A stretch of 64,000 bases of DNA, taken from NCBI RefSeq assembly GCF_013004105.1, contig NZ_CP053085.1, forward strand, positions 4,712,001-4,776,000. The letters run 5' to 3'. The stretch's first letter is position 1. Each line of letters starts with the position of its first letter. Source of the stretch: Gemmatimonas groenlandica. Its GTDB lineage: Bacteria; Gemmatimonadota; Gemmatimonadetes; Gemmatimonadales; Gemmatimonadaceae. A program made the position numbers and the translations under genes. A model generated the notes under the pieces. That model was not told the origin of the DNA and made no database searches. It was given only the letters and a program-made list of their open reading frames with translations. Below are positions 1 to 64,000 of this stretch, one piece after another.

Positions 1-824
1 ACGCGCTGATGCATCCGCGCATGCCTCGCACGCCGTGGTCCGCTGCCGAACGCCGACGTGCCGACAGCATCCTCGCCTTTGTGCGGGAGTCCGGCGTCGT
101 GCATCCGCGCGATGTGGATGCGCAGTTCTCCCACGGCAAGGCGCTCAACTGGTTCGGCGGCCAATCGAACATCTCCACGCAGTTGCTCGACGCGATGCAC
201 TATCGTGGTCTCGTGCGTGTGGCTCGCCGCGAGGGCGGCACGCGACTGTATGCCGTGCGGGAACAGACGCCGGTGCCAGAGAACAGCGTGGCCGCGATGG
301 ACGCGCTGGTGGATGTGATTGTCGCCAAGTACGCGCCGCTCACCGGCAGTATGCTGAGTAAACTCGTGCAGCGACTGCGCCATGGCGCACCACAGTGGAC
401 GAGCGCGCGTGCGGCGGCGGTGGTGCGGGCGAAACAGCGACTGCCCCACGTGACCGTTGACGGGCATACCTGGTTCTGGCCCGTTGGCGAAGTGCCGCCG
501 GTGCGCCGCGTGATTCCACGCGATACTGTACGATTGCTCGCCCCGTTCGATCCGTTCGTGTGGGACCGCGCGCGCTTCGAGCACTTCAACGGCTGGGCCT
601 ATCGATTCGAGGCCTACACGCCAGCACCGAAGCGCGTCCGCGGCTATTACGCTCTGCCGCTGTCGTGGCGCGATCGCGTCATCGGATGGGCGAACCTGAG
701 CGTGCGCGACGGGCGCCTGGTGCCAGACATCGGCTATGTGGCAGGACGGGCGCCGAATGATGCAGTGTTTCGGCGTGCGCTCGACGAAGAGCTGGCGGCC
801 TTCACGGGCTTCATGGGTCTTTAG
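1..824 (+). CDS. Winged-helix DNA glycosylase, YcaQ family (5' truncated)
   Basis: C-terminal ~270 residues of a YcaQ/AlkZ-type protein, a family that unhooks DNA interstrand crosslinks and removes alkylated bases. The frame is open to the window edge (codons before the first ATG at 9 are sense), and family members are about 400 residues, so the true start lies upstream. The family signatures WFGGQSN, LLDAMHYRGLVRVARR and, late, LLAPFDPFVWDR and YYALPLSWRDRVIGWANL are all visible and intact. The next gene starts 33 bp downstream on the same strand. The family call is firm; lesion specificity cannot be read from this part. Confidence 0.88.
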   Translation, partial: ALMHPRMPRTPWSAAERRRADSILAFVRESGVVHPRDVDAQFSHGKALNWFGGQSNISTQLLDAMHYRGLVRVARREGGTRLYAVREQTPVPENSVAAMDALVDVIVAKYAPLTGSMLSKLVQRLRHGAPQWTSARAAAVVRAKQRLPHVTVDGHTWFWPVGEVPPVRRVIPRDTVRLLAPFDPFVWDRARFEHFNGWAYRFEAYTPAPKRVRGYYALPLSWRDRVIGWANLSVRDGRLVPDIGYVAGRAPNDAVFRRALDEELAAFTGFMGL

Positions 825-857
825 GCGCTACACTTCCTTGACTCCTCCGACGCATCC

Positions 858-1442
858 ATGGACCAACCCACCCTCTACACCGCTCGGCTCATTCTCCGCC
901 CGTTCACGCGCGCGGACGCGACCGCTGTGCAGCGCCTCGCCGGCGACGAAGCGGTGGCCGAGATGACGCTCAACGTGCCGCACCCGTACGGCGATGGCAT
1001 GGCGGAGACATGGATTGCCTCGCATCGTGGGGCGTGGGACGCCGGAACCGCCGTCACCTTCGCCATCACGACGATGGACCACGAACTCCGCGGTACCATA
1101 AGCCTGCAACTCACGGCGCCGCATCGTCGTGGCGAGATGGGGTATTGGATCGGCCGGCCGTACTGGGGGCAGGGCATCGCCACCGAAGCGGTGCACGGCG
1201 TACTAGACTTCGCATTCGGGCCGCTTGCACTGAATCGCGTGCAGGCGTCGCATCTGCCACGCAATCCGGCCTCCGGCCGCGTCATGCAGAAGGCCGGCAT
1301 GCAACGCGAAGGACTGCATCGCGAGCAATACCTGAAAGGCGGACGCTTCGAAGACGTCGTGCAGTACGCCGTATTGCGTCGCGATTGGGAATCGACGTCA
1401 GCAGGGCACACCTCTACCGACCATCCACACCATGTCCACTAG
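858..1442 (+). CDS. GNAT family N-acetyltransferase (RimJ/RimL-like)
   Basis: A 194-residue single-domain acetyltransferase that would transfer acetyl from acetyl-CoA to an amine, in this subfamily often a protein N-terminus or a small molecule. The start of the fold is [12 protein letters not shown], the acetyl-CoA pyrophosphate loop is [11 protein letters not shown], and the late motif [14 protein letters not shown] with a following Glu-Gly is typical of RimJ/L-like members. The stop overlaps the longest reading of the next gene by 11 bp, so the two are probably co-transcribed. The substrate is not predictable. Confidence 0.9.
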
Positions 1443-1794
1443 TCTTCCCGCGCAGGCCGTCGAGGTTCCGCACGCCATGACGACGACGGCCTTCGATCTG
1501 CCCGGCTATCGCATCGCCGCCTCGCTCGGCGTGGTTCGCGGCGTCGTCGTTCGCTCGCGATCGGTGTTCGGTACGTTGGGCGCGACGTTGCAAACCGTGT
1601 TGGGCGGCAACATCTCGTTGTTCACCGAGCTCGCCGAGCGCACGCGTGCGCAGGCGTTCGATACGATGTTGCATCAGGCGCATCTCTCGGGCGCGAATGC
1701 CGTGATCGGCGTGCGGTATGACGCCAACGAGTTGATGCAAGGCGTCACCGAGGTGCTCTGCTACGGCACGGCCGTCCGGGTCGAACACGCGTAA
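1432..1794 (+). CDS. YbjQ/UPF0145 family protein
   Basis: A small (120-residue) homologue of YbjQ, a family forming a pentameric beta-alpha fold of unsettled function, sometimes called heavy-metal-binding domain. Hallmarks seen: [15 protein letters not shown] near the N-terminus, then [40 protein letters not shown] and a closing GTAVRVE strand. Typical members are about 105 residues, so the ATG at 1477 (residue 16) may be the real start, which would remove the 11-bp overlap with the acetyltransferase gene. No metal ligands are evident. Confidence 0.82.
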
Positions 1795-1824
1795 ACGCGG
1801 GCGCCGACCGTAGATTCAACACTC

Positions 1825-2406
1825 ATGACGACGCGCCGCTACGAGGACGACGAAGTCCGCGAGATTTTCAGTGTTGCGAGCACGGGCAGTACGTCGGACC
1901 AGACGCTCCTCGCCGAATCGGGCGGTCTGACGCTCGACGAACTTCAGCGCATCGGTCGCGAGGTAGGCATTGATCCGACTCGCGTCGCTCACGCCGCGGC
2001 ACAGCTTGACGCGCGCGGAACACCGACGCCGGTGAAACGCGCCTTCGGCATGCCAGTCGGTGCGCAGGGGGTCGCAAAGAGCTCGGGTTCGCAAATGGAC
2101 GCATGGCGATGTGCCGATCAGTCTCGAACCCACCGAGCGCGGCGAACAGCTTCTTCTTACCGCAACTAATGAGCTGGCCGACGTGCTGAACGCCTTCAGT
2201 CTGTTGCTGGGAGTTGTGTCTCTGCTCATGGCGGCGGTCGTCGTTGTCGCCGGCAAGCCGCAGAAGGCGATAATCATGCTCGCTCTTTTCGGAGGCATGT
2301 CGCTGGCGGCGTTCGGCGCCAATATCATTCGCCTGCCGCGTTGGCCGGTGACCGCAGTAGTCGCGTGCCCGTCGAGCGTCGTACACCAGCTGACAGATCC
2401 AGCTGA
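1825..2406 (+). pseudogene. Decayed membrane-protein gene with deletion and two frameshifts
   Basis: The N-terminal part (1825 to about 2060) reads YEDDEVREIFSVA and LTLDELQRIGREVGIDP, a soluble helical domain. The protein then loses sense in this frame. From about 2085 a second frame gives RKWTHGDVPISLEPTERG followed by two hydrophobic stretches (roughly 2195-2260 and 2270-2330), as expected for the rest of such a protein. Near 2340 the frame appears to change again (to a TGA at 2404). Between the first two pieces there is less sequence than a continuous domain would need, so I infer an internal deletion plus frameshifts. The three-frame reconstruction is mine; the alternative is two short unrelated genes. 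Confidence 0.55.
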
Positions 2407-2594
2407 TCAGGGCGCCCGTGAGCAGGTTGGATTCTGCTTTCGTTCTGTCCCAGTCGGCGTACAGGGACAAGACGCGTGCGCCCCATCACAAAGCGCCTGC
2501 TCGCGTCGCGTTGCTCGAGCACTCGCGTGCTGTAATTTTTTAGTATGAACTCTCGTCTTCACGCTCGCGCCTAAGCGCGCTCGATCACAAACCA

Positions 2595-3845
2595 ATGACT
2601 CCGCTTGTGTTGGCCTTGCAGGTCGCCGCTCACGGCACGCCCCCCGGTCTTTCGGCGGCCGCGCGCGACGTGTTCCACGTGGCCGACGTCATCACCGCGT
2701 TTTCGTATTTCGCGATCGCGACCACATTGCTCGTGGTCGTGCTGCGCCTTCGTGCGCAGTTACCGTTTCGGGTCGTGTTCGTGCTCTTTGGCGCCTTCAT
2801 CGTGCTATGTGGGGCCACCCACGTGATGAGTACGCTGACGCTCGGCGCACAGCGTGACGTTATCGAAACCGCGACCATGGTGGCGACAGCGGCCGTCTCT
2901 CTGCTCACGGCCGTGCTGTTGCCTCGATTTGTCCCCCGTATTGAGGCGCTGGTGCGCGATGCGCAGGTCGCGCGGGAACGCGAGCGCGAGAAGGCGCGCG
3001 CCGACGCGCTGGCCGAATCCAACGAGGCACTGGTGGCTCAAGCCGCGGCGTTGAACGATGCGAACGCCCAACTCGCCGAGAGTCTCCGCGAGCGGCAGCG
3101 GCTCGAGGGCCACCTGCGGCAAGTGCAGAAGATGGAGCTGATGGGACGCCTCGCCAGTGGCGTCGCGCACGACTTCAACAACCTCTTGACGGTCATTCAG
3201 GGGAATGTGGATCTGGTTCGCGATGCGGTCCCAGCCTCCGATCCCGCCGCTGCGTACGTCGAGGAAATCGATCAGGCTACGAAGAACGCGACAGAGTTGA
3301 CGCGCCGGCTTCTCGCGTTTGGTCGCAAGGCACCGGCTCGCACCGAGCGCACGACGCTCGACGCGCTGCTGGCTCGGGAGCGTCGACTCCTCCAGCGCGC
3401 GCTGCCCTCGAGCATGCAGCTCGAGGTCCGCAGCAACCACCCCGACGGATTCGTTCAAATCGACGTGAATCAGGTGCAACAGGCCATTCTCAACCTGATT
3501 GTCAATGCGCGCGACGCGACAGCGAGCGCCGGCCGAGGCGCGAGCACGGTGACGATCGAAACGGGGCAGGTGGTCGTCGGGCCGGAAGCGCCACCCACGT
3601 CGCCGCCGGTCGCGCCGGGGCGTTACATGACGCTCTCCGTCCAAGACGAGGGCACGGGAATCAGCGAAGAGGTTCGTTCACACATCTTCGAGCCCTTCTT
3701 TACAACGAAGGAGGAGGGACAGGGTACAGGCCTTGGACTCGCGATGATCTACGAGGTGATGGTGCAGTCCGGCGGCGGTGTGCAGGTTGAAAGTCTGATG
3801 GGTCGCGGCAGTACGTTCACGCTGCTCTTGCCGCGCGTGGCGTAA
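2595..3845 (+). CDS. Membrane histidine kinase with ethylene-receptor-like sensor domain
   Basis: A 416-residue sensor kinase. Residues ~28-125 hold three membrane helices closely resembling the ethylene-binding domain of plant ETR1: D31 in helix 1 (ETR1 Asp25), Y38 (ETR1 Tyr32), and in helix 2 [12 protein letters not shown] with C72 and H76 matching the copper ligands Cys65 and His69. ETR1 Pro36 is Ala42 here. A coiled coil follows (~130-175), then HisKA with GVAHDFNN (H192), and an ATPase domain with N box [10 protein letters not shown]1 DEGTGISEE and [17 protein letters not shown]. There is no PAS, GAF or receiver domain, unlike plant receptors, and no response regulator gene adjoins. The domain match is from memory; ethylene binding is inference. 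Confidence 0.88.
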
Positions 3846-3919
3846 TCGCGTGGCGGCCACTTCTGTGTGCCGGAGTTTGCCGCGATCTCTCCCCTCCCCG
3901 TGATCAATTTGTTGAAACG

Positions 3920-4294
3920 GTGAATGACGCGATACATGTCCGCGGCCTCACGCGCATCGGCATTCTCGGCACCCGCACGGTTATGGCGTCGCGGCTCTAC
4001 GGGCGGGTATCCGGCGCCGAGGTCATTCCGCCGGCCGGGGCCGAGCTCGACGCCGTGCACGACGCCAATGTCGAGATGGCCGCGTCGGGCTTTGCCACCG
4101 ACGGTCAGCGCGCCGTTTTCGACGGCGCAGTCCGCGGTCTGTTGCAGGAGGCGCACGTCGAGGCGATTCTCCTTGGTGGCACCGACCTCGCGTTGGTGTA
4201 CCGTGAGGACACCGCGTCGTTCCCGCTCGTGAATGCCGCGGCCGTCCATGTGGACGCGATTGTCGCGGCGACGAGGTTTTCAGCGCTAGAATAG
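3920..4294 (+). CDS. C-terminal half of an Asp/Glu racemase, catalytic cysteine lost
   Basis: A 124-residue protein that aligns only with the second lobe of aspartate/glutamate racemases: TRIGILGTRTVM opens the lobe and EAILLGGTDLAL is where active enzymes have the second catalytic cysteine (GCTE). Here that position is Gly87, and the first lobe with the other cysteine is absent. It starts with GTG 74 bp after the kinase gene; the frame is open for some codons upstream but there is no room for the missing lobe. It is therefore not a racemase. It may be a remnant or a repurposed half-domain; the reading frame itself is intact. Confidence 0.65.
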   Translation: MNDAIHVRGLTRIGILGTRTVMASRLYGRVSGAEVIPPAGAELDAVHDANVEMAASGFATDGQRAVFDGAVRGLLQEAHVEAILLGGTDLALVYREDTASFPLVNAAAVHVDAIVAATRFSALE

Positions 4295-4356
4295 CGTGAT
4301 CGAGCCACGCCGTGCTCACCGTACTCTTCCCGATCTTTCGACAGACGGAGGGTTGC

Positions 4357-5355
4357 ATGCGCTTTCGTGTCGCAATGCTGCTTGCCAGCGCCATGCTCAC
4401 GGCGATCGGTAGCGCGAGGCTGCTGTCGGCGCAGGTCCGACAAATAGGCGATCTGACCACGCGTGAGATTCTCGCCCTCGATCGCACGAAGACGGTGGTG
4501 ATGCTGCAGGGCGGCATGCTGGAGGAGCACGGCCCGTATCTTCCCGCCTACACGGACGGTATTCTCAGCGCGCGCCTGACGCAGGACGTGGCCGCGGGGA
4601 TCGCACGACAGCGCGCGGGCTGGACGGTGCTGGTGTTTCCGCCGATCGCTGCCGGTGCCAGCGGATCAAACGAGATCGGACGCGAGTACGTGTTCCCCGG
4701 CACGTATGCGTTGCGTCCGTCGACGCTCCGCGCGGCGTTTGTAGACCTCGCCAGTGAGCTCGGTGAGCAAGGTTTTCGCTGGGTGCTGGTCGTCCATGTA
4801 CACGGATCGCCGCTGCATATCGGCGCGCTCGATGACGCCGGCGATTTCTTTCATGAGACCTACGGCGGCACGATGGTCAACCTGTGGGGTCTCCTGCCGG
4901 TACTCGGGGGCTGGGGAGGCGCGATGACCAACATGACCGCGGCGGAAAAGGCGGCCGACGGCTTGTCGCTGCACGCGGGCATGGACGAGCACAGTCTGAT
5001 GTTGTACCTGCGTCCCGACCTGGTCGCCGCAGACTATCGCCAAGCGCCCTCCGTGTCGGGGGCGAACTACGCTGAAGCGTTCGCCGTCGCCGCCCAACCG
5101 GGCTGGCCTGGATACCTTGGCGCGCCGCACTTGGCGACTGCGGCATTCGGTGAGCGCATCTGGCGCGCGTTTTCGGGCGCAGCGCTCACGACGTCGCTGG
5201 AGATTCTGGACGGGAAAAATCCCGCGACCTACCCGCGATACCTCACCTATCTGAAGACGCTCCCACTGTATCGTGCCTGGATCGATTCGACGAACGCGCG
5301 CGACTCGCTCGCCGGTGATCGCTTGGCCACATGGCTGGCGCGCCGCGGGAGGTAG
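4357..5355 (+). CDS. Exported creatininase-family amidohydrolase-like protein
   Basis: 332 residues with a signal peptide (MRFRVAMLLASAMLTAIGSARLLSA then QVRQ). The creatininase fold is marked by GGMLEEHGPYLPAYTDG, whose Glu, His and Asp are the metal ligands in the family, and by the later HVHGSPLHIGALDDA segment. Creatininase-family enzymes open cyclic amides or cleave formamides with two metal ions. The ATG at 4357 is preferred over one 45 bp upstream because GGAGGG lies 5-10 bp before it and the signal peptide begins there. A secreted location is unusual for creatininase itself, so the true substrate is open. Confidence 0.82.
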   Translation: MRFRVAMLLASAMLTAIGSARLLSAQVRQIGDLTTREILALDRTKTVVMLQGGMLEEHGPYLPAYTDGILSARLTQDVAAGIARQRAGWTVLVFPPIAAGASGSNEIGREYVFPGTYALRPSTLRAAFVDLASELGEQGFRWVLVVHVHGSPLHIGALDDAGDFFHETYGGTMVNLWGLLPVLGGWGGAMTNMTAAEKAADGLSLHAGMDEHSLMLYLRPDLVAADYRQAPSVSGANYAEAFAVAAQPGWPGYLGAPHLATAAFGERIWRAFSGAALTTSLEILDGKNPATYPRYLTYLKTLPLYRAWIDSTNARDSLAGDRLATWLARRGR

Positions 5356-5431
5356 CGCGCGGCGGTTATGACGCGTTGAATACCATGCTCAACATGCGTT
5401 CCACCGATCAACCCCCACTCCCGGAGCAGCG

Positions 5432-5818
5432 GTGAAGCGAGTCACTGGCATTGGCGGCATCTTCTTCAAAGCGAAGGATGCACCGGCCTTGCAGTCGTGG
5501 TACAAACAACATCTGGGCATCGATGTACAGTCGTGGGGCGGTACCGCGTTTACGTGGACCGACGACGAGGGAAAGCCCGTGACCGGCACGACCATTTGGT
5601 CGATCGGCCCGGCGGACGGCGATCAGTTCGCGCCCAGTGCGTCCACGTTCATGATCAATTACCGCGTGGACGATCTCTATGCACTGGTGAGCGTCCTCCG
5701 CGAAGAGGGTTGCGATGTGCTCGAAAAGATCGACGACTCGGAATACGGAAAGTTCGCGTGGGTGATCGACCCGGAGGGAAACAAGGTCGAGTTGTGGCAG
5801 CCCCCGGCCGGGCAATGA
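5432..5818 (+). CDS. VOC (glyoxalase/bleomycin resistance) family protein
   Basis: 128 residues with the paired beta-alpha-beta-beta-beta pattern of the vicinal oxygen chelate fold: GIGGIFFKAKDAPALQSWY at the start and the closing strand WVIDPEGNKVELWQPP, where the Glu is the usual metal-ligand position. Such proteins may be metalloenzymes or binding proteins; nothing here identifies the substrate. Its TGA overlaps the ATG of the next gene (ATGA at 5815-5818), so translation of the two is coupled. Confidence 0.88.
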   Translation: MKRVTGIGGIFFKAKDAPALQSWYKQHLGIDVQSWGGTAFTWTDDEGKPVTGTTIWSIGPADGDQFAPSASTFMINYRVDDLYALVSVLREEGCDVLEKIDDSEYGKFAWVIDPEGNKVELWQPPAGQ

Positions 5819-6480
5819 CGCTCGAACAGGCACTCGCGCAGTTGGAAGCGCTCGGCGACGACAAGATCCGCGCGCAGAACACCAAGCGCGGATACGGCGA
5901 CAAGCAGTACGGCGTGCCGCTGGGTGCCATCCGCAAGCTCGCTACCAAAATCAAGAGCAACCACGCGCTGGCGATGCAGCTCTGGGACACGGGGATCTTC
6001 GACGCCAAGCTGCTCGCCATATTGCTACTCAAGCCAGCGACGGTTTCGCGTGAGGACATCGACCGTCTCGTGCGCACGGGCACCAATGGGCAGGTGGCCG
6101 ACTGGCTCAACTCCTACGTCGTCAAGGAGCATCCCGACAAGGTGACGTTGCGCGAGCGATGGATGCACGATGACGATCCGTGGGCGGCACGCGCGGGGTG
6201 GAGTTTGACGTCCGGACGCGCGGCGCGGAGCCCGGAGGGCATCGATCTGCCCTCGCTGCTCGATCGTATCGAGGCAGAGATGGGGCAGGCCGATCCGGCC
6301 GTCCTGTGGGCGATGAACTCCTGCCTCGCATCGATTGGTATCAACCATGCGGAACATCGTGCGCGCGCCATCGCCATCGGAGAAGCGCTCGGCGTCTATC
6401 GCGACTATCCCGTGTCGAAGGGATGCACGTCACCGTTCGCGCCGATCTGGATCGGCGCTATGGTGCGTCGCCAGAGCTGA
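5815..6480 (+). CDS. DNA alkylation repair protein (AlkD-like)
   Basis: 221 residues of helical-repeat (HEAT-like) AlkD/AlkC-type protein that removes alkylated bases from DNA. Visible signatures are NTKRGYGDKQYGVPLGAIRKLA, WDTGIFDAKLLAILL, and VADWLNSYVVKEH. The frame stays open upstream, but the ATG at 5815 gives the family length and overlaps the stop of the VOC gene by four bases. With the YcaQ-like gene at the window start this makes two alkylation or crosslink repair genes within 6 kb, though they are not in one operon. Confidence 0.85.
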   Translation: MTLEQALAQLEALGDDKIRAQNTKRGYGDKQYGVPLGAIRKLATKIKSNHALAMQLWDTGIFDAKLLAILLLKPATVSREDIDRLVRTGTNGQVADWLNSYVVKEHPDKVTLRERWMHDDDPWAARAGWSLTSGRAARSPEGIDLPSLLDRIEAEMGQADPAVLWAMNSCLASIGINHAEHRARAIAIGEALGVYRDYPVSKGCTSPFAPIWIGAMVRRQS

Positions 6481-6571
6481 CGAAGACAGGTGGCACAACC
6501 CGTGCTGCACCGACGCGTTACGGACGCTGCGTGTTCGCGTCGCGCCGTTTCACGTCGGACTGGTGCCCCTC

Positions 6572-7078
6572 ATGCAATTGACGAAGATGTATCTGAGCGT
6601 GCTCGAGCGCGAAGTCGAGCGGACTCAGCGTGCGCTCCTCGACGTTCCCGAAGGGCACGACGAGTGGAAGCCGCATCCGAAGTCGATGGAATTCGGCCGA
6701 CTGGTCGGCATGATCGCCTCGATGCCATCGTGGGTCGCACTCATCATCACCGAAGACGAGCTCGACATTGCACCAGACGTGCCTCACCATGCCCCACCGC
6801 CACTGTGCACGCGCGACGAGCTGCGCTCGGCGCTCGAGAAGGCCGCTGAATCGGCGCGTGTGGCGTTGTCGGGCACCACCGACGTATTTCTCGAGACATC
6901 GTGGACGCTCAAGGCCCATGGCAAGGCGGTCAGTGTCATGAGCCGCTCCGACATGATTACCGACACGTTCGCGCATCTGGCGCATCATCGCGGACAGCTC
7001 ACTGTGTATCTGCGCTTGTTGGACGCCACGGTGCCGGCGCTGTACGGTCCGTCCGCCGACGACCCGCGCTACACGTAG
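6572..7078 (+). CDS. DinB-like four-helix protein
   Basis: 168 residues with the DinB/YfiT-like helical bundle: MQLTKMYLSVLEREVERTQ at the start, EWKPHPKSMEFGRLVG in the first half and DTFAHLAHHRGQLTVYLRLL near the end. DinB-family proteins usually bind a metal through three histidines and many act as thiol-dependent transferases. Here the last two (HHRGQL) are present, but the first, normally in the segment after GRLVG, is missing: it reads GMIASMP. Metal binding may be altered. The start at 6572 gives the family length. The convergent TetR gene ends 28 bp away. Confidence 0.78.
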   Translation: MQLTKMYLSVLEREVERTQRALLDVPEGHDEWKPHPKSMEFGRLVGMIASMPSWVALIITEDELDIAPDVPHHAPPPLCTRDELRSALEKAAESARVALSGTTDVFLETSWTLKAHGKAVSVMSRSDMITDTFAHLAHHRGQLTVYLRLLDATVPALYGPSADDPRYT

Positions 7079-7079
7079 C

Positions 7080-7111
7080 GGTGATCGATTGGAATTCGTT
7101 GACCGATCACC
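7080..7111. terminator. Inverted repeat between convergent genes
   Basis: Perfect 8-bp arms GGTGATCG (7080-7087) and CGATCACC (7104-7111) with a 16-base spacer lie just after the DinB-like stop codon and run into the last codons of the convergent TetR gene. The position fits a bidirectional terminator or transcription brake, but there is no T-run on either strand, so this is a weak call. Confidence 0.3.
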
Positions 7112-7679
7112 CGTCGGCGCTGTTCGCCGCCGCGCTCACCACGACGGTGCGCAGCAGTGCCAGCCCTTCCGCGAAATCCGCAGCCGGGTCGCCGCCGAGG
7201 CGAAAGGCTCCGGTCAGCTCCATGGTCACGTAGCCATGCAAGTACGCCGTGAGTAAGCGGGCGACCGTCAACGCCCGCGCCCTCCCCACTATCGGCGCGA
7301 GATACGCGAGTACGGGCGCCGCGGCTTGCGCGCGAACGTGGTCGATCGAGGCGAGCTGCGATGTCTGAGCCGACATCATGTGCTGATAGTGCTGCGGCGA
7401 CTCGTGTGCGAACGTCCGATACGCTATCGCCATCGCACCAAAGGCATCCTCGGCGCTGGCGGCAAGCGCAATTCGCTCACCCAACGCGGTGAAAGCAACG
7501 AGTGCGAGGTGTTCCAGGAGCGCACTGCGATCGGGAAAGTGCTTGTACAGCGACGGTGCGCGGATGCCGAGCGCACGAGCAATCGCATGCATCGACACCG
7601 CATCGATGCCTCCCTGCTCGAGCAGCGTACCGGCGACGATCGCGATCTCGTCCGCCGACGTCTTGGCGATGGCGGGCAC
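7107..7679 (-). CDS. TetR family transcriptional regulator
   Basis: 190 residues. An N-terminal helix-turn-helix (IVAGTLLEQGGIDAVSMHAIARALGIRAPSLYKHFPDRSALLEHLA) is followed by a helical ligand-binding domain, with GYVTMELTGAF near the end typical of one TetR C-terminal family. It starts with GTG at 7679, directly after the TGA of the DUF4260 gene (7682-7680), so the two are one operon read leftward. A perfect 12-bp-arm palindrome 31 bp before the operon is the likely operator, implying self-repression and control of the DUF4260 gene. The ligand is unknown. Confidence 0.9.
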   Translation of the reverse strand: MPAIAKTSADEIAIVAGTLLEQGGIDAVSMHAIARALGIRAPSLYKHFPDRSALLEHLALVAFTALGERIALAASAEDAFGAMAIAYRTFAHESPQHYQHMMSAQTSQLASIDHVRAQAAAPVLAYLAPIVGRARALTVARLLTAYLHGYVTMELTGAFRLGGDPAADFAEGLALLRTVVVSAAANSADG

Positions 7680-8078
7680 TCAGCGCGGGCCCGGTGACGA
7701 ACCCACGCTGCCCAGATGCGTATGCCCGAATCGATCGGCGTACTTCAAGCCGTAGCCTATCATGCGGTCGAAGGCGATGTGTGCCGCCCAGATGAGCGCC
7801 AGCGGCAGCACCGACGGAAGCACCGTGTAGCCAACAGCGCCGAGGGCGAGGGCACCCACGTACGAGTGTGCAACGTTGTAGGCCGCCGCGCCCACACGCG
7901 CTCCCGCCAGGTAACCCAGCATCGCCAGGTCGGGGCTCAGGAAGAGCAGCGCAAAGCGGCCCCAAGTGCCGCTGGTATCGCGGTAGAGCGCGACGGCAAT
8001 GATCAGCGCGACCACGGCCTCCAGTCGTAGAGTCGTGCGAACGCCGCCGGAGACGGCGCCCGCGTCAAGCGCGAGCAT
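7680..8078 (-). CDS. DUF4260 family membrane protein
   Basis: 132 residues with about four membrane segments. The family pattern is plain: LRLEAVVALIIAVALY, LFLSPDLAMLGYLAG, RVGAAAYNVAHSY and HIAFDRMIGYGLKYADRFGHTHLG. No biochemical role is established for DUF4260. It is the first gene of a two-gene operon with a TetR regulator, zero spacing, so its expression is probably induced by whatever that regulator senses. The C-terminus is cytoplasmic or periplasmic with several polar residues after the last helix. Confidence 0.85.
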   Translation of the reverse strand: MLALDAGAVSGGVRTTLRLEAVVALIIAVALYRDTSGTWGRFALLFLSPDLAMLGYLAGARVGAAAYNVAHSYVGALALGAVGYTVLPSVLPLALIWAAHIAFDRMIGYGLKYADRFGHTHLGSVGSSPGPR

Positions 8079-8108
8079 GGTGAACCTCGAGGGCAGGAGA
8101 CGGTGATC

Positions 8109-8139
8109 AGCTCAAGGCTAATAGTCGTAGCCTTGAGCT
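8109..8139. promoter_or_regulatory. Perfect palindrome, likely TetR operator
   Basis: AGCTCAAGGCTA (8109-8120) and TAGCCTTGAGCT (8128-8139) are exact reverse complements separated by ATAGTCG. The 31-bp dyad lies 31 bp upstream of the DUF4260-TetR operon start, where a repressor would block the promoter. A terminator for the gene ending at 8203 is less likely because no T-run follows the stem on the minus strand. Confidence 0.75.
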
Positions 8140-8202
8140 GCGCTGTCAAGTCTGCACCTCAGAAGCCCGAGACGGGATGCGGCAGGGGCTGTCGAGCGAC
8201 CG

Positions 8203-9669
8203 TCAGAACGTCACGCGCACCGACGTGACGGGACCGAGCGACACGAACACACGGCCATCCAGCGCGCGGGCGGAGCTTTGCATGATGCCGCGTAGTGGTC
8301 CGGCATCGCGCGCCGGCTTGATGATGCCGTCGGCCGCCAACATGCCCAGAATCCCGCCCGCGCTCGCGAAGGCGAGGGTACCTTGCGATCCCGTCTCCGT
8401 GATCGCCGCGATGCCGCCGCCCATGAGTGCGCCAGCCAGCGCGCCGAGTTGCACGAGCGTACCGTCGGCACTCGTTCGATCGGCTTTGCGTACCATCCCG
8501 CGATCGGCGAAGAAGGCGCCGGCTACCAAACCGGCCGCCGCGACGCCGTATCGGGCGGTGTTGTCTCCACTCTCAGGGATCAGCGACGATGCGGCGGTGC
8601 CGCCCAGCAGGGCGCCGGTGAACGCGACGCTGACGTCACCGGCGGTCACGTTGTACGCGGCCCGGCGCGCGTAGCGCGGCCCGAGGGCGTAGCCGATGAC
8701 CTGCGCACCGATAGCGGCGCCGACAACGGCTTTGGCCGGTCCACGCAGACTGTTGTCCGTCTTGGTGTAGCCGCCGTACTGCGGATTATTCGCATCGAAC
8801 TGGACTACCGTTTTCTTGCCCTCGAACACGCCGCTCGATCCGCCGATGCCGAGCACTGCGAGCGCACCGAGGTCGGCGAAGAAGCCGGCGCTGGCCGCTT
8901 CACCGTCGCTCAGTCCGCGAGCCTGTTGAAAGCCGGCGATCGTGCCACCGATGGCGCCGGCGAGAATTGGCGCTCCCCAAGCCGGACCGCCGTCGGCGTG
9001 GGCGATGGCGGCGATTCCGAGGCCGGTCAGCGCGCCACGCGTGCCGCCATGCGCGGCGCGGGCGGCCTGCGCACGCGTGACCACGCGCCCTTTCACCGTG
9101 TTGGCCGCCACGAAAAATGAGGTGCCGGCCGCCAGGAAATAGCCGCCGGCCGCTGCCGCACCACTGCTGTTGCTGAGAAGCGCGGCCGTGGCTGGACCGT
9201 AGGCCACCAAGCCAAGAAAGGTCTGATTGCGCACGAACGTGTTGCCGGCCGGCTGCGACACCACCACGCCGGTGCCCGCACCAAGCAGGCGGTCGCCACC
9301 GCGTCCTTCGGCGACGACGCCAGTCGTGACCGCACGCTGGAGACCCGCGACCGCATCGGGGCCGAGCGCGAAGCGCGCCATCGCGCCGTCTATTCGTTGT
9401 ACCACCAGCACATGCGCGTTGTCGTCGGCGCGATAGAGTCGCGCTTCGCGAAATGTGCCGACCACGGGCCAGGCGGGCGCGGTGAGGTGGAGTCGCGTGA
9501 CCAGCGTCGGCGTGATCACCGTGATACGACCGGCGCTATCGAAGGGGACGCTCGTTTCGACAACCGGGGTTGTCTGCGCCGAAAGCGCGCGAGCGGATAT
9601 CGAGGCGGCGAACACGACGCTGAACGCAGCGAGCACACGAAGTGTGCGGACCGACAAGGAAGGGAGCAT
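8203..9669 (-). CDS. Exported glycine/alanine-rich protein of unknown function
   Basis: 488 residues starting with a signal peptide ending near ARALSAQ. After about 110 residues of mixed sequence, the remainder is dominated by short Gly/Ala-rich hydrophobic segments of glycine-zipper type (for example GALTGLGIAAIAHA, ILAGAIGGTIAGFQ, GLVAGAFFADRG, GALAGALMGGGIAA), separated by polar turns. The ending VRVTF resembles an outer-membrane terminal strand. I do not recognise a named family. Likely an envelope protein; alternatives are an amyloid-like or membrane-inserting oligomer. Confidence 0.75.
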   Translation of the reverse strand: MLPSLSVRTLRVLAAFSVVFAASISARALSAQTTPVVETSVPFDSAGRITVITPTLVTRLHLTAPAWPVVGTFREARLYRADDNAHVLVVQRIDGAMARFALGPDAVAGLQRAVTTGVVAEGRGGDRLLGAGTGVVVSQPAGNTFVRNQTFLGLVAYGPATAALLSNSSGAAAAGGYFLAAGTSFFVAANTVKGRVVTRAQAARAAHGGTRGALTGLGIAAIAHADGGPAWGAPILAGAIGGTIAGFQQARGLSDGEAASAGFFADLGALAVLGIGGSSGVFEGKKTVVQFDANNPQYGGYTKTDNSLRGPAKAVVGAAIGAQVIGYALGPRYARRAAYNVTAGDVSVAFTGALLGGTAASSLIPESGDNTARYGVAAAGLVAGAFFADRGMVRKADRTSADGTLVQLGALAGALMGGGIAAITETGSQGTLAFASAGGILGMLAADGIIKPARDAGPLRGIMQSSARALDGRVFVSLGPVTSVRVTF

Positions 9670-9870
9670 TCGGGTCTCAAGGTCGGAGGGAATTGGACTA
9701 ACTCGTTGAAACTACGACATATACCGAGAAACGTGTGGCGCGTTCCACGGCCTTTGGGGCGAATGGGTTTCAAGGATGGTCCAATAGCGGGACGAGTCGT
9801 TGGTGCGTAACGTGTGCACAGCACGATGCCGTGCCGACCAATGTGCCTGTACGCCATCGAGGTTCAGCAG

Positions 9871-12198
9871 ATGTCTGACTCGGAACGGGTGGAGGCTTCT
9901 CCGCCGCCGATGCTGGTAGAATCACTCGAAGCACTCCCCTTCGCGGCGTTGCTCCTCGGCGCCGGCGGTCGTGTGCTCGAGACGAATCGCTCCTTTCAGC
10001 TGCTGACGGGGCGAACCGTCGATGAGCTGCGGCAACAGCCCTTCGATGATGCACTGGGCGCCGACACCGACTCGCCAATCGTGCGGCGCGTAGAGCACGC
10101 ACTCGCTTCCCGGCAGATGTTCGCGGGGGAAGTGCTCTGTCACCGACCGAGTGGTGCCCCGTTCTGGAACGATCTCATTCTCATGCCGGTGCAAGGGCCT
10201 CCCCGCTCGGATGCCACCATGGTCGCGATATTCCGCGACGTCACCGCCCGTCGTACCGCCGAGCAGACGCTCGGCACAAGTGCCGCGAAGGATCGACTGT
10301 TGCTGGATCTGATCCAGGCGGGCATCGTCGTACACAAGGCCACCGGTGAGATCACCTACGCCAATGCCAAAGCCACGCAGCTGTTGGGCGTGAGTTATGA
10401 CACCGCGCTGGGCGCGCTCATCACCGATCCACGCTGGCGCTTCATTCGCGAAGACGGCACCGCGTTGCCGATACAGGAGTTCCCCTTCACGCGCGCGCTC
10501 ACGAGTCGTGCACTCGTGCGCAACATTGTGCTCGGTCTCACCCGCGACAGTGATCAGCAGCTGGTGTGGCTGATGGGCCACGCCTATCCCGTCCTTGATG
10601 CGACCGGCACCGTCTCCGAAGTGGTCGTGAGCTTTACCGACGTGACGTCGATCAAGCAGGCCGAGCGGGCACTTCAGAGGTCGGAGGAGCGGCTGCGTCT
10701 TGTATTGCAGGGGTCGAACGACGCGCCCTGGGACTGGGATGTCGAATCGGGCGAGGCGTACTACAGCCCGCGCTACTGGGAGATGCTCGGCTATGCCGTC
10801 GACGAGATCGCCGCCGACGCTGGCATGTGGGTGCGTCTAATGCACGCGGACGATCAGGCACGCGTTACGGCCCAGCTGGAACGCCTGATGAGCGGCGGCG
10901 CGACGACGTATGAAATCGAGTTCCGGATGCAACACAAGGCCGGGCACTTTTTGCAGGTGCTATCGCACGGCTTCATTCTGCGTGATGGCGCAGGTGCGGC
11001 ACGGCGCGTCTCCGGCACCAACAGCGACCTTACGGACAAGCGCGCGCTCGAAAGGCGGCTGCAGCAGTCACAGAAAATGGAAGCGATAGGCCAGCTCGCC
11101 GGCGGTGTCGCGCACGATTTCAATAACTTGCTCGCAGTGATCGTCGGTAATCTCGAGCTCCTGCTGGGCGACGACGTAGAGTTGCCGGCCGCAAAGGAAT
11201 ATGTGGTCGAGGCGGTCAACGCCGCGCGGCGGGGAGCCGATCTCACGCACCGGCTGCTTTCGTTCTCGCGCCAGCAGCCGTTGCAACCGACGGTGATCGA
11301 TGTGCATCAGGTTATCACCAATCTGAGTCAGGTGCTGCGCCGCGTGCTCGACGAGACGATTCGCGTGGAGGTGCGAGTGGCGCGCACGCTCCCGCACATC
11401 GTAATCGACGTTGCCCTCCTCGACAACGCGCTGCTCAACCTTGCGATCAATGCGCGCGACGCGATGCCGCGAGGAGGCACACTTACGATCGATGTCGACA
11501 GCGTATCGGCACCGGATCTTGCGATGACGGGACCATGTATTCGCGTCACCGTTTCCGATACCGGGGTCGGAATGACGCCGGACGTTGCGGCGCGCGCGTT
11601 GGAGCCGTTCTTCACGACAAAACCGATCGGACGTGGCACGGGTCTCGGCCTCAGCATGGTATACGGATTCGTCAAGCAGTCTGGTGGACAAATGCTGCTG
11701 CAGTCGACGGCGGGCGAGGGCACGGTGGTGACGATGCTGTTTCCGGCCAGCGAGGCGCCGCTGACCGATGTCGGCGCGGGGGGTGATTCGGTGCTGCATC
11801 GAGCCGAGTCGACCGACCTCGTGGTGCTCGTCGTCGAGGACGATCCAAATGTGCGCCGACTCTGTCTGCGCACGCTCAAAACGGCGGGCTACACGACCCT
11901 CAGCGCGGAGAATGGCGCTGAAGCGCTCCGTGTCATCGACGCCGCCGAACGGGTAGACCTCGTGTTGACGGACGTCGTCATGCCGAATGCGATGAGCGGC
12001 CCGGAGCTGGCACGTGAAATCGCCGTGCGGTGGCCCGAGCTTCGCGTGATCTACATGTCCGGCTACACGGCGGACTTTCTCTCGCGCGACGCCGAGAGTG
12101 GGTTGTCACACCAATTGCTGCAGAAGCCGTTCACGGTCGCCGAGCTCACGGGCGCGGTGCGCGCGGGACTGGCGCCGACGCAGGACCGGACTACGTGA
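9871..12198 (+). CDS. Hybrid histidine kinase with three PAS domains and receiver
   Basis: 775 residues, no membrane segments, so cytoplasmic. Order: PAS (~10-125), PAS (~135-255), PAS with PAC (~270-395, with WDWDVESGEAYYSPRYWEMLGY), HisKA with GVAHDFNN (H415), ATPase domain with NLAINARDAM, DTGVGM and EPFFTTKPIGRGTGLGLSM, then a receiver with VVEDDPN acidic pocket, phospho-acceptor D701 (LVLTDVVMP) and QKPFT lysine. The ATG at 9871 has GAGG eight bases upstream, better than the GTG at 9814. It has no output domain; an unlinked partner must relay the signal. The signal sensed is unknown. Confidence 0.92.
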   Translation: MSDSERVEASPPPMLVESLEALPFAALLLGAGGRVLETNRSFQLLTGRTVDELRQQPFDDALGADTDSPIVRRVEHALASRQMFAGEVLCHRPSGAPFWNDLILMPVQGPPRSDATMVAIFRDVTARRTAEQTLGTSAAKDRLLLDLIQAGIVVHKATGEITYANAKATQLLGVSYDTALGALITDPRWRFIREDGTALPIQEFPFTRALTSRALVRNIVLGLTRDSDQQLVWLMGHAYPVLDATGTVSEVVVSFTDVTSIKQAERALQRSEERLRLVLQGSNDAPWDWDVESGEAYYSPRYWEMLGYAVDEIAADAGMWVRLMHADDQARVTAQLERLMSGGATTYEIEFRMQHKAGHFLQVLSHGFILRDGAGAARRVSGTNSDLTDKRALERRLQQSQKMEAIGQLAGGVAHDFNNLLAVIVGNLELLLGDDVELPAAKEYVVEAVNAARRGADLTHRLLSFSRQQPLQPTVIDVHQVITNLSQVLRRVLDETIRVEVRVARTLPHIVIDVALLDNALLNLAINARDAMPRGGTLTIDVDSVSAPDLAMTGPCIRVTVSDTGVGMTPDVAARALEPFFTTKPIGRGTGLGLSMVYGFVKQSGGQMLLQSTAGEGTVVTMLFPASEAPLTDVGAGGDSVLHRAESTDLVVLVVEDDPNVRRLCLRTLKTAGYTTLSAENGAEALRVIDAAERVDLVLTDVVMPNAMSGPELAREIAVRWPELRVIYMSGYTADFLSRDAESGLSHQLLQKPFTVAELTGAVRAGLAPTQDRTT

Positions 12199-12216
12199 AT
12201 CTCACCGAAAACCGAA

Positions 12217-12738
12217 GTGCCCGTGGCACGAGCGTTGTCGCGCGCCGACGCTGAGTTTGCCGCGCACTGCGCCGTGCTCGGCCTGCGCACCGTTCGCACG
12301 GTCGAGGCACTGAACGCAGCGTATCGGCCGCTGATCCGGCAGTGGCATCCCGATCGCCATCACGGCCAGGCGAGTCACGCCGTAGCTGTAGATCGCGCAA
12401 CGGCGATCAACGACGCGTATGCATTTCTGCTCGAGGCACTCGAACGCGAATGTGAACCGGTGGTTACAGCGAGGTCCCGATCGCGCGTCGCACGCGACGG
12501 CTTTCCCGATCCCGCCGTGCTCGAGATCTTCGTCAAGCCGTCGAACGTCATATCGGTGGGCTATAACAACAACACGTTTGATTTGTTCGTGAAATACATC
12601 GGCCATCGGGTGTACCGCTACCGGGCGGTTCCAGCCTCGGTGGTGGAGGCACTGCTCAACGCGCCGTCGGCGTCGGCGTACGTGAGTGAGCACGTTGACC
12701 GGCAATACGAATCCGAGGCGTGTAAACGCATCACGTGA
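12217..12738 (+). CDS. J-domain protein fused to a KTSC domain
   Basis: 173 residues. The N-terminal half (~20-75) is a DnaJ-type J domain: ALNAAYRPLIRQWHPDRH carries the HPD motif needed to stimulate Hsp70, followed by AINDAYAFLLEAL. The C-terminal half (~105-165) is a KTSC domain: SNVISVGYNNNTFDLFVKYIGH then YRYRAVPASVVEALLNAPS. KTSC occurs at the C-terminus of some lysyl-tRNA synthetases and alone in small proteins, possibly in nucleic-acid binding. No zinc-finger or substrate-binding DnaJ region is present. It starts with GTG 16 bp after the hybrid kinase gene, and no better start is visible. Confidence 0.8.
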   Translation: MPVARALSRADAEFAAHCAVLGLRTVRTVEALNAAYRPLIRQWHPDRHHGQASHAVAVDRATAINDAYAFLLEALERECEPVVTARSRSRVARDGFPDPAVLEIFVKPSNVISVGYNNNTFDLFVKYIGHRVYRYRAVPASVVEALLNAPSASAYVSEHVDRQYESEACKRIT

Positions 12739-12757
12739 ACGCATCACGTGAACGCAT
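12725..12757. repeat. 2.5 copies of a 13-bp direct repeat containing TCACGTGA
   Basis: AACGCATCACGTG occurs at 12725-12737 and 12738-12750, with a third partial copy to 12757. The first copy contains the stop codon of the J-domain gene, and the repeat also provides the GTG from which the decayed downstream gene could start. Each copy includes the 8-bp palindrome TCACGTGA, so replication slippage or a small binding site are both possible. Confidence 0.7.
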
Positions 12758-13247
12758 ACCCGGCGATGGGTCTCTCACGATAACGGCCATTGGCCTCGCA
12801 ACGCGTTCCAACGGAGCGGCGGCCCAGCAGACCCAGCCCCAGCCGCCCACGCGCCTCGCGGTGACGCGCTTGATCGGCGATACGATGAAGCTCGTTACCG
12901 TTAAGAATGATTGACCGACGACGGTGACCGTGTATCTGGAAGCCGCTGGCATGGATCGTCGCTTGGGCGTGGTGGCGGCGGGCCACGTGGTCACCCTGCA
13001 GCTGCCGGCGTGGGCAGCGAACGGCCGAAGCACCGTGCCCACTGGTATCGCCAGCATCGACAGCATTCCGGTGCCGCTGACCGCCGCCAAGCGGGCCAGC
13101 ACCACGATCACGATCGACAACCCGCGCAACAAGCCGATGATGGTGTTCGCGGAGCAGGGTGTGCGCTCGGTCGGCGGCACGTGGGTGGACACCCGTACGC
13201 TCAACCTGAAGTCTGGCGATCAGATCGCCGTCGACATCGTCTTCTAG
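12735..13247 (+). pseudogene. Two-repeat beta-domain gene interrupted by an in-frame TGA
   Basis: One reading frame runs from a GTG at 12735 to the TAG ending at 13247 and is broken only by TGA at 12912-12914. Before the stop it reads RLIGDTMKLVTVKND, after it PTTVTVYLEAAGMDRRLG. The whole contains two similar units (KLVTVKND..TTVTVYLEAAG and TTITIDNPRNKPMMVFAEQG), each a strand-rich motif. A single CGA-to-TGA change at an arginine codon would explain the break. The N-terminal segment resembles a degraded signal peptide ending NGAAAQQ. The remaining intact part (from GTG 12924, 107 residues) could still be translated. Confidence 0.6.
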
Positions 13248-13346
13248 TTTGCACAGGGAGGGACGCACAACGGCCGTGATCATTCCGTGGTCACGACCGT
13301 CGTGGTGCTTTTCGCAGCAGTTTGGTCGCGCGCATAGCTTCGTAGC

Positions 13347-14141
13347 ATGAGAACTGATGAGGAACACGTCACTCTTCGCGAGCACCACGTGCCAGTGCCC
13401 GGTGGACAGCTGTTCGTTCGCGAATGGATCCCCCGTCACGTGATCGACGGCGCCGCGCCACTCGTGCTCCTCCACGACTCGCTCGGCTCCGTCGAGCTGT
13501 GGCGCGAGTTTCCCGTGCGTCTCGCGCGCACGGTGCGGCGGCGCGTCATCGCCTACGATCGACTGGGCTTCGGCCGATCGTCGTCGCGGCGCGAGCCGCC
13601 GTCGCTGCGGTTCATCGAGGAAGAAGCCGAGCTGTACTTCCCGGCGGTTCGTCGTGCGCTCGGCTTTACCAACTTCTCGCTGTTCGGCCACAGTGTAGGC
13701 GGCGGCATGTCGATCGTGATTGCGGCCACCATGCCGGATGTCTGTGAACGCCTGGTCTCAGAATCGGCGCAGTCGTTCCTCGAGGCGCACACGCTCGATG
13801 GTATTCGCGCCGCCAAGCGACAGTTCGAGAACCCGGCGTATTTCGCGAAGCTGTCACGCTTCCATGGCGACAAGGCGCAGTGGGTCCTCGACGCCTGGAC
13901 GGAAACGTGGACATCGCCCGCCTTTGCCGATTGGTCGCTCGATCCGTATCTGACCCTGGTGCGCTGTCCGACGCTCGTGATTCACGGCGACGCGGACGAA
14001 TTCGGGTCGGTCGAGTTTCCCCGTCGTATCGCCCGCGGCGTGCAAGGCGTGTCGCAGCTCGAGATCATCGAAGGCTGCGGGCATGTACCACATCGCGAGC
14101 AACCCGACCGCATCCTCTCGCTCGTCACCGAATTTCTGTAA
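13347..14141 (+). CDS. Alpha/beta hydrolase
   Basis: 264 residues of the alpha/beta hydrolase fold, cytoplasmic (no signal peptide). The oxyanion region is LVLLHDSLGSVELWR, the nucleophile elbow is FGHSVGGGMS with S116, the acid is in HGDADEFGS and the base histidine in GCGHVPHREQP. Esterases and C-C hydrolases such as the MhpC type share this plan, and the substrate is not predictable. The convergent nitrilase-family gene ends 33 bp away. Confidence 0.9.
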   Translation: MRTDEEHVTLREHHVPVPGGQLFVREWIPRHVIDGAAPLVLLHDSLGSVELWREFPVRLARTVRRRVIAYDRLGFGRSSSRREPPSLRFIEEEAELYFPAVRRALGFTNFSLFGHSVGGGMSIVIAATMPDVCERLVSESAQSFLEAHTLDGIRAAKRQFENPAYFAKLSRFHGDKAQWVLDAWTETWTSPAFADWSLDPYLTLVRCPTLVIHGDADEFGSVEFPRRIARGVQGVSQLEIIEGCGHVPHREQPDRILSLVTEFL

Positions 14142-14174
14142 ACGTTTCGACGAAAGGTCGCCGCTGACCCGCTG

Positions 14175-14984
14175 CTAGAGTCCCGTCCGACAGCGCTGCG
14201 CGAGCAGGCCTGTGGCGAGCGACAGATCGCAGTCGGCGATGAGCAGTCCCGCCTTTCCGTATGGCTGCCACGCGTGCAGGGTGCCGTCGGGGCGTGCGAT
14301 CGCCGACGTAATCGGCACGCCCTCGCTCGCGCAGTTCACCGAGGCGAACCAGCAGCTGTTCTCAGCGGCGCGACAGAGGATCGCCTTCTCGTGAAAGGTG
14401 TTCGCGGGATCGGCGAAGCTGGTGGGGCGAAACGCTCCGTCTTCCGCCCACGCGAAGTTCGGATGAAACACGATCTGCGCGCCACGTCGCGCGGCCCAAC
14501 GCACCGTCTCCGGATAGCGCCAGCCTTCGTGACAAATCACGACGCCGAAGGTAAGCGGCCCGACCGTGAACACGCGCCGCTCGCTGCCGTGACCGTACAC
14601 CGGGTCTTCCGAGGGGTCGAGCTGTACTTTGTCCTGAAACCCCATGAGCGCACCAGCGGTATCGAACACGGCGACCGTCGCGACCGGTAGGCCGTCGGCA
14701 TGCTCCGGCGCGATCCGCTCCGTACCCAGCACGACCGCGACACCGGCCTTCGCGGCGGCGGCGCCGATGTCGTTCCATGCGGACGTCAGGAACGCGGCAT
14801 CAGCTGGCGGCACCGCGAGATGGGGGGCGCGGTAGCCCGGCACAAAGCACTCGGGGAAACAGACCACGAGGGCGCCGGCGACTCCCGCTTCGGCGATCGC
14901 GTCGCAGGCGATCGCCACGGACATCGCCGGGGTAGCCGGATACGCCACGTTGGCCAGCGCGATTCGTACGGTGGACTCGCTCAT
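14175..14984 (-). CDS. Carbon-nitrogen hydrolase (nitrilase superfamily)
   Basis: 269 residues with the complete Glu-Lys-Cys triad: E45 in VCFPECFVPG, K119 in GFQDKVQLDPSED, and C151 in GVVICHEGWRYPE. This superfamily hydrolyses nitriles, amides, ureido compounds or N-acyl groups. The sequence after Cys (CHEGWRYPE) is closer to the amidase-type branches than to true nitrilases. It is a single gene on the minus strand, starting at ATG 14984, and is divergent from the YjdI-like gene. Confidence 0.88.
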   Translation of the reverse strand: MSESTVRIALANVAYPATPAMSVAIACDAIAEAGVAGALVVCFPECFVPGYRAPHLAVPPADAAFLTSAWNDIGAAAAKAGVAVVLGTERIAPEHADGLPVATVAVFDTAGALMGFQDKVQLDPSEDPVYGHGSERRVFTVGPLTFGVVICHEGWRYPETVRWAARRGAQIVFHPNFAWAEDGAFRPTSFADPANTFHEKAILCRAAENSCWFASVNCASEGVPITSAIARPDGTLHAWQPYGKAGLLIADCDLSLATGLLAQRCRTGL

Positions 14985-15099
14985 GCGATGCGTCCCGGGC
15001 AGAGTGTCGACGGGCTGATGTTGGGTGTACCGTAGGATATCCGCTGCGCCCGCATTTCACATCGCGCGCCGTCGCGCCTTCCCGCTTCCTCAGACGACC

Positions 15100-15327
15100 A
15101 TGCCGACACGATTGCAGAGCTACGAAGCGCCAGGGATCACTGTCACTTTCGATCCGACGGTGTGCACGCATTCCGCGGTCTGTTTGCGCGGACTTCCGGC
15201 GGTATTCGATGTGCGTCGGAAGCGGTGGATTCACGCCGAGGCGGCGTCCGCCGACGAGGTGGCGGCGCAGGTGGCGCGCTGCCCCAGCGGCGCGCTGCAA
15301 GTTGTTCGCGAGCCACAAGCGGACTGA
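15100..15327 (+). CDS. YjdI-like [4Fe-4S] mono-cluster protein
   Basis: 75 residues. The family pattern VCTHSAVCLRGLPAVFD followed by VARCPSGAL gives C22, C28 and C61, with H24 nearby as in YjdI proteins thought to carry one iron-sulfur cluster. The frame is open upstream but the ATG at 15100 gives the family length. YjdI is often beside a small acetyltransferase, which is not the case here. It precedes the Rrf2 regulator by 94 bp, and that regulator has its own promoter. Confidence 0.85.
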   Translation: MPTRLQSYEAPGITVTFDPTVCTHSAVCLRGLPAVFDVRRKRWIHAEAASADEVAAQVARCPSGALQVVREPQAD

Positions 15328-15362
15328 TCTTTTGCCACGCTCACGGCCGGGCGCGCTCCTTC

Positions 15363-15404
15363 TTGACATTCGCCGTGTCTGTACGTACTGTGGTAACACA
15401 CAGT
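15363..15404 (+). promoter_or_regulatory. Promoter and operator of the Rrf2 gene
   Basis: TTGACA (15363-15368) is a consensus -35 box; 17 bases later TACTGT (15386-15391) can act as -10. Overlapping it is the inverted repeat ACTGTGGTAACACACAGT (15387-15404), 6-bp perfect arms with a 6-base spacer. Its reverse complement contains TGTGTTACCACA, nearly matching TGTGTAACCAAA upstream of qorB. This suggests that Rrf2 represses itself and qorB. Confidence 0.65.
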
Positions 15405-15421
15405 CGACGAGGCACCATCCG

Positions 15422-15832
15422 ATGAATACCCGCTTTGCGGTGGCCGTCCACATCCTCACGCTCTTGCATACGCAGCAGGGAGAGCCGGCCACGTCGGAGT
15501 ATATCGCGTCGAGTGTGAACACGAATCCTTCGCTCATTCGTCGGTTGCTGTCGCAGCTGGCTCGGGCCGGACTCACGGCATCGCAGATGGGGACGGGCGG
15601 TGGCGCGCTGCTGGCGAAGCCGGCCAACGTGATCACGCTCCTCGACGTGTACCGCGCCATGGACGAGGACGCCGATCTGCTGCCGCTGCATCAGTCGCCG
15701 AACCCGAAGTGCCCGGTTGGTCGCCGCATCCACGGCGTACTCGAGACGCGGGTGGATGCCGCCGAGCGGGCGTTGGGTGACGAACTAAGCCGTACCACGA
15801 TCGCCGATCTCACTGACGAGATCGCACGCTGA
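15422..15832 (+). CDS. Rrf2 family transcriptional regulator, single-cysteine type
   Basis: 136 residues. The winged helix reads FAVAVHILTLLHTQ, SEYIASSVNTNPSLIRRLLSQLARAGLT and ends in a glycine-rich wing (GTGGGALLAKP). Cluster-binding Rrf2 proteins such as IscR and NsrR have three conserved cysteines; this one has only one (NPKCPVG), so it probably does not hold an iron-sulfur cluster and may sense electrophiles or oxidants through the thiol. The frame is open far upstream, but the ATG at 15422 fits the family start and lies after the promoter. It precedes qorB by 87 bp. Confidence 0.87.
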   Translation: MNTRFAVAVHILTLLHTQQGEPATSEYIASSVNTNPSLIRRLLSQLARAGLTASQMGTGGGALLAKPANVITLLDVYRAMDEDADLLPLHQSPNPKCPVGRRIHGVLETRVDAAERALGDELSRTTIADLTDEIAR

Positions 15833-15876
15833 CTGTTTGAGGACCCTCCCTCGCACGCCGTTTTGCTGTACATCAA

Positions 15877-15899
15877 TGTGTAACCAAAACGCATACACT
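15877..15899 (+). promoter_or_regulatory. Candidate Rrf2 operator before qorB
   Basis: TGTGTAACCAAAA (15877-15889) matches the core of the dyad at the Rrf2 promoter, and GTGTA (15878-15882) is mirrored by TACAC (15894-15898). TACACT at 15894-15899 could serve as the -10 of qorB. The binding-site assignment is inference from the shared motif. Confidence 0.5.
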
Positions 15900-15919
15900 A
15901 TCACTCACGGGATATTACG

Positions 15920-16774
15920 ATGACTATCGCCATCACCGGATCCACCGGCCAGCTCGGCCGCCTCGTCATTCAACAGCTGGTCGCCCGCAACACGGGTACG
16001 CAGGTCGTAGCCCTCGCCCGGAGCCTTGAGAAGGCTGCCGACCTCGGCGTGGCGGCGCGCGTGGCCGACTACGAGCAGCCGGATACGCTCGACGCCGCAC
16101 TGGCGGGGGTGGACACCCTGCTGCTGATCTCGTCGAACGAGATCGGGAAGCGCGCGTCGCAGCATGCGGCGGTGGTCAGCGCCGCATCCCGCGCCGGTGT
16201 GAAGCGCCTCGTGTACACGAGCCTGCTAAACGCCGATACGTCACCGATCGATCTGGCCGAAGAGCACCGCGCCACCGAAGCGGCGATCCAGGCGTCGGGC
16301 ATCCCTTTCACGATCCTGCGCAACGGCTGGTACACCGAGAACTACACCGGGTCGATCGGCGGAGCGCTGGCGGGCGGCGCGATCATGGGAAGCGCTGGCG
16401 ATGGACGTGTGTCAGGCGCAACCCGTGAGGACTTCGCGGCCGCGGCCGTCGCTGTCCTGCTCGGTACTGGCCACCTGGGGAAAACGTACGAACTCGCCGG
16501 CGACCACGCGTTCACGTTGCGTGAACTCGCCGCCGAGCTCTCGAAGCAAGCCGGGAAGGACATCCCGTATCGCGATCTGGCCGCGGCCGACTATGCCGCG
16601 GCTCTGGCCGGATTCGGTGTGCCCGAAGGCATCGCACGCGCGATCGCCGGCTGGGACGTCGACGCCAGCGTCGGGGCGCTCTACGACAACGGTGAACAGC
16701 TGTCCAGGTTGATTGGTCGACCGACCACGCCGCTCTCGACGGCGGTGGCGGCCGCGTTGAGAGACACTCGCTAA
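15920..16774 (+). CDS. qorB: NAD(P)H:quinone oxidoreductase, QorB/YtfG-like
   Basis: 284 residues of the atypical short-chain dehydrogenase (NmrA-like) type. ITGSTGQLGRLVI is the NADPH loop; LLLISSNEIGKRASQH, RLVYTSLLNADTSP, ILRNGWYTENY and KTYELAGDHAFTLRELA match E. coli QorB along its whole length (about 286 residues). QorB reduces quinones with NADPH. Here it follows an Rrf2 regulator, whereas in E. coli the neighbour is the HxlR-type YtfH, so the regulator type differs while the arrangement is similar. Confidence 0.9.
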   Translation: MTIAITGSTGQLGRLVIQQLVARNTGTQVVALARSLEKAADLGVAARVADYEQPDTLDAALAGVDTLLLISSNEIGKRASQHAAVVSAASRAGVKRLVYTSLLNADTSPIDLAEEHRATEAAIQASGIPFTILRNGWYTENYTGSIGGALAGGAIMGSAGDGRVSGATREDFAAAAVAVLLGTGHLGKTYELAGDHAFTLRELAAELSKQAGKDIPYRDLAAADYAAALAGFGVPEGIARAIAGWDVDASVGALYDNGEQLSRLIGRPTTPLSTAVAAALRDTR

Positions 16775-16810
16775 CCTTGCCAGCCATGTCGGGAGCGGGC
16801 ATCATGCGCC

Positions 16811-17260
16811 ATGTCTCTCACGCAAGAAGAAGTCACTCCCGGTCTCGTGATCCAGTTGGACACCGCCACGTTGCGCGCCCTCGGCGGCTGTCAGACCAAC
16901 GCCGTGCTCGGGCCAGAAGGCGACCGGTCGGTCGTCGGTACGCAGGACTTCCTGCTCGTGGGACTGGACGCCGCGTCCGGCCGCTGCACCGCCGTTCCGC
17001 TTTTCGCGAAAACGGCGGTCGGCAATCAGCCACTCGAGAGCGGCAAGAAGACGGGACCAGCCGATCAGTGGATCGGTACCGACACGTACTTCTCGCGCTG
17101 GCAGCATTGGCGGATTCCCGTCGCGTCGGTCGTTGCCGCATCGGCCGGCGATCCGACCGCGCCGGCGAACCGCCGTCGCTACGCGGCGTCCGATCGCTCC
17201 GCACTCGACGACATCAAGAACTGGGAAGGGCGGAACCGCGCAGCCTACCGGGACGCGTGA
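16811..17260 (+). CDS. Hypothetical protein, unrecognised
   Basis: 149 residues, no signal peptide and no membrane segment. The first half has alternating hydrophobic positions (VTPGLVIQLD, DFLLVGLDAASGRCTAVPLF) suggesting a beta-rich barrel, loosely reminiscent of PemK/MazF-type or SH3-like folds. The second half is rich in Trp and charged residues (ADQWIGTDTYFSRWQHWRI and IKNWEGRNRAAYRD). It stands alone, 36 bp after qorB and 81 bp before the membrane protein gene. I assign no function. Confidence 0.7.
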   Translation: MSLTQEEVTPGLVIQLDTATLRALGGCQTNAVLGPEGDRSVVGTQDFLLVGLDAASGRCTAVPLFAKTAVGNQPLESGKKTGPADQWIGTDTYFSRWQHWRIPVASVVAASAGDPTAPANRRRYAASDRSALDDIKNWEGRNRAAYRDA

Positions 17261-17341
17261 CACGAGGCTAGCATCAACCCGAATGTGGGTTGTTGACTTT
17301 CTCTGTCAGTTGTCGCTTCCATTGTCACCCGGGTCTCTACG

Positions 17342-18091
17342 ATGTCCGACGCTTCGCTGCGTGCGCGCACCACGACTGAAATTGTCGACGCGGCCTTCAC
17401 GTTGTATCGCCGCGACTTTCAGCAATACATCATGGTCGGCGCCATCGCGTACTCGCCGATGATCGTATTTTCGCTGCTCACCCAAGGCATGACCGGCACC
17501 GGTCAGATCCTCGTGTCCGTCGGCGCCGCGGTGATCGGTCTGGTCATCGCTACGCTCGTTGGCGCGGCGGTCACTCGCATGGGAGCCGACGTGTACCTCG
17601 GCGGGCAGGCTGACGTTGGACGCACCGTGGCCGCCGTGTTGCCGCTCGTGCCGATGTTGATCATGGGGGCACTCCTCACGATGCTCATGGTCGTGCCAGG
17701 GCTGATCCTCCTGATCGTGCCGGGGGTCTACCTCGCCATCAGGCTGTTCGCTCTCTCGCAGATCATCGTGCTCGAAAAGATGGGGCCGGTCGATGCCGTC
17801 ACCCGCTCGTTTGAGCTCACCAAGGGGCGCGCCGGACCTGTGTTCCTGACGTTGCTGTTGCTGTACGGTCTCTATTTCGCACTGTCGTTCGGCGTTACCC
17901 TCGCGGTCGCGCTGTTCGGCAGCCCGGTGTTACAGACGGTGGTGAGTTCGGTGCTGAGTATTTTCTGCTTCCCGATTCTTGGCCTCGCCGCGCTCGTGCT
18001 GTACTACGACCTGCGTATTCGCAACGAAGGCTTCGACGTGGAGCATATGGCGCAGTCGCTCGACGGATCGTCGTACGCCCCGACGATCTGA
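17342..18091 (+). CDS. Multi-pass membrane protein of the DUF58/MoxR cluster
   Basis: 249 residues, about six membrane helices, beginning with the amphipathic segment TTTEIVDAAFTLYRRDFQQY and including VPGLILLIVPGVYLAIRLFALSQIIVLEKMGPVDAVTRSFELTKGR. This style matches the membrane domain of glycerophosphoryl diester phosphodiesterase-like proteins, without the phosphodiesterase domain. It lies 21 bp before the DUF4129 gene and heads the MoxR operon. In related clusters a membrane protein of this kind is common, so a role in the same envelope process is likely. Confidence 0.8.
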   Translation: MSDASLRARTTTEIVDAAFTLYRRDFQQYIMVGAIAYSPMIVFSLLTQGMTGTGQILVSVGAAVIGLVIATLVGAAVTRMGADVYLGGQADVGRTVAAVLPLVPMLIMGALLTMLMVVPGLILLIVPGVYLAIRLFALSQIIVLEKMGPVDAVTRSFELTKGRAGPVFLTLLLLYGLYFALSFGVTLAVALFGSPVLQTVVSSVLSIFCFPILGLAALVLYYDLRIRNEGFDVEHMAQSLDGSSYAPTI

Positions 18092-18112
18092 CGTCCGCTC
18101 CCGCGGCGGGAG

Positions 18113-18751
18113 ATGTCGGTGATGCTGCAGTCCGCGGCGTCGCCACCGATACCGGGCGCGTGGAGTGACGCGGCGATTCGTGATACGATCGCCGCGATCG
18201 CCAGTCGATCGGAGTATCAGCGCGAGCTGACCACATCGCTCGCCGCTCGCGCACTCCGCTGGCTCAGCGACCTGCTCGACGCGCTCTTCACCTCGGTGCG
18301 TGGCGCGCCGTACGGTCGCGAGATCACGATTGCGGTCGTGGGCCTGCTCGTGGCGCTCATCGTGGCGCGCCTCGTGATCGGTGTGCGCGCCGAACGGGCG
18401 CTGGTGACCGCGCGCGTGCCGCGCAAAGCCAGCGTGGCCGATCTCACGGCACTCGCCGACGCTGAGCGCTTGGCGCAAGCGGGTGACTTCACCGCCGCCG
18501 CCCACGCCCTCTTCGCGGCCCTGCTACGCGCCTGCGCGGCTCGCGGTGAAGTGCGGCTGCATCCGTCCAAGACGACCGGTGATTACGCTCGTGAACTACG
18601 CCGTCGCAATACCCCGTCGTTCCGACCGTTCCAGTCGTTCCGCTCGCGCTACGATCGCGTGATCTACGGCGAGATGCAGTGCAGTGCCGGCGATTACGCG
18701 GCACTCTCGACCGATGCCCGGCACTTGCTGGGCAGCGAGCGTGCGGCGTGA
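18113..18751 (+). CDS. DUF4129 domain membrane protein
   Basis: 212 residues with one membrane helix (ITIAVVGLLVALIVARLVIGV, ~67-87) and a cytoplasmic C-terminal domain typical of DUF4129: DAERLAQAGDFTAAAHALFAALLRACAARGEVRLHPSKTTGDYARELR and RFRSRYDRVIYGEMQCSAGDYAAL (written here in part). DUF4129 proteins travel with MoxR ATPases and DUF58 proteins. Its TGA overlaps the GTG of the DUF4350 gene (GTGA at 18748-18751). Confidence 0.85.
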   Translation: MSVMLQSAASPPIPGAWSDAAIRDTIAAIASRSEYQRELTTSLAARALRWLSDLLDALFTSVRGAPYGREITIAVVGLLVALIVARLVIGVRAERALVTARVPRKASVADLTALADAERLAQAGDFTAAAHALFAALLRACAARGEVRLHPSKTTGDYARELRRRNTPSFRPFQSFRSRYDRVIYGEMQCSAGDYAALSTDARHLLGSERAA

Positions 18752-20019
18752 CGAATGCCGTCTCGATGAACCCCAGCGCCGCGGCGCCGGCGCCATGGTA
18801 CACGCGCCCCGGCCGTGTGATCGCGCTGCTCGCGGCGTTGGTCGCGGTCACCGCGTTGCTGGCGCGAACCCCGGTCACCGGGCGCGCGGGCGATCCGCGC
18901 TTGTCGACCAGCTCGGCCGATCCCCTCGGTGCGAAATTGATCTACGAACTGGCCGACAGGTTGGCGTGGAACGTGTCGCGCGATACGCGCGGTGCGGTGC
19001 CGACGGCCACCACGACGATCTACAGCGTGCTCGATCCGGTCGTGCCCGTTACGCCGGAAGAGGCGGCCGCCATGCTGGCGCACGTCCGACGAGGCGGCGC
19101 GATGTTGCTGGTGCTCGGCGAAGGCACCTCGCCGCTCAGTGACTCGCTCAAGCTCACGGTGGATCGCCAAGGCGATGATGTGGCCCAGAACATCGGAGCC
19201 GTGCGTCCGTGTGTCGGTGCCACGCGACCGCGCTTCACGCGGGATGCCCTCTGGTTCGGGAACGCGCGCATGCTGGCGCTACAGGGGAAAGGGCTGACCG
19301 CCCCCGGCCTCCAGCGCCTCGTGCTCCTCGAAAGCCGGCCGAGCATCGTGACAGATGGACCGCGCAGCACCATGGTCGGCATGCCCTACGGCGCCGGACG
19401 ACTCGTGGTCGCGGCCGATCCCGACGTGTTCCGCAACGATGCGTTGCGTGACTGTCGCTACGGACTCGATATCGCCTCGGTGCGCGCGCTCGAATATCTG
19501 TCGGCCGGCGGCACCGCTCCGCGGCGTGCGGTCGTGTTCGACGAGTTCCATCAGGGCCGCACACGCTTCGGCATGACGGGCGCCATCGAACGATTCCTCG
19601 GCGAAACGCCCCCCGGCCGCGTGGTGCTGCAACTCGCGCTCGCCTCCTTGCTCCTGCTGTTCGCGGCTGCGCCGCGCGTGTTGCCGCCGCGCGATCAGGT
19701 ACGCGTCGAGCGGCGCTCGCCACTGGAGCACGTCGACGCCCTCGCCCGCGCCTACGTGCAGGTCGGGGCCACCCGCACCAGCGCCCAACATCTCGTGCGC
19801 GGACTGCGACGGCGCATGGAGCACGGCGCCGCGCGCGGCAAGCGCGGTGGGATCGACGAAGACCAACTGTATCTCTCGCGAATCGCCGACGTGAAACCCG
19901 CGCTGGCCAGTGACATCGCGATCGTGCGTCACGCGCTGACTAACCCCGTCGACCTCGGCGAATTCCGCCGGGTCGGACAAGCGATTCAACGCATTGAAGC
20001 GGCCCTTACGCGAACATGA
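18748..20019 (+). CDS. DUF4350 domain membrane protein
   Basis: 423 residues. One N-terminal membrane helix (PGRVIALLAALVAVTALLA), a periplasmic DUF4350 domain (STSSADPLGAKLIYELADR, then HVRRGGAMLLVLGEG and VVFDEFHQG), a second helix near LALASLLLLFAAAPRVLP, and a cytoplasmic tail of about 110 residues. DUF4350 has a Rossmann-like, glutamine-amidotransferase-like fold without assigned activity. GTG at 18748 overlaps the previous stop, and the final ATGA overlaps the MoxR start, so the operon is tightly coupled. Confidence 0.85.
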   Translation: MTNAVSMNPSAAAPAPWYTRPGRVIALLAALVAVTALLARTPVTGRAGDPRLSTSSADPLGAKLIYELADRLAWNVSRDTRGAVPTATTTIYSVLDPVVPVTPEEAAAMLAHVRRGGAMLLVLGEGTSPLSDSLKLTVDRQGDDVAQNIGAVRPCVGATRPRFTRDALWFGNARMLALQGKGLTAPGLQRLVLLESRPSIVTDGPRSTMVGMPYGAGRLVVAADPDVFRNDALRDCRYGLDIASVRALEYLSAGGTAPRRAVVFDEFHQGRTRFGMTGAIERFLGETPPGRVVLQLALASLLLLFAAAPRVLPPRDQVRVERRSPLEHVDALARAYVQVGATRTSAQHLVRGLRRRMEHGAARGKRGGIDEDQLYLSRIADVKPALASDIAIVRHALTNPVDLGEFRRVGQAIQRIEAALTRT

Positions 20020-20993
20020 CCACTCCTCCCATGCATCTCACGATCGATCAGGGCGCGGAGATCCTGCGCCGTCTCCGCACTGCCATTGCCGCTCGAATCG
20101 TAGGGCAGGATGCGGCCATCGACGATGCGCTCATCACATTCCTCGCGCGCGGACATCTCCTGATCGAGGGAGTGCCCGGCACCGCCAAGACGTTGCTGGT
20201 GCGCACGCTGGCCAGCGCGCTTGGGCTTCGGTTCACCCGCGTGCAGTTCACGCCCGATCTCATGCCGAGTGATCTCACCGGTATCGCGATCGTACGCGAT
20301 GTGGCGCGTGGTTTCGAATTCCAGCCTGGTCCCGTGTTCACCGACTTGCTCCTCGGTGACGAGATCAACCGCGCGCCTGCCAAGACACAGTCGGCGCTGC
20401 TGGAAGCGATGTCCGAGCGCCAGGTATCGGCCGACGGCGTCACGCGCCCGCTGGATACACTGTTCACGGTGTTCGCCACGCAGAATCCGGTGGAGCACGA
20501 AGGCACGTATCCGCTGCCCGAAGCGCAGCTCGACCGCTTTCTGCTGAAGACGCTCATGGGATACCCGGCACTCGACGCGGAGCTCGCGATGCTGGCGTCG
20601 CATGAAGCGGGATTCAATCCCGAGAGCACGACCGAGCCCCTGTCCGAGCCGATGCTCGGCGACGGCGAAGCGGTGGCGCTGCGGGCACTGGCGGACTCCG
20701 TACGCGTGGCCCCTGAGGTGCAGGCGTACATCACCTCGATCACGCGCGCCACGCGCGAAGAGCCCTCGCTGTCCCTCGGGGCGTCGCCGCGCGCCACGGT
20801 CGCGCTGATGCGCGCCGCACGCGCTGCCGCCGTGCTCGAAGGGCGTGGCTTCGTGACACCGGACGACGTGAAGGATCGGGTGTTCGCCGTGCTGCGGCAT
20901 CGCGTCACGCTCTCGCCCGAGCTGGAAGTAGAGGGGCGCACCGCCGACGATGCCCTGTCGGCCATTCTGTTGCGCGTCGTCGCGCCCAAGTAG
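20016..20993 (+). CDS. MoxR-type AAA+ ATPase
   Basis: 325 residues. Walker A is EGVPGTAKT, the MoxR-specific RVQFTPDLMPSDLTG follows, Walker B is LLLGDEINRAPAK, and sensor-type FATQNPVEHEGTYPLPEAQLDRF comes next, with a C-terminal lid domain. MoxR ATPases act as chaperones that help VWA-domain proteins mature or insert metal cofactors. Its partner here would be the DUF58 protein encoded 2 bp downstream. Start ATG overlaps the DUF4350 stop by four bases. Confidence 0.93.
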   Translation: MTTPPMHLTIDQGAEILRRLRTAIAARIVGQDAAIDDALITFLARGHLLIEGVPGTAKTLLVRTLASALGLRFTRVQFTPDLMPSDLTGIAIVRDVARGFEFQPGPVFTDLLLGDEINRAPAKTQSALLEAMSERQVSADGVTRPLDTLFTVFATQNPVEHEGTYPLPEAQLDRFLLKTLMGYPALDAELAMLASHEAGFNPESTTEPLSEPMLGDGEAVALRALADSVRVAPEVQAYITSITRATREEPSLSLGASPRATVALMRAARAAAVLEGRGFVTPDDVKDRVFAVLRHRVTLSPELEVEGRTADDALSAILLRVVAPK

Positions 20994-20995
20994 GG

Positions 20996-22345
20996 ATGCC
21001 TCCGTTTCTCCGGCGTGCAATGCGAGCGCTGTTGCGCTTCGCGCCGCAGCGGCGACTTGCATGGCTTGCGGCCATCGCGGCGCCCGTGTGGCTGCTGCCG
21101 GCCCCATTCGGCACGTACGCGGGTCTGACGGTCTCGCTGCTCGTGGTCGTAGCGATCGCGATCGACGTACTGTTGCTCCCTGCCGCGGCCGCCGTGGGCG
21201 TCGAGCGCGAGTTTTCGGCGTCGGTCGGCATCGGCGATGAAATCGAGGGCAGCTACACGGTGACGAACCGCACTCGGCGTGCGCTGCAGGTGGAATTGCA
21301 CGACCAACTCCCACCGCTGGTCGAGGGCGGTGTGCAGTCGATCGCACTGCGCGTCCCCGGCGCGTCGGCGCAGCGCGTGGGGGCGAGTCTGCGCGGCAAG
21401 GCGCGAGGTACTGCTCCACTCGGTGATGTCGGCGTGCGCGTCAGCACGATGCTCGGATTGGTCAGCGCACGCTACACATTCGACACCACTGACGCGGTGC
21501 GCGTAATGCCCTCGCTGGCCGGCGTGCGTCGTTATCGCTTGCTGGCCATGCAGCACCGTCTCGACGCGATGGGTATTCGCGTGCTACGCCACAAGGGGCA
21601 GGGCCAGGCCTTCGCGCGGCTGCGCGAATACGTGCGCGGCGACGACCCGCGTCATATCGACTGGAAGGCCACGTCGAAGAAGGGGAAGTTCATCACGCGC
21701 GAGTTCACCGTGGAACGTTCGCAGACGGTGATCACCCTCGTGGATGCGGGGCGCGGCATGACGCAGCTTTCGGGCGAATTCTCCCGCTTCGAGCACGCCC
21801 TCAGTGCGGCGTTGATCCTGACGGATGTGGCGTCCTCGTCTGGTGACCGGGTGGGCGCACTGGTGTTCGACGACGAGGTGCGCGCGTTCGTGCCGCCGCA
21901 AGCCAGCAAGGGCGCGCTCACGCTGGTGCGCGACGCCTTCATTCCGGTGCACGCAACGTCACGGGAACCCGACTACGCGTCGTCGTTCCGCTTTTTGGCC
22001 GCGCATCAGAAGAAGCGGGCGCTGGTGGTGTTCTTCACCGACGTTATCGATGTGCGCGCCTCGCAGGCCTTGCTGGCCCACGTGACGCACAGTGCCGCGC
22101 GTCATCTCGTGCTGGTCGTGGCATTGCGCAATGACGCATTGTTCGAGGCCGCGGCACCCTGTGAGGCGGCGTCGACGGTACAGCTGTTCGAGAGTGCGGC
22201 AGCGGAGGAAGTGATTCAGGCGCGCGAGGCCGTGTTGGAGCGGATGCGGAGAGCCGGTGTGGTGGTGCTCGACGTGTCGCCGCAAACCATGACCGCGGGT
22301 GTCGTGAACCGCTATCTCGAACTCAAGGCGCGAGGCGCGCTGTAG
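20996..22345 (+). CDS. DUF58 (VWA-like) membrane-anchored protein
   Basis: 449 residues. Two N-terminal membrane segments (~20-60) precede a DUF58 region with RLREYVRGDDPRHIDWKATSKKGKFITREF, then a VWA-like fold beginning VITLVDAGRGM. The metal-ion motif DxSxS of canonical VWA is DAGRG here, so divalent-metal adhesion may be lost. DUF58 proteins are substrates or partners of MoxR. It is the last gene of the rightward operon, and its final 23 bases overlap the end of the convergent RDD-SpoIIM gene. Confidence 0.88.
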   Translation: MPPFLRRAMRALLRFAPQRRLAWLAAIAAPVWLLPAPFGTYAGLTVSLLVVVAIAIDVLLLPAAAAVGVEREFSASVGIGDEIEGSYTVTNRTRRALQVELHDQLPPLVEGGVQSIALRVPGASAQRVGASLRGKARGTAPLGDVGVRVSTMLGLVSARYTFDTTDAVRVMPSLAGVRRYRLLAMQHRLDAMGIRVLRHKGQGQAFARLREYVRGDDPRHIDWKATSKKGKFITREFTVERSQTVITLVDAGRGMTQLSGEFSRFEHALSAALILTDVASSSGDRVGALVFDDEVRAFVPPQASKGALTLVRDAFIPVHATSREPDYASSFRFLAAHQKKRALVVFFTDVIDVRASQALLAHVTHSAARHLVLVVALRNDALFEAAAPCEAASTVQLFESAAAEEVIQAREAVLERMRRAGVVVLDVSPQTMTAGVVNRYLELKARGAL

Positions 22346-24188
22346 CGGGGAGCGCTGCGCGGGGCCGGTAGAAGAGGTAGATCGCCAGCACGACGGCGCT
22401 GGTGGCCGACACCGCCAGTTTGGTTTGCAATGACAACGTCGCGTTCGGAGACACAAAGCCCTCGATCACGCCGGCGAAGAGCAGCAGAAATACGGCGCCG
22501 GCCAGCAGTCGGAAGGCGCGGCCACCACGCTGCACCAGTGCCGCGCGACGAGTACGATTGCCAGGCACGAGCATGCCCGACGCGAGCAGCAGCCCGGCCG
22601 CACCGGCTAACACGATGGCGGTGAGTTCGAGCACGCCGTGCGGCGCAATGAAGGAGAAGATCAATGACCCGATCCCCTTTGAAATATAGAGTCCGAGTGC
22701 CGCGCCTATACTGACGCCGTTCATGACCAGCGCCCAGCAGGTGAGCAGGCCGGCCGTCATGCCGCCGGCGAAGGCGACGAAGGTCACCTGCACATTGTTC
22801 GTGGCGATCTGCGACGCCATCATCGGGCGATACACTTCAGGATCCTCGATGTACCCTTTGCCACGCTTCGCGTCCTCGACGCCCTTGGCCGCACGGGCAA
22901 GCATGCCTTGCGGCAACAGCGTGGCGGCCACCGAGGGATGCGTGATCACCGCGCGGGCGGCGATCGCCATGGGGCCGAACAACAGCGTAGCCGCAATCGC
23001 GATCGGCAGCCCCGAGGCCCGCACTTCGGCCGGCACATCGGCGAAGAGAAAGGTGATGAGCCGCCGTAAGGTGAACGTGCGACGCCGGTAGAGCAGGCTG
23101 TGGGCGCCTGCTACCAGGCGGTTGAGATAGAACAGGTCGGAGGACTCCTGCCCACGCGTGGCCGTGCGAAGGCGCGCCAGGTCGGCCGTCATCTCGCGGT
23201 AGTCCTGCACGAAGCGCCGCACACCATCTTCGCCGAGCGTGGACAAGCCGCCGCCCTGTGCCGACTTGAGTGTGTTGGCGAATGACGCCCACCGCGGGGC
23301 GTTGGTGGCCACGATCCGATGTTTCTCGCGCGCGGCTCCGGTATCATTGCGCGCTGCCGCACCTTGCGCCCGAGCGGCCAGTTCGGTGTCGTGCAATCGC
23401 ACCAGCTGCGCGATCGGAAGTTGTGCCGGATCTTGCGTGAGCTTCGCACTGAAGCGATGCGCCAGTCCGGCCGCGAGCTGCGTGCGACGTTCGGCGTCGA
23501 ACTCCATACGACGCTGCACAAAGCGGTCGAGCAGCTGGAATTCTGCGTCCGTCAGTCTGGCCGAGAGCGGTACGGGCTTGGACGTGTCGGCCCGCGCGTC
23601 GGCGCGGCTGCTCCTTCGCGGGGTCACCGGCTGCGACACGAGGTCTTCCTTCACTACGATCGTGCCGGCAGCCATGTCACCGAGTCGCTTGCCGCGCGCG
23701 TTCGACATGATCGTCACAAGCCCGACCGCGTACAGAAAGATCGGTTGCAGGTCGATGGCGCGTACGATATTGCGAATCGCCGACGCCTCGAACGTCACCG
23801 ACAGGCCGCCGTCCTTGACCACCCGCAACTTCATGATGCGCTTGCCCGGCGTCTGTCCGTCAGCCAGCGCTTCGAAGAGCACGTAGTACAGCCATAGAAT
23901 GGCGAACTGAATCACCCCGAGCAACGCCATTACCCACGCACCGGACGAATCGCGGGACGCGGCGACCCCGAACTTTACCTGCAGCTGCAGGACAGCGATG
24001 ATGACGGCGACGAACGTCGCGATACAGATCGCGTAGTCGATCAACGCCGCCGTGGCGCGCGAACCCACGCCGGCCAACGTGTACGAGAGTACGACGAGTT
24101 CCGGCGTCTCGACGTCGACCGTTTGCGACAATGAGGGACGGGGCAACTGCCCCGGCGCCGACGGTGCCGGCGGTATACTGGTAGCCAT
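22323..24188 (-). CDS. RDD domain fused to a SpoIIM-like membrane domain
   Basis: 621 residues. Residues ~30-185 form an RDD membrane domain: AGVGSRATAALIDYAICI with the Arg and Asp that name the family, FEALADGQTPGKRIMKLRVV, and the closing KRLGDMAAGTIVV. A soluble helical linker (~215-320) leads into a SpoIIM/DUF95 region with QDYREMTADLARLR, several helices and FIAPHGVLELTAIVLAGAAGLLL, FSFIAPHG being typical of the family. In MoxR-DUF58 clusters RDD and SpoIIM are usually separate adjacent genes, so this is a fusion. It faces the rightward operon and overlaps DUF58 by 23 bp. Confidence 0.85.
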   Translation of the reverse strand: MATSIPPAPSAPGQLPRPSLSQTVDVETPELVVLSYTLAGVGSRATAALIDYAICIATFVAVIIAVLQLQVKFGVAASRDSSGAWVMALLGVIQFAILWLYYVLFEALADGQTPGKRIMKLRVVKDGGLSVTFEASAIRNIVRAIDLQPIFLYAVGLVTIMSNARGKRLGDMAAGTIVVKEDLVSQPVTPRRSSRADARADTSKPVPLSARLTDAEFQLLDRFVQRRMEFDAERRTQLAAGLAHRFSAKLTQDPAQLPIAQLVRLHDTELAARAQGAAARNDTGAAREKHRIVATNAPRWASFANTLKSAQGGGLSTLGEDGVRRFVQDYREMTADLARLRTATRGQESSDLFYLNRLVAGAHSLLYRRRTFTLRRLITFLFADVPAEVRASGLPIAIAATLLFGPMAIAARAVITHPSVAATLLPQGMLARAAKGVEDAKRGKGYIEDPEVYRPMMASQIATNNVQVTFVAFAGGMTAGLLTCWALVMNGVSIGAALGLYISKGIGSLIFSFIAPHGVLELTAIVLAGAAGLLLASGMLVPGNRTRRAALVQRGGRAFRLLAGAVFLLLFAGVIEGFVSPNATLSLQTKLAVSATSAVVLAIYLFYRPRAALPATARLAP

Positions 24189-24245
24189 TGCCCGTAAGGT
24201 GCGGATCGCACCTCACGGCGGCAAGTGAACGCGGTTAGCCGCGCA

Positions 24246-25796
24246 TTAGAACGACAGCACCGTGCGCATCGTGGCCACATTGCCGAAGGCGCGCAGGCTC
24301 GGCCCGTCGAGACGACGGACACGTTGGACATCGGCCACCAGCGATAGGTGCGACGTCACGGGCAGCTGATAGAACAGCTCGCCGATGGTCTCTCGACCGC
24401 TGCCCCACGAGGCGTGGGTGACGCCGACGCCGATCAGGTCGGACGGTCGTGCCGCCAACAGGCCGGCCACGGTGAAGCCGACGCCTCGATGCGCGTGGAT
24501 CGATTGCACGTTTGGGCTGGACGTGCCCATCTGGGCGAAGGCAGCCACCGACGCATGGTTGTCGGCATCGTCGCCCCGCGCGCGGCCTTCCCACAGCGTC
24601 TGGTCGAGCGTGGCATACCAGCCGCGGGTCCCGGCTACCCCGGGATCAGCGTCGGGGTCGGCGCCGAGAGCGGAGAACATGCCCGTGTGTCGCCACGCAC
24701 CCGCACCAACGCGGCCTACGAGCTGCGAGCGGCCGAGCGCCCACTGCTGATTCGCCTGTGCGATCTGAAATCGCGAAGTTCCTCCAACTGGTGCCGGTGC
24801 CCCATCACGTCCATCGAACACCCCGACGCCGACATTGAATAGCGACCAGGGACTGACGGTCGCTTCCACGCCCCACGTGGGCAACGGGAACGTGGGCGCG
24901 GCCACGATGCTGGGCGAAAAGCCCATCGACGCATTCAAGAAGGAAGCGCCATTGTCGGTACCGGCAAATACGCTGTTGAAGTCGATGCGGCCTGCCTTGA
25001 TGCTCAGGCGATCCCGCAGCACGCGCTGCTCGACCCAGACTTCCCCCAGCGCGCGAAAGTCGTCGGCGTCGATGTTGGAGAAGTTCTGCACGAAGGCCGC
25101 CTCACCAGAGCCATTGCGTCCCGTCTTGGTCTTGTGTTGCGCGTAGATGGTAAGTCCGCGCCAACCCAACAGCGAGTCGAGGTCCAGCGTGAGCTCCAGA
25201 TTACTGTGCGTGCGGACCGATCGAGCACCCGAGAAGGCGGACGACCCGGCCGACGCGTCGGTGATCTCTTCGAAGCCGAAGGTCACGCCAGGATGCGCGA
25301 CGATGGCGCGCCAATCGAGCGGGGCGCGACGAAACGGATCTGCGGCCACGGGCGTCGTGCCTGGCGACAGGAGGCTCGAACCCGTCAACGCCGCCGCCGT
25401 CGGAATGGCCGGTGTGAGCTGTACCGAGTGTGAGAGTGCGCTTGGAACCGTAGGCACAACGGCGGATGGCCGCGCGACATCGGAAAGGCGCGCTCCCTTC
25501 GTCGACGCCTCGATGCGCGCGGCATTCGACGTTTCCACCGCCTTGGAGGGGGATACGGCGTCACGCGCGATCGCGGTCGATGCGACCTCGCGCGTCGGCG
25601 CCGCGCGACTTGCCAGCGGCGCGATGCGCGATGTGCGCGCCACTCTCGTGCGTGTTGGTGTGTCGCCGTCAACGACGATCGCCCGCACGCTCACCGCCGC
25701 AATGCCAATGATAAGACAGACCGCAATCGCGAGATTGCGCGATGAGGATGTCGCATTGCTCCGCACGGTCGTCGTGGGAGAATCATAATTCGGCAT
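24246..25796 (-). CDS. OprB-type carbohydrate-selective porin
   Basis: 516 residues. The N-terminus has one hydrophobic helix (NLAIAVCLIIGIAAVSVRAIVV, ~20-40) and a long Ala/Thr/Ser-rich linker (to ~165), then an outer-membrane barrel: ELTLDLDSLLGWRGLTIYAQHK, WVEQRVLRDRLSIKAGRIDFNSVFAG and FLNASMGFSPSI are OprB-like, and the protein ends in the terminal aromatic VLSF. Porins of this family admit sugars. The long N-terminal anchor and linker are unusual and may span the periplasm. I chose the ATG at 25796, with GGA eight to ten bases before it, over an upstream start at 25916. Confidence 0.8.
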   Translation of the reverse strand: MPNYDSPTTTVRSNATSSSRNLAIAVCLIIGIAAVSVRAIVVDGDTPTRTRVARTSRIAPLASRAAPTREVASTAIARDAVSPSKAVETSNAARIEASTKGARLSDVARPSAVVPTVPSALSHSVQLTPAIPTAAALTGSSLLSPGTTPVAADPFRRAPLDWRAIVAHPGVTFGFEEITDASAGSSAFSGARSVRTHSNLELTLDLDSLLGWRGLTIYAQHKTKTGRNGSGEAAFVQNFSNIDADDFRALGEVWVEQRVLRDRLSIKAGRIDFNSVFAGTDNGASFLNASMGFSPSIVAAPTFPLPTWGVEATVSPWSLFNVGVGVFDGRDGAPAPVGGTSRFQIAQANQQWALGRSQLVGRVGAGAWRHTGMFSALGADPDADPGVAGTRGWYATLDQTLWEGRARGDDADNHASVAAFAQMGTSSPNVQSIHAHRGVGFTVAGLLAARPSDLIGVGVTHASWGSGRETIGELFYQLPVTSHLSLVADVQRVRRLDGPSLRAFGNVATMRTVLSF

Positions 25797-25933
25797 ATCG
25801 TTCGTTCCGCAAGTTGGCGCACAGCCGGTTGGCAATCGCTGGGGCACCATCTTCGGTGACTCACCGCACACTTCTGGAGACTCGGCGGGGACGAGCTGTT
25901 TATTCAGCATTGCCAATCCCGGATTCCGGCATC

Positions 25934-25952
25934 GCTGTCAATCTGTGACAGC
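25934..25952. promoter_or_regulatory. Inverted repeat GCTGTCA-N5-TGACAGC upstream of the porin gene
   Basis: Perfect 7-bp arms (25934-25940 and 25946-25952) in the spacer between the end of the HDOD operon and the porin gene. On the minus strand it contains TTGACA, so it may be an operator over a -35 box; I cannot see a convincing -10 at the right distance. It could equally be a weak hairpin after the HDOD gene. Confidence 0.35.
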
Positions 25953-25971
25953 TGTTGCCGCCGGCGAACCG

Positions 25972-27561
25972 CTACGCCACGCCCTCGGCCGCTTCTGCGA
26001 TACTCGAGCGGTGATGGGCGAAGGCCGCCACCAGATGATCGCGCAGATCGCACAGGAGCTGGCGGCTCGTCTCGGTGGAGTGCACCGATTCGATCGTACT
26101 GTCGAAGTACAGACAGCCGATGAGCTTCATCTCCAGCACCAACGGCAGGAGGGCGAAGTTGCTGGGCGATAGATCCTTGATGAGGCGATCGCGCCCGTAC
26201 ACTTTCGCGTCGCCACCGGTCATCTCCACAAAGAGATCGCGACGGATATGCAGCGCGGCACCGAGGGGGCCGAATGCCGCGGTGGGACGCAACAGGAAGT
26301 TGCGCGCGAGTTCAGCGCTGCCCCGCCCGATGCCCACTCGTCCCCGGATCAGCTTGAAATCCTCGGCGCTAATGCCCAGGACACCGCGCTCGTATCCCGC
26401 TTCACACGCCGCCCGCAAGGTCGAATCGGTGACCGAACCCACGCTGAAGGAACCCTGCGCCTGCTCTCGCTGCTGCACGAGCGCACGCACCACGTCGCGC
26501 AGCCGCGCTTCCTGTACAGAGTCGCTTGGATTGGGTGCCAGTCGATCGATGGCCTCCTGCAACGCTGCGGCGTCGGCGGGCGCCAGCGCGCTCCCACTCA
26601 GCTCGTGCTCGGCGACCGCGCCGTCGGTGCGGTTGCGCTTCATCAGCGCCACGGCGGTCGCGTCGGCGTGTCCACGCAGCCACGCATCGAGGTCCACCTG
26701 CATGGTGCCCAGCGTCGGCTGCGCCTCGTCGATCGCCGCGATCATGCACTCTTGCATGGTCAGGACGTCGATGCCGATCAAGGGAGCAAAACGAGCACGG
26801 ATCTCGCGCACCTCGGCACCATCGGTCGTGGCCGCAACGCCGTACAAGCAGCGCGCAATTTCAGCACTGCACTGCGTCACCGCATGCAGCGTCTCGCCGT
26901 CAAGTGACACGCCGCGATAGACGCGCATCGTGCGCACGACGGCCGGGGGCATGCCCCAACGCTTCGCCAGCGCGACACCCACTTCTTCGAAGGTGAAGCC
27001 GAACTGTTGTGCCTCCGCGCCGTCGGCGCACGCACCCTCGGCTTGAAGTTGCTCGAGCCACGCGCGATACGGGCGCGGACGATAGCAGGCCACCAACAGC
27101 TCACCGAATCGACGGAAAAGTGCGCAGAGATAGGCCAGCTCGGGCCGATCGTAGCCGGCGGCGAACGACAGATGCAGACTGTGGTTGGCCGCCAGCACCG
27201 ACTCCACCATCAGATCGCGCACCGAGGGGGCATCCTGTTCGACCTGCCCGAACACGCTCGCCGCGGTGGACAGATGTTGCACGCGGTCGAAGCCGAGCAG
27301 CATGATCGCCTGCTTCACCGACCCGACGTGGCCGTGCGCGTTACCGCCTCCCGCGGCGGCATTCGCGATGCGCAACACTTTCGCCGAGAGGGCAACATCT
27401 TGCACGATCGCGTGCTCGAGCAGGCCCACGCGGGCGTCGAGATTGGCGGCGACGCTGCCGATCGAACGCACATTCCGTACGAATGCCGGTAGATCGGCGG
27501 CCGCGCCCACGGCCTTCACGAACGCTTCGGCTTCCGGCGACAGATCGGCCGTCGAGCTCAT
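25972..27561 (-). CDS. HDOD domain signalling protein with GAF-like C-terminus
   Basis: 529 residues, cytoplasmic. Residues ~15-240 are an HDOD domain, an HD-like fold lacking the catalytic His-Asp pair: HAIVQDVALSAKVLRIANAA, VKQAIMLLGFDRVQHLS, LAYLCALFRRFGELLVACY. The C-terminal ~150 residues form a GAF-like sensor (FLLRPTAAFGPLGAALHIRRD and LPLVLEMKLIGCLYFDS). HDOD proteins connect to cell-cycle, virulence or secondary-messenger control. This is the third gene of a coupled operon and a paralogue of the first. Confidence 0.85.
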   Translation of the reverse strand: MSSTADLSPEAEAFVKAVGAAADLPAFVRNVRSIGSVAANLDARVGLLEHAIVQDVALSAKVLRIANAAAGGGNAHGHVGSVKQAIMLLGFDRVQHLSTAASVFGQVEQDAPSVRDLMVESVLAANHSLHLSFAAGYDRPELAYLCALFRRFGELLVACYRPRPYRAWLEQLQAEGACADGAEAQQFGFTFEEVGVALAKRWGMPPAVVRTMRVYRGVSLDGETLHAVTQCSAEIARCLYGVAATTDGAEVREIRARFAPLIGIDVLTMQECMIAAIDEAQPTLGTMQVDLDAWLRGHADATAVALMKRNRTDGAVAEHELSGSALAPADAAALQEAIDRLAPNPSDSVQEARLRDVVRALVQQREQAQGSFSVGSVTDSTLRAACEAGYERGVLGISAEDFKLIRGRVGIGRGSAELARNFLLRPTAAFGPLGAALHIRRDLFVEMTGGDAKVYGRDRLIKDLSPSNFALLPLVLEMKLIGCLYFDSTIESVHSTETSRQLLCDLRDHLVAAFAHHRSSIAEAAEGVA

Positions 27562-27863
27562 GACTGATCGTCCGACGAGCCGATGCTCGCTGTCAACGAG
27601 GCCAGCAACACCTGTCGGAGCGGGAGTGCACCCTGCTTCCGCAGGAAGGTGCTCACCGGCGAATCGGCGGCGAAGAGGTCCATGACCGAGGTCACTGACA
27701 CATCACTCCAGATTCGCGGCTCTTGTCCGAGGTAGCGTGCGAACACGAGGCCTTCGTCGACGCGCACCTCGAGTGGTCCACCGCTCACGCCGGTGATACG
27801 CATGACGGCACCGCGTACGTCGTATGCCGCCGTCGTTGGAGGCACGTCCAGGTCGATGCTCAT
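27558..27863 (-). CDS. Small protein between two HDOD paralogues
   Basis: 101 residues, no signal peptide. The sequence SIDLDVPPTTAAYDVRGAVMRITGV and LEVRVDEGLVFARYLG is beta-rich, followed by a helical half with VTSVMDLFAADSPVSTFLRKQGALPLRQVLLASL. I do not recognise the family; a small regulatory or PilZ-like fold is possible but no PilZ arginine motif is seen. It overlaps both neighbours by four bases (ATGA at 27863 and at 27558-27561), so all three proteins are made in coupled amounts, which suggests physical interaction. Confidence 0.75.
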   Translation of the reverse strand: MSIDLDVPPTTAAYDVRGAVMRITGVSGGPLEVRVDEGLVFARYLGQEPRIWSDVSVTSVMDLFAADSPVSTFLRKQGALPLRQVLLASLTASIGSSDDQS

Positions 27864-29440
27864 CAGCTGCGCCGCCGTGCAATCGCGTCCACGACCAGAT
27901 CGGCGATCGACTTCGTGTAACGCACGGTGGCGCGATCGGGGGCCGGCCCGGCACCGATGCGATCGCAGTAGATGCAGCCGATCACCTTGCCGAGTACGAT
28001 CAGCGGGAATACGCCGAACTGCGACACGCCCTGTTCCGTGGCCCACCGCTGCTCCATGGTGTGCATGGTCCGGTCGGTGGGGAGGTACACGGCCTGTCGC
28101 TGCTGCGTGAGCGCGACCACTGGTCCGCCGCGCGCTGAGACCGGAAACGAGAATCGCGTCAACAGCGCGTCGATGCCGGTGCCGAGGCCGGTGCGCGCGA
28201 CCAGCTGCATGCGGTCGCCGGTCATGAAGCAGGTCACGACACGGTCGAAGGGCCCGCCGCGCATGATGACTTCCATGGCCTGCAGCAGCACCGTGCCGAT
28301 GGTGGCGCCCGATGCGGGATCGACAGTGTCATCGAGTTCGTTGCGCAGCCGCGCACGCACGGTGACGTCTGGCTCGGCCAGCATGGTGAGTGCATCGCCA
28401 TCGTCGGGCAGCGCGAGCGACGCGCCGAAGGCCCGGCGGGCGGCGGCATTGAGTTCGCGCAGGCGCGGCACACTTTGGTCGCTGTCTGAACCCAACAGTA
28501 CGTCGCGCGTTTCCTTCAGCGCGTCGCTCGCAATGCGACCCACTTGATCCCGCGTCAGGCGGATCCGCGACCGGTGGGCATCGAGCATGGCATCCAGCGC
28601 CGGCCCCACGCTGTTGTTGCTGTCGGTCTGATACAGCGTGCCGGTGAGCTCATGGCTGAATGCGGTGACCGATGCGAGCAGTGACGACGAGGTGTGCGCC
28701 GTGGCGCGCATTCCTAGCGCGATGGTATCGGGCAGTCCCCACTGGTTCGCCACCTCGACACCGAAGTCGGTGTAGGCGAAGCCGAGCACCATGCGCAGCG
28801 CCGACGCCTCGCTGCGTCCGTCGTCCTGAATGAGCGAACGGATGCGTTGGTAGTCGTCGTGGAAGTAGCAGGCGACGAGTACTTCGCCGAGGTTGCGAAA
28901 CATCCCTGCGAGATGCGCCGCCTCGGGGTCGTCGTGTCCCAACTGTAACGCGGTGGCGCGGGCATGGTTCGCCGTCAGGAGCGACAGGATCATCAGCTCC
29001 TTGAGTTCCGGCGAGCGCCGCTGGAAGTGCTCGAACAGCAACATGCTGCCAGCCAGCTGCCGGACCACGCGCGCGCCCAGCATCATCATGGCGTGCGTGG
29101 CGCTTTCGGTTGGACGTCCGCCACGCCGGTAGTGTGCGCTGTTGGCGGTCCGCACCACACTCAGCGCCAGCCCGTACTCGCGCAGCACGATGTTGGCCAG
29201 CCGCTGGAGGGAGGCGGCGTCGTCGTCGATGGTGGTGATGGTGTCGATGACCTGCCGCGACAAGGCGGGGAAGTCACCGCCTTCCATGATGCGTGCGAGT
29301 CGCGTCCGGATGGAAAAGTGGTCGACGCCTCCACTGGCCGCGCCGGGCTCGACGAGGCGGTGACTGGCTTCGCTGACCAGAGGGAGGGGATCCTGAAGAC
29401 GCATCATGTCGTCGAGTATCGGCACCTGACGCGCTATCAT
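27863..29440 (-). CDS. HDOD domain signalling protein with GAF-like C-terminus
   Basis: 525 residues, first gene of the HDOD operon. HDOD (~45-265): LANIVLREYGLALSVVRTANSAHYRR, THAMMMLGARVVRQLAG, and AAHLAGMFRNLGEVLVACYF. A helical middle follows, then a GAF-like domain (~370-520) with FDRVVTCFMTGDRMQLVARTGLG and FGVFPLIVLGKVIGCIYCDRIG. The arrangement repeats that of the third gene, so the pair arose by duplication. The longest start is 7 bp from the divergent YoaK start; the ATG at 29407 (residue 12) would leave 40 bp and is also plausible. Confidence 0.85.
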   Translation of the reverse strand: MIARQVPILDDMMRLQDPLPLVSEASHRLVEPGAASGGVDHFSIRTRLARIMEGGDFPALSRQVIDTITTIDDDAASLQRLANIVLREYGLALSVVRTANSAHYRRGGRPTESATHAMMMLGARVVRQLAGSMLLFEHFQRRSPELKELMILSLLTANHARATALQLGHDDPEAAHLAGMFRNLGEVLVACYFHDDYQRIRSLIQDDGRSEASALRMVLGFAYTDFGVEVANQWGLPDTIALGMRATAHTSSSLLASVTAFSHELTGTLYQTDSNNSVGPALDAMLDAHRSRIRLTRDQVGRIASDALKETRDVLLGSDSDQSVPRLRELNAAARRAFGASLALPDDGDALTMLAEPDVTVRARLRNELDDTVDPASGATIGTVLLQAMEVIMRGGPFDRVVTCFMTGDRMQLVARTGLGTGIDALLTRFSFPVSARGGPVVALTQQRQAVYLPTDRTMHTMEQRWATEQGVSQFGVFPLIVLGKVIGCIYCDRIGAGPAPDRATVRYTKSIADLVVDAIARRRS

Positions 29441-29447
29441 TCATGAT

Positions 29448-30215
29448 ATGCCGATCGACTACGCGAGGCGCCTCACAGGAACGGTTCGCACGCGGCGTGA
29501 GAACACGCACCTTGGGATCGGCTTGGCCTTTGTGGCCGGTGCCACAAACGCGGGCGCGTTCTTGGCCGTCTCGCAGTACACGTCACACATGACGGGCATC
29601 GTCTCGTCGATGGCCGATGCGCTGGTGCTGGGCCAGACCGCCGTGTTCCTCACCGGCGTCGGGGCGCTGTGCGCGTTCACGCTCGGCGCGGCGACCACCG
29701 CCCTGATGGTGAACTACGCGCGCCGCCGAGGCTTGAGCAGCGCCTTCGCCCTGCCGATACTGCTCGAGGCCGCACTGCTGCTGGTCTTCGGCGTCCTCGG
29801 GGCACGCCTGCAAATGGTCCACAGCATCTTCGTGCCGGCCACCGTCAGTCTGCTCTGCTTCATGATGGGCTTGCAGAATGCCGTGATCACCAAGATCTCG
29901 AAGTCGGAAATCCGAACGACGCACGTAACGGGCATCGTGACCGATATCGGCATCGAGCTTGGCAAGTACTTCTATGTGAACCGGCACGACATTGACGGAG
30001 AGCCACGGGTCGTGGCCGACCGGAAGCACCTGCGCCTACTGACCATGCTGTTGACGGCCTTCTTCTCCGGCGGCGTGGTCGGCGCACTCGGCTTCCGCGC
30101 CATCGGCTACAGCGCCACGATTCCGCTGGCGCTGGTGCTGCTCGCCCTCGCCGCCGTCCCAGCCGTCGACGACGTGCGTAGCGCACTTCGGAACGACAGC
30201 GACGATGTCGACTGA
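29448..30215 (+). CDS. YoaK/DUF1275 family membrane protein
   Basis: 255 residues, about six membrane helices. The family signature is clear: THLGIGLAFVAGATNAGAFLAVSQYTSHMTGIV, LLCFMMGLQNAVITKISKSEIRTTHVTGIVTDIGIELG, then two more helices near LLTAFFSGGVVGALGF. DUF1275 proteins are uncharacterised transporters or membrane proteins. It is transcribed away from the HDOD operon over a very short shared region. A tandem array of hairpin repeats starts about 28 bp after its stop. Confidence 0.88.
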   Translation: MPIDYARRLTGTVRTRRENTHLGIGLAFVAGATNAGAFLAVSQYTSHMTGIVSSMADALVLGQTAVFLTGVGALCAFTLGAATTALMVNYARRRGLSSAFALPILLEAALLLVFGVLGARLQMVHSIFVPATVSLLCFMMGLQNAVITKISKSEIRTTHVTGIVTDIGIELGKYFYVNRHDIDGEPRVVADRKHLRLLTMLLTAFFSGGVVGALGFRAIGYSATIPLALVLLALAAVPAVDDVRSALRNDSDDVD

Positions 30216-30893
30216 CACCGCTGCCCGAGTGGCCTCGCCACGCACGTCGGCCCGATCCGTGGCCATTCGCGGTGAAGCCGTTTCGTACCGGCCTCTGACC
30301 GAAAAGCCTGACCGCGAATTCACGCCGATGACCGCGAATTCAACCACAAAAGAGAATTGGGCCTCGTCGCGTGCGACGACCTTCCAGCCCATGTCGGCCC
30401 GATCCGTGGCGATTCGTGCCGATCCGCGGTGAAGCCGTTTCGTACCGGCTTCTGACCGAACAGCCTGACCGCGGATTCACGCCAATGACCGCAGATACAA
30501 CCACAAAAAGAGAATTGGGACTCGACGTGTGCGATGGCCCCGCCGCGCATGTCGGCCCGATCCGTGGCCATTCGCGCCAATTCGCGGTGAAGCCGTTTTG
30601 TAGCGGCCTCTGACCGAAAAGCCTGACCGCGGATTCACGCCGATGACCGCGAATTCAACCACAAAAGAGAATTGCGCCTCGGCGCGTGCGACGACCTTCC
30701 AGCCCACGTCGGCCCGATCCGTGGCCATTCGCGCCAATCCGCGGTGAAGCAGTTTTGTTGAGCGCTCGAACCAAACCGCCTTGATCTGGCCACTACTCCC
30801 CCTCGAGCCGTTCGACCCGCACATTGAGCAGCGGCGATCTCTGCCGCCCGTTTTCCCTGTAGGTCACGTCGCCTCCATTTCAGCCATCGCGTT
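30216..30893. other. Non-coding spacer holding a tandem hairpin array
   Basis: No convincing gene lies in these 678 bases. About 500 bases are the tandem palindromic array described separately; the remaining 130 bases before the S15 peptidase start contain no recognised site. Short open frames in the array are products of the repeat. Confidence 0.75.
30244..30757. repeat. Tandem array of ~157-bp palindromic repeat units (family A)
   Basis: Units begin at the phrase GTCGGCCCGATCCGTGGC near 30244, 30391, 30549 and 30706, giving spacings of 147, 158 and 157 bp and 3.3 copies. Each unit has a left arm (GATCCGTGGCCATTCGCG..AATTCGCGGTGAAG) and, about 60 bases on, a right arm (CTGACCGCGRATTCACGCCRATGACCGCGAATTC) that is its imperfect reverse complement. 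The first unit is shorter because one 10-bp module (CCAATTCGCG) is absent. The same end, GCGGTGAAGCYGTTT, recurs in the elements at 52174 and 62962. Confidence 0.85.
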
Positions 30894-32876
30894 ATGAGCC
30901 GTCGTTTCGCCCTCGCCAGCCTGCGCGCGCCCGCGGCCATGGCCGCCGTCTTTGCTGCCCGCACAGCCCTCGCCCAGCCCGCGGCGGCGCCATCCGCCGC
31001 GCCGGCTACCCCCGCTGCGCCTATGTTCGTCAACGGCATGGCGCAGGTGGTCCCTGCATGGCGCGACTCCACGTCGTGGATTCGACACGACCTCTGGGTC
31101 GAGACCGACTTCGACAGTGATCGCGACGGCCGCAAAGATCGTGTCCATGTTGACGTCACGCGCCCCGCGCAGACCGAGGGTGGTGGACTCAAGGTGCCGG
31201 TGCTCTACGGTGCGAGCCCGTACTTCGCCGGGACCTCTCGCGACGATTCCAACTGGAACGTGCAGCAGGAACTCGGCGATCAGCCGCCCACGCGTCGTGC
31301 GCTCGCGGCGCCGCTGCATCAGCCCAATCGTCGGCGCATCTCCAATGCGCTGGTGAACGAGTGGGTGCCGCGCGGCTTTGCCGTGGTGCATTCGGAAGCG
31401 CCGGGCACCGGATTGTCGCAAGGCTGTGCGACGGTGGGTGATTACCCAGAACGCGCGCCGATGAAGTTCGTGATCGACTGGCTGAACGGCCGCGCGAAGG
31501 GCTACACCACACCCACCGGTCGCGAGGAAGTGCGAGCCACCGGGTGGTCGACCGGCAAAGTCGGTATGATCGGCACGTCGTACGAAGGCACATTGCCCCT
31601 GGCCGCGGCCACGACCGGTGTGAAAGGACTCGAAGTCGTCGTGCCCGTGTCGCCGAACACGTCGTACTATCTGTACTACCGCTCGAACGGCCTCGTGCGC
31701 TCACCCGGCGGCTATCTCGGTGAAGACGTCGACGTGCTCTACGACTTCGTGGCCAGTGGTGACCCGGCCACGCGCGCAAAGTGTGACGTGATCTGGAAGA
31801 GCAACGTATTCGCGGGACCCAAGGGACAGGACCGTGCCACCGGCGACTTCAACGACTTTTGGAAGAAGCGCGACTTGTTGCCGTACGTGAAGAACATCAA
31901 GGCTGCCGTCCTGCTCGCGCATGGCCTCAACGACTACAACGTGACGCCGGCGCACAGCGTGCGCATTTACGACGAGATGAAGGCGCGTGGACTGCCTGTG
32001 GGGCTGTATCTGCACCAGGGTGGACATGGCGGAAATCCCCCGGCCGACATGCTCAATCGCTGGTTCAGTCACTACCTGTACGGCGTGAATAACGGCGTGC
32101 CGGGTGATCAGTCGGCGTACATCGTACAGGACGCGGCGGCGCAGGCGCCGATGGCGGCAGTCGCCGCAGCGGCATCAGCTGGTACGCCGGCGCCGAACCC
32201 GCGTTTGCGCGCGACGGCAGCCCCCACGCCGTTCGCAGCGTTCCCGGTACCGGGTACGGTGCCCGTGACGCTGCATCCCACCGCCGGTGGGCGCGGCATC
32301 GCGTCGCTGGCCTTCGCGCCGGCCGCTGCGGGCACCGAGTCGCTTGTCGATGACGTCGCGTTCAGTGGCAGTGCCCTCGCGAGCGCGCCCACGTCGGCGA
32401 ATCGCTTGCTGTATGCCACACCGGTGCTCACCGATACCGTGCACATCTCTGGCACACCGCGTGTGACGCTGCGCATGGCCGCGAACGTGAAGGCGGCGAA
32501 TCTCAGCGTGTGGTTGGTCATGCTGCCGTATGACTCGGCGCGCGCCGGCTCGCAGAGTTACAAGGGCAACGTGTCGCATGGCTGGGCCGATCTGCAAAAC
32601 GCGAAAGCGCTCAAGAAGGGCGGAGACTATGCGTCGAAGAATCGGGGTAAGCCGCTCAAGGCCGGCGAGTACCGCGACGTCACCTTCGATCTCGAGCCCA
32701 CCGACGAATTCATTCCCGCCGGCAAGCAACTCGGCGTCATGATCATGTCGAGTGATCGCGAGTTCACGCTCTGGCCCAAGGCGGGGGCGGAACTCACGCT
32801 CGATCTCGCCAAGTCGTCGTTCCGCATTCCCATCGTCGGCGGCGCGAATGCGCTCCAGAAAGCCGGCATGCGCTGA
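30894..32876 (+). CDS. Exported X-Pro dipeptidyl-peptidase (S15 family)
   Basis: 660 residues with a signal peptide ending ARTALAQ. S15 hallmarks: WIRHDLWVETDFDSDRDGRKDRVHVDVTRP at the start, nucleophile in GMIGTSYEGTLP, the acid in AHGLNDYNVTPAH, and the base in HQGGHGGNPPADM; the C-terminal ~200 residues form the beta-sandwich PepX_C domain (GTPRVTLRMAANVKAANLSVWLV). Such enzymes release X-Pro dipeptides from peptide N-termini. It acts in the periplasm or outside. Its stop overlaps the start of the propeller gene (shared A at 32876). Confidence 0.9.
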   Translation: MSRRFALASLRAPAAMAAVFAARTALAQPAAAPSAAPATPAAPMFVNGMAQVVPAWRDSTSWIRHDLWVETDFDSDRDGRKDRVHVDVTRPAQTEGGGLKVPVLYGASPYFAGTSRDDSNWNVQQELGDQPPTRRALAAPLHQPNRRRISNALVNEWVPRGFAVVHSEAPGTGLSQGCATVGDYPERAPMKFVIDWLNGRAKGYTTPTGREEVRATGWSTGKVGMIGTSYEGTLPLAAATTGVKGLEVVVPVSPNTSYYLYYRSNGLVRSPGGYLGEDVDVLYDFVASGDPATRAKCDVIWKSNVFAGPKGQDRATGDFNDFWKKRDLLPYVKNIKAAVLLAHGLNDYNVTPAHSVRIYDEMKARGLPVGLYLHQGGHGGNPPADMLNRWFSHYLYGVNNGVPGDQSAYIVQDAAAQAPMAAVAAAASAGTPAPNPRLRATAAPTPFAAFPVPGTVPVTLHPTAGGRGIASLAFAPAAAGTESLVDDVAFSGSALASAPTSANRLLYATPVLTDTVHISGTPRVTLRMAANVKAANLSVWLVMLPYDSARAGSQSYKGNVSHGWADLQNAKALKKGGDYASKNRGKPLKAGEYRDVTFDLEPTDEFIPAGKQLGVMIMSSDREFTLWPKAGAELTLDLAKSSFRIPIVGGANALQKAGMR

Positions 32877-32905
32877 TGCGTCCTCTTCACTCGCACGTCA
32901 CCGTC

Positions 32906-35900
32906 ATGCGTTCTCTGTTTCGTTTTGCCGCGCCGACTCTCCTCTTGGCTGGTACTGTTGGCGCGCAGTCGCCCGACGCGGCTACCCTGAATGGCCTGCG
33001 TTGGCGTTCGATCGGCCCGGTGAACATGGCTGGACGCATCACCGACGTCGAAGCGCATCCCAGCGCGCCGAAAACGTTCTACGTGGCCGGTGCCACCGGC
33101 GGCATCTGGAAGACAGTCAATGCCGGCACGTCGTTTGTGCCGCTCTGGGAGAAGGGCCCGATCGCCTCCATGGGCGATCTCGCGATTTCCCCGAGCAATC
33201 CGAACGTCATCTGGGCGGGCACCGGCGAAGAAGATTCGCGCAACTCCGTCGCGCCGGGCTACGGCATCTACAAGTCGGTAGACGGCGGCGTGACGTGGCA
33301 GAGCATGGGCCTCGAGAAGACGCAGCATATCGGGCGCATTCTCGTGCATCCCACCAACCCCGACATCGTGTACGTGGCGGCACTCGGCGCGCTGTGGGCC
33401 ACCAACCCCGAGCGCGGGCTCTACAAGACGACTGACGGAGGGAAAACCTGGACGCTGAGCAAGTTCATCAGCGATAAGGTCGGCTTCGTGGATCTCGCGA
33501 TGGACCCGCGTGATCCCAACGTGCTGTACGCCACCAGCTGGGAGCGCATTCGCAAGGCACATTTTCTCAAGAGCGGCGGCCCCGGCTCGGCGCTCTGGAA
33601 GTCCACCGACGGCGGCACCACGTGGAAGGAGATCACCGGCGGCGGTTTCCCGTCCACGACGAAGGGCCGCATCAATCTTGCGATTGCACCGAGCAATCCC
33701 GACATGGTATACGCCATGGTCGAAGCCGACAGCGTGCGCGGCGCCAAGCCGCAGCGCCTCTTGAGTGGATTGTATCGCTCGAAGGACGCCGGTGCGACGT
33801 GGACGTGGATGAGCACCGTCAACAATCGTCCGTTCTACTTCTCGCAGATCCGCATCGATCCGAAGAATGCCGATCGCGTGTACCGCATGGCCGTCGATTT
33901 CGCCTCCTCCGATGACGGCGGTGCGTCGTGGCGGGCAGGCATGGTGGGCATCCACGAAGACTATCACGCCATGTGGATCGACCCGAATGACCCCGAGCAT
34001 TTCGTGGTCGGTGGTGACGCGGGCATCTTCCAGACGTGGGACAAGGGCGGCACCTACGACGCCGTGAACAACATGGCCATGGGCCAGTTCTACGGCATCA
34101 GCTACGACTTTCAGGTGCCGTATCGCGTGTGTGGTGGCCTGCAGGACAACGGGACCTCGTGTGGCCTGAGTCGTCGCGCTGGTGCCCCGCTGCAGATGAC
34201 CGACTGGTTCGCGATCTTTGCCGCCGATGGTTTGCAGACGGCGCAGGATCCGTTCAATCCCGACTTCGTGTACTACGAGTCGCAGGGTGGAAACATCTCG
34301 CGCCGCAACGTGGCCTCCGGCGAAGTGTTGAGCGTGAAGGCTCGCACGGTCACGCGCACGCAGTTCGGACAGCAGATCGAGCGCATCCGCGGCACCGGCA
34401 CCACGCCGCTCACGCCGGAGCAGACCAAGCGGATTGCGGATATCCGCGTGCTGATGAAGAAGGAGCTCGCCGACCCGAATGTGGCGACGCGGTGGAACTG
34501 GAACACGCCGTTCATCCTGTCGCGTCACGACGCGAACGTGCTGTACTCGGGCGCCGAGAAGCTGTTCAAGTCGGTGAAGAAGGGCGAGGAGCCCTACGCT
34601 ATTTCGCCCGACCTATCGTCGCGCGATGAAGCACGCATCCGTATCACCACCGGTTTCGACATCGAAGGGAATCCCGCCGTAGACGCCACCGGCGGTATCA
34701 CCCGCGATGCCACTGGCGCCGAGGAGAACGCCACGATCGTGACGATCGCCGAGTCGCCGTTCAAGGCCGGTGTCTTGTACGTTGGCACGAACGATGGCAA
34801 GGTGTGGCTCACGAAGAACGACGGCGGCGCGTGGGAAGATCTGAGCGCCCGCTTCACTGGTGTACCGCCCTTCGCACACGTAAGCAAGATTGAAGCGAGT
34901 CCGTCCGATTCCGCCACCGTGTATGTGGCGTTCGACAATCATCGCGACAACGACTTCGCGCCGTATCTGTTCGTGTCGACCGATTTCGGCAAGACGTTCC
35001 GCGCGATCTCGGCCGGCCTCAAGGTTGGTCGCCCGAACACGGTGTACGTGGTGCGCGAGGATCCGGTCAACGGGTCGCTGCTGTATGCGGGCACGGAGCT
35101 CGGCGTGTACGCGTCACTTGACAAGGGCGCCACGTGGTTCACGCTCGACAACAATCTGCCTACCGTGCCGGTGTACGACCTGCAGGTGCATCCGCGCGAT
35201 CGCGAACTGATCGCCGGCACGCACGGGCGCGGTGTACAGATTCTCGACGTGTCGCCGCTTCAGCAGTTCACATCATCGGCGTTGTCGTCGACCGCGATGC
35301 TCTTCAAACCGACGGTGGCGCTGCAGTATGGCGAGCGTCCGGTGGGCTCTGAGCCGCGCGCGCAGCGCATGTGGCGCGGCGACCGCGTGCCCGCCGGTGC
35401 GGCCATCACCTATCGTCTCGCCACCCCGGTCACCGGTGGTGCACCGCGCATCACGGTGCTCAGCGCAGCCGGCGATACGATTGCGCGACTGCTCGGCACC
35501 AATAGCGCCGGACTGAACACGGTTACCTGGAACCTGCAGGCAACCGGTGCACAGATGCAGGGACCGAACACTGGAGGTCGCGGTGGGTTCGGCGGTGGTT
35601 TCGGCGGAGGGCCGCAGCCCTCGGGGAACATCAGTGATCCCGGTTTCCCGGCGGGCTTCAACGCGCGTCCGGCTGAAGCCCGCGGGGCGGCCGACAGCAC
35701 CGGCACGCCGGAGAACCAGGCCAAGGCGCTTATCGCAGCCCAGAACCGCGCACCGGCCGCCGGCGGAGCTGGCGGCTTCGGCGGTGGCGGTGGTGGATTC
35801 GGTGGACAGCGCCCGTCGTTCGTGGAGACGGGCGACTACCGTATCGTGCTCGAACTCCCGGGACAGCCGAACGCCTCGACGCAGTCACTGCGCGTGGTGC

Positions 35901-35947
35901 GCGTGTCGCCGGATGAACGCGCCGTGCTGGTACCAGCTAAGCGGTAA
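32906..35947 (+). CDS. Exported Asp-box beta-propeller protein (VPS10/sortilin-like)
   Basis: About 1013 residues. A signal peptide (MRSLFRFAAPTLLLAGTVGAQ) is followed by at least eight Asp-box motifs of the form SxDxGxTW: KSVDGGVTWQSM, KTTDGGKTWTLS, KSTDGGTTWKEI, RSKDAGATWTWM, SSDDGGASWRAG, KNDGGAWEDL, STDFGKTFRAI and SLDKGATWFTL. This is a VPS10/BNR-type propeller, resembling those described as glycosyl-hydrolase-like. The C-terminal region has a beta-sandwich segment and two glycine-rich loops (GGRGGFGGGFGGG and GGAGGFGGGGGGFGG). The ATG at 32876 is possible, but the signal peptide starts at 32906. It sits between two S15 hydrolases. Confidence 0.88.
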   Translation: MRSLFRFAAPTLLLAGTVGAQSPDAATLNGLRWRSIGPVNMAGRITDVEAHPSAPKTFYVAGATGGIWKTVNAGTSFVPLWEKGPIASMGDLAISPSNPNVIWAGTGEEDSRNSVAPGYGIYKSVDGGVTWQSMGLEKTQHIGRILVHPTNPDIVYVAALGALWATNPERGLYKTTDGGKTWTLSKFISDKVGFVDLAMDPRDPNVLYATSWERIRKAHFLKSGGPGSALWKSTDGGTTWKEITGGGFPSTTKGRINLAIAPSNPDMVYAMVEADSVRGAKPQRLLSGLYRSKDAGATWTWMSTVNNRPFYFSQIRIDPKNADRVYRMAVDFASSDDGGASWRAGMVGIHEDYHAMWIDPNDPEHFVVGGDAGIFQTWDKGGTYDAVNNMAMGQFYGISYDFQVPYRVCGGLQDNGTSCGLSRRAGAPLQMTDWFAIFAADGLQTAQDPFNPDFVYYESQGGNISRRNVASGEVLSVKARTVTRTQFGQQIERIRGTGTTPLTPEQTKRIADIRVLMKKELADPNVATRWNWNTPFILSRHDANVLYSGAEKLFKSVKKGEEPYAISPDLSSRDEARIRITTGFDIEGNPAVDATGGITRDATGAEENATIVTIAESPFKAGVLYVGTNDGKVWLTKNDGGAWEDLSARFTGVPPFAHVSKIEASPSDSATVYVAFDNHRDNDFAPYLFVSTDFGKTFRAISAGLKVGRPNTVYVVREDPVNGSLLYAGTELGVYASLDKGATWFTLDNNLPTVPVYDLQVHPRDRELIAGTHGRGVQILDVSPLQQFTSSALSSTAMLFKPTVALQYGERPVGSEPRAQRMWRGDRVPAGAAITYRLATPVTGGAPRITVLSAAGDTIARLLGTNSAGLNTVTWNLQATGAQMQGPNTGGRGGFGGGFGGGPQPSGNISDPGFPAGFNARPAEARGAADSTGTPENQAKALIAAQNRAPAAGGAGGFGGGGGGFGGQRPSFVETGDYRIVLELPGQPNASTQSLRVVRVSPDERAVLVPAKR

Positions 35948-36096
35948 CGCTTATCCGTGTTGTTTTCGTGTGATCCGTGGCCTAGCAGTTCCAGCAGTTC
36001 TGATCTTGCCGATGCACTGCCGCTCGTGGTTCGGGCAGATCGGAAACAGCCAGAACACGGATACGGCGGATCTCACTGTAACAACACGGATAAGCG
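35947..36096. repeat. Palindromic element B1, imperfect inverted repeat
   Basis: Left arm CGCTTATCCGTGTTGTTTTC..GTGATCCGTGG (35948-35980) matches the reverse complement of GGCGGATCTCACTGTAACAACACGGATAAGCG (36064-36096, written partly). The pair could fold into a hairpin with a 33-bp stem and a loop of ~83 bases. It begins directly after the propeller stop codon (ends 35947) and shares the GGATAAGCG/ACACGGATA phrases with element B2. Confidence 0.7.
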
Positions 36097-36111
36097 CCTT
36101 TCGCGCAACGG

Positions 36112-36135
36112 AGGTCGTCGGCGTTCCGACGACCT
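36112..36135 (+). terminator. Hairpin after the propeller gene
   Basis: AGGTCGTCG (36112-36120) and CGACGACCT (36127-36135) are perfect 9-bp arms around GCGTTC, followed by TCTGACTATTGATTG. The stem is strong, but the T-tract is weak. It could end rightward transcription from the propeller operon, or block the convergent gene. Confidence 0.4.
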
Positions 36136-36203
36136 TCTGACTATTGATTGAATAACAAGCGGACGGCTCCAATGCGCAGCAACATGGGCGGCCCCGGAAC
36201 CGT

Positions 36204-36356
36204 ATTGCCTATCCGTGTTGGTTCCCTGTGATCGGTGTCATCCGTGTTCCGGCCGTTGCGATAGTGCCACATCACCAGCGGTGGTGTCACGCAATGATCG
36301 AAAACAGCCAGAACACGGATACCGCGGATCGCAAAGAAACAATACGGATAATCGCC
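36204..36356. repeat. Palindromic element B2, imperfect inverted repeat
   Basis: Left arm ATTGCCTATCCGTGTTGGTT..CCGTGTTCCGGC (36204-36252) resembles the reverse complement of the right arm (36306-36356, with CAGAACACGGATACCGCGGATC and ACGGATAATCGCC). B1 and B2 are about 260 bp apart and share the phrase CAGCCAGAACACGGATA. Together with the hairpin between them they fill the space between the propeller and the CocE-like gene. Confidence 0.65.
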
Positions 36357-36366
36357 CGGTTTGTGG

Positions 36367-38244
36367 TCACGGTCGAATACCCGTGACCACCGGCAGCACG
36401 ATCTTCGAGGCCTTGCCCGTGCTGCGATAAATGCGCTGCGTCGCCGCGCGGAAGTCGCTCGGCTTGGCCTCGAAAAGGTTGGGCACGAACGTCTGTGGAT
36501 TACGGTCGATCAGCGGGAACCAGCTGCTCTGCACCTGGACCATCACGCGGTGCCCCTTCTTGAACGTGTATGCCTGCGTGTGCAGGTCGATCGTGATTGC
36601 TTCGGGCACGTTGGGCACCAGCGGCACCGGCTTCTCGACGCTCTTCCGGAAGCGCGCGCGATAGACGTCGTTGGCCACCATGAACTGGTAGCCGTTCATC
36701 TTGAGCTCCGGCATCCCGGAGTCGGGATAGACATCGATGAGCTTCACGACGTAGTCGGCATCGGTGCCACTCGTGGCCACATGCAACGTGACGGCGAGAT
36801 CGCCGGCGATGGTAAGGTCATCCGTCAGCGTAGGCAGCTCCCAGCTCAGCACATCGGGGCGATTGTGCACGAAACGCTGGTCTTCGGTGAGCCAAGTGCT
36901 CCACGTGGAGCCGGGCCCGTAGGTCATCTGCACCGGCCGCTGACGATATGGCACGGGCTTCGCCGGGTCGGACACATACGCGTCGTACGCTGGCGCCGTG
37001 GCCCTCGGTGGTTCCCACGCCAACGCGCCTCCTTCGCGCATGTACAGACTGCGCGGTGACACCGCGGTCTTGGGTGGCCACGTGTCGTAGCGCTTCCAGA
37101 CGTTGCTGCCCGCTTCGAACACGAGCGCTTCCGGCAATGTCCACCCCGCCACGTCGCGCTGCTCGGGGTGCAGGTGACGTGCGAAGAACGGTGCCATGAT
37201 CGAGTCACGGAAAAAACGAGCGGTCGGCTGCCCGAACTGAATCGGCCCGAGCGAGGCGCCCTCACCGCGCATCCAGCCACCGTGATTCCACGGGCCCACG
37301 ACCAGAAAGTTCTTGCCCTCACGATCGTGTTTCTCGAGCTCGCGATAGATCGTGACCGGCCCGTAGAAGTCCTCCTGATCCCACCACCCGGCGACGTGCA
37401 ACGCCGGCACCGTGACTTTGTCGAGATAGCCCGCCATCGCCTGACGCTTCCAGAACGCGTCGAAGTTCGGGTGGCCCGCAAAGTCGTTCCAGGTGGGAAT
37501 CGTCCCCTTCAGAAACCGGTCGTTCACGTTCTTCAATGAGCCGAGCCGGAGGTACCACTCGTAGGTGTCATACGCGTCCATCGAAAACTGCTTCACATCC
37601 TTGCCTGACTCCATCATGGTGGCGTACTCGAAACCGTAACTCAGACGGAACGCCCCGTTGTGATGGAAGTCATCGCCCTTCCACATGTCCGCGGGCGACG
37701 CTTGCGGCGACGCGGCCTTGAGCGCCGGATGCGGATCGAGCATCGCCATTGCCGTCGTCCATCCGGGATACGACACGCCAGTCATGCCCACGCGCCCGTT
37801 GTTGTTGGGCACGTGTGCGAGCAGCCATTCGATACTGTCGTAGGCGTCGGTGCTTTCGTCGGTAGCCTTCGGGTCGGCGCGGTTGGCGCGCGGCGGCCGC
37901 TGCATCACGAACTGCCCCTCACTCTTGAATTTGCCGCGAATGTCCTGGAACACGAACACATAGCCGTCGCGCGCGATGTCGCGGGCCATGAAGCCCCAGT
38001 TAGCGGCCACGCTGCCCGGCGTGTTGCCGTCGACACCGTACGGCGTTCGTACGAACAGGAACGGCAGCGGGCGCGCCGGATTCGCCGGTGCCACGATGCG
38101 GGTGTAGAGCCGCGTTCCATCCCTCATCGGGATCATCGACTCGGTGAGCACGTAGCCCGCCGCCGTAGGCGCGGACGTGGAGGGCTGGGCGGTGAGCGCA
38201 CGCCCGCCGAGCAGCAGCAGGGGGAGGAACCGAGAGAGTCGCAT
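36367..38244 (-). CDS. Exported CocE/NonD family hydrolase (S15-like)
   Basis: 625 residues with a signal peptide (MRLSRFLPLLLLGGRALTA). The family start VLTESMIPMRDGTRLYTRIVAP is followed by RTPYGVDG, nucleophile region GMTGVSYPGWTTAM, acid in HVAGWWDQEDFYG, base in GPWNHGGWMRGEG, and a beta-sandwich C-terminus (GPLAVT-like strand AGDLAVTLHVATSGTDADYVVKLIDVYPD). Family members include acylases and alpha-amino acid ester hydrolases. The ATG at 38244 begins the signal peptide. It is the second S15-type gene flanking the propeller, on the opposite strand. Confidence 0.9.
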   Translation of the reverse strand: MRLSRFLPLLLLGGRALTAQPSTSAPTAAGYVLTESMIPMRDGTRLYTRIVAPANPARPLPFLFVRTPYGVDGNTPGSVAANWGFMARDIARDGYVFVFQDIRGKFKSEGQFVMQRPPRANRADPKATDESTDAYDSIEWLLAHVPNNNGRVGMTGVSYPGWTTAMAMLDPHPALKAASPQASPADMWKGDDFHHNGAFRLSYGFEYATMMESGKDVKQFSMDAYDTYEWYLRLGSLKNVNDRFLKGTIPTWNDFAGHPNFDAFWKRQAMAGYLDKVTVPALHVAGWWDQEDFYGPVTIYRELEKHDREGKNFLVVGPWNHGGWMRGEGASLGPIQFGQPTARFFRDSIMAPFFARHLHPEQRDVAGWTLPEALVFEAGSNVWKRYDTWPPKTAVSPRSLYMREGGALAWEPPRATAPAYDAYVSDPAKPVPYRQRPVQMTYGPGSTWSTWLTEDQRFVHNRPDVLSWELPTLTDDLTIAGDLAVTLHVATSGTDADYVVKLIDVYPDSGMPELKMNGYQFMVANDVYRARFRKSVEKPVPLVPNVPEAITIDLHTQAYTFKKGHRVMVQVQSSWFPLIDRNPQTFVPNLFEAKPSDFRAATQRIYRSTGKASKIVLPVVTGIRP

Positions 38245-38321
38245 ACGATAACATGCACCCCGAACGGCATGTTCGGCGATGAGTGAGGCGGCGGCCAGTC
38301 CAAGCCGCCGCCTCCGCACGC

Positions 38322-40004
38322 TCACCGGGTAATAGGGCGTACCTGTAGAAACCGACGCGTCGAGAACGAGGGGAAGGTGAGGTCTACGCCAAGTACTGGA
38401 GTGACGGTGCCTTCCAGTCGATACAGGTCGATGCGGCGTGTGTCCCATGCCGACACGGGAAAGGAGCGGACGAGTGTGAACTCCGCTCGCTGCAACGCTT
38501 CACGAAGCAGCCGTCGCCCTGCGACCTCGTTTTCGATCGACCCACGTTCAAAGGCGACGTATCGCGTCCCGGCGCGGGAACGGAGTGCGGTGACGACGTC
38601 ATCGGTCGACGTGACGTAGCTCTCCTCGACAACCTCGAAGGTTCGGCGGTTACTTGCGGCGTATAATAGTTTCGACGCAAGGACGGTTCTTCGCTGGAAG
38701 TCTGGATCAAGCGAACGCATGTAAAACACGAAAACGCCACTGTGATCGCCGTCGAAGAGCACGGCATCGTTCGGAGCCGCGACCGCGAGATACGCGGCGA
38801 CATCGCGAATCCCTGACACGGTGGGGACCCTGGTGCGCGTAGCAAGCAGTCCCATCGCCGAAAGCGAAGCCGCCACGACGAGGGTGTTCGTCCAAGCTCC
38901 GCCGGATGTCCATCGATCCATAATGCACACAATGCCGAGTGCGGCCGACATCACCAACGCTGGCGCTGCGAGAAGGACGTAGCGGGATTCGCGCGCGGGT
39001 AGGAATGACATCGCGACGAGTAACATCACGATCCAGAGGCCTAGGTAGACAGCCTCGCGCCGCCACCGAGGCGTTGCGAAGCTCACGAGCAGACCAAGAC
39101 CCGCCGTAGCGAGGAGACCCCATCCCGTAAGCTCGGGTAGGGCGCGCCAGTAGTACGTCCAGTTTCTCGCGCTCGCCAACATCGCCAGGGGCGGAAAGTG
39201 TCGCGCAAGTTGCACCGGTGCGAGCGCCAACGCGACGACTACCGGCAGCAGAGCCACTGCGCCGGCCGCAGCCATCCACCGAAGCTGACGTCGATCGCGG
39301 ATATCCGACCGGTGCCACACAACCCAGGCGCCGCCGATCGCCAGCACGCTCGCTGCCTGAAAGTACGTGGCGAGGGTCGCGACCGTGAACAGCATTGTCA
39401 GCACCAGCTGTCTCCGCGCACTGCTCTCGATCCAACGTCGTGCGTGGTAGAGCATGCCAAGGGCCAGTGCAAGGGCAGGCACATTCAGCATGACGCTGTT
39501 CGACCACACGACCACAGCGGGTGTGAGGGCTAGCGCGGTGCCAGCCCAGCCCGCCCTCGGATCGATCCATCGACGAGCCCAAAGTATCGTATACGCACAC
39601 GCGGTCGCCGCGAAGCACAGCACCAAGACCCGCGCGACGTATGGAGATGGTCCGGCGATGGCGAAGGCCATCCCTTCGATGAGATAGAAGAGCGGTGGGT
39701 AGGTGACGGGCGAAAGCGCCGGAAATCGCGCGTAGTACTGAACGACGAACTCCACAGGATCGCGCGGTGCCGCTCGTAGGAGGTCCCACCAGAACAAGCC
39801 GTTCATGGCGTGTCGCGGCGCATCACCCTGAAACCAGAGGCCGTCGCCGGTGCCATGTAGCATCGCGGTCGCGGCGAGTGCAAGCACGGAGACCAGCATT
39901 TGTGCGATCGCTGACCGCGAGAGGTGCCACCGCGACAGTCGTGGCTCAGCGGCATTACCTTGCGGTATGCGCCCTTCCACTCCGAGTTTAGCGCTCACGC
40001 GCAT
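38322..40004 (-). CDS. GT39-like multi-pass glycosyltransferase
   Basis: 560 residues, about 11 membrane helices, then a soluble C-terminal domain of ~160 residues. GDGLWFQGDAPRHAMNGLFWWDLL places an acidic residue in the first extracytoplasmic loop as in PMT/ArnT-type enzymes, followed by YPPLFYLIEGMAFAI. Such enzymes move sugars from lipid carriers to lipids or proteins. I chose ATG 40004, with GGAG ten bases upstream; the longer start at 40052 and shorter one at 39899 are possible. Its 5' end overlaps the divergent lipoprotein gene by 38 bp, so one start may be wrong. The acceptor is unknown. Confidence 0.75.
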   Translation of the reverse strand: MRVSAKLGVEGRIPQGNAAEPRLSRWHLSRSAIAQMLVSVLALAATAMLHGTGDGLWFQGDAPRHAMNGLFWWDLLRAAPRDPVEFVVQYYARFPALSPVTYPPLFYLIEGMAFAIAGPSPYVARVLVLCFAATACAYTILWARRWIDPRAGWAGTALALTPAVVVWSNSVMLNVPALALALGMLYHARRWIESSARRQLVLTMLFTVATLATYFQAASVLAIGGAWVVWHRSDIRDRRQLRWMAAAGAVALLPVVVALALAPVQLARHFPPLAMLASARNWTYYWRALPELTGWGLLATAGLGLLVSFATPRWRREAVYLGLWIVMLLVAMSFLPARESRYVLLAAPALVMSAALGIVCIMDRWTSGGAWTNTLVVAASLSAMGLLATRTRVPTVSGIRDVAAYLAVAAPNDAVLFDGDHSGVFVFYMRSLDPDFQRRTVLASKLLYAASNRRTFEVVEESYVTSTDDVVTALRSRAGTRYVAFERGSIENEVAGRRLLREALQRAEFTLVRSFPVSAWDTRRIDLYRLEGTVTPVLGVDLTFPSFSTRRFLQVRPITR

Positions 40005-40458
40005 CAGACAGACACTCCGCAGCGCGAGACAACGAGTCCTAAGCCTGTTCATCCCGGCAATGCTGTTGGGCGCGTGCCGAACGGAGGCCCGCCTGCCCGC
40101 ATCGCCGTCAGAACTTCTGGGACGATTCGTCGACGATTACGGTAACGCCTTCGAACTGTCCACACGGCGTTTCGATCAATTCCCGAGTAGTCGATTTCAC
40201 ATCGTAGAGTGGAACGTGCCTCAGCGCTTCTTCATCGCGCGTAATGACGCCGCCAATGCGCGCGATGGTGGACTCTGGACGCGAGTCGACTGGATGCCGT
40301 TCACAGGGATGGCACCCTATACCTGGGGGTTCTGTCTTACCGCCTATCGGGCCCCGAGCGAGCGTGACGCACGCCAGACCGCCGCGCCAAACCGGGACAC
40401 ACCACGCACCGGCTGCAACGGGTTCCCCTTCTCACGCATGCGGCGCGCACCGACCTAA
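39967..40458 (+). CDS. Putative small lipoprotein
   Basis: 163 residues. After a basic N-terminus, FIPAMLLGACRTEA is a lipobox with Cys37, so the mature protein would begin at that cysteine and be held in the envelope by a lipid. The mature part contains FVDDYGNAFELSTRRFDQFPSSRFHIVEWNVPQRF and WTRVDWMPFTGMAPYTWGFCLTAY, with no known domain. The long leader and overlap with the divergent glycosyltransferase make the exact start uncertain. It ends overlapping the convergent PAS gene by a few bases. Confidence 0.6.
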   Translation: MRPSTPSLALTRIRQTLRSARQRVLSLFIPAMLLGACRTEARLPASPSELLGRFVDDYGNAFELSTRRFDQFPSSRFHIVEWNVPQRFFIARNDAANARDGGLWTRVDWMPFTGMAPYTWGFCLTAYRAPSERDARQTAAPNRDTPRTGCNGFPFSRMRRAPT

Positions 40459-41078
40459 GCAAACTCCGGATACAATCGCGTCACACAGGTCGGGCAGATG
40501 CCGTGTGTGAACTCGGCGTTCGTTCGTGAAGCCACGAACTGCTCGACCTGTGTCCACGCGCCCTCCGACGTTCGGATGCACTTGCAGCTGGAGGAGATCG
40601 GCAACAGTCCCTCGAGCGTTCGCACTTTCGCCGCCGCCGCGTCACGTTCCGCGATCACGCGCTCGAGCTCGCGCTCCTTCGCCTTCAGTAGACCGGAGTC
40701 GGCGACATGCACGAACATCCCGCTCACGATACCGTCCTGGATATACGGCGCGTAGGTCGCGATGCTATCGCGATGACCGGAGCCGTCTGGCATCGGAATA
40801 CGCCGCTCGAACTGTTGCCGCTCGCCAGCGTACGCGGCACGAATGTAGGCCTCGTTCAGCAGGTAGATCGGCCCGAGGAGTTCGCGTAAGGTCAAACCGA
40901 CCATCTCCTCACGAGTCTTGCCGAACCAGTCCAGATAGGCGCCGTTGGCGAATTGGCACACCTCGTTCGCATCCCAGTAGGCGATCATGGCCGAAACCTG
41001 ATCGATCGCCACGAGCGCCATCTGGCCGAGGCGCGCGTCTGCAATGTTCTGCGGCAGATCTGAGGAGGTTACGAGCAT
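40455..41078 (-). CDS. PAS protein with a degenerate cysteine-cluster tail
   Basis: 207 residues. A PAS domain (~20-130: SAMIAYWDANEVCQFANGAYLDWFGKTREEMVG and RRIPMPDGSGHRDSIATYAPYIQDG, in part) is followed by a coiled coil and the tail LLPISSSCKCIRTSEGAWTQVEQFV..EFTHGICPTCVTRLYPE. That tail is common in signalling proteins as PICSxCKxIR...GICPxC, presumably metal-binding. Here the first cysteine is serine (PISSSC), though a neighbouring cysteine (CKC) might compensate. It has no kinase or cyclase domain, so it may be a sensor that passes its state to a partner, perhaps the PP2C phosphatase encoded upstream. Confidence 0.8.
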   Translation of the reverse strand: MLVTSSDLPQNIADARLGQMALVAIDQVSAMIAYWDANEVCQFANGAYLDWFGKTREEMVGLTLRELLGPIYLLNEAYIRAAYAGERQQFERRIPMPDGSGHRDSIATYAPYIQDGIVSGMFVHVADSGLLKAKERELERVIAERDAAAAKVRTLEGLLPISSSCKCIRTSEGAWTQVEQFVASRTNAEFTHGICPTCVTRLYPEFA

Positions 41079-41228
41079 AGGTGCAATTCCAGAGGACGGA
41101 GCGAGTTTGCTGAGCCGTGAGACTCGTAAGATGGGCTCGCCACAGCTATCCGTCGAGTACTGGGCGTCAGGACCTTGGTCCCACCCACCGCTGTCCGCGC
41201 ACACTCGTACCCACCTGCTCGTCGCGCG

Positions 41229-42098
41229 CTACGCGATCGGCTTGGGTGTCGTCCGCCCGATGATGATCGTGATGTTGTCGCTGCCGCCGCCGTCGAGCGC
41301 TTCCTGCAACAGTTGCTCGGCCGCCTGCTTCGCACTCGTCATCGAACCGAGCACCTCGGCGATGCGTGCGTCGGTCACGTGCTTCGTGAGTCCGTCCGAG
41401 CAGATCAGATGCACGTTGCGCCAGTCAGCTTCGAGCCGCGTCACCACGGGCATCGTCTTGTCGGCGCCAATCGCACTCGAGAGCACGTGCGCCATCGGTG
41501 AATTGCCCGCCGTGCGTGCGGACAGAATGCCGTCGTCCACCAGATCCTGCGCCATCGTCTGATCGCGCGTGATCTGCGACAGCACGCCGTCCCGGCACAC
41601 GTAGTAGCGCGAGTCGCCCACCTGCAGCAGGTAGTACGTGGGCCAGACGCCGATGTACATCGTGAGCGTCGTGGCCATGGTGCCGCGCAGCCCCTGCTCG
41701 TCGCGACGCGCTCGTACCGCGTCGTGTGCCTGCATCGCGGCCGACTGCAGGAGTTCGCTGAACTCCGTCGCGTCTGCCTTGGCCCCGTAGTACACAGTGA
41801 CGCTGCCATCCACGTAGCGCATCAAGGATTCCAGCGCGATCGCACTTGCCTCGGCGCCGCCCACACCGCCGCCCACGCCATCGGCCACCATGGCCAGATA
41901 CGCCAGGCGCTGCTCCCCGTTTGGAAAGCGCTGCTCGATATCCGGCAGATTGCTCGAGATGACGTTGATACGCTTGTGAAACGTGGCCATCAGGAAGTGA
42001 TCCTGATTGTCCTTCCGGACCTTCCCGGTATGGGAGAGGCCGAACACGTCCATCTCGTCGTCGCGCGGCTTGCGCGGGGGGCCTGCAGTTTCGCTCAT
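41229..42098 (-). CDS. PP2C-type serine/threonine phosphatase
   Basis: 289 residues. PPM/PP2C metal-binding motifs are intact: VRKDNQDHFL, VADGVGGGVGG, LQVGDSRYYVCRDG, ICSDGLTKHV and GGGSDNITIII. These enzymes dephosphorylate Ser/Thr using two Mg/Mn ions and often counter Hanks-type kinases, none of which is in this window. A GTG at 42137 would extend it by 13 residues; ATG 42098 leaves a normal N-terminus, and neither has a good ribosome site. It lies upstream of the PAS protein gene by 150 bp on the same strand. Confidence 0.92.
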   Translation of the reverse strand: MSETAGPPRKPRDDEMDVFGLSHTGKVRKDNQDHFLMATFHKRINVISSNLPDIEQRFPNGEQRLAYLAMVADGVGGGVGGAEASAIALESLMRYVDGSVTVYYGAKADATEFSELLQSAAMQAHDAVRARRDEQGLRGTMATTLTMYIGVWPTYYLLQVGDSRYYVCRDGVLSQITRDQTMAQDLVDDGILSARTAGNSPMAHVLSSAIGADKTMPVVTRLEADWRNVHLICSDGLTKHVTDARIAEVLGSMTSAKQAAEQLLQEALDGGGSDNITIIIGRTTPKPIA

Positions 42099-42275
42099 CG
42101 GAAGGGGCGGCGGGTCAGCGCTTAGGATAGCTCGCACGATCGGATGTGGCGAGCGGTCCGACGGTGCGGAGCGCGACTTCCCCGACGAGGTGGGACGATG
42201 CGGCGCGCGCGGGGGACGAGGCGTCGTCGTCGGCGGACTCGAGAGCAGGTGCTCTGTCCGATTGCTCCCTCTCGC

Positions 42276-42530
42276 TCAATGCAGCGGCTGGACTTCCACG
42301 AACGCCGCGTACACGCGGTCCAGCTCGATCTGCATGCCGTCGTCGCGCCGCAGCCGCACGCTACGACTGGTGCAGCATTCGCAACGCATCACGACCCCCG
42401 TCTGAATGCCAATCGACAAGCAATGATCGCGCACGACGTCGAACAAGACCGCGCCAACCGCCACGCGCTCTCCGACATGGATGTCGATCAGCGAGCGGGG
42501 CGTCTCGAGCACCGGTGTGGCAGTCAGCAT
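42276..42530 (-). CDS. Small FeoA-like protein with a Cys-Cys pair
   Basis: 84 residues folding as a FeoA/SH3-like small barrel: DIHVGERVAVGAVLFDVVRDHCLSIGIQTGVVMRCECCTSRSVRLRRDDGMQIELDRVYAAFVEV matches the typical pattern of turns and final valine-rich strand (quoted in pieces in the fold). The unusual element is CECC in the middle, plus an earlier Cys. FeoA proteins assist Fe(II) transport by FeoB, absent here. GAGGAG lies five bases before the ATG at 42530, so the start is secure. The CECC could bind metal or be redox-active. Confidence 0.6.
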   Translation of the reverse strand: MLTATPVLETPRSLIDIHVGERVAVGAVLFDVVRDHCLSIGIQTGVVMRCECCTSRSVRLRRDDGMQIELDRVYAAFVEVQPLH

Positions 42531-42724
42531 GCGCTCCTCGTCGAACTGATGAATGGTGAAGTGTTAAAAGCCGTCCGCGAGTGTCGAGCTCATGCGACTG
42601 TCGGGGCAGACTGATGAGCACAAAGCGAACGCGAGCACGAAAGATGCGTGTCGCTTCACGCGCGGGCGGTGCTGTATTGAGCCGAACCGCGCGGGTGAAT
42701 CATCTCTCCGACGAAGGAGCATGT

Positions 42725-43393
42725 ATGAAGTGGCATCACCTCTCTGCCGTGGCGCTTATCGTCACGCTCAATACCCCCGCAGTGGCCCGCGCGCAGTTCG
42801 TTGTATACACGAACCAGGCCACCTTTCTGGCCGCGGTGACCGACGCCCGGGTCGATATGTTCACCGGCTTCGACATGATCAACCCAACGCCGTCCCCGAT
42901 TGTGCGAATGGTGGCACCGTACGGTTACACCGCGTCCGTGAACAACGGCGGAGACTTCTTCGGCGCGGGGACGGTGGCCAATCCGTGGCTCTCCACGAAC
43001 ACCGCCACGGATGCGATCACCTTTGCCGACTTTACCGGCGGCGTCGGTGCGGTTGGCGGCAACTTCTTCGGGTCCAACATCGCCGGCGCGTTTCAGAGCG
43101 GCGATATTCTGATCACCTACGTCGACGCCGTGGGCGCTACGTCGACGACGCTCATCGCGCCGAGCACCAGTAGTTTCTTCGGTGTGGTGTCGCAGAGCTA
43201 CGCGATCACGTCGTTCACGGTCAGCGCGGTGCAACCCTCCGAATCGGAGTTTCTCTGGCCGACCGTCGACAATCTGACACTCGCGAAGACGACCGTGCCT
43301 GAGCCCGGCACCTACGCGCTGCTTGCGACGGGCCTGCTGGCGATTGGTATCACCACCCGACGCAAGCGCGCGTTGGCGCGACCGAGTGAGTAG
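42725..43393 (+). CDS. Exported PEP-CTERM sorting-signal protein
   Basis: 222 residues. A signal peptide (MKWHHLSAVALIVTLNTPAVARA) leads into a beta-rich domain, then the C-terminal sorting signal VPEPGTYALLATGLLAIGITTRRKR: PEP motif, hydrophobic helix and basic end. Such proteins are processed by an exosortase, not found in this window. GAAGGAG sits 6-12 bases before ATG 42725. Its TAG is adjacent, with zero spacing, to the stop of the convergent OYE gene. Confidence 0.9.
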   Translation: MKWHHLSAVALIVTLNTPAVARAQFVVYTNQATFLAAVTDARVDMFTGFDMINPTPSPIVRMVAPYGYTASVNNGGDFFGAGTVANPWLSTNTATDAITFADFTGGVGAVGGNFFGSNIAGAFQSGDILITYVDAVGATSTTLIAPSTSSFFGVVSQSYAITSFTVSAVQPSESEFLWPTVDNLTLAKTTVPEPGTYALLATGLLAIGITTRRKRALARPSE

Positions 43394-44470
43394 TTAAGCT
43401 GACAGCACCGGGTAGTCGGTGTAGCCCTTGTCGCCCGGCGTATAGAACGTCGCGAAATCTGGAGCGTTCAGCGGAGCGTCGTGCTGCAAGCGCGCCACCA
43501 GATCGGGGTTCGCGAGGGCACTGCGTCCAAACGCGACCAAGTCTGCCTCGTTCGACGCGAGGATCGCTTCGGCCTTCGCCCGATCGAAGCCACCCGACGC
43601 AATGAAGGCACCCTTGAACGTGGCACGAAGCGTCGCTCGCAATGAGTGCGGTGCGTTCGGCGATCCCATCGATGCGTGATCGACGAGATGGAGATAGACG
43701 AGGCCGAGGTCGCTCAGTCCCTGCACGAGCGCCACGAACTGCTCGTCGATGCCGTCGAAGGCGCCCATGTCGTTGAACGCGCCGTACGGCGAGATGCGAA
43801 TGCCGACACGGTCGGCGCCGATCGCGGCGACCGTGGCGGCTGCCACGTCCAGTGCGAAGCGGTTCCGTGCCTCGGCGCTGCCGCCGTACGCGTCGGTACG
43901 ATGGTTATGGTTCCCGTTCAGGAACTGTTCGATCAGATAGCCGTTGGCGCCGTGCAACTCGATCCCGTCGAAACCGGCTTCAATGGCCTTGGTCGCGCTG
44001 AGAGCGTACTCCGCCACGACCGCGCGTACTTCCTCTTCGGTCAGTGCATGCGGCACAGTCGCCGGCTGCAATCCTTCGGCGTCGGTGTACACCGGCTCGG
44101 GCAGTGCCACCGCCATCGGGCCTACGACGCGGGCGCCGACCGGCAGGTTGAGGGCATTGGACGCCCGGCCGGTATGCATCAGCTGGGCGAAGATCGTGCC
44201 GCCCTTGGCGTGCACCGCCTCCGTAATCGGCTTCCAGGCCGCGACCTGCTCGTCGGAGAACAGTCCCGGAATGCGCGCGTAGCCCAGGCCATCCGGCGCC
44301 GGCGAGGTCCCTTCGGTAATAAGCAGCCCAATGTCGGCGCGTTCGGCGTAATATGTGGCCATGATGGGCGTGGGCACGTGCTCAGCCGTGGCCCGGTTGC
44401 GCGTCATGGGAGCCATGACCAACCGGTTCTTGAGCGAAAGGCCGCGCAGGGCGTATGGTTCAAACAGCAT
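43394..44470 (-). CDS. Old yellow enzyme family alkene reductase
   Basis: 358 residues, full length for a classical OYE. FMN contacts and catalysis: LVMAPMTRNRA (Thr23), FAQLMHTGRAS, and ELHGANGYLIEQFLN with H173, N176 and Y178 for substrate anchoring, then the typical NHRTDAYGGSAEARNRF. It reduces activated alkenes or nitro compounds with NADPH. ATG 44470 starts at the family position. It is divergent from a TetR gene over two palindromes, an arrangement like NemR-NemA, so it may respond to electrophiles. Confidence 0.92.
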   Translation of the reverse strand: MLFEPYALRGLSLKNRLVMAPMTRNRATAEHVPTPIMATYYAERADIGLLITEGTSPAPDGLGYARIPGLFSDEQVAAWKPITEAVHAKGGTIFAQLMHTGRASNALNLPVGARVVGPMAVALPEPVYTDAEGLQPATVPHALTEEEVRAVVAEYALSATKAIEAGFDGIELHGANGYLIEQFLNGNHNHRTDAYGGSAEARNRFALDVAAATVAAIGADRVGIRISPYGAFNDMGAFDGIDEQFVALVQGLSDLGLVYLHLVDHASMGSPNAPHSLRATLRATFKGAFIASGGFDRAKAEAILASNEADLVAFGRSALANPDLVARLQHDAPLNAPDFATFYTPGDKGYTDYPVLSA

Positions 44471-44536
44471 GTCGAGAATCCCGCCGGGAGGCTGCAATGC
44501 GTGGCGACACCCGGGCCGATCCGCGACGCATATATT

Positions 44537-44567
44537 TACCGATCGGTAGTTATATTACCGATCGGTA
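44537..44567. promoter_or_regulatory. Twin palindromic operators between OYE and TetR genes
   Basis: TACCGATCGGTA occurs perfectly at 44537-44548 and 44556-44567, 19 bp apart centre to centre, in the divergent promoter region. AT-rich sequence between the copies (AGTTATAT) can supply -10 boxes on both strands. The arrangement suggests two repressor dimers bound on almost the same face of DNA, controlling both genes. Confidence 0.85.
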
Positions 44568-44599
44568 CGGAATTCGCAACCTCCACCCCGTCGCTCACG

Positions 44600-45193
44600 A
44601 TGGTTCGCGGTAGACCCCGGGAATTCGATACAGAGGACGCGCTGGACCGTGTACTCACGGTCTTCTGGCGCGACGGGTTCGACGCGGCCTCGATGCAGGA
44701 TCTGGCGGAGGCGGTGGGCGTCAGCAAGCCGAGCCTGTACGCAGCCTACGGCAATAAGGAAGCCCTGTATCTCGCGGCGCTGGAGCGTTATGCGACGACG
44801 TTCGGCACCGAACGGCTAGAGCGTTTACACGCCGAGCCCGACGTGAAGCGGGCGGTGCACGAGTTCCTGACGTCGCTGGTGGACGCCTATACCTGCACTG
44901 AGGGGCCCACCGGCTGCATGATCGTGGCGAGTACGTCGAGCTGCAATGCCTCGCACGTGCCGGCCGCTGTACAGTGCGCGATCAGCACCGCGTTGCATGG
45001 TTCGGCGGACGCCATGGAGACGCGCTTTCATCGCGCCGTGAGCGAAGGGCAGCTGCCCCCCGATCCGGATCCACGCGCGCTCGCCACCTACGTGAGCACG
45101 GTCATGTCGGGCTTGAGCGTGCAAGCGCGCGGCGGGGCGAATGCCGACGCGCTGCGCCAGGTGGTCTGTACCGCGATGCGGGCGTGGCCGTAG
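44600..45193 (+). CDS. TetR family repressor of the OYE gene
   Basis: 197 residues. The helix-turn-helix MVRGRPREFDTEDALDRVL with SMQDLAEAVGVSKPSLYAAYGNKEALYLAAL is of the AcrR/NemR-like TetR group. The ligand domain has several cysteines (C97, C104 region: TCTEGPTGCMIVASTSSCNASH), which could react with electrophiles as in NemR. The frame is open upstream through the promoter region, but the ATG at 44600 is where the fold begins and there is no strong Shine-Dalgarno. It likely represses itself and the OYE gene through the twin palindromes. Confidence 0.9.
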   Translation: MVRGRPREFDTEDALDRVLTVFWRDGFDAASMQDLAEAVGVSKPSLYAAYGNKEALYLAALERYATTFGTERLERLHAEPDVKRAVHEFLTSLVDAYTCTEGPTGCMIVASTSSCNASHVPAAVQCAISTALHGSADAMETRFHRAVSEGQLPPDPDPRALATYVSTVMSGLSVQARGGANADALRQVVCTAMRAWP

Positions 45194-45216
45194 GAAAGGT
45201 GCGGGAGGCGTCGGCC

Positions 45217-46278
45217 TTACCGACGGATCATCGTGCCATCCAGCAGCTGCTGACGCACCGCCGTCGCCTTACCGGTGCGCTCAAGTGCCGCCCACAGGCG
45301 GGTCACCGTCTCGTCGTCTACCAACCCGGCCGGTGAACCGCCCACAGCCGGCGTGCCCATCCTGTCGCTCGCGCGGAACGCATCGACCGCCGCGACCGTC
45401 TCGGCTGTGAACAGATTCGCGTCGGGGCCGCGCGCCGTTATCGTTTCGCCGCGCTTGAAGAAGCCGAGCGCGTTGAGCATCACCTTGAGTTGATACACGT
45501 CGCCACCCGAGAACTGCTCGAGGGTGCGATAGCCCAACGTCTGCGACACCGCGTCGTAAATACGTCGCAGCTCGCCCACGGGATCGGCGTTCTCGCAGAC
45601 GTTGATGTTCGCCGTCTGGCCATCGCTGCGACGCGACATGCCGGGGCGCGCATCGGCGACGACGACGGCGGCCGACGTGCGCAGCCCGTGGCGCTTGTCA
45701 CCGCCGAGCACGAAGCCAGCGTTGAGTGCGGTGATGAGTCGGTCGGCCAGATGGTACGGCTTGCCCTCGCTCGCTTCGAAACTCTTGGCGACGGCCTCGA
45801 TGACTTCAGGACCGACAAGAATATTTCCCTGCGTCACGTAGTTTGTGCCGGCCCGATGTCCCGCCCACGCATTCGGGCCGGTGCCGGTGTGCTGCGCCGA
45901 TCGCCCGTCCACGGAGATCACCGCCACCTGCCGCGACTGAAAGCCGCTGTCCGCGGCGAGCGCGCGCTTGAGTGCGGCCTCCGGCGACTCACCGCGGGCG
46001 AGTGCGTCGAGTAACTCATTGCCGTATTCGGTGCGCGTGCTGGCCTGCGTCGCCACCGCGCCCACGCCTTTGCGCACCCACGGGACCCCATTGCCCACAC
46101 ACGGCACGCGCGTGGTGACAGCCACACCCACTTCACCGGTGCGCGGGTCGATGGCCGCGATGGAAAACGTGTGAAACACGAGCGAGTCGCGCCACGCATA
46201 CGGCTCCTGCGCCTGCCCAGTGCGCGGCGTGGCTGTGATCGAGAGCGCGAGTACGGTAGCAAGCATGGTAATACGCAT
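45217..46278 (-). CDS. Exported DUF1028 protein with peptidoglycan-binding-like tail
   Basis: 353 residues, signal peptide ending TGQAQ. DUF1028 (~30-245) is an Ntn-hydrolase-like fold: HTFSIAAIDPRTGEVGVAVTTRVPCVGNGVPW, GAVATQASTRTEYGNELLDAL and HTGTGPNAWAGHRAG are characteristic. The C-terminal ~100 residues (VYQLKVMLNALGFFKRGE and ETVAAVDAFRASDRMG) look like a small three-helix peptidoglycan-binding domain. The start overlaps the S9 peptidase stop (ATGA at 46278), so both are co-expressed. DUF1028 activity is unproven. Confidence 0.85.
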   Translation of the reverse strand: MRITMLATVLALSITATPRTGQAQEPYAWRDSLVFHTFSIAAIDPRTGEVGVAVTTRVPCVGNGVPWVRKGVGAVATQASTRTEYGNELLDALARGESPEAALKRALAADSGFQSRQVAVISVDGRSAQHTGTGPNAWAGHRAGTNYVTQGNILVGPEVIEAVAKSFEASEGKPYHLADRLITALNAGFVLGGDKRHGLRTSAAVVVADARPGMSRRSDGQTANINVCENADPVGELRRIYDAVSQTLGYRTLEQFSGGDVYQLKVMLNALGFFKRGETITARGPDANLFTAETVAAVDAFRASDRMGTPAVGGSPAGLVDDETVTRLWAALERTGKATAVRQQLLDGTMIRR

Positions 46279-48482
46279 CAGCGTGGTCCTGGGCCGAGGT
46301 AACGATCGAAGTGTGCCACCAGCTTTCGCAACAAGTACGTGGCGTAATACGGGCGCTGCGTCCAGCCGTGCGTCGCCGTGGGCGCGAAGGCAAAGTCGAA
46401 ATCCTTGCCGCGCTTCATGAACTCTTCGGCGAGGGAAACGGCCGACGAGAACGGCACCACGTCGTCCTGCATGCCGTGAATGAGCAGCAGATGGTCGCTC
46501 AGGTTGCCGGCATACTGCAAGGCGCCGCGAGTGAACGTGGCCGGGTGTGATTGCGGACGGCGCACGATCGCGACGTCGTCGCTACCGAACAGATACGGAT
46601 CGGTCGCCGCCGCACCGGCTACGCCGGCCTGAAACAGTCCCGGCTTCTTGAGCAGCGAGTATACGGTGAGCGTCCCACCGTAGCTGCTCCCCCAGATGCC
46701 GAACCGCGCGGCGTCGACGAAGGGCAGGGACTTCATGTACGTCACGGCGCTCTCGAGATCATCGAGATCACCGCCACCCCAATCCATCAGGAACTTCTCA
46801 CGGAATTCGCGCCCGTATCCGGTGCTGCCGCGCACATCGACCTGCACCACGATGTAGCCTTTTTCGAGCGCGAGATACTGCTGCAACATGCCGTTCATCC
46901 CGCCCCAGCGGTTACGCACCGTATTCGAGTACGCCGGGCCGAAAAGCACGGGATAATGCTTCGTTGAGTCGATGTTCGGCGGATAGAACACGCGGATGTG
47001 CAGCGGAAGAGAGTCGCTGCCATTCCGGATGCGCAGATACTGCGGCGCAATCCACGGAATCGTGGCAAACTCCGCGGTCGTCGACGTCGTGACCCGACGC
47101 TCCACCGCACCCGCACGGACATCGAGCAGATAGAGTTCCGTGGGCTGCAGATCGCTCGACGAAAGGAGGGCGATGCTGCCGCCGTCGGGTGACACGAACG
47201 GCGTGTGTGTGCCCGCGCGCGTCGTGAGCTGGCGCGGCGCGCGTACTGTTCTGCCACCGTCAACGCTCACGCGGAACACATGGCGCTCCGACGGGCGCGG
47301 GGCTGAACTCACGTAGTCGATGCTCCGGGTCGCCGCTCGGGGAATGCCGACACCGGCCACATCGTATGGCCCCGACGTCAGCGCCACCGGGGCGACATCA
47401 CCTGGCACGACGCGATACAGTCGATACCGGTCATCAAGGTCGCCGGTGAGCACGATACTGCGACCATCGGCGCTCCACGCCGACGCGATGTCGTTGTAGA
47501 TGCGCGTGTCGCGGTGGTCGTGCCATGCCACGCGAGGAGTCGGCTCGCCCGCCGTGAGCACGTGAATCGTGCGGTCGATGGCATCGTCGCTCTCGCGGTC
47601 GATCATCAACGTGCCGGTGGTCGACCAGGCGAAGTTCACGATGCGGGTCCTGCTGGAGTCGGGCAGCTCGACCAGGCGCAGCGCCCGTGTGCCGACGTCG
47701 TAGAGCCCGACCTTTCGCACTTCGTTCGCCTGTCCCGGCGCACCGCGGCGCAGCGTGTTCATCTGCACCGTGTCGCCGAGATAGTACGGCATACTGAAGC
47801 GCGGCACACCGCGTCGATCCACGTAGTGCACGGCGATCGTGCGCGAATCCGGCGACCACGCATAGGCTGGTGTTGGTCCGCTCCATGTGGCGCCACCGAT
47901 CTCGACATCGCGTCCGAAATACGTGCCGAGCGGGATCTCGCCGATCGGCGCGATCGCTACACTCGTGGCGCGTGTGGGCGCCGTACCGCTCAGCGGCAGC
48001 AACCACAGGTCGCCGTCACGCAGAAACGACACCGTCGCGCCGTTGGGCGAGAGTGCGAGCTCGCTCACTTCACCACGACCACTCGGCAGCAAGGTCCGCG
48101 CACCGGTCGCGATGGTCAGGCGCCAGAGGGAATCCGCCTCCACGAAGACGATTGCGGCTCCATCAGGCGTCCAGGCAAACTCGCTCACGCGGGCGGCGAC
48201 CTTCGCCGGCAGGAGGCGGCGCGGTATCGTGCCCGCGCGCTCCACCAACCAGAGCGAGCGATCGGGGTGTGCCGCATCGCTCCACAGAAAGGCCACCGAC
48301 CTCGAGTCGGGCGACCAGGTGGGCGACGACGGGGCGGCACCCGCCAGCGACGGCCCCGACGTGATCCGCTCGATCGTCAGCGGTGTGCGGGCGGACGTGG
48401 CCTGAGCGAGTGCTTGAGGCGCGGCAACGCTGGGCGCAACGATGGTGAGAAACACGACGAGTGTCCGGGCAATGGAGTGCAT
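46278..48482 (-). CDS. Exported S9 family prolyl oligopeptidase
   Basis: 734 residues, signal peptide to about ALAQATS. An N-terminal propeller (~45-475) has repeated WSPDSR..AF segments; the C-terminal alpha/beta domain has the triad: Ser in GIWGSSYGGTLTVYSL, Asp in LIHGMQDDVVPF and His in TATHGWTQRPY. Dipeptidyl peptidase IV and related enzymes share this architecture. It is likely periplasmic. ATG 48482 begins the signal peptide. A minus-strand terminator precedes it, so it has its own promoter in the ~30 bp before it or reads through. Confidence 0.92.
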   Translation of the reverse strand: MHSIARTLVVFLTIVAPSVAAPQALAQATSARTPLTIERITSGPSLAGAAPSSPTWSPDSRSVAFLWSDAAHPDRSLWLVERAGTIPRRLLPAKVAARVSEFAWTPDGAAIVFVEADSLWRLTIATGARTLLPSGRGEVSELALSPNGATVSFLRDGDLWLLPLSGTAPTRATSVAIAPIGEIPLGTYFGRDVEIGGATWSGPTPAYAWSPDSRTIAVHYVDRRGVPRFSMPYYLGDTVQMNTLRRGAPGQANEVRKVGLYDVGTRALRLVELPDSSRTRIVNFAWSTTGTLMIDRESDDAIDRTIHVLTAGEPTPRVAWHDHRDTRIYNDIASAWSADGRSIVLTGDLDDRYRLYRVVPGDVAPVALTSGPYDVAGVGIPRAATRSIDYVSSAPRPSERHVFRVSVDGGRTVRAPRQLTTRAGTHTPFVSPDGGSIALLSSSDLQPTELYLLDVRAGAVERRVTTSTTAEFATIPWIAPQYLRIRNGSDSLPLHIRVFYPPNIDSTKHYPVLFGPAYSNTVRNRWGGMNGMLQQYLALEKGYIVVQVDVRGSTGYGREFREKFLMDWGGGDLDDLESAVTYMKSLPFVDAARFGIWGSSYGGTLTVYSLLKKPGLFQAGVAGAAATDPYLFGSDDVAIVRRPQSHPATFTRGALQYAGNLSDHLLLIHGMQDDVVPFSSAVSLAEEFMKRGKDFDFAFAPTATHGWTQRPYYATYLLRKLVAHFDRYLGPGPR

Positions 48483-48510
48483 GGCCCGAACATACCGATT
48501 CCGCCACAAA

Positions 48511-48541
48511 AAACAGGGGGCGATCCGCTTGGACCGCCCCC
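48511..48541 (-). terminator. Rho-independent terminator after fumarase
   Basis: On the minus strand GGGGGCGGTCC and GGATCGCCCCC form an 11-bp stem (one G-T wobble) with loop AAGC, then TG and six T residues. It lies 8 bp after the fumarase stop and 29 bp before the S9 peptidase start, so the two are separate units. Confidence 0.88.
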
Positions 48542-48548
48542 GTCTCGC

Positions 48549-50072
48549 TTACCCCGCCAGGATCGGCAGATGTCGGATCTTTTCCTGCCACTCGCGTGGT
48601 CCGGTTTCATGCACGTTGCTGCCTGCCGCATCGACGGCGACCGTGACCGGCATGTTCTCCACCTCGAACTCGTAGATCGCTTCCATGCCGAGGTCTTCGA
48701 AGGCCACCACGCGTGATGCGCGAATTGCTTTCGAGACGAGATACGCCGCACCGCCAACCGCCATCAGATACGCCGCCTTGTGCTTGCGAATCGCTTCGAG
48801 CCCCACCGGTCCGCGTTCAGCCTTCCCGATCATCGAAATGAGCCCCGTCTTGGCCAGCATCATCTCGGTGAAGTTGTCCATCCGCGTCGCGGTGGTCGGA
48901 CCGGCCGGACCCACCGCCTCATCGCGCACGGGATCCACCGGCCCCACGTAGTAGATCACGCGATTGGTGAAGTCGACGCCCGCGGGCAGTCCTTCGCCCT
49001 TCGCGAACAGATCCGCGATGCGCTTGTGGGCGGCGTCGCGACCCGTCAACAGCTTGCCGTTGAGGAGTAAGCGATCGCCGGCCGTCCAGGTGGCTACGAT
49101 CTCGGGGGTGAGTGTGTCGAGGTTGACCTGCTTGGCGTTCACGTCGGGCCGCCAGGTCACGTCCGGCCAGTCGGAGAGACTCGGCACCGGGAGCGTCACG
49201 GCGCCGCTGCCGTCGAGCGTGAAGTGTGCGTGCCGCGTGGCTGCACAGTTCGGAATCATCGCGATCGGCTTCGAGGCGGCGTGCGTGGGACAATCGAAGA
49301 TTTTCACGTCGAGCACCGTGGAGAGGCCACCAAGCCCCTGCGCACCGATACCCAAGGCATTGATCTTGTCGCACAGCTCGATGCGCAGCTCTTCGATCTT
49401 GTTCTGCGGCCCGCGCGCTTTGAGCTGCGTCATGTCGATGTGCTCCATCAGCGACTCCTTCGCCATGAGCATCGCCTTCTCAGCCGTACCGCCGATGCCG
49501 ATGCCGAGCATGCCTGGCGGACACCAACCGGCACCCATGAGTGGTACGGTCTTCATGACCCAGTCCACGATCGAGTCACTGGGATTCAGCATGGCGAACT
49601 TCGATTTGTTCTCCGAGCCGCCGCCCTTCGCCGCCAGCTTCACCTCGACCGTGTCACCCGGCACGATCTCGTAGTGCACGATCGCCGGCGTGTTGTCGCG
49701 CGTGTTCTTGCGCGTGAATGCCGGGTCGGCCACGATCGACGCCCGCAGCACGTTGTCGGGCTGCAGGTACGCGCGCCGTACGCCCTCGTTCACCATGTCC
49801 TGCACCGACATGGTCGCGTCCCACCGCACGTTCATGCCGACTTTGAGGAACACCACCACGATGCCGGTATCCTGGCAGATCGGACGATGGCCTTCGGCAC
49901 ACATCCGCGAGTTGGTCAGGATCTGCGCGATCGCGTCCTTGGCGGCCGGGCTCTGCTCTTTGTCGTAGGCATCGCCCAGCGCGTGGATGTAGTCCAGCGG
50001 ATGGAAGTACGAGATGTGCTGCAGCGCGTCCGCGATGGACTGGATGAAGTCGGCTTGGGCGATGGTCGTCAT
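48549..50072 (-). CDS. fumA: Class I (iron-sulfur) fumarate hydratase
   Basis: 507 residues. Class I fumarases hold a [4Fe-4S] cluster that binds substrate in the TCA cycle step fumarate to malate. Cluster ligand candidates are in PICQDTGIVV, GWCPPGMLGIGIGG and IPNCAATRH; other signatures are TRKNTRDNTPAIVHYE, RMDNFTEMMLAKTGLISMIGKAERGP and the late YEFEVENMPVTVAVDAAG. ATG 50072 starts at the conserved position, the frame being open to 50180. The enzyme is oxygen-sensitive; a class II fumarase is not visible here. Confidence 0.93.
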   Translation of the reverse strand: MTTIAQADFIQSIADALQHISYFHPLDYIHALGDAYDKEQSPAAKDAIAQILTNSRMCAEGHRPICQDTGIVVVFLKVGMNVRWDATMSVQDMVNEGVRRAYLQPDNVLRASIVADPAFTRKNTRDNTPAIVHYEIVPGDTVEVKLAAKGGGSENKSKFAMLNPSDSIVDWVMKTVPLMGAGWCPPGMLGIGIGGTAEKAMLMAKESLMEHIDMTQLKARGPQNKIEELRIELCDKINALGIGAQGLGGLSTVLDVKIFDCPTHAASKPIAMIPNCAATRHAHFTLDGSGAVTLPVPSLSDWPDVTWRPDVNAKQVNLDTLTPEIVATWTAGDRLLLNGKLLTGRDAAHKRIADLFAKGEGLPAGVDFTNRVIYYVGPVDPVRDEAVGPAGPTTATRMDNFTEMMLAKTGLISMIGKAERGPVGLEAIRKHKAAYLMAVGGAAYLVSKAIRASRVVAFEDLGMEAIYEFEVENMPVTVAVDAAGSNVHETGPREWQEKIRHLPILAG

Positions 50073-50267
50073 AGGTGGAAAAATAGTCGAGCGGGGTCGC
50101 GCGGCACCCCGGAGAAGGGCTCGGTCACGACTTGCCGGTCGATGAAATATCCGCCACGGAAAAGTCGCGCTTGAGCCCAACCGCTTAGCAGACGACCTTT
50201 AACAGTCTTCCCCGTCCTGCCTGGAGCGCCCCTGCCCATCGAATTCGTCTACGCCGCTGCGCTCGCC

Positions 50268-51572
50268 ATGCTCATGGCGCAGCTCCGCGAGCGTGCCCCG
50301 CTGCCCGAAGTGTTGGCCAGCGTCGCTCGGCTCACTGCGCTGGCCCGTGTCGGTCGCGTCGTGCTCGATCGGCGGCAGTTGACGCGGGCCACCGACCCGG
50401 GGGTGCCCGATGGCGTTGTGGCCATGGGGAAGGCGCTCGAACTGCACGGACTCGATGCGATCGAGCTCGCGACCACGATGACCGACGCGGAGTTCCTGAA
50501 GCTCGCCGGCCTGCTGATCGGCGAGCAGCACGATGACGCCGTCCAGCTGATGGAGACGGCGGACGCGATGTCCATCTGGAACGTCCGCTTTTTGTCGGCC
50601 CACACCGGGGAGTTCGTGCGGGTCCCGTCGGCCCCCCTGGCCGCCGCCCGTCCGCTGTCGCAGCCGATGGCTCCCGCCCCGTCGGCGACGGTTGCCCACC
50701 TGTCGGCCGACGTCGAGGCCCACTTCAGTCGGATCGAGCTGGCCGTGGCGCGCGGAGACGGCGTGATCCTCTGTCGTGAGCTCGGAGAGCTGTCGCTCGC
50801 CGCGCACTTCGGCAAGGCCGCCACGCCGATGGTCCTCCAGCTCGTGGTGGAGCAGTTGCTGGACACCAAGGTGCCCCCCGAAGACGTGATCGCCCTGTTG
50901 CAGCGTGCGGGGGCCGCCGGCGCCCGTGCCACGTTTTTGCAGCTGATTGCCGCCATCGACGTGGGCGACCGTCGCACCCTGTACGACACGATGGTGTCGC
51001 TCAACGCGACTCCGGACGTGGCCCGCGAGTATCTCACGCACGACGTCTGGTACGTGGTCCGCAACGCGGTCTGCTTGCTGGGCGAGACGCGAGCGCAGTC
51101 GGCGATCGGCGCCATCGGACAAGCCCTGCGGCACGCTGATCACCGCGTGCGGATCGCCGCCGTGGTGTCCCTCGGTCAGATCGGCGGACCGGTCGCCCTC
51201 GCCCGACTCGAATCGGTGCTGTTCGACCCATCGGTCGACGTGCGCACGCGCGCCCTGTCGATCGTGTTCGCGGCTCCCGATGGCGAGCCGCTCCCGGACC
51301 GACTGGTGGGTGTGCTGAACGAAGAACAAGCGATCGAGTATCAGCTCGAGATCGTGGCGGCCCTCGGCCATCTGCAAACGCCCCGTGCCCGCCACCGCCT
51401 GCAGCAGGTCTGCGAAACCCCCGCCAACAGCTTCGAGGGCACGGAGCTGCGCATCGCGGCCATCGAGGCCCTGCGACGCGGCCACCCCGAGGTGGCCGAC
51501 GCCATGTTGCTCAAGCTGCAGGACGATCCAAGCCCGATGATCCGAGAGCGGATCGCGTCGATGCTGCGGTAA
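50268..51572 (+). CDS. HEAT-repeat protein
   Basis: 434 residues. The N-terminal part includes a compact helical region ([22 protein letters not shown]) and a Pro/Ala linker (~120-145); the C-terminal 250 residues are HEAT-like repeats, for example [51 protein letters not shown] and [23 protein letters not shown]. Such repeats mediate protein-protein contacts. No enzyme domain is seen. The frame is open upstream of ATG 50268 with VYAAALAM, so a non-ATG start is possible. It is divergent from fumarase, 195 bp apart. Confidence 0.8.
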
Positions 51573-51581
51573 CGCGCCCGC

Positions 51582-51920
51582 TCAGCGCGGCGGCTTCATG
51601 CCAGCCGGCTTCATGGCGTCCGGCTTCATTGCGTCCGGCTTCATCGCGTCCGGCTTCATCGCGTCGGGCTTTGCCATGCCGTCCTTCTTCATGGCGTCGG
51701 CCTTCTTCTTGTCGGCCTTCGATCGCTTCGCATCGGGCTTCATCGCGTCGGGCTTCATCGCATCCGGCTTCATCGCATCCGGCTTCATCGCGTCGGTCTT
51801 CATGGCCGACTTGGCCGTGTCCTGCGGCGCGCCCATCGCCTGGGCGCGCAGCGCAGCCGGGGCGGCCGCCGTCAACATCGCGAGGACCGCCGTCGTGGTC
51901 AGAACAATTTTCGGGATCAT
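51582..51920 (-). CDS. Exported MxKDx-type pentapeptide repeat protein
   Basis: 112 residues. The signal peptide [26 protein letters not shown] precedes at least nine copies of MKPDA-like five-residue repeats ([20 protein letters not shown]). This corresponds to the pentapeptide MXKDX family, methionine- and lysine-rich small proteins of unknown role. GGAG lies seven bases before ATG 51920. The DNA coding for the repeats is a 15-bp tandem (GCGTCCGGCTTCATC and variants on the plus strand), so copy number could change by slippage. Confidence 0.85.
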
Positions 51921-52071
51921 CTCTGCTCCGGTGTGGTAGGCCCGCAGGAGCGGGCGGTTGAGCGATCGCATGGCGTCGCACTACCGGAGCGAGGCACGAA
52001 CGAGACCACCCGCGTCGTGTCCCGGAGCATTCACGTAAGTCCTGCATTGGCCGCTATTTGCCTGAACTGCA

Positions 52072-52165
52072 GCTCGAGGGACCGGTCGACGGCGACGTTT
52101 CACGAAACGTGCTGCTTAGCACGGGCGCCCGATGATGAAACGTTTCACCGTCGCCGCTCGAGGGA
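52072..52165. repeat. Nested dyads flanked by direct repeats
   Basis: Direct repeats GCTCGAGGGA (52072-52081 and 52156-52165) bracket an inverted repeat: CGGCGACGTTTCA near the left, TGAAACGTTTCACCGTCGCCG near the right. Within it lie ACGTTTCACGAAACGT (52095-52110, perfect 7-bp arms) and CGTGCT-GCTT-AGCACG (52108-52123). The architecture resembles a short non-autonomous element with target duplication, but the terminal repeats do not start exactly at the direct repeats. Confidence 0.5.
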
Positions 52166-52173
52166 CGCACAAG

Positions 52174-52317
52174 GCCAAACAGCATCACCGCGGGTTCACG
52201 CGAATGCCCGCGGATGATGGCAAACAACAAACTGCCTGAAAGATTGCGCAACGACTCCGCTCGGAACGCCGATGTCATTCGCGGACATTCGTGCGAATTC
52301 GCGGTGAAAGCTGTTTG
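52174..52317. repeat. Palindromic element C, ~144 bp imperfect inverted repeat
   Basis: Left arm AAACAGCATCACCGCGGGTT..GCGAATGCCCGCGGATGATGG pairs, as reverse complement, with CGATGTCATTCGCGGACATT..GCGAATTCGCGGTGAAAGCTGTTT. The stem is about 48 bp with scattered mismatches and the loop ~45 bases. It starts 33 bp from the gltB stop codon and ends GCGGTGAAAGCTGTTT, the same terminus as families A and D. Confidence 0.75.
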
Positions 52318-52350
52318 TTCAAAGTCGCCCAGGTACGCGCCTGACGACCG

Positions 52351-55300
52351 CTAGCGCGCCCCTTCCAGCGGCGTCGCCAGCAACCCATCCAACCGCGTGG
52401 TCCAGCCATCGCGGATGCGCGAGACATGCTCGGCGGTGCCGCGCGGCTTCACCTTGCGCCACCGCGGCAGTTGCTGCTCCCATCCATCCAGCAGCCAGCG
52501 CGCCCGCGCACTATTCGTCCGCTGCTGATGCAGCTGCAGCAGTCGCGACAACAGTTCGGTGTCATCCTGATCGAGATCCGCCAAGAGCACCATCTCGTGA
52601 TTCAAACGGCTCGCGAACGTGTCGGCTTCGTCGAAGACATAAGCCACCCCGTTCGACATCCCCGCGCCGAAGTTGCGGCCGGCGCGACCGAGTACGGCGA
52701 CCACGCCACCCGTCATGTACTCGCAGGCATGGTTGCCCACGCCCTCCACCACCGCGCACGCACCGGAATTCCGCACCGCGAACCGGTCACCCGCCTGACC
52801 GGCGGCACAGAGCACCCCGTCGGTAGCGCCGTACAGCACCGTGTTGCCGATGATCATGTTCAGGTGACTCGCCCCGCGATAGCGCGCATCGCGGAACGGA
52901 CGCACACTGATCTCGGCGCCGTTCAGACTCTTGCCCACGTAGTCGTTCGCCTCCCCTTCGAGCGACAGGCGCATGCCGCGTAGCGCGAAGGCGCCGAAGC
53001 TCTGCCCCGCGCTGCCGCGGAACTCGGCGTGCAACGTACCGTCGGGCAGCCCAGCATCACCGAAGCGCTCGGCCAACGCGCCGGCCACGCGTCCGCCCAC
53101 CGTGAGGTGGTGATTGCGAATCACATAGGAGCCGTGGAACTCCGCACCGGTGGCGATCGTGGACGCCGCATCGAGCAGAATCTGGGCATCGAGCGAGTCG
53201 TTGCCGTGCCGCTCGTTACGCACCAGCGTGCGTCGGCGGGCTTCGTCCTTCCGGCGCGGCGGTGACAACACCATCGACAAATCGAGCATCGCCGATCGCG
53301 GCATTTCCGGTCGTTCCGCGCGTTGCAGCAACTCCACCTGACCGATGATGTCGTCGAGCGATCGCGCGCCGAGGAACGCAAGCTCGGTGCGTACGTCCTC
53401 CGCCATGCGCGAGAAGAAGCCGATCACCTGCTCCGGCGTGCCGCGGAACTTCGCGCGCAGGTCTTCGCGCTGCGTCGCGATGCCGGTGGGGCACGTATTC
53501 AGGTGGCACTGACGCGCCATGTCGCACCCCATCGCCACCAGAGGCGCCGTGCCGAAGCCGTACGACTCGGCGCCAAGCAGCGCGGCAATGATCACGTCGC
53601 GCCCGGTGCGCAGGCCGCCGTCCACGCGCACTTCCACCCGATGACGCAGCCCGTTCTCGATCAGCACCTGCTGCGCTTCAGCCAGCCCCAGCTCCCACGG
53701 CGCGCCCGCATGCTTGATGCTCGACAACGGTGACGCGCCGGTACCACCCGAGTGTCCGGCAATGAGCACGTAGTCAGCGAACGCCTTCGCGACACCCGCC
53801 GCCACCGTGCCCACGCCTGACGACGCGACCAGCTTCACTCCCACGCGCGCCCGTGGATTCACCGTCTTTAGATCGTGTACCAGCTGCGCGAGATCTTCAA
53901 TCGAGTAGATGTCATGGTGCGGTGGAGGCGAGATCAGCGTGACGCCGGGTGTGGAATGGCGCAGCCGCGCGATGAGATCGGTCACCTTGAAGCCCGGTAG
54001 CTGCCCGCCTTCGCCCGGCTTCGCGCCCTGCACGATCTTGATCTCGATCTCTTCGGCGCGCACCAGGTACTCGGTGGTCACGCCGAAGCGCGCCGACGCC
54101 ACCTGCTTGATACGGCTGTCCGCGCGTTCGCTCGCCGGACGCATATACAGCACCGGATCCTCGCCGCCCTCGCCAGAGTTCGAGCGCGCCTGCATCCGGT
54201 TCATGGCGATCGAGATCGTTTCGTGCGCCTCCGGCGACAGGGAGCCCAGCGACATCGCCGACGAGATGAACCGCGCGCGAATGGCTTCCATCGGCTCCAC
54301 GTCGTCAATCGAGATGGGCGTCACGTGGCGGAGCGCGAGCAGATCGCGCACGGTGGCCGGCATCGTTCCCTGCGCGCGTTCGGCGAACGTACGCCATGCG
54401 TCATCGGCGCTCGTACCAGCGCGCGAAGCCCGTGCGCTGCCAACGGCCTGCTGCAACGCCAACACCGTCTGTGGCGCCCACGCGTGCTGCTCGCCCTCTT
54501 TGCGAAAGCGTACGCGACCGAAGTCCGGCAGCGCCGACGTGGCCAGGTTGTCCGCGCCGTAGGCGCGACGATGACGCAACAGCACATCTTCCGACAGCTC
54601 ACGCATGGTGAGCCCGCCCAACGCCGACGTCGTCCCGGCGAAGCTGCGGTCGATCACGTCAGCGCCAAGGCCGATGGCGTCAAACGTCTGCGCGCCGCAG
54701 TACGACGCGAGTGTGGAGATGCCCATCTTGGCCAACACCTTCAGCAAGCCCTTCTCCACGGCCGCGCGATAGCGCGATTGTGCCAGCGCAGGACCGGGGC
54801 GCTCGGCATCGGCATCCGTGCGCCCGTGTGCTGCCTCGGCAAACAGTGTAGCCACCGTTTCCATGGCCAGCCACGGATGCACCGCTTCGGCGCCATAGCC
54901 CACGAGTGTGGCCACATGGTGCTGCTCCATCGCGTCGCCCGCTTCCACCACGAGTCCCACGCGCGCGCGGAGTCCGGCGCGCACGAGATGCTGTCGTACG
55001 GCACCGACGGCCAGCAGCGCGGGAATCGGCGCCCGCTCGGCGCTCATCTTCCGGTCGCTGATCACCAGCAGTCGCGCCCCTTTGCGCGCGGCGACTTCGG
55101 CCCGACGGCACAGCGTGTCGAGTGCTGCCTCGAGCGCCTCAGGACGCGAATGCCCTTCGTACGTGGCGTCGATCGTGGCACAGGGAAAGCCGGGGAACGA
55201 TCGCAGCGCCGACATTTCTTCCGGCAGCAGCACCGGGTGTTCGATGCGGAGCATCTGCGCGTACGCCGGCTTCTCCACCAACGGTGATCCGCGTCGGCCG

Positions 55301-56964
55301 AGGTGCATGCGCAACGACATCACCATCGACTCGCGCAGCGAATCCATGGGAGGATTCGTGACCTGCGCGAATCGTTGACGGAAATACGAATACAACGGTG
55401 GCGCACTGGGCGAGAGCACCGCCAGTGGCGCGTCGTCGCCCATACTGTACACCACCTCCGCCGCCGTCGTCGCCATCGGTTCGAGCACGAGGCGCAGATC
55501 CTCGTGACTGTATCCGAACGCGAGTTGCGTGGCGCGCAATTGATCGCTGCTGCGCACCAGCGGCTCCGTGCCGTCACTCGTGGGCAGGGTCGACATGGCC
55601 TGTGCAATCCACTTCGCGTACGGCCGTCGCGTGGCCACTTCGCGCTTGGCGGCCAGATTGCGCACGATGCGCTTGCCGGCGGTATCGACGAGAAACACGC
55701 CGCCGGGGCCAAGCTTGCCCGTCTCTACCACGTCGCGCGGATCGAAGTCGACAATGCCCACTTCGGATCCCGCCGATACCATGCCGTCGGCGCGGATCTT
55801 GTACCGGCACGGACGCAGTCCGTTGCGATCGAGTGACACCGCTACCTGAATACCATCGCTGTACGCCAGGGCGGCGGGGCCGTCCCACGGCTCGATGACG
55901 CACTGATGGTACTCGTAGAACGCCTTCACCACCGGCTCCACGTCGGGATACTTCTCCCACGCCTGGGGCACCAGCATCATCGTGGCGTGCACCGGCGAAC
56001 GTCCGGCGCGCACCAGCAGTTCGAGCGCGTTGTCGAGACTGGCCGAGTCACTGCCGCGCGGACGGATCGGATCGCGCACGCGTTCCGCCAGTTCACCGAA
56101 GGCCGGCGCCTCGAGCAGCGAGCCGCGCATCGCCATGCCATTGCGATTGCCCCACAGCGTATTGATTTCGCCGTTGTGCGCGAGCATGCGGAACGGCTGC
56201 GCGAGATCCCAGCGCGGCATCGTGTTCGTGGCGTATCGCTCGTGGAACACGGCGATCGCACTTTCGAACGCGGCGTCACGCAGATCGGGGAAGAAGTCGC
56301 CGAGCTGTCCGCCGGTGAGCAGTCCCTTGTATACCACCGTACGGCACGACATGGAGCAGATGTAGAACGGATCAGTGCCGCGGGCGAGCGCGCGATGCTC
56401 CATCTCACGGCGCGCGAGATACAACTGCCGTTCCCAGGCATCGTCGTCACTGCCGGCCGGTCGGCCGATCAGGACCTGCCGGATCGCCGGCATCGAGTTG
56501 CGGGCCGACGGTCCGAGTACCTCAGGGCGCACGGGCACATCGCGCCAGCCCAGAATCGGCAGCCCATCGGCCAGCAACACGTCGGTGATGAGGGCGATCG
56601 CATCCTGCTGGGCGACCGGCTCGGTCGGGAGGAAGCACATGCCCACGGCGATCGCGGCGTCGGCCGGTAGGTGCACGCCGAGCCGCGAGGCCGCCAGAAT
56701 GAACAGGCGCCGAGGGATCTGCGTCATGACGCCGGCGCCATCGGCCGAGCTGTCAGTCGACGACGCTCCGCGATGCGCAAGCCGGGCGGAGGCCTCGAGC
56801 GCGAGTGTCACCACTTCATGTGTGCGCTCGCCGCTCTGGCGTGCGATGAAGCCCACACCACACGCGTCGCGCGGGCCGTAGGCGGAGCCGGCGTCATCGG
56901 TGAACAGGGTGCCGCTGGCGTTGTGCGCACTCATAAGATCGGGCTTCGCGTGAAGGGTGGACAC
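52351..56964 (-). CDS. gltB: Glutamate synthase, large subunit
   Basis: 1537 residues, typical length. The N-terminal glutamine amidotransferase begins after propeptide at C35 (RDACGVGFIARQSGE), which releases ammonia from glutamine; the FMN/2-oxoglutarate barrel is in the middle (GEGGEDPVLYMRP, KPGEGGQLPGFKVT, AGHSGGTGASPLSSIKHAG), the [3Fe-4S] cysteines in GCDMARQCHLNTCPTGIATQ, and the C-terminal helical GXGXG domain ends the protein. It makes two glutamates from glutamine and 2-oxoglutarate. The small subunit gene gltD is not adjacent, and I see no remnant; electrons may come from ferredoxin or from GltD encoded elsewhere. Confidence 0.95.
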   Translation of the reverse strand: MSTLHAKPDLMSAHNASGTLFTDDAGSAYGPRDACGVGFIARQSGERTHEVVTLALEASARLAHRGASSTDSSADGAGVMTQIPRRLFILAASRLGVHLPADAAIAVGMCFLPTEPVAQQDAIALITDVLLADGLPILGWRDVPVRPEVLGPSARNSMPAIRQVLIGRPAGSDDDAWERQLYLARREMEHRALARGTDPFYICSMSCRTVVYKGLLTGGQLGDFFPDLRDAAFESAIAVFHERYATNTMPRWDLAQPFRMLAHNGEINTLWGNRNGMAMRGSLLEAPAFGELAERVRDPIRPRGSDSASLDNALELLVRAGRSPVHATMMLVPQAWEKYPDVEPVVKAFYEYHQCVIEPWDGPAALAYSDGIQVAVSLDRNGLRPCRYKIRADGMVSAGSEVGIVDFDPRDVVETGKLGPGGVFLVDTAGKRIVRNLAAKREVATRRPYAKWIAQAMSTLPTSDGTEPLVRSSDQLRATQLAFGYSHEDLRLVLEPMATTAAEVVYSMGDDAPLAVLSPSAPPLYSYFRQRFAQVTNPPMDSLRESMVMSLRMHLGRRGSPLVEKPAYAQMLRIEHPVLLPEEMSALRSFPGFPCATIDATYEGHSRPEALEAALDTLCRRAEVAARKGARLLVISDRKMSAERAPIPALLAVGAVRQHLVRAGLRARVGLVVEAGDAMEQHHVATLVGYGAEAVHPWLAMETVATLFAEAAHGRTDADAERPGPALAQSRYRAAVEKGLLKVLAKMGISTLASYCGAQTFDAIGLGADVIDRSFAGTTSALGGLTMRELSEDVLLRHRRAYGADNLATSALPDFGRVRFRKEGEQHAWAPQTVLALQQAVGSARASRAGTSADDAWRTFAERAQGTMPATVRDLLALRHVTPISIDDVEPMEAIRARFISSAMSLGSLSPEAHETISIAMNRMQARSNSGEGGEDPVLYMRPASERADSRIKQVASARFGVTTEYLVRAEEIEIKIVQGAKPGEGGQLPGFKVTDLIARLRHSTPGVTLISPPPHHDIYSIEDLAQLVHDLKTVNPRARVGVKLVASSGVGTVAAGVAKAFADYVLIAGHSGGTGASPLSSIKHAGAPWELGLAEAQQVLIENGLRHRVEVRVDGGLRTGRDVIIAALLGAESYGFGTAPLVAMGCDMARQCHLNTCPTGIATQREDLRAKFRGTPEQVIGFFSRMAEDVRTELAFLGARSLDDIIGQVELLQRAERPEMPRSAMLDLSMVLSPPRRKDEARRRTLVRNERHGNDSLDAQILLDAASTIATGAEFHGSYVIRNHHLTVGGRVAGALAERFGDAGLPDGTLHAEFRGSAGQSFGAFALRGMRLSLEGEANDYVGKSLNGAEISVRPFRDARYRGASHLNMIIGNTVLYGATDGVLCAAGQAGDRFAVRNSGACAVVEGVGNHACEYMTGGVVAVLGRAGRNFGAGMSNGVAYVFDEADTFASRLNHEMVLLADLDQDDTELLSRLLQLHQQRTNSARARWLLDGWEQQLPRWRKVKPRGTAEHVSRIRDGWTTRLDGLLATPLEGAR

Positions 56965-57114
56965 GAAAAGACCGTCTGGTTCGGGGCCTGAAACCTCCCC
57001 ACAGACGATCCGTTGTGAAGCGAGTCGAGACGATTCAAACCGTATTGCCGGTGCCGCTGTCTATCGAACGTGGCGCCGATGCTCCGTCGCCGAATCGCTT
57101 ACCGAGTGCTTGCC

Positions 57115-59607
57115 ATGAGACATCTCACGCTCGCCTTGCGCATGCTGCGCAAGACGCCCTTCGTCACGTCGATCGCCATCGCCTCCTTGGCACTGGGGAT
57201 CGGCGCGAATGCGGCCATTTTTTCGCTCTTTGATCAAATGCTGCTTCGCGCGCTGCCTGTCAATGAACCGGCGCAGCTCGTGAATCTTTCCGCCCCGGGT
57301 CCGAAGCCCGGATCGACGAACTGCGGGCAGGCCGGCGACTGCGAAGAGGTGTTCAGCTACCCGATGTTTCGCGATCTCGAGCAGCGGCAGACGCCCTTCA
57401 GTGGGCTCGCCGCGCACGTTTTGTTCGGGGCGAATCTCTCCATCAAGAATGAAGCGATGACGGGGCAGGGGACGTTCGTCTCCGGCTCCTATTTCGGCGT
57501 GCTGGGCATCGCGCCGGCCATTGGTCGCCTGCTGCAGCCGGCCGACGACGCCGTGATCGGCGCCAATTTCGTTACCGTGCTCAGCCACGAGTTCTGGCAG
57601 GAGCACTACGGCGGAGACCGGGCGATCGTTGGCCAGACGATTCTCGTGAATGGCAAGTCGCTGACCGTGGTCGGCGTAGCACCCGCCGGCTTTCGCGGTA
57701 CGACGCTGGGGGCGCAGCCGGCGCTGTACGCGCCGATCAGCATGCGGGCGGCGATCACCACCTGGCGGCCGGCGTTCGATAATCGCCGCAGCTACTGGGT
57801 GTATGTGTTCGGCCGTCTCAAGCCCGGCGTGTCTCTCGAGCAGGCGAGCTCGCAGCTCAACACCACGTACAAGCCGATTCTCGCCGAGGTCGAGGCGCCG
57901 CTCCAGGAAGGCATGAGCGATGCCACCATGAAGCTGTTCAAGGCCAAGTCGCTACTGCTCACGGCGGGAGAGCGCGGGCAGAGCAGCGTCAACCGCGAAG
58001 CGAAGACGCCGTTGTACATGCTCTTCGCGATCACGATGACCGTCCTCCTGATCGCCTGTGCCAATATCGCGAACCTGTTGCTCGCGCGCGGTGCCACCCG
58101 TGCTACCGAGATGGGTGTGCGGCTCGCCCTGGGGGCCACGCGTCGACAGCTGCTTCTGCAATTGCTCACGGAATCGCTCGTGCTCGCCGTGCTTGGCGGA
58201 TTGGTCAGCTTGCTGGTCGCCGTCTGGACGCTCCGCGCGGTCGGCGCACTCATGCCGCCCGAGGCGCTCGCGACGCTCAACCTCAGGTTGCAGCCGTCGA
58301 TGGTACTCTTCGCGGCCGTGACGGCGATCGGCACCGGGCTGCTTTTCGGTCTCTTTCCCGCATTGCACAGCACGCGCTCGGACCTCATCACGGTCATTCG
58401 CGCCGGTGCCGGACAGATCGCGGGCGGGCGATCGGCGTCCCGCTTCCGCACCATTCTCGTGACGTCGCAGATCGCACTGTCGATGGCGCTCCTCATTTCG
58501 GCCGGCCTCTTTCTCAAGAGCCTCGTCAACGTGAGCAGCGCCGACCTCGGACTGCGCGTCGACAACGTCGCGACGTTCTCCATCACGCCGATGCGCAGTG
58601 GCTACGACAGCACGCGGGCGGCCGTGTTCTACGAACGGGTGGAACAGGAGCTGGCCGCGCTCCCCGGCGCAACCGGGGTGAGCTCGTCGATCGTTCCACT
58701 CCTTGCCGGCGACAACTGGGGCAATGATGTGCGTGTGCAGGGCTTCGCGCACGGCCCGGATGTCGATGCCAATGCGCGTTTCAACGCCATCGGCGCCGCC
58801 TACCTCAAAACGCTTGGCATGCAGCTGTTGGCCGGCCGCGAGTTCTCCGAATCGGATCGGCTCGGCAGTGGCAAGGTCGCGCTGATCAACGAAGCGTTCG
58901 CGAAGAAGTTCAATCTCGGTACGAATCCCATCGGCAAGTTCATGTCGGAGGGCGAAGATTCGCTCGACATGCAGATCGTTGGCCTCGTGAAGGACGCCAA
59001 GTATTCCCAGGTGAAGGATGATGTGCCGCCGGTGTTCTACACCCCGTGGCGCCAGCGCGGATCGGTAAGTGGCCTCTACTTCTACGTGAACAGCGCGACG
59101 CCGCCCGAGCAGTTGCTCAAGAGCATCACTGCGTTGATGAAGCGTCTCGATCCCACCGTTCCGGTGGAGGACCTCAAGTCGATGCCCCAGCAGATTCGCG
59201 AGAATCTGTTCATGGACCGGTTCATCAGCATCATGGCGTCCGCGTTCGCCGTGTTGGCCACCCTGCTGGCGGCGGTGGGGCTCTACGGCGTGCTGGCCTA
59301 CTCCGTGGCACAGCGCACCCGTGAAATTGGCGTGCGCATGGCCCTTGGCGCCGACGCAGGGCGGGTACGCGCCCTGGTCATGCGGCAGGTGGGCACCATG
59401 ACCGTGATCGGCGCCGCCATCGGGATGGCCGCGGCGTTCGCGCTCGGCCGCGCCGCCCAGTCGCAGCTCTACAAGCTCGAAGGACATGATCCCGTGGTGT
59501 TCGCGGCCGCGGTCGTCCTGCTCACCGTCGTCGCCCTCACGGCAGGCTATCTTCCCGCGCGCCGAGCGGCGCAGGTCGATCCTATGCATGCGCTGCGCTT
59601 CGACTGA
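57115..59607 (+). CDS. FtsX/MacB-like ABC transporter permease
   Basis: 830 residues. Two FtsX-type membrane domains with a MacB periplasmic core each: helix 1 at ~15-40 (TSIAIASLALGIGANAAIFSLFD), then QGTFVSGSYFGVLGIAPAIGR typical of the core, three helices from ~300 (FAITMTVLLIACANIANLLLARGATRATEMGVRLALGA), a second unit around 450-800 ending in PARRAAQVDPMHALRFD. This is the full-length ADOP type with two FtsX domains in one chain. It acts with the adaptor and ATPase encoded next. ATG 57115 starts at the family position. Confidence 0.92.
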   Translation: MRHLTLALRMLRKTPFVTSIAIASLALGIGANAAIFSLFDQMLLRALPVNEPAQLVNLSAPGPKPGSTNCGQAGDCEEVFSYPMFRDLEQRQTPFSGLAAHVLFGANLSIKNEAMTGQGTFVSGSYFGVLGIAPAIGRLLQPADDAVIGANFVTVLSHEFWQEHYGGDRAIVGQTILVNGKSLTVVGVAPAGFRGTTLGAQPALYAPISMRAAITTWRPAFDNRRSYWVYVFGRLKPGVSLEQASSQLNTTYKPILAEVEAPLQEGMSDATMKLFKAKSLLLTAGERGQSSVNREAKTPLYMLFAITMTVLLIACANIANLLLARGATRATEMGVRLALGATRRQLLLQLLTESLVLAVLGGLVSLLVAVWTLRAVGALMPPEALATLNLRLQPSMVLFAAVTAIGTGLLFGLFPALHSTRSDLITVIRAGAGQIAGGRSASRFRTILVTSQIALSMALLISAGLFLKSLVNVSSADLGLRVDNVATFSITPMRSGYDSTRAAVFYERVEQELAALPGATGVSSSIVPLLAGDNWGNDVRVQGFAHGPDVDANARFNAIGAAYLKTLGMQLLAGREFSESDRLGSGKVALINEAFAKKFNLGTNPIGKFMSEGEDSLDMQIVGLVKDAKYSQVKDDVPPVFYTPWRQRGSVSGLYFYVNSATPPEQLLKSITALMKRLDPTVPVEDLKSMPQQIRENLFMDRFISIMASAFAVLATLLAAVGLYGVLAYSVAQRTREIGVRMALGADAGRVRALVMRQVGTMTVIGAAIGMAAAFALGRAAQSQLYKLEGHDPVVFAAAVVLLTVVALTAGYLPARRAAQVDPMHALRFD

Positions 59608-59618
59608 GGTCGATTTTC

Positions 59619-60863
59619 ATGGATATCATTCGTACTCCCACGAAGTCGTACAAACGGCAGATCATCATCGGCGCCGCCATCACCGTCGTCGTGCTCGTGA
59701 CGGTGGCCCTCACGCGACTCGATCCGGCGGTACCTACCGTGCAGAGCGCCGCGGTGGTGATCGACACGGTGAAGCAGGGCGACGTGGTGCGTGAAGTGCG
59801 CGGCCCTGGGACGCTCGTGCCCGAACACATCCGTTGGATCACAGCGCAGGCCTCGGCGCGCGTGGAGCGCGTGAACACCGAGTCGGGCAGCGCGGTGAAG
59901 GCTGGCGACCTGTTGCTCGAGCTGTCGAATCCCGACCTGCAGATTCAAACCATGCAGGCCGAGCAACAGGTGCAGCAGGCGCAGATCGACTTGATCAACC
60001 TGCGTACGAATCTGCGGAGCGCGATCCTTACGCAGGAGGGCACGGTAGCCTCCACGCGCACGCAGTACGTGAGCAGCTCGCAGGAAGCGCGCGCGGCCGA
60101 CTCGCTGGTGCGTATGGGCTTGGTGCCAGCGTTCGAGGCCACGAATCGCAAGGCGTCGGCGGAAGAGTTCACCACGCGCGTGCGGGTCGAGCAGGAACGT
60201 TTGTCGCTCATGCGGCAGGCCATCGACTCGCAGATCGCCGTACAGGCATCGCGTGTGGTGCAGTTGCGCGCCATCGCCGACAACCAGCAGGCGCGGCTGC
60301 GATCGCTGCAGGTGCGCGCGCCGGACGCCGGCGTCCTGCAGGAACTCACGCTGCAGCTCGGGCAGTGGGTGCCCGAGGGCACCACACTCGCGAAGGTCGT
60401 GCAACCCGGCCAGCTCAAGGCCGTCCTGCGCATCCCGGAGTCGCAGGCTAAGGACGTGCAACTCGGACAGCGCGCGTCGATCGACACGCGCAACGGACTG
60501 GTGAGCGGCAAGGTGATGCGCAAAGACCCGTCGGCGCAGGGCGGATCGGTGACGATCGATGTCGCGCTCGACGGTGCGCTTCCTTCGGGTGCCGTACCGG
60601 ATCTCAGCGTGGATGGCACGATCGTGATCGACCGCATGGCGAACGTGCGGTACTCAGGGCGCCCGACCTCGAGCGCCGGCTCGGGCACGACGTCGGTGTT
60701 CCGGCTCGACGCCGACGGCTCCATCGCTGTGCGCGTGCCGGTCACGCTCGGGCGCAGCAGTGTGAACACCATCGAGATCCTGAACGGACTCTCGGTGGGC
60801 GACCGCATCATCCTGTCGGACATGAGCAGCTACGCGAATGTGAATCGCGTGCGCATCAAATGA
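59619..60863 (+). CDS. Periplasmic adaptor (HlyD/MacA family)
   Basis: 414 residues. An N-terminal membrane anchor (QIIIGAAITVVVLVTVALT, ~15-33), a biotinyl-lipoyl half (SGSAVKAGDLLLELSNPDLQIQ), a coiled coil (~90-205), the second lipoyl half (RLRSLQVRAPDAGVLQELTLQLGQWVPEG), and beta-barrel and membrane-proximal domains. It would link the permease to the outer membrane. No TolC-type gene is next to it. Stop overlaps a possible ATPase start, ATGA at 60860. Confidence 0.92.
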   Translation: MDIIRTPTKSYKRQIIIGAAITVVVLVTVALTRLDPAVPTVQSAAVVIDTVKQGDVVREVRGPGTLVPEHIRWITAQASARVERVNTESGSAVKAGDLLLELSNPDLQIQTMQAEQQVQQAQIDLINLRTNLRSAILTQEGTVASTRTQYVSSSQEARAADSLVRMGLVPAFEATNRKASAEEFTTRVRVEQERLSLMRQAIDSQIAVQASRVVQLRAIADNQQARLRSLQVRAPDAGVLQELTLQLGQWVPEGTTLAKVVQPGQLKAVLRIPESQAKDVQLGQRASIDTRNGLVSGKVMRKDPSAQGGSVTIDVALDGALPSGAVPDLSVDGTIVIDRMANVRYSGRPTSSAGSGTTSVFRLDADGSIAVRVPVTLGRSSVNTIEILNGLSVGDRIILSDMSSYANVNRVRIK

Positions 60864-60895
60864 ACACCTTCCCACTGCCAGCACCGGAGCCAGCG

Positions 60896-61579
<684 letters not shown>

Positions 61580-61670
61580 GTCACAGCAGGCGGGACCGGG
61601 TAGCGAACGGGGGTGTACGTGAGGTTGGTGGACGTGCCGCAGGCGCGTTATTGTCTTGCCACACATCCTC

Positions 61671-62945
61671 ATGAACAGCGAAACCCCCCGCACGGACGTC
61701 GCCAACGCCGATATCCTCCTCTGGCAGACGGGATATCGCCTCGTGCTCGCGCTTGTCGCCGGCATCATCGCGGTCGGCCTGCGCAGCGCGGGCATTCTCA
61801 CGCTGTCATCGGTTGCCTACGTCACCGTCGGTCCGGATTCGGCCGACCGCGTCCTGGGGCTCGTGGCGGTCACCTACGTCGCGCTAGTGCTGGGCATTCG
61901 GGCGCTGGTGCAGCGTACGCGGGCGGCGGGGCGTACGCTCTCCACGCTCATGGTCGTGGCCGACCTCGTGGTCGTGTTTCTGCTGGTGTTTCTTCTGGCC
62001 GAGCCCAGCGACTACCATCGCGGCTTGCTGCTGGCGCTCTTCTCGCTGCAGCTCACGCACGTGTACTTCGGTCGCGCGCCGGCGTTGCTGCTGCTCGCCG
62101 CGATCGCCGCCGCGTTCCTGCTCATCAACGACATCGCGCAGCGCTACAGCAACGATGTCTCGTGGCCCGAGGCGCTCACCACGCTTGGTTTCTTCTGTCT
62201 GGGTTCGCTGCTGGTCATTCGCGTGCAAAGCAGCCTGCATGCCCGACTGGGCACGCTGGTGGCCATCTTCGAGCGCGCCGAAGAAGGCGACTTCGCCAAC
62301 TCGTATGACGTGGCGGCCGACAAGAGCCCGGACGCCATCACGACCGTGGGACGCGCCTACAACCGGATGCGCACCCAGTTGGCCAGCATCGTGCAAACGG
62401 ACCCACTCTCGGGATGCTACAACCGTCGCGGGTTCGAGCAGCAGTACCGTCGCGAACTGGCGCGCGCCGCCCGTGCACAAACCGACGTGGCGCTCATTGC
62501 CATCGATCTCGATTTCTTCAAGCTGGTGAACGACACGCATGGTCACCTGGTGGGCGATCAAGTGATTGCCGAGACGGGCGAGTTGCTGCGCGCCAACGCA
62601 CGTACCGACGACATCGTGGCGCGTACCGGTGGCGAGGAGTTCATGGTGCTCGCGCCGAACACCTCGGCGGCTGGCGCGCAGCATCTCGCAGTGCGCATCC
62701 TCGAGGCATTCCGTCGTCGCACCTTCGGTGAGCCCAAAGCGAAGGTCACGGTGACCGTGAGCGTGGGCGTGGTGTCGGACACGGTGCCCGACGATTCGAT
62801 TGCCGAAGCCCTTCGCTCCCGCGCCGACGAAGCGCTCTATGCCGCCAAGCGCAGTGGCCGCAATCGCGTCGTGCTCTGGTCACACGGTCTCGACGCCCTA
62901 CGGTTCGGTCAGACCAGCGGCGAGTTCCCGCCGGTCAGCGTATAG
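61671..62945 (+). CDS. Membrane diguanylate cyclase (GGDEF)
   Basis: 424 residues. About six membrane helices (~20-185), a HAMP-like or linker segment (ARLGTLVAIFERAEEGDF), then a GGDEF domain (~240-410). The active site is RTGGEEFMVL (GGEEF, residues 320-324), which makes cyclic di-GMP, and RTDD (311-314) matches the RxxD inhibitory site at the usual distance. DPLSGCYNRRGFEQ and DLDFFKLVNDTHGHLVGDQV are intact, so it is likely active and product-inhibited. ATG 61671 is preferred over TTG 61656. No PAS or EAL. Confidence 0.92.
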   Translation: MNSETPRTDVANADILLWQTGYRLVLALVAGIIAVGLRSAGILTLSSVAYVTVGPDSADRVLGLVAVTYVALVLGIRALVQRTRAAGRTLSTLMVVADLVVVFLLVFLLAEPSDYHRGLLLALFSLQLTHVYFGRAPALLLLAAIAAAFLLINDIAQRYSNDVSWPEALTTLGFFCLGSLLVIRVQSSLHARLGTLVAIFERAEEGDFANSYDVAADKSPDAITTVGRAYNRMRTQLASIVQTDPLSGCYNRRGFEQQYRRELARAARAQTDVALIAIDLDFFKLVNDTHGHLVGDQVIAETGELLRANARTDDIVARTGGEEFMVLAPNTSAAGAQHLAVRILEAFRRRTFGEPKAKVTVTVSVGVVSDTVPDDSIAEALRSRADEALYAAKRSGRNRVVLWSHGLDALRFGQTSGEFPPVSV

Positions 62946-63325
62946 CGAGCGTCGGGGCCCCGCGGCAAAGCTGTTCCGTAGAAAATCAGCGATACACACC
63001 ACCACACCGCGAATTCACGCGAATGGCCGCGAATTAAATCCCCACAACATTTCCTAAAAACAATCGCACGGCGATCCCGAGCGGTGCGCGGAGTCCATCC
63101 GCGTGTATCAGCGCCAATTCGCGGTAAAGCTGTTCCGTTGAGAATCGGCGATACAAACCACCACACCGCGGATTCACGCGAATGGCCGCCAATTAAATCC
63201 CCAGAACATTTCCTAAATTCAATCGCCACGACGATCCCGAGCGGTGCGCGCAGTCCATCCGCGGGTGTCAGCGCCAATTCGCGGTAAAGCTGTTCCGTTC
63301 AGAATGAGTGCGTCCCCCGACCGCC
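62946..63325. other. Non-coding convergent spacer, tandem palindromic array
   Basis: 380 bases between the cyclase stop and the end of the PhzF-like gene, almost wholly filled by the family D tandem repeat. No gene is evident. Confidence 0.75.
62962..63300. repeat. Tandem palindromic array D, two 159-160 bp units
   Basis: Repeat starts are at 62962, 63121 and 63281 (GCGGYAAAGCTGTTCCGT), spacing 159 and 160 bp. Each unit holds ACACCGCGRATTCACGCGAATG then GCCGCGAATTAAATCC (or the CCAATT version), a ~60-base middle with GCGATCCCGAGCGGTGCGCG, and ATCCGCGTGTATCAGCG or close variant then CCAATTCGCGG. Left and right arms are approximate reverse complements, so each can fold. Units are ~90% alike, showing recent duplication. 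Confidence 0.85.
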
Positions 63326-64000
63326 CTACCGCACCGCCATCGTCCCTTCGCTCACCAGTACCGTCGCGCCGCCCACGCGCACCGCATCGATCACGCCACC
63401 GGTCTTGTGCGCCTCGATGTGCAGCCGGCTGGGGCGACCCATCTCTACGCCCTGGGCGACTTCCCAGGTGAGCAGCCCGTCGCGCGGCGTGCGCTTGGCG
63501 AGGTAGCCCGCCAGGCAGGCGTTCGCCGAACCCGTGGCCGGGTCTTCCGGTACAGTGGAGCCGGGCACGAACACCCGCGCCCGGATATCACAGCCGCGCA
63601 CATGCGCCGGCAGTAACGCATCCCGGGCGGCGTTCTGCGCCGCATCACCGTCTCGCGCCATCGCGAACACCATTGGCCACGCCGCCCAGGTGCCCTTGAG
63701 CACCGACTCCCAAGCGTCAGTGCGCAGTCGCGCACGCTCCACCGCCTCCACGCTGCTCAACGCGATCAGCTGAAAGGGCAAGCCGCAGCTCACACCCGCT
63801 GGCGCATGCGCGCCGCCCACGAGATCCGACGCGGACAGCGACAACACACTCGCCACGGCGTCGAGGTCGGTCACCTCCACGCGCTCCTCCGGCAACTGCG
63901 CCGTCGTGAGCTGCGCGTGCACCGGCACGCCGTTCTCGAGCGTAATACGCACCGGCACCGGGCCCACGTTCTCGCCCAGCACCAGCGTCATCTCATTCCC
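63326..64000 (-). CDS. PhzF family isomerase-like protein (5' truncated)
   Basis: The C-terminal ~225 residues of a PhzF-type protein, cut by the window end. GENVGPVPVRI, LSASDLVGG, the central CGLPFQLIALSSVEAVERAR and the family core VPEDPATGSANACLAGYLA are intact; the second-half catalytic region usually uses Glu45 from the missing first part. PhzF catalyses an isomerisation in phenazine biosynthesis, but most homologues act elsewhere in metabolism. No phenazine genes are nearby. The frame is open to position 64000, and the first ATG at 63991 is internal. Confidence 0.85.
   Translation of the reverse strand, partial: GNEMTLVLGENVGPVPVRITLENGVPVHAQLTTAQLPEERVEVTDLDAVASVLSLSASDLVGGAHAPAGVSCGLPFQLIALSSVEAVERARLRTDAWESVLKGTWAAWPMVFAMARDGDAAQNAARDALLPAHVRGCDIRARVFVPGSTVPEDPATGSANACLAGYLAKRTPRDGLLTWEVAQGVEMGRPSRLHIEAHKTGGVIDAVRVGGATVLVSEGTMAVR

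Follow-up and report, generated by a model that had tools for sequence, protein, structure and literature searches.

The window analysed here is a stretch of 64,000 nucleotides from Gemmatimonas groenlandica, and the locus considered within it comprises a cassette of six parts: a GPDPase_memb/YciC-like membrane protein (GPDm), DUF4129, DUF4350, MoxR, DUF58 and an RDD–SpoIIM protein. The forward-strand operon begins with GPDm (17342–18091; 249 aa), which scores below the curated cut-offs, and continues with proteins assigned from Pfam, namely DUF4129 (18113–18751; 212 aa), DUF4350 (18760–20019; translated from 18760, the longest ORF starting at 18679), the MoxR AAA+ ATPase (20016–20993; 325 aa; Walker A GVPGTAKT, Walker B LLGDE) and a vWA-like DUF58 protein (20996–22345; 449 aa). 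MoxR, which contains AAA_3 and AAA_lid_2 domains, adjoins DUF58, and the latter has D-A-G-R-G-M at the position of the vWA metal motif. This motif is usually DxSxS; D-x-G-R-x-M was found at its expected position in 25/25 Gemmatimonadota DUF58 rows. GPDm also heads the operon in many relatives, and in loci L058 and L060 it is itself fused to DUF4129. A C-terminal extension of SpoIIM in L056, L067 and L172 was considered as GPDm-like, and this was not borne out.

On the reverse strand, positions 22323–24188 form one uninterrupted reading frame of 621 aa. RDD (PF06271) was matched at residues 38–175 with 76.8 bits, against a curated cut-off of 24.1, and SpoIIM (PF01944) at residues 451–581 with 114.4 bits, against a cut-off of 26.9; our own SpoIIM profile extends over residues 299–605. 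With both matches above cut-off within a single ORF, the view of the first-pass annotation that RDD and SpoIIM lie in one chain is confirmed: the ORF joins two membrane proteins end to end, each of them complete, with RDD first and SpoIIM second. A frameshift, assembly or contamination artefact was ruled out for the window by the single-contig genome and the single open frame, and at the level of the phylum by recurrent full-span fusions across Gemmatimonadota genomes.

Residues R44, D51 and D171 of the RDD part were invariant in 40/40 aligned fused proteins. PMC5996927 describes the RDD family as marked by an R and a D that are conserved within the first membrane segment, and by a further D; the three residues match by spacing R35, D42 and D154 of the Halobacillus protein described there. 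This match would suit a model in which RDD acts as an antiporter of Na+(Li+,K+) and H+, as reported for that Halobacillus protein, with SpoIIM and MoxR–DUF58 regulating or assembling it. However, D158, which is needed for antiport in Halobacillus, would by ungapped offset correspond to a nearly invariant G175, and we consider the antiporter model improbable; the same paper states that conservation of the D158-equivalent residue does not extend to all of the RDD family.

The two parts meet in a junction region at about residues 190–290 (23319–23621, reverse strand), where, judged from AF2 and linker lengths, the C-terminal tail of RDD runs into the N-terminal tail of SpoIIM. The linker has a median length of 44 residues in fused proteins, versus tails of 23 and 18 residues in unfused ones, and is thus close to their sum; both parts are kept whole. 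Residues 155–399 carry a mean net charge of +10.3 and are therefore probably cytoplasmic. One long helix was predicted at residues 259–313; the AF2 model serves as a hint only, given that SpoIIM-only rows of its input alignment were partly misplaced over the RDD part. Joined in this way, the two tails are likely to make up a helical module with positive charge on the cytoplasmic side. A fold search of the model against PDB and viral libraries gave no match at E≤0.001, and a sequence search of the PDB with the fusion gave no meaningful match (best E 0.24, unrelated).

A match spanning both domains was present in 120/298 Gemmatimonadota genomes, as counted by hand from the profile search; 115 of these matches lacked an internal stop, and the five with one were also fused ORFs. 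At the level of loci, taking one per genome, ORF calls showed a single fused ORF in 50/55, and the other five are either truncated by contig ends (G195, G146) or contain frame breaks (G168, G071, G266). The break in G168 lies near the RDD/SpoIIM junction, and this locus may therefore be a true split; aside from this ambiguous case, clearly separate RDD and SpoIIM genes of this type were found in none of the 298 genomes. Among 126 strong SpoIIM matches (≥85 bits), six lay in shorter frames, which were due to contig ends (two), frame breaks (three) and a shorter fusion (one). The proteins are 34–61% identical to that of the window across the phylum, and the fusion is kept despite rearrangement of the locus, with the genes tail-to-tail, head-to-head or apart. 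By these predicted frames, fusion is the rule in Gemmatimonadota, and the earlier description of the two domains as usually separate neighbours is apt outside this phylum but not within it.

The same fusion was sought elsewhere, as the first-pass annotation had advised, and was found in several lineages, which contradicts the idea that it has no counterpart. Single ORFs were confirmed in 11/246 Planctomycetota genomes (search at E≤1e-40) and 2/199 Acidobacteriota genomes. One of the planctomycete fusions (G702) is on a 6.9-Mb contig; the other RDD–SpoIIM fusions from outside Gemmatimonadota come from contigs no longer than about 120 kb, where binning errors are possible. One further planctomycete (G608, locus L170) has the reverse order, SpoIIM–RDD, in a single ORF of 598 aa directly after DUF58, with both domains above the Pfam cut-offs. 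It was found by eye among rows sharing a frame, as reverse-order fusions give two rows in the searches. No full-span match was obtained in 198 Bacteroidota or 145 Verrucomicrobiota genomes, although 51 and 16 of these, respectively, have a relative at E≤1e-40, the threshold used for these two phyla, and thus fusion is not required. The search for the fusion covered Gemmatimonadota, Planctomycetota, Acidobacteriota, Bacteroidota and Verrucomicrobiota. Reported open-frame length was never used alone, because a 664-aa frame in G325 proved to be no fusion, a stop separating the two genes. On the tree, at least four changes between fused and unfused states are needed, which could include fissions, and placing all 49 fused rows in one clade was rejected (AU test; dlnL 267, p-AU 1.4e-64).

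Could the fusion be a near-neutral by-product of gene order, arising when genes in tandem on one strand lose a stop and join two independent membrane proteins that need no contact? Adjacency by itself can lead to a fusion, and several observations fit this explanation. In most tandem loci seen, the unfused genes are separated by 0–42 bp or share 4 bp, as they do in L165, which has the convergent layout of the window; in L033 and L036 a single in-frame stop separates them. The reverse fusion in L170 falls among Verrucomicrobiota in which the genes are unfused but stand in the same SpoIIM–RDD order, the linker is about as long as the two tails together, and GPDm and DUF4129 have been joined as well. 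Against it stand the persistence of the fusion across the phylum at 34–61% identity and through locus rearrangements, the absence of a clear fission among the 298 Gemmatimonadota genomes (G168 being ambiguous), and the listing of both unfused Mycobacterium tuberculosis proteins with one co-immunoprecipitation bait. We therefore regard the neutral explanation as unlikely, while granting it a real chance. A fusion gained or lost at least four times, once with its parts swapped, points to two parts that most likely touch.

The 3' ends of the fusion and DUF58 share positions 22323–22345, and the ORF coordinates uphold the 23-bp overlap reported previously; the TGA of the fusion lies opposite the DUF58 codons CTC-AAG (Leu-Lys). 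It had been proposed that this convergent overlap could be a regulatory device, with read-through antisense RNA coupling expression of the fusion to that of the MoxR–DUF58 operon. The overlap does exist, and tail-to-tail is the commonest layout, occurring in 37/55 Gemmatimonadota loci. However, only 17 of the 55 overlap by 23 bp, while nine overlap by more (34, 41, 47, 78 or 86 bp) and 11 are tail-to-tail with a gap; the 18 that lack a tail-to-tail arrangement within the fetched stretch comprise 12 head-to-head loci, with the fusion at the opposite end of the operon, and six without a DUF58 or GPDm gene in that stretch. Furthermore, in 17/17 loci with the 23-bp overlap the stop is a TGA opposite [ACG]TC-AAR, codons of the conserved (L/I/V)-K of DUF58, so that coding constraint explains the overlap. 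The variable overlap and this constraint rule out antisense regulation as the explanation of conservation, and coupling of expression by this route is highly improbable.

The fusion travels with the DUF58 of the cassette. In the family of the window (Gemmatimonadaceae), 28 genomes have both, none has either one alone and 44 have neither, counting only genomes in both searches and scoring weak matches in G063 and G254 as no fusion. Joint inheritance was examined for this pair, and the other cassette parts were assessed by gene content: all parts of the MoxR–DUF58–RDD–SpoIIM cassette are present, and its content is conserved across several phyla. This last feature is at odds with a conflict or anti-phage system of the kind formed by MoxR–vWA ternary systems, which might otherwise be suspected from the pairing of MoxR with a vWA-like protein, a bpMoxR Pfam match (46.4 bits, behind AAA_3 at 203.6 bits) and patchy presence (2/16 genomes of the genus). 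PADLOC gave only weak partial matches, to PD-T4-6 (22.8 bits, RDD stretch) and mads_8 (25.5 bits, MoxR), and no full-length match of the six cassette proteins to a known anti-phage system protein; a defence role has only the slimmest chance of being correct.

Altogether, the fusion suggests a physical RDD–SpoIIM partnership. The claim that it supports a membrane complex thus holds for these two parts, in view of the recurrence of the fusion, its two orders, the adjacency of many unfused partners, co-occurrence with DUF58 and published co-immunoprecipitation. With the M. tuberculosis bait Rv0954, Rv3694c (10 spectra) and Rv3695 (9) were among 19 hits, and PMC8191103 names these two as orthologues of SpoIIM and RDD, respectively, next to MoxR and DUF58; MoxR and DUF58 (Rv3692, Rv3693) are absent from the 19. 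That experiment concerns another phylum. In the expression table of PMC8191103, the mycobacterial cluster falls together in double lysogens, but genes with nearby tags fall too, and we do not count this as evidence.

We consider it probable that RDD and SpoIIM form an obligate complex of about 1:1 in the membrane. Because its parts would be obligate partners, joining of the adjacent genes may have been tolerated or favoured several times. We are less sure that the complex is the membrane end of a machine for envelope or septum remodelling, and that ATP hydrolysis by MoxR would drive its conformation or assembly with DUF58 as adaptor; GPDm, DUF4129 and DUF4350 might act together with it. Remodelling of the envelope or septum, with MoxR–DUF58 serving it, may be the function of the cassette. 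A broader proposal treats RDD and SpoIIM as a single structural unit that has been fused repeatedly and in both orders. This unit would sit in the membrane and be the client or effector on which the MoxR–DUF58 ATPase acts, in a machine for division or envelope remodelling that occurs in several phyla including mycobacteria; we put this forward tentatively, with more doubt than belief. SpoIIM in bacteria that do not sporulate is common, as are RDD proteins and MoxR–DUF58 modules, and the fusion provides one chain with which biochemical and structural work could be done.

Among known systems, SpoIIM of the Bacillus subtilis DMP engulfment complex has the Pfam SpoIIM domain in common with the fusion (PMC5898192). 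Unlike it, the SpoIIM of the window carries an N-terminal RDD protein and adjoins MoxR and DUF58. The genome of the window has no match to SpoIIP (PF07454) and one to SpoIID (PF08486), at 2016544, about 2.7 Mb from the cassette, a family whose matches extend to genomes like that of E. coli; the SpoIID and SpoIIP pair expected of a sporulation SpoIIM is thus not present. The RDD Na+/H+ antiporter of Halobacillus andaensis has the R, D, D signature of the RDD part but differs in D158 (PMC5996927), apparently G in the window, and in the fusion to SpoIIM and the cassette context. MoxR–DUF58 (vWA) modules share with the window a DUF58 adjoining a MoxR that carries both Walker motifs, A and B, but DUF58 in Gemmatimonadota has D-x-G-R-x-M where DxSxS would be usual. 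Makarova et al. (2015, PMC5898192) note that in several bacteria SpoIIM/COG1300 has a vWA protein and an AAA+ ATPase of COG0714 as neighbours, and they class the archaeal family with membrane remodelling or the formation of vesicles; these neighbourhoods resemble that of the window, and the available part of the source names neither RDD nor a fusion. Finally, mycobacterial Rv3691–Rv3695 (DUF4350, MoxR, DUF58, SpoIIM-type Rv3694c and RDD-type Rv3695) has the same parts as the window, and the tags (suffix c of Rv3694c; table in PMC8191103) imply that SpoIIM is on the strand opposite to DUF58, as it is here. Judged from locus tags alone, RDD and SpoIIM are two genes on opposite strands there, whereas they are one chain in the window; as the cassette is linked to published co-immunoprecipitation with a mycobacterial division protein, the question of its function can therefore be tested in mycobacteria.

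The RDD–SpoIIM protein is encoded in the window by a single minus-strand ORF (22323–24188, 621 aa by ORF call), of which residues 38–175 matched RDD and residues 451–581 matched SpoIIM, both far over the Pfam cut-offs; no NCBIfam match was found for the protein at E≤0.01. It faces a plus-strand operon in which domain scans identified a GPDPase_memb/YciC-like membrane protein (GPDm; 17342–18091), a DUF4129 protein (18113–18751), a DUF4350 protein (18760–20019), MoxR (20016–20993) and DUF58 (20996–22345). The source genome, a single contig of 5.18 Mb, contains one match to the fusion protein. Elsewhere in the window, two neighbouring minus-strand ORFs (25972–29440; 529 and 525 aa) are alike in length and possibly paralogues, and an intergenic, imperfect tandem repeat (30230–30781; unit ~157 bp, 3 to 4 copies, 76–93% alike) has weak, partial matches at four other genomic sites.

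With the fusion protein as query, matches were obtained in 145 of 298 Gemmatimonadota genomes and spanned both domains in 120, 115 without a stop and five with one stop; on inspection, these five (G079, G118, G145, G215 and G090) were single fused ORFs. A SpoIIM family search of the 298 genomes gave 126 matches of at least 85 bits, 120 of them in frames of at least 587 aa. The six strong matches in shorter frames lay at contig ends (G195, G146), at frame breaks (G168, G071, G266) or in G002, where the linker is shorter and the domains are still fused; the break in G168 is near the RDD/SpoIIM junction and may be a true split. Weak SpoIIM matches in G254, G183 and G076 fell outside this type. 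Our own ORF calls showed one fused ORF at 50 of 55 Gemmatimonadota loci (54 from the 298-genome sample plus L031, one per genome), and signature residues are conserved in the fusion. These results confirm the first-pass annotation in placing both domains in one chain. The fusion is real and well conserved, a new form of a cassette whose kind was already known: PMC5898192 notes loci in which SpoIIM adjoins a vWA protein and a COG0714 ATPase. In the open-access literature searched, no paper mentioned both SpoIIM and the RDD family, and one mentioned both SpoIIM and MoxR; subscription journals or domain databases may well list the architecture.

Some DUF58 match was present in 99/99 genomes of the window's family, Gemmatimonadaceae, and the close cassette form (E<1e-50) in only 45. 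Among the 72 family genomes in both searches, cassette DUF58 and the fusion occurred together in 28, either one alone in 0 and neither in 44, with the weak matches of G063 and G254 scored as no fusion. Because neither was ever found alone, and the fusion was present in 2 of 16 genomes at the genus level, the two seem to have been gained or lost as a pair. In G104, G107 and G026, DUF58 is apart from the fusion, ~58 kb distant or on a different contig.

Fifty-six loci were retrieved from named genomes, and those beyond Gemmatimonadota that hold both parts within the retrieved stretch always encode RDD and SpoIIM as separate genes: in unfused RDD-then-SpoIIM tandem in Pirellulales, Treponema, a gammaproteobacterium and Sulfidibacter, divergently in Bacteroidota, and with SpoIIM facing DUF58 and RDD divergent in an acidobacterium (L034) and two planctomycetes (L043, L045). 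One in-frame stop splits RDD from SpoIIM in L033 and L036. No full-span fusion was found in the 25 whole genomes behind unfused loci, after inspection of G325 and G328. A wider search for the same fusion, as proposed at first reading, found full-span examples in 2 of 199 Acidobacteriota genomes (G357, G521) and 11 of 246 Planctomycetota genomes, and no full-span match in 145 Verrucomicrobiota or 198 Bacteroidota genomes. All 13 are single ORFs with both profiles, and a Pfam scan of four detected RDD and SpoIIM in 4/4. Three full-span candidates with one stop (L151, L152 and L164, from G431, G370 and G619) were unfused on the ORF check. In L165 (G637), which shares the convergent layout of the window, RDD and SpoIIM are two genes with a 4-bp overlap. 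GPDm-like and DUF4129 parts are fused in two Planctomycetaceae cassettes (L058:10774-12477, L060:5792-7435), so that this system contains a further fusion of membrane proteins. About 300 extra residues lie C-terminal to SpoIIM in L056:5187-7106, L067:8929-10821 and L172:2709-4688 (Bacteroidota), cassettes in which a standalone GPDm gene was not seen ahead of DUF4129; the extension of L056 and L067 had no significant family match.

A quick IQ-TREE analysis of concatenated RDD and SpoIIM (79 rows, 49 fused and 30 unfused) required at least four fused/unfused state changes, a count blind to fusion versus fission on a tree whose deep nodes are weakly supported. Forcing the 49 fused rows together changed the log-likelihood by −267 units (p-AU 1.4e-64). 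The first fused group contains Gemmatimonadota with four Planctomycetota (L153-L156) nested among them in the same convergent cassette, a placement that probably reflects transfer between phyla. The second contains five Planctomycetota whose operon lies on one strand, the fusion being upstream; this group adjoins the unfused tandem Pirellulales (support 99), which fits joining through stop loss. Two further Planctomycetota and two Acidobacteriota form the third and fourth groups.

The planctomycete G608 encodes SpoIIM (residues 14–323) and then RDD (359–574) in one 598-aa ORF (L170:4609-6405) directly following DUF58, with both domains above Pfam cut-offs. Its nearest tree rows are four unfused Verrucomicrobiota in the identical order DUF58–SpoIIM–RDD. 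Since the order is swapped, this joining event would not be shared with the RDD–SpoIIM fusions; adding L170 as a fused row left the minimum at four changes because the count ignores domain order.

Unfused RDD proteins extend a median of 23 residues past the profile end, and in unfused SpoIIM proteins the profile begins at residue 18 (median); compared with these tails, the fused linker (median 44 residues, range 10–59) indicates that whole proteins were joined. The mean net charge of residues 155–399 is +10.3, which suggests that this stretch is cytoplasmic. An AF2 model (pLDDT 83.4, pTM 0.59; flawed input alignment) places a long helix (259–313) over the junction, and a fold search of PDB and viral libraries found nothing at E≤0.001.

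The 23 bp over which DUF58 and the fusion overlap at their 3' ends had been proposed to link their expression by antisense transcription. At the 55 loci, the fusion is tail-to-tail with DUF58 in 37, head-to-head with the GPDm gene in 12 and neither in 6, the last class being limited to the fetched stretch, which is short for G107. Overlap length at the 37 loci varies (23 bp in 17, 41 in 4, 34 in 2, and 47, 78 and 86 in one each), and 11 have a gap. In 17/17 loci with the 23-bp overlap, the fusion stop TGA lies opposite [ACG]TC-AAR, the conserved (L/I/V)-K codons of DUF58. Judged from these sequences, coding constraint is enough to explain the overlap and leaves no case for regulation; the antisense proposal is not likely.

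The membrane complex proposed from the fusion gains in likelihood from recurrent joining, in both orders, and from inheritance with DUF58, and we consider it fairly probable that the RDD and SpoIIM parts would form one. More tentatively, they might be part of a machine of the envelope or septum that MoxR, together with DUF58, would drive. DxSxS is the metal motif of canonical vWA domains. At this position cassette DUF58 (20996-22345) has D-x-G-R-x-M in 25/25 Gemmatimonadota rows, and DUF58 of other phyla mostly has D-x-G too among the patterns listed. The D-x-G-R-x-M form may not need the metal typical of vWA domains to bind its partners.

SpoIIP had no match in the window's genome and the SpoIID family had one, far from the cassette; the sporulation DMP complex is therefore no model for this fusion. 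PMC5996927 reports antiport for one RDD protein, whose D158 corresponds, by ungapped offset, to residue G175 of the window's fusion. Orthologue names of the mycobacterial cassette genes appear in PMC8191103. In PMC8093794, the 19 proteins of an Rv0954 pull-down lack Rv3692 (MoxR) and Rv3693 (DUF58) and include both Rv3694c (SpoIIM type) and Rv3695 (RDD type).
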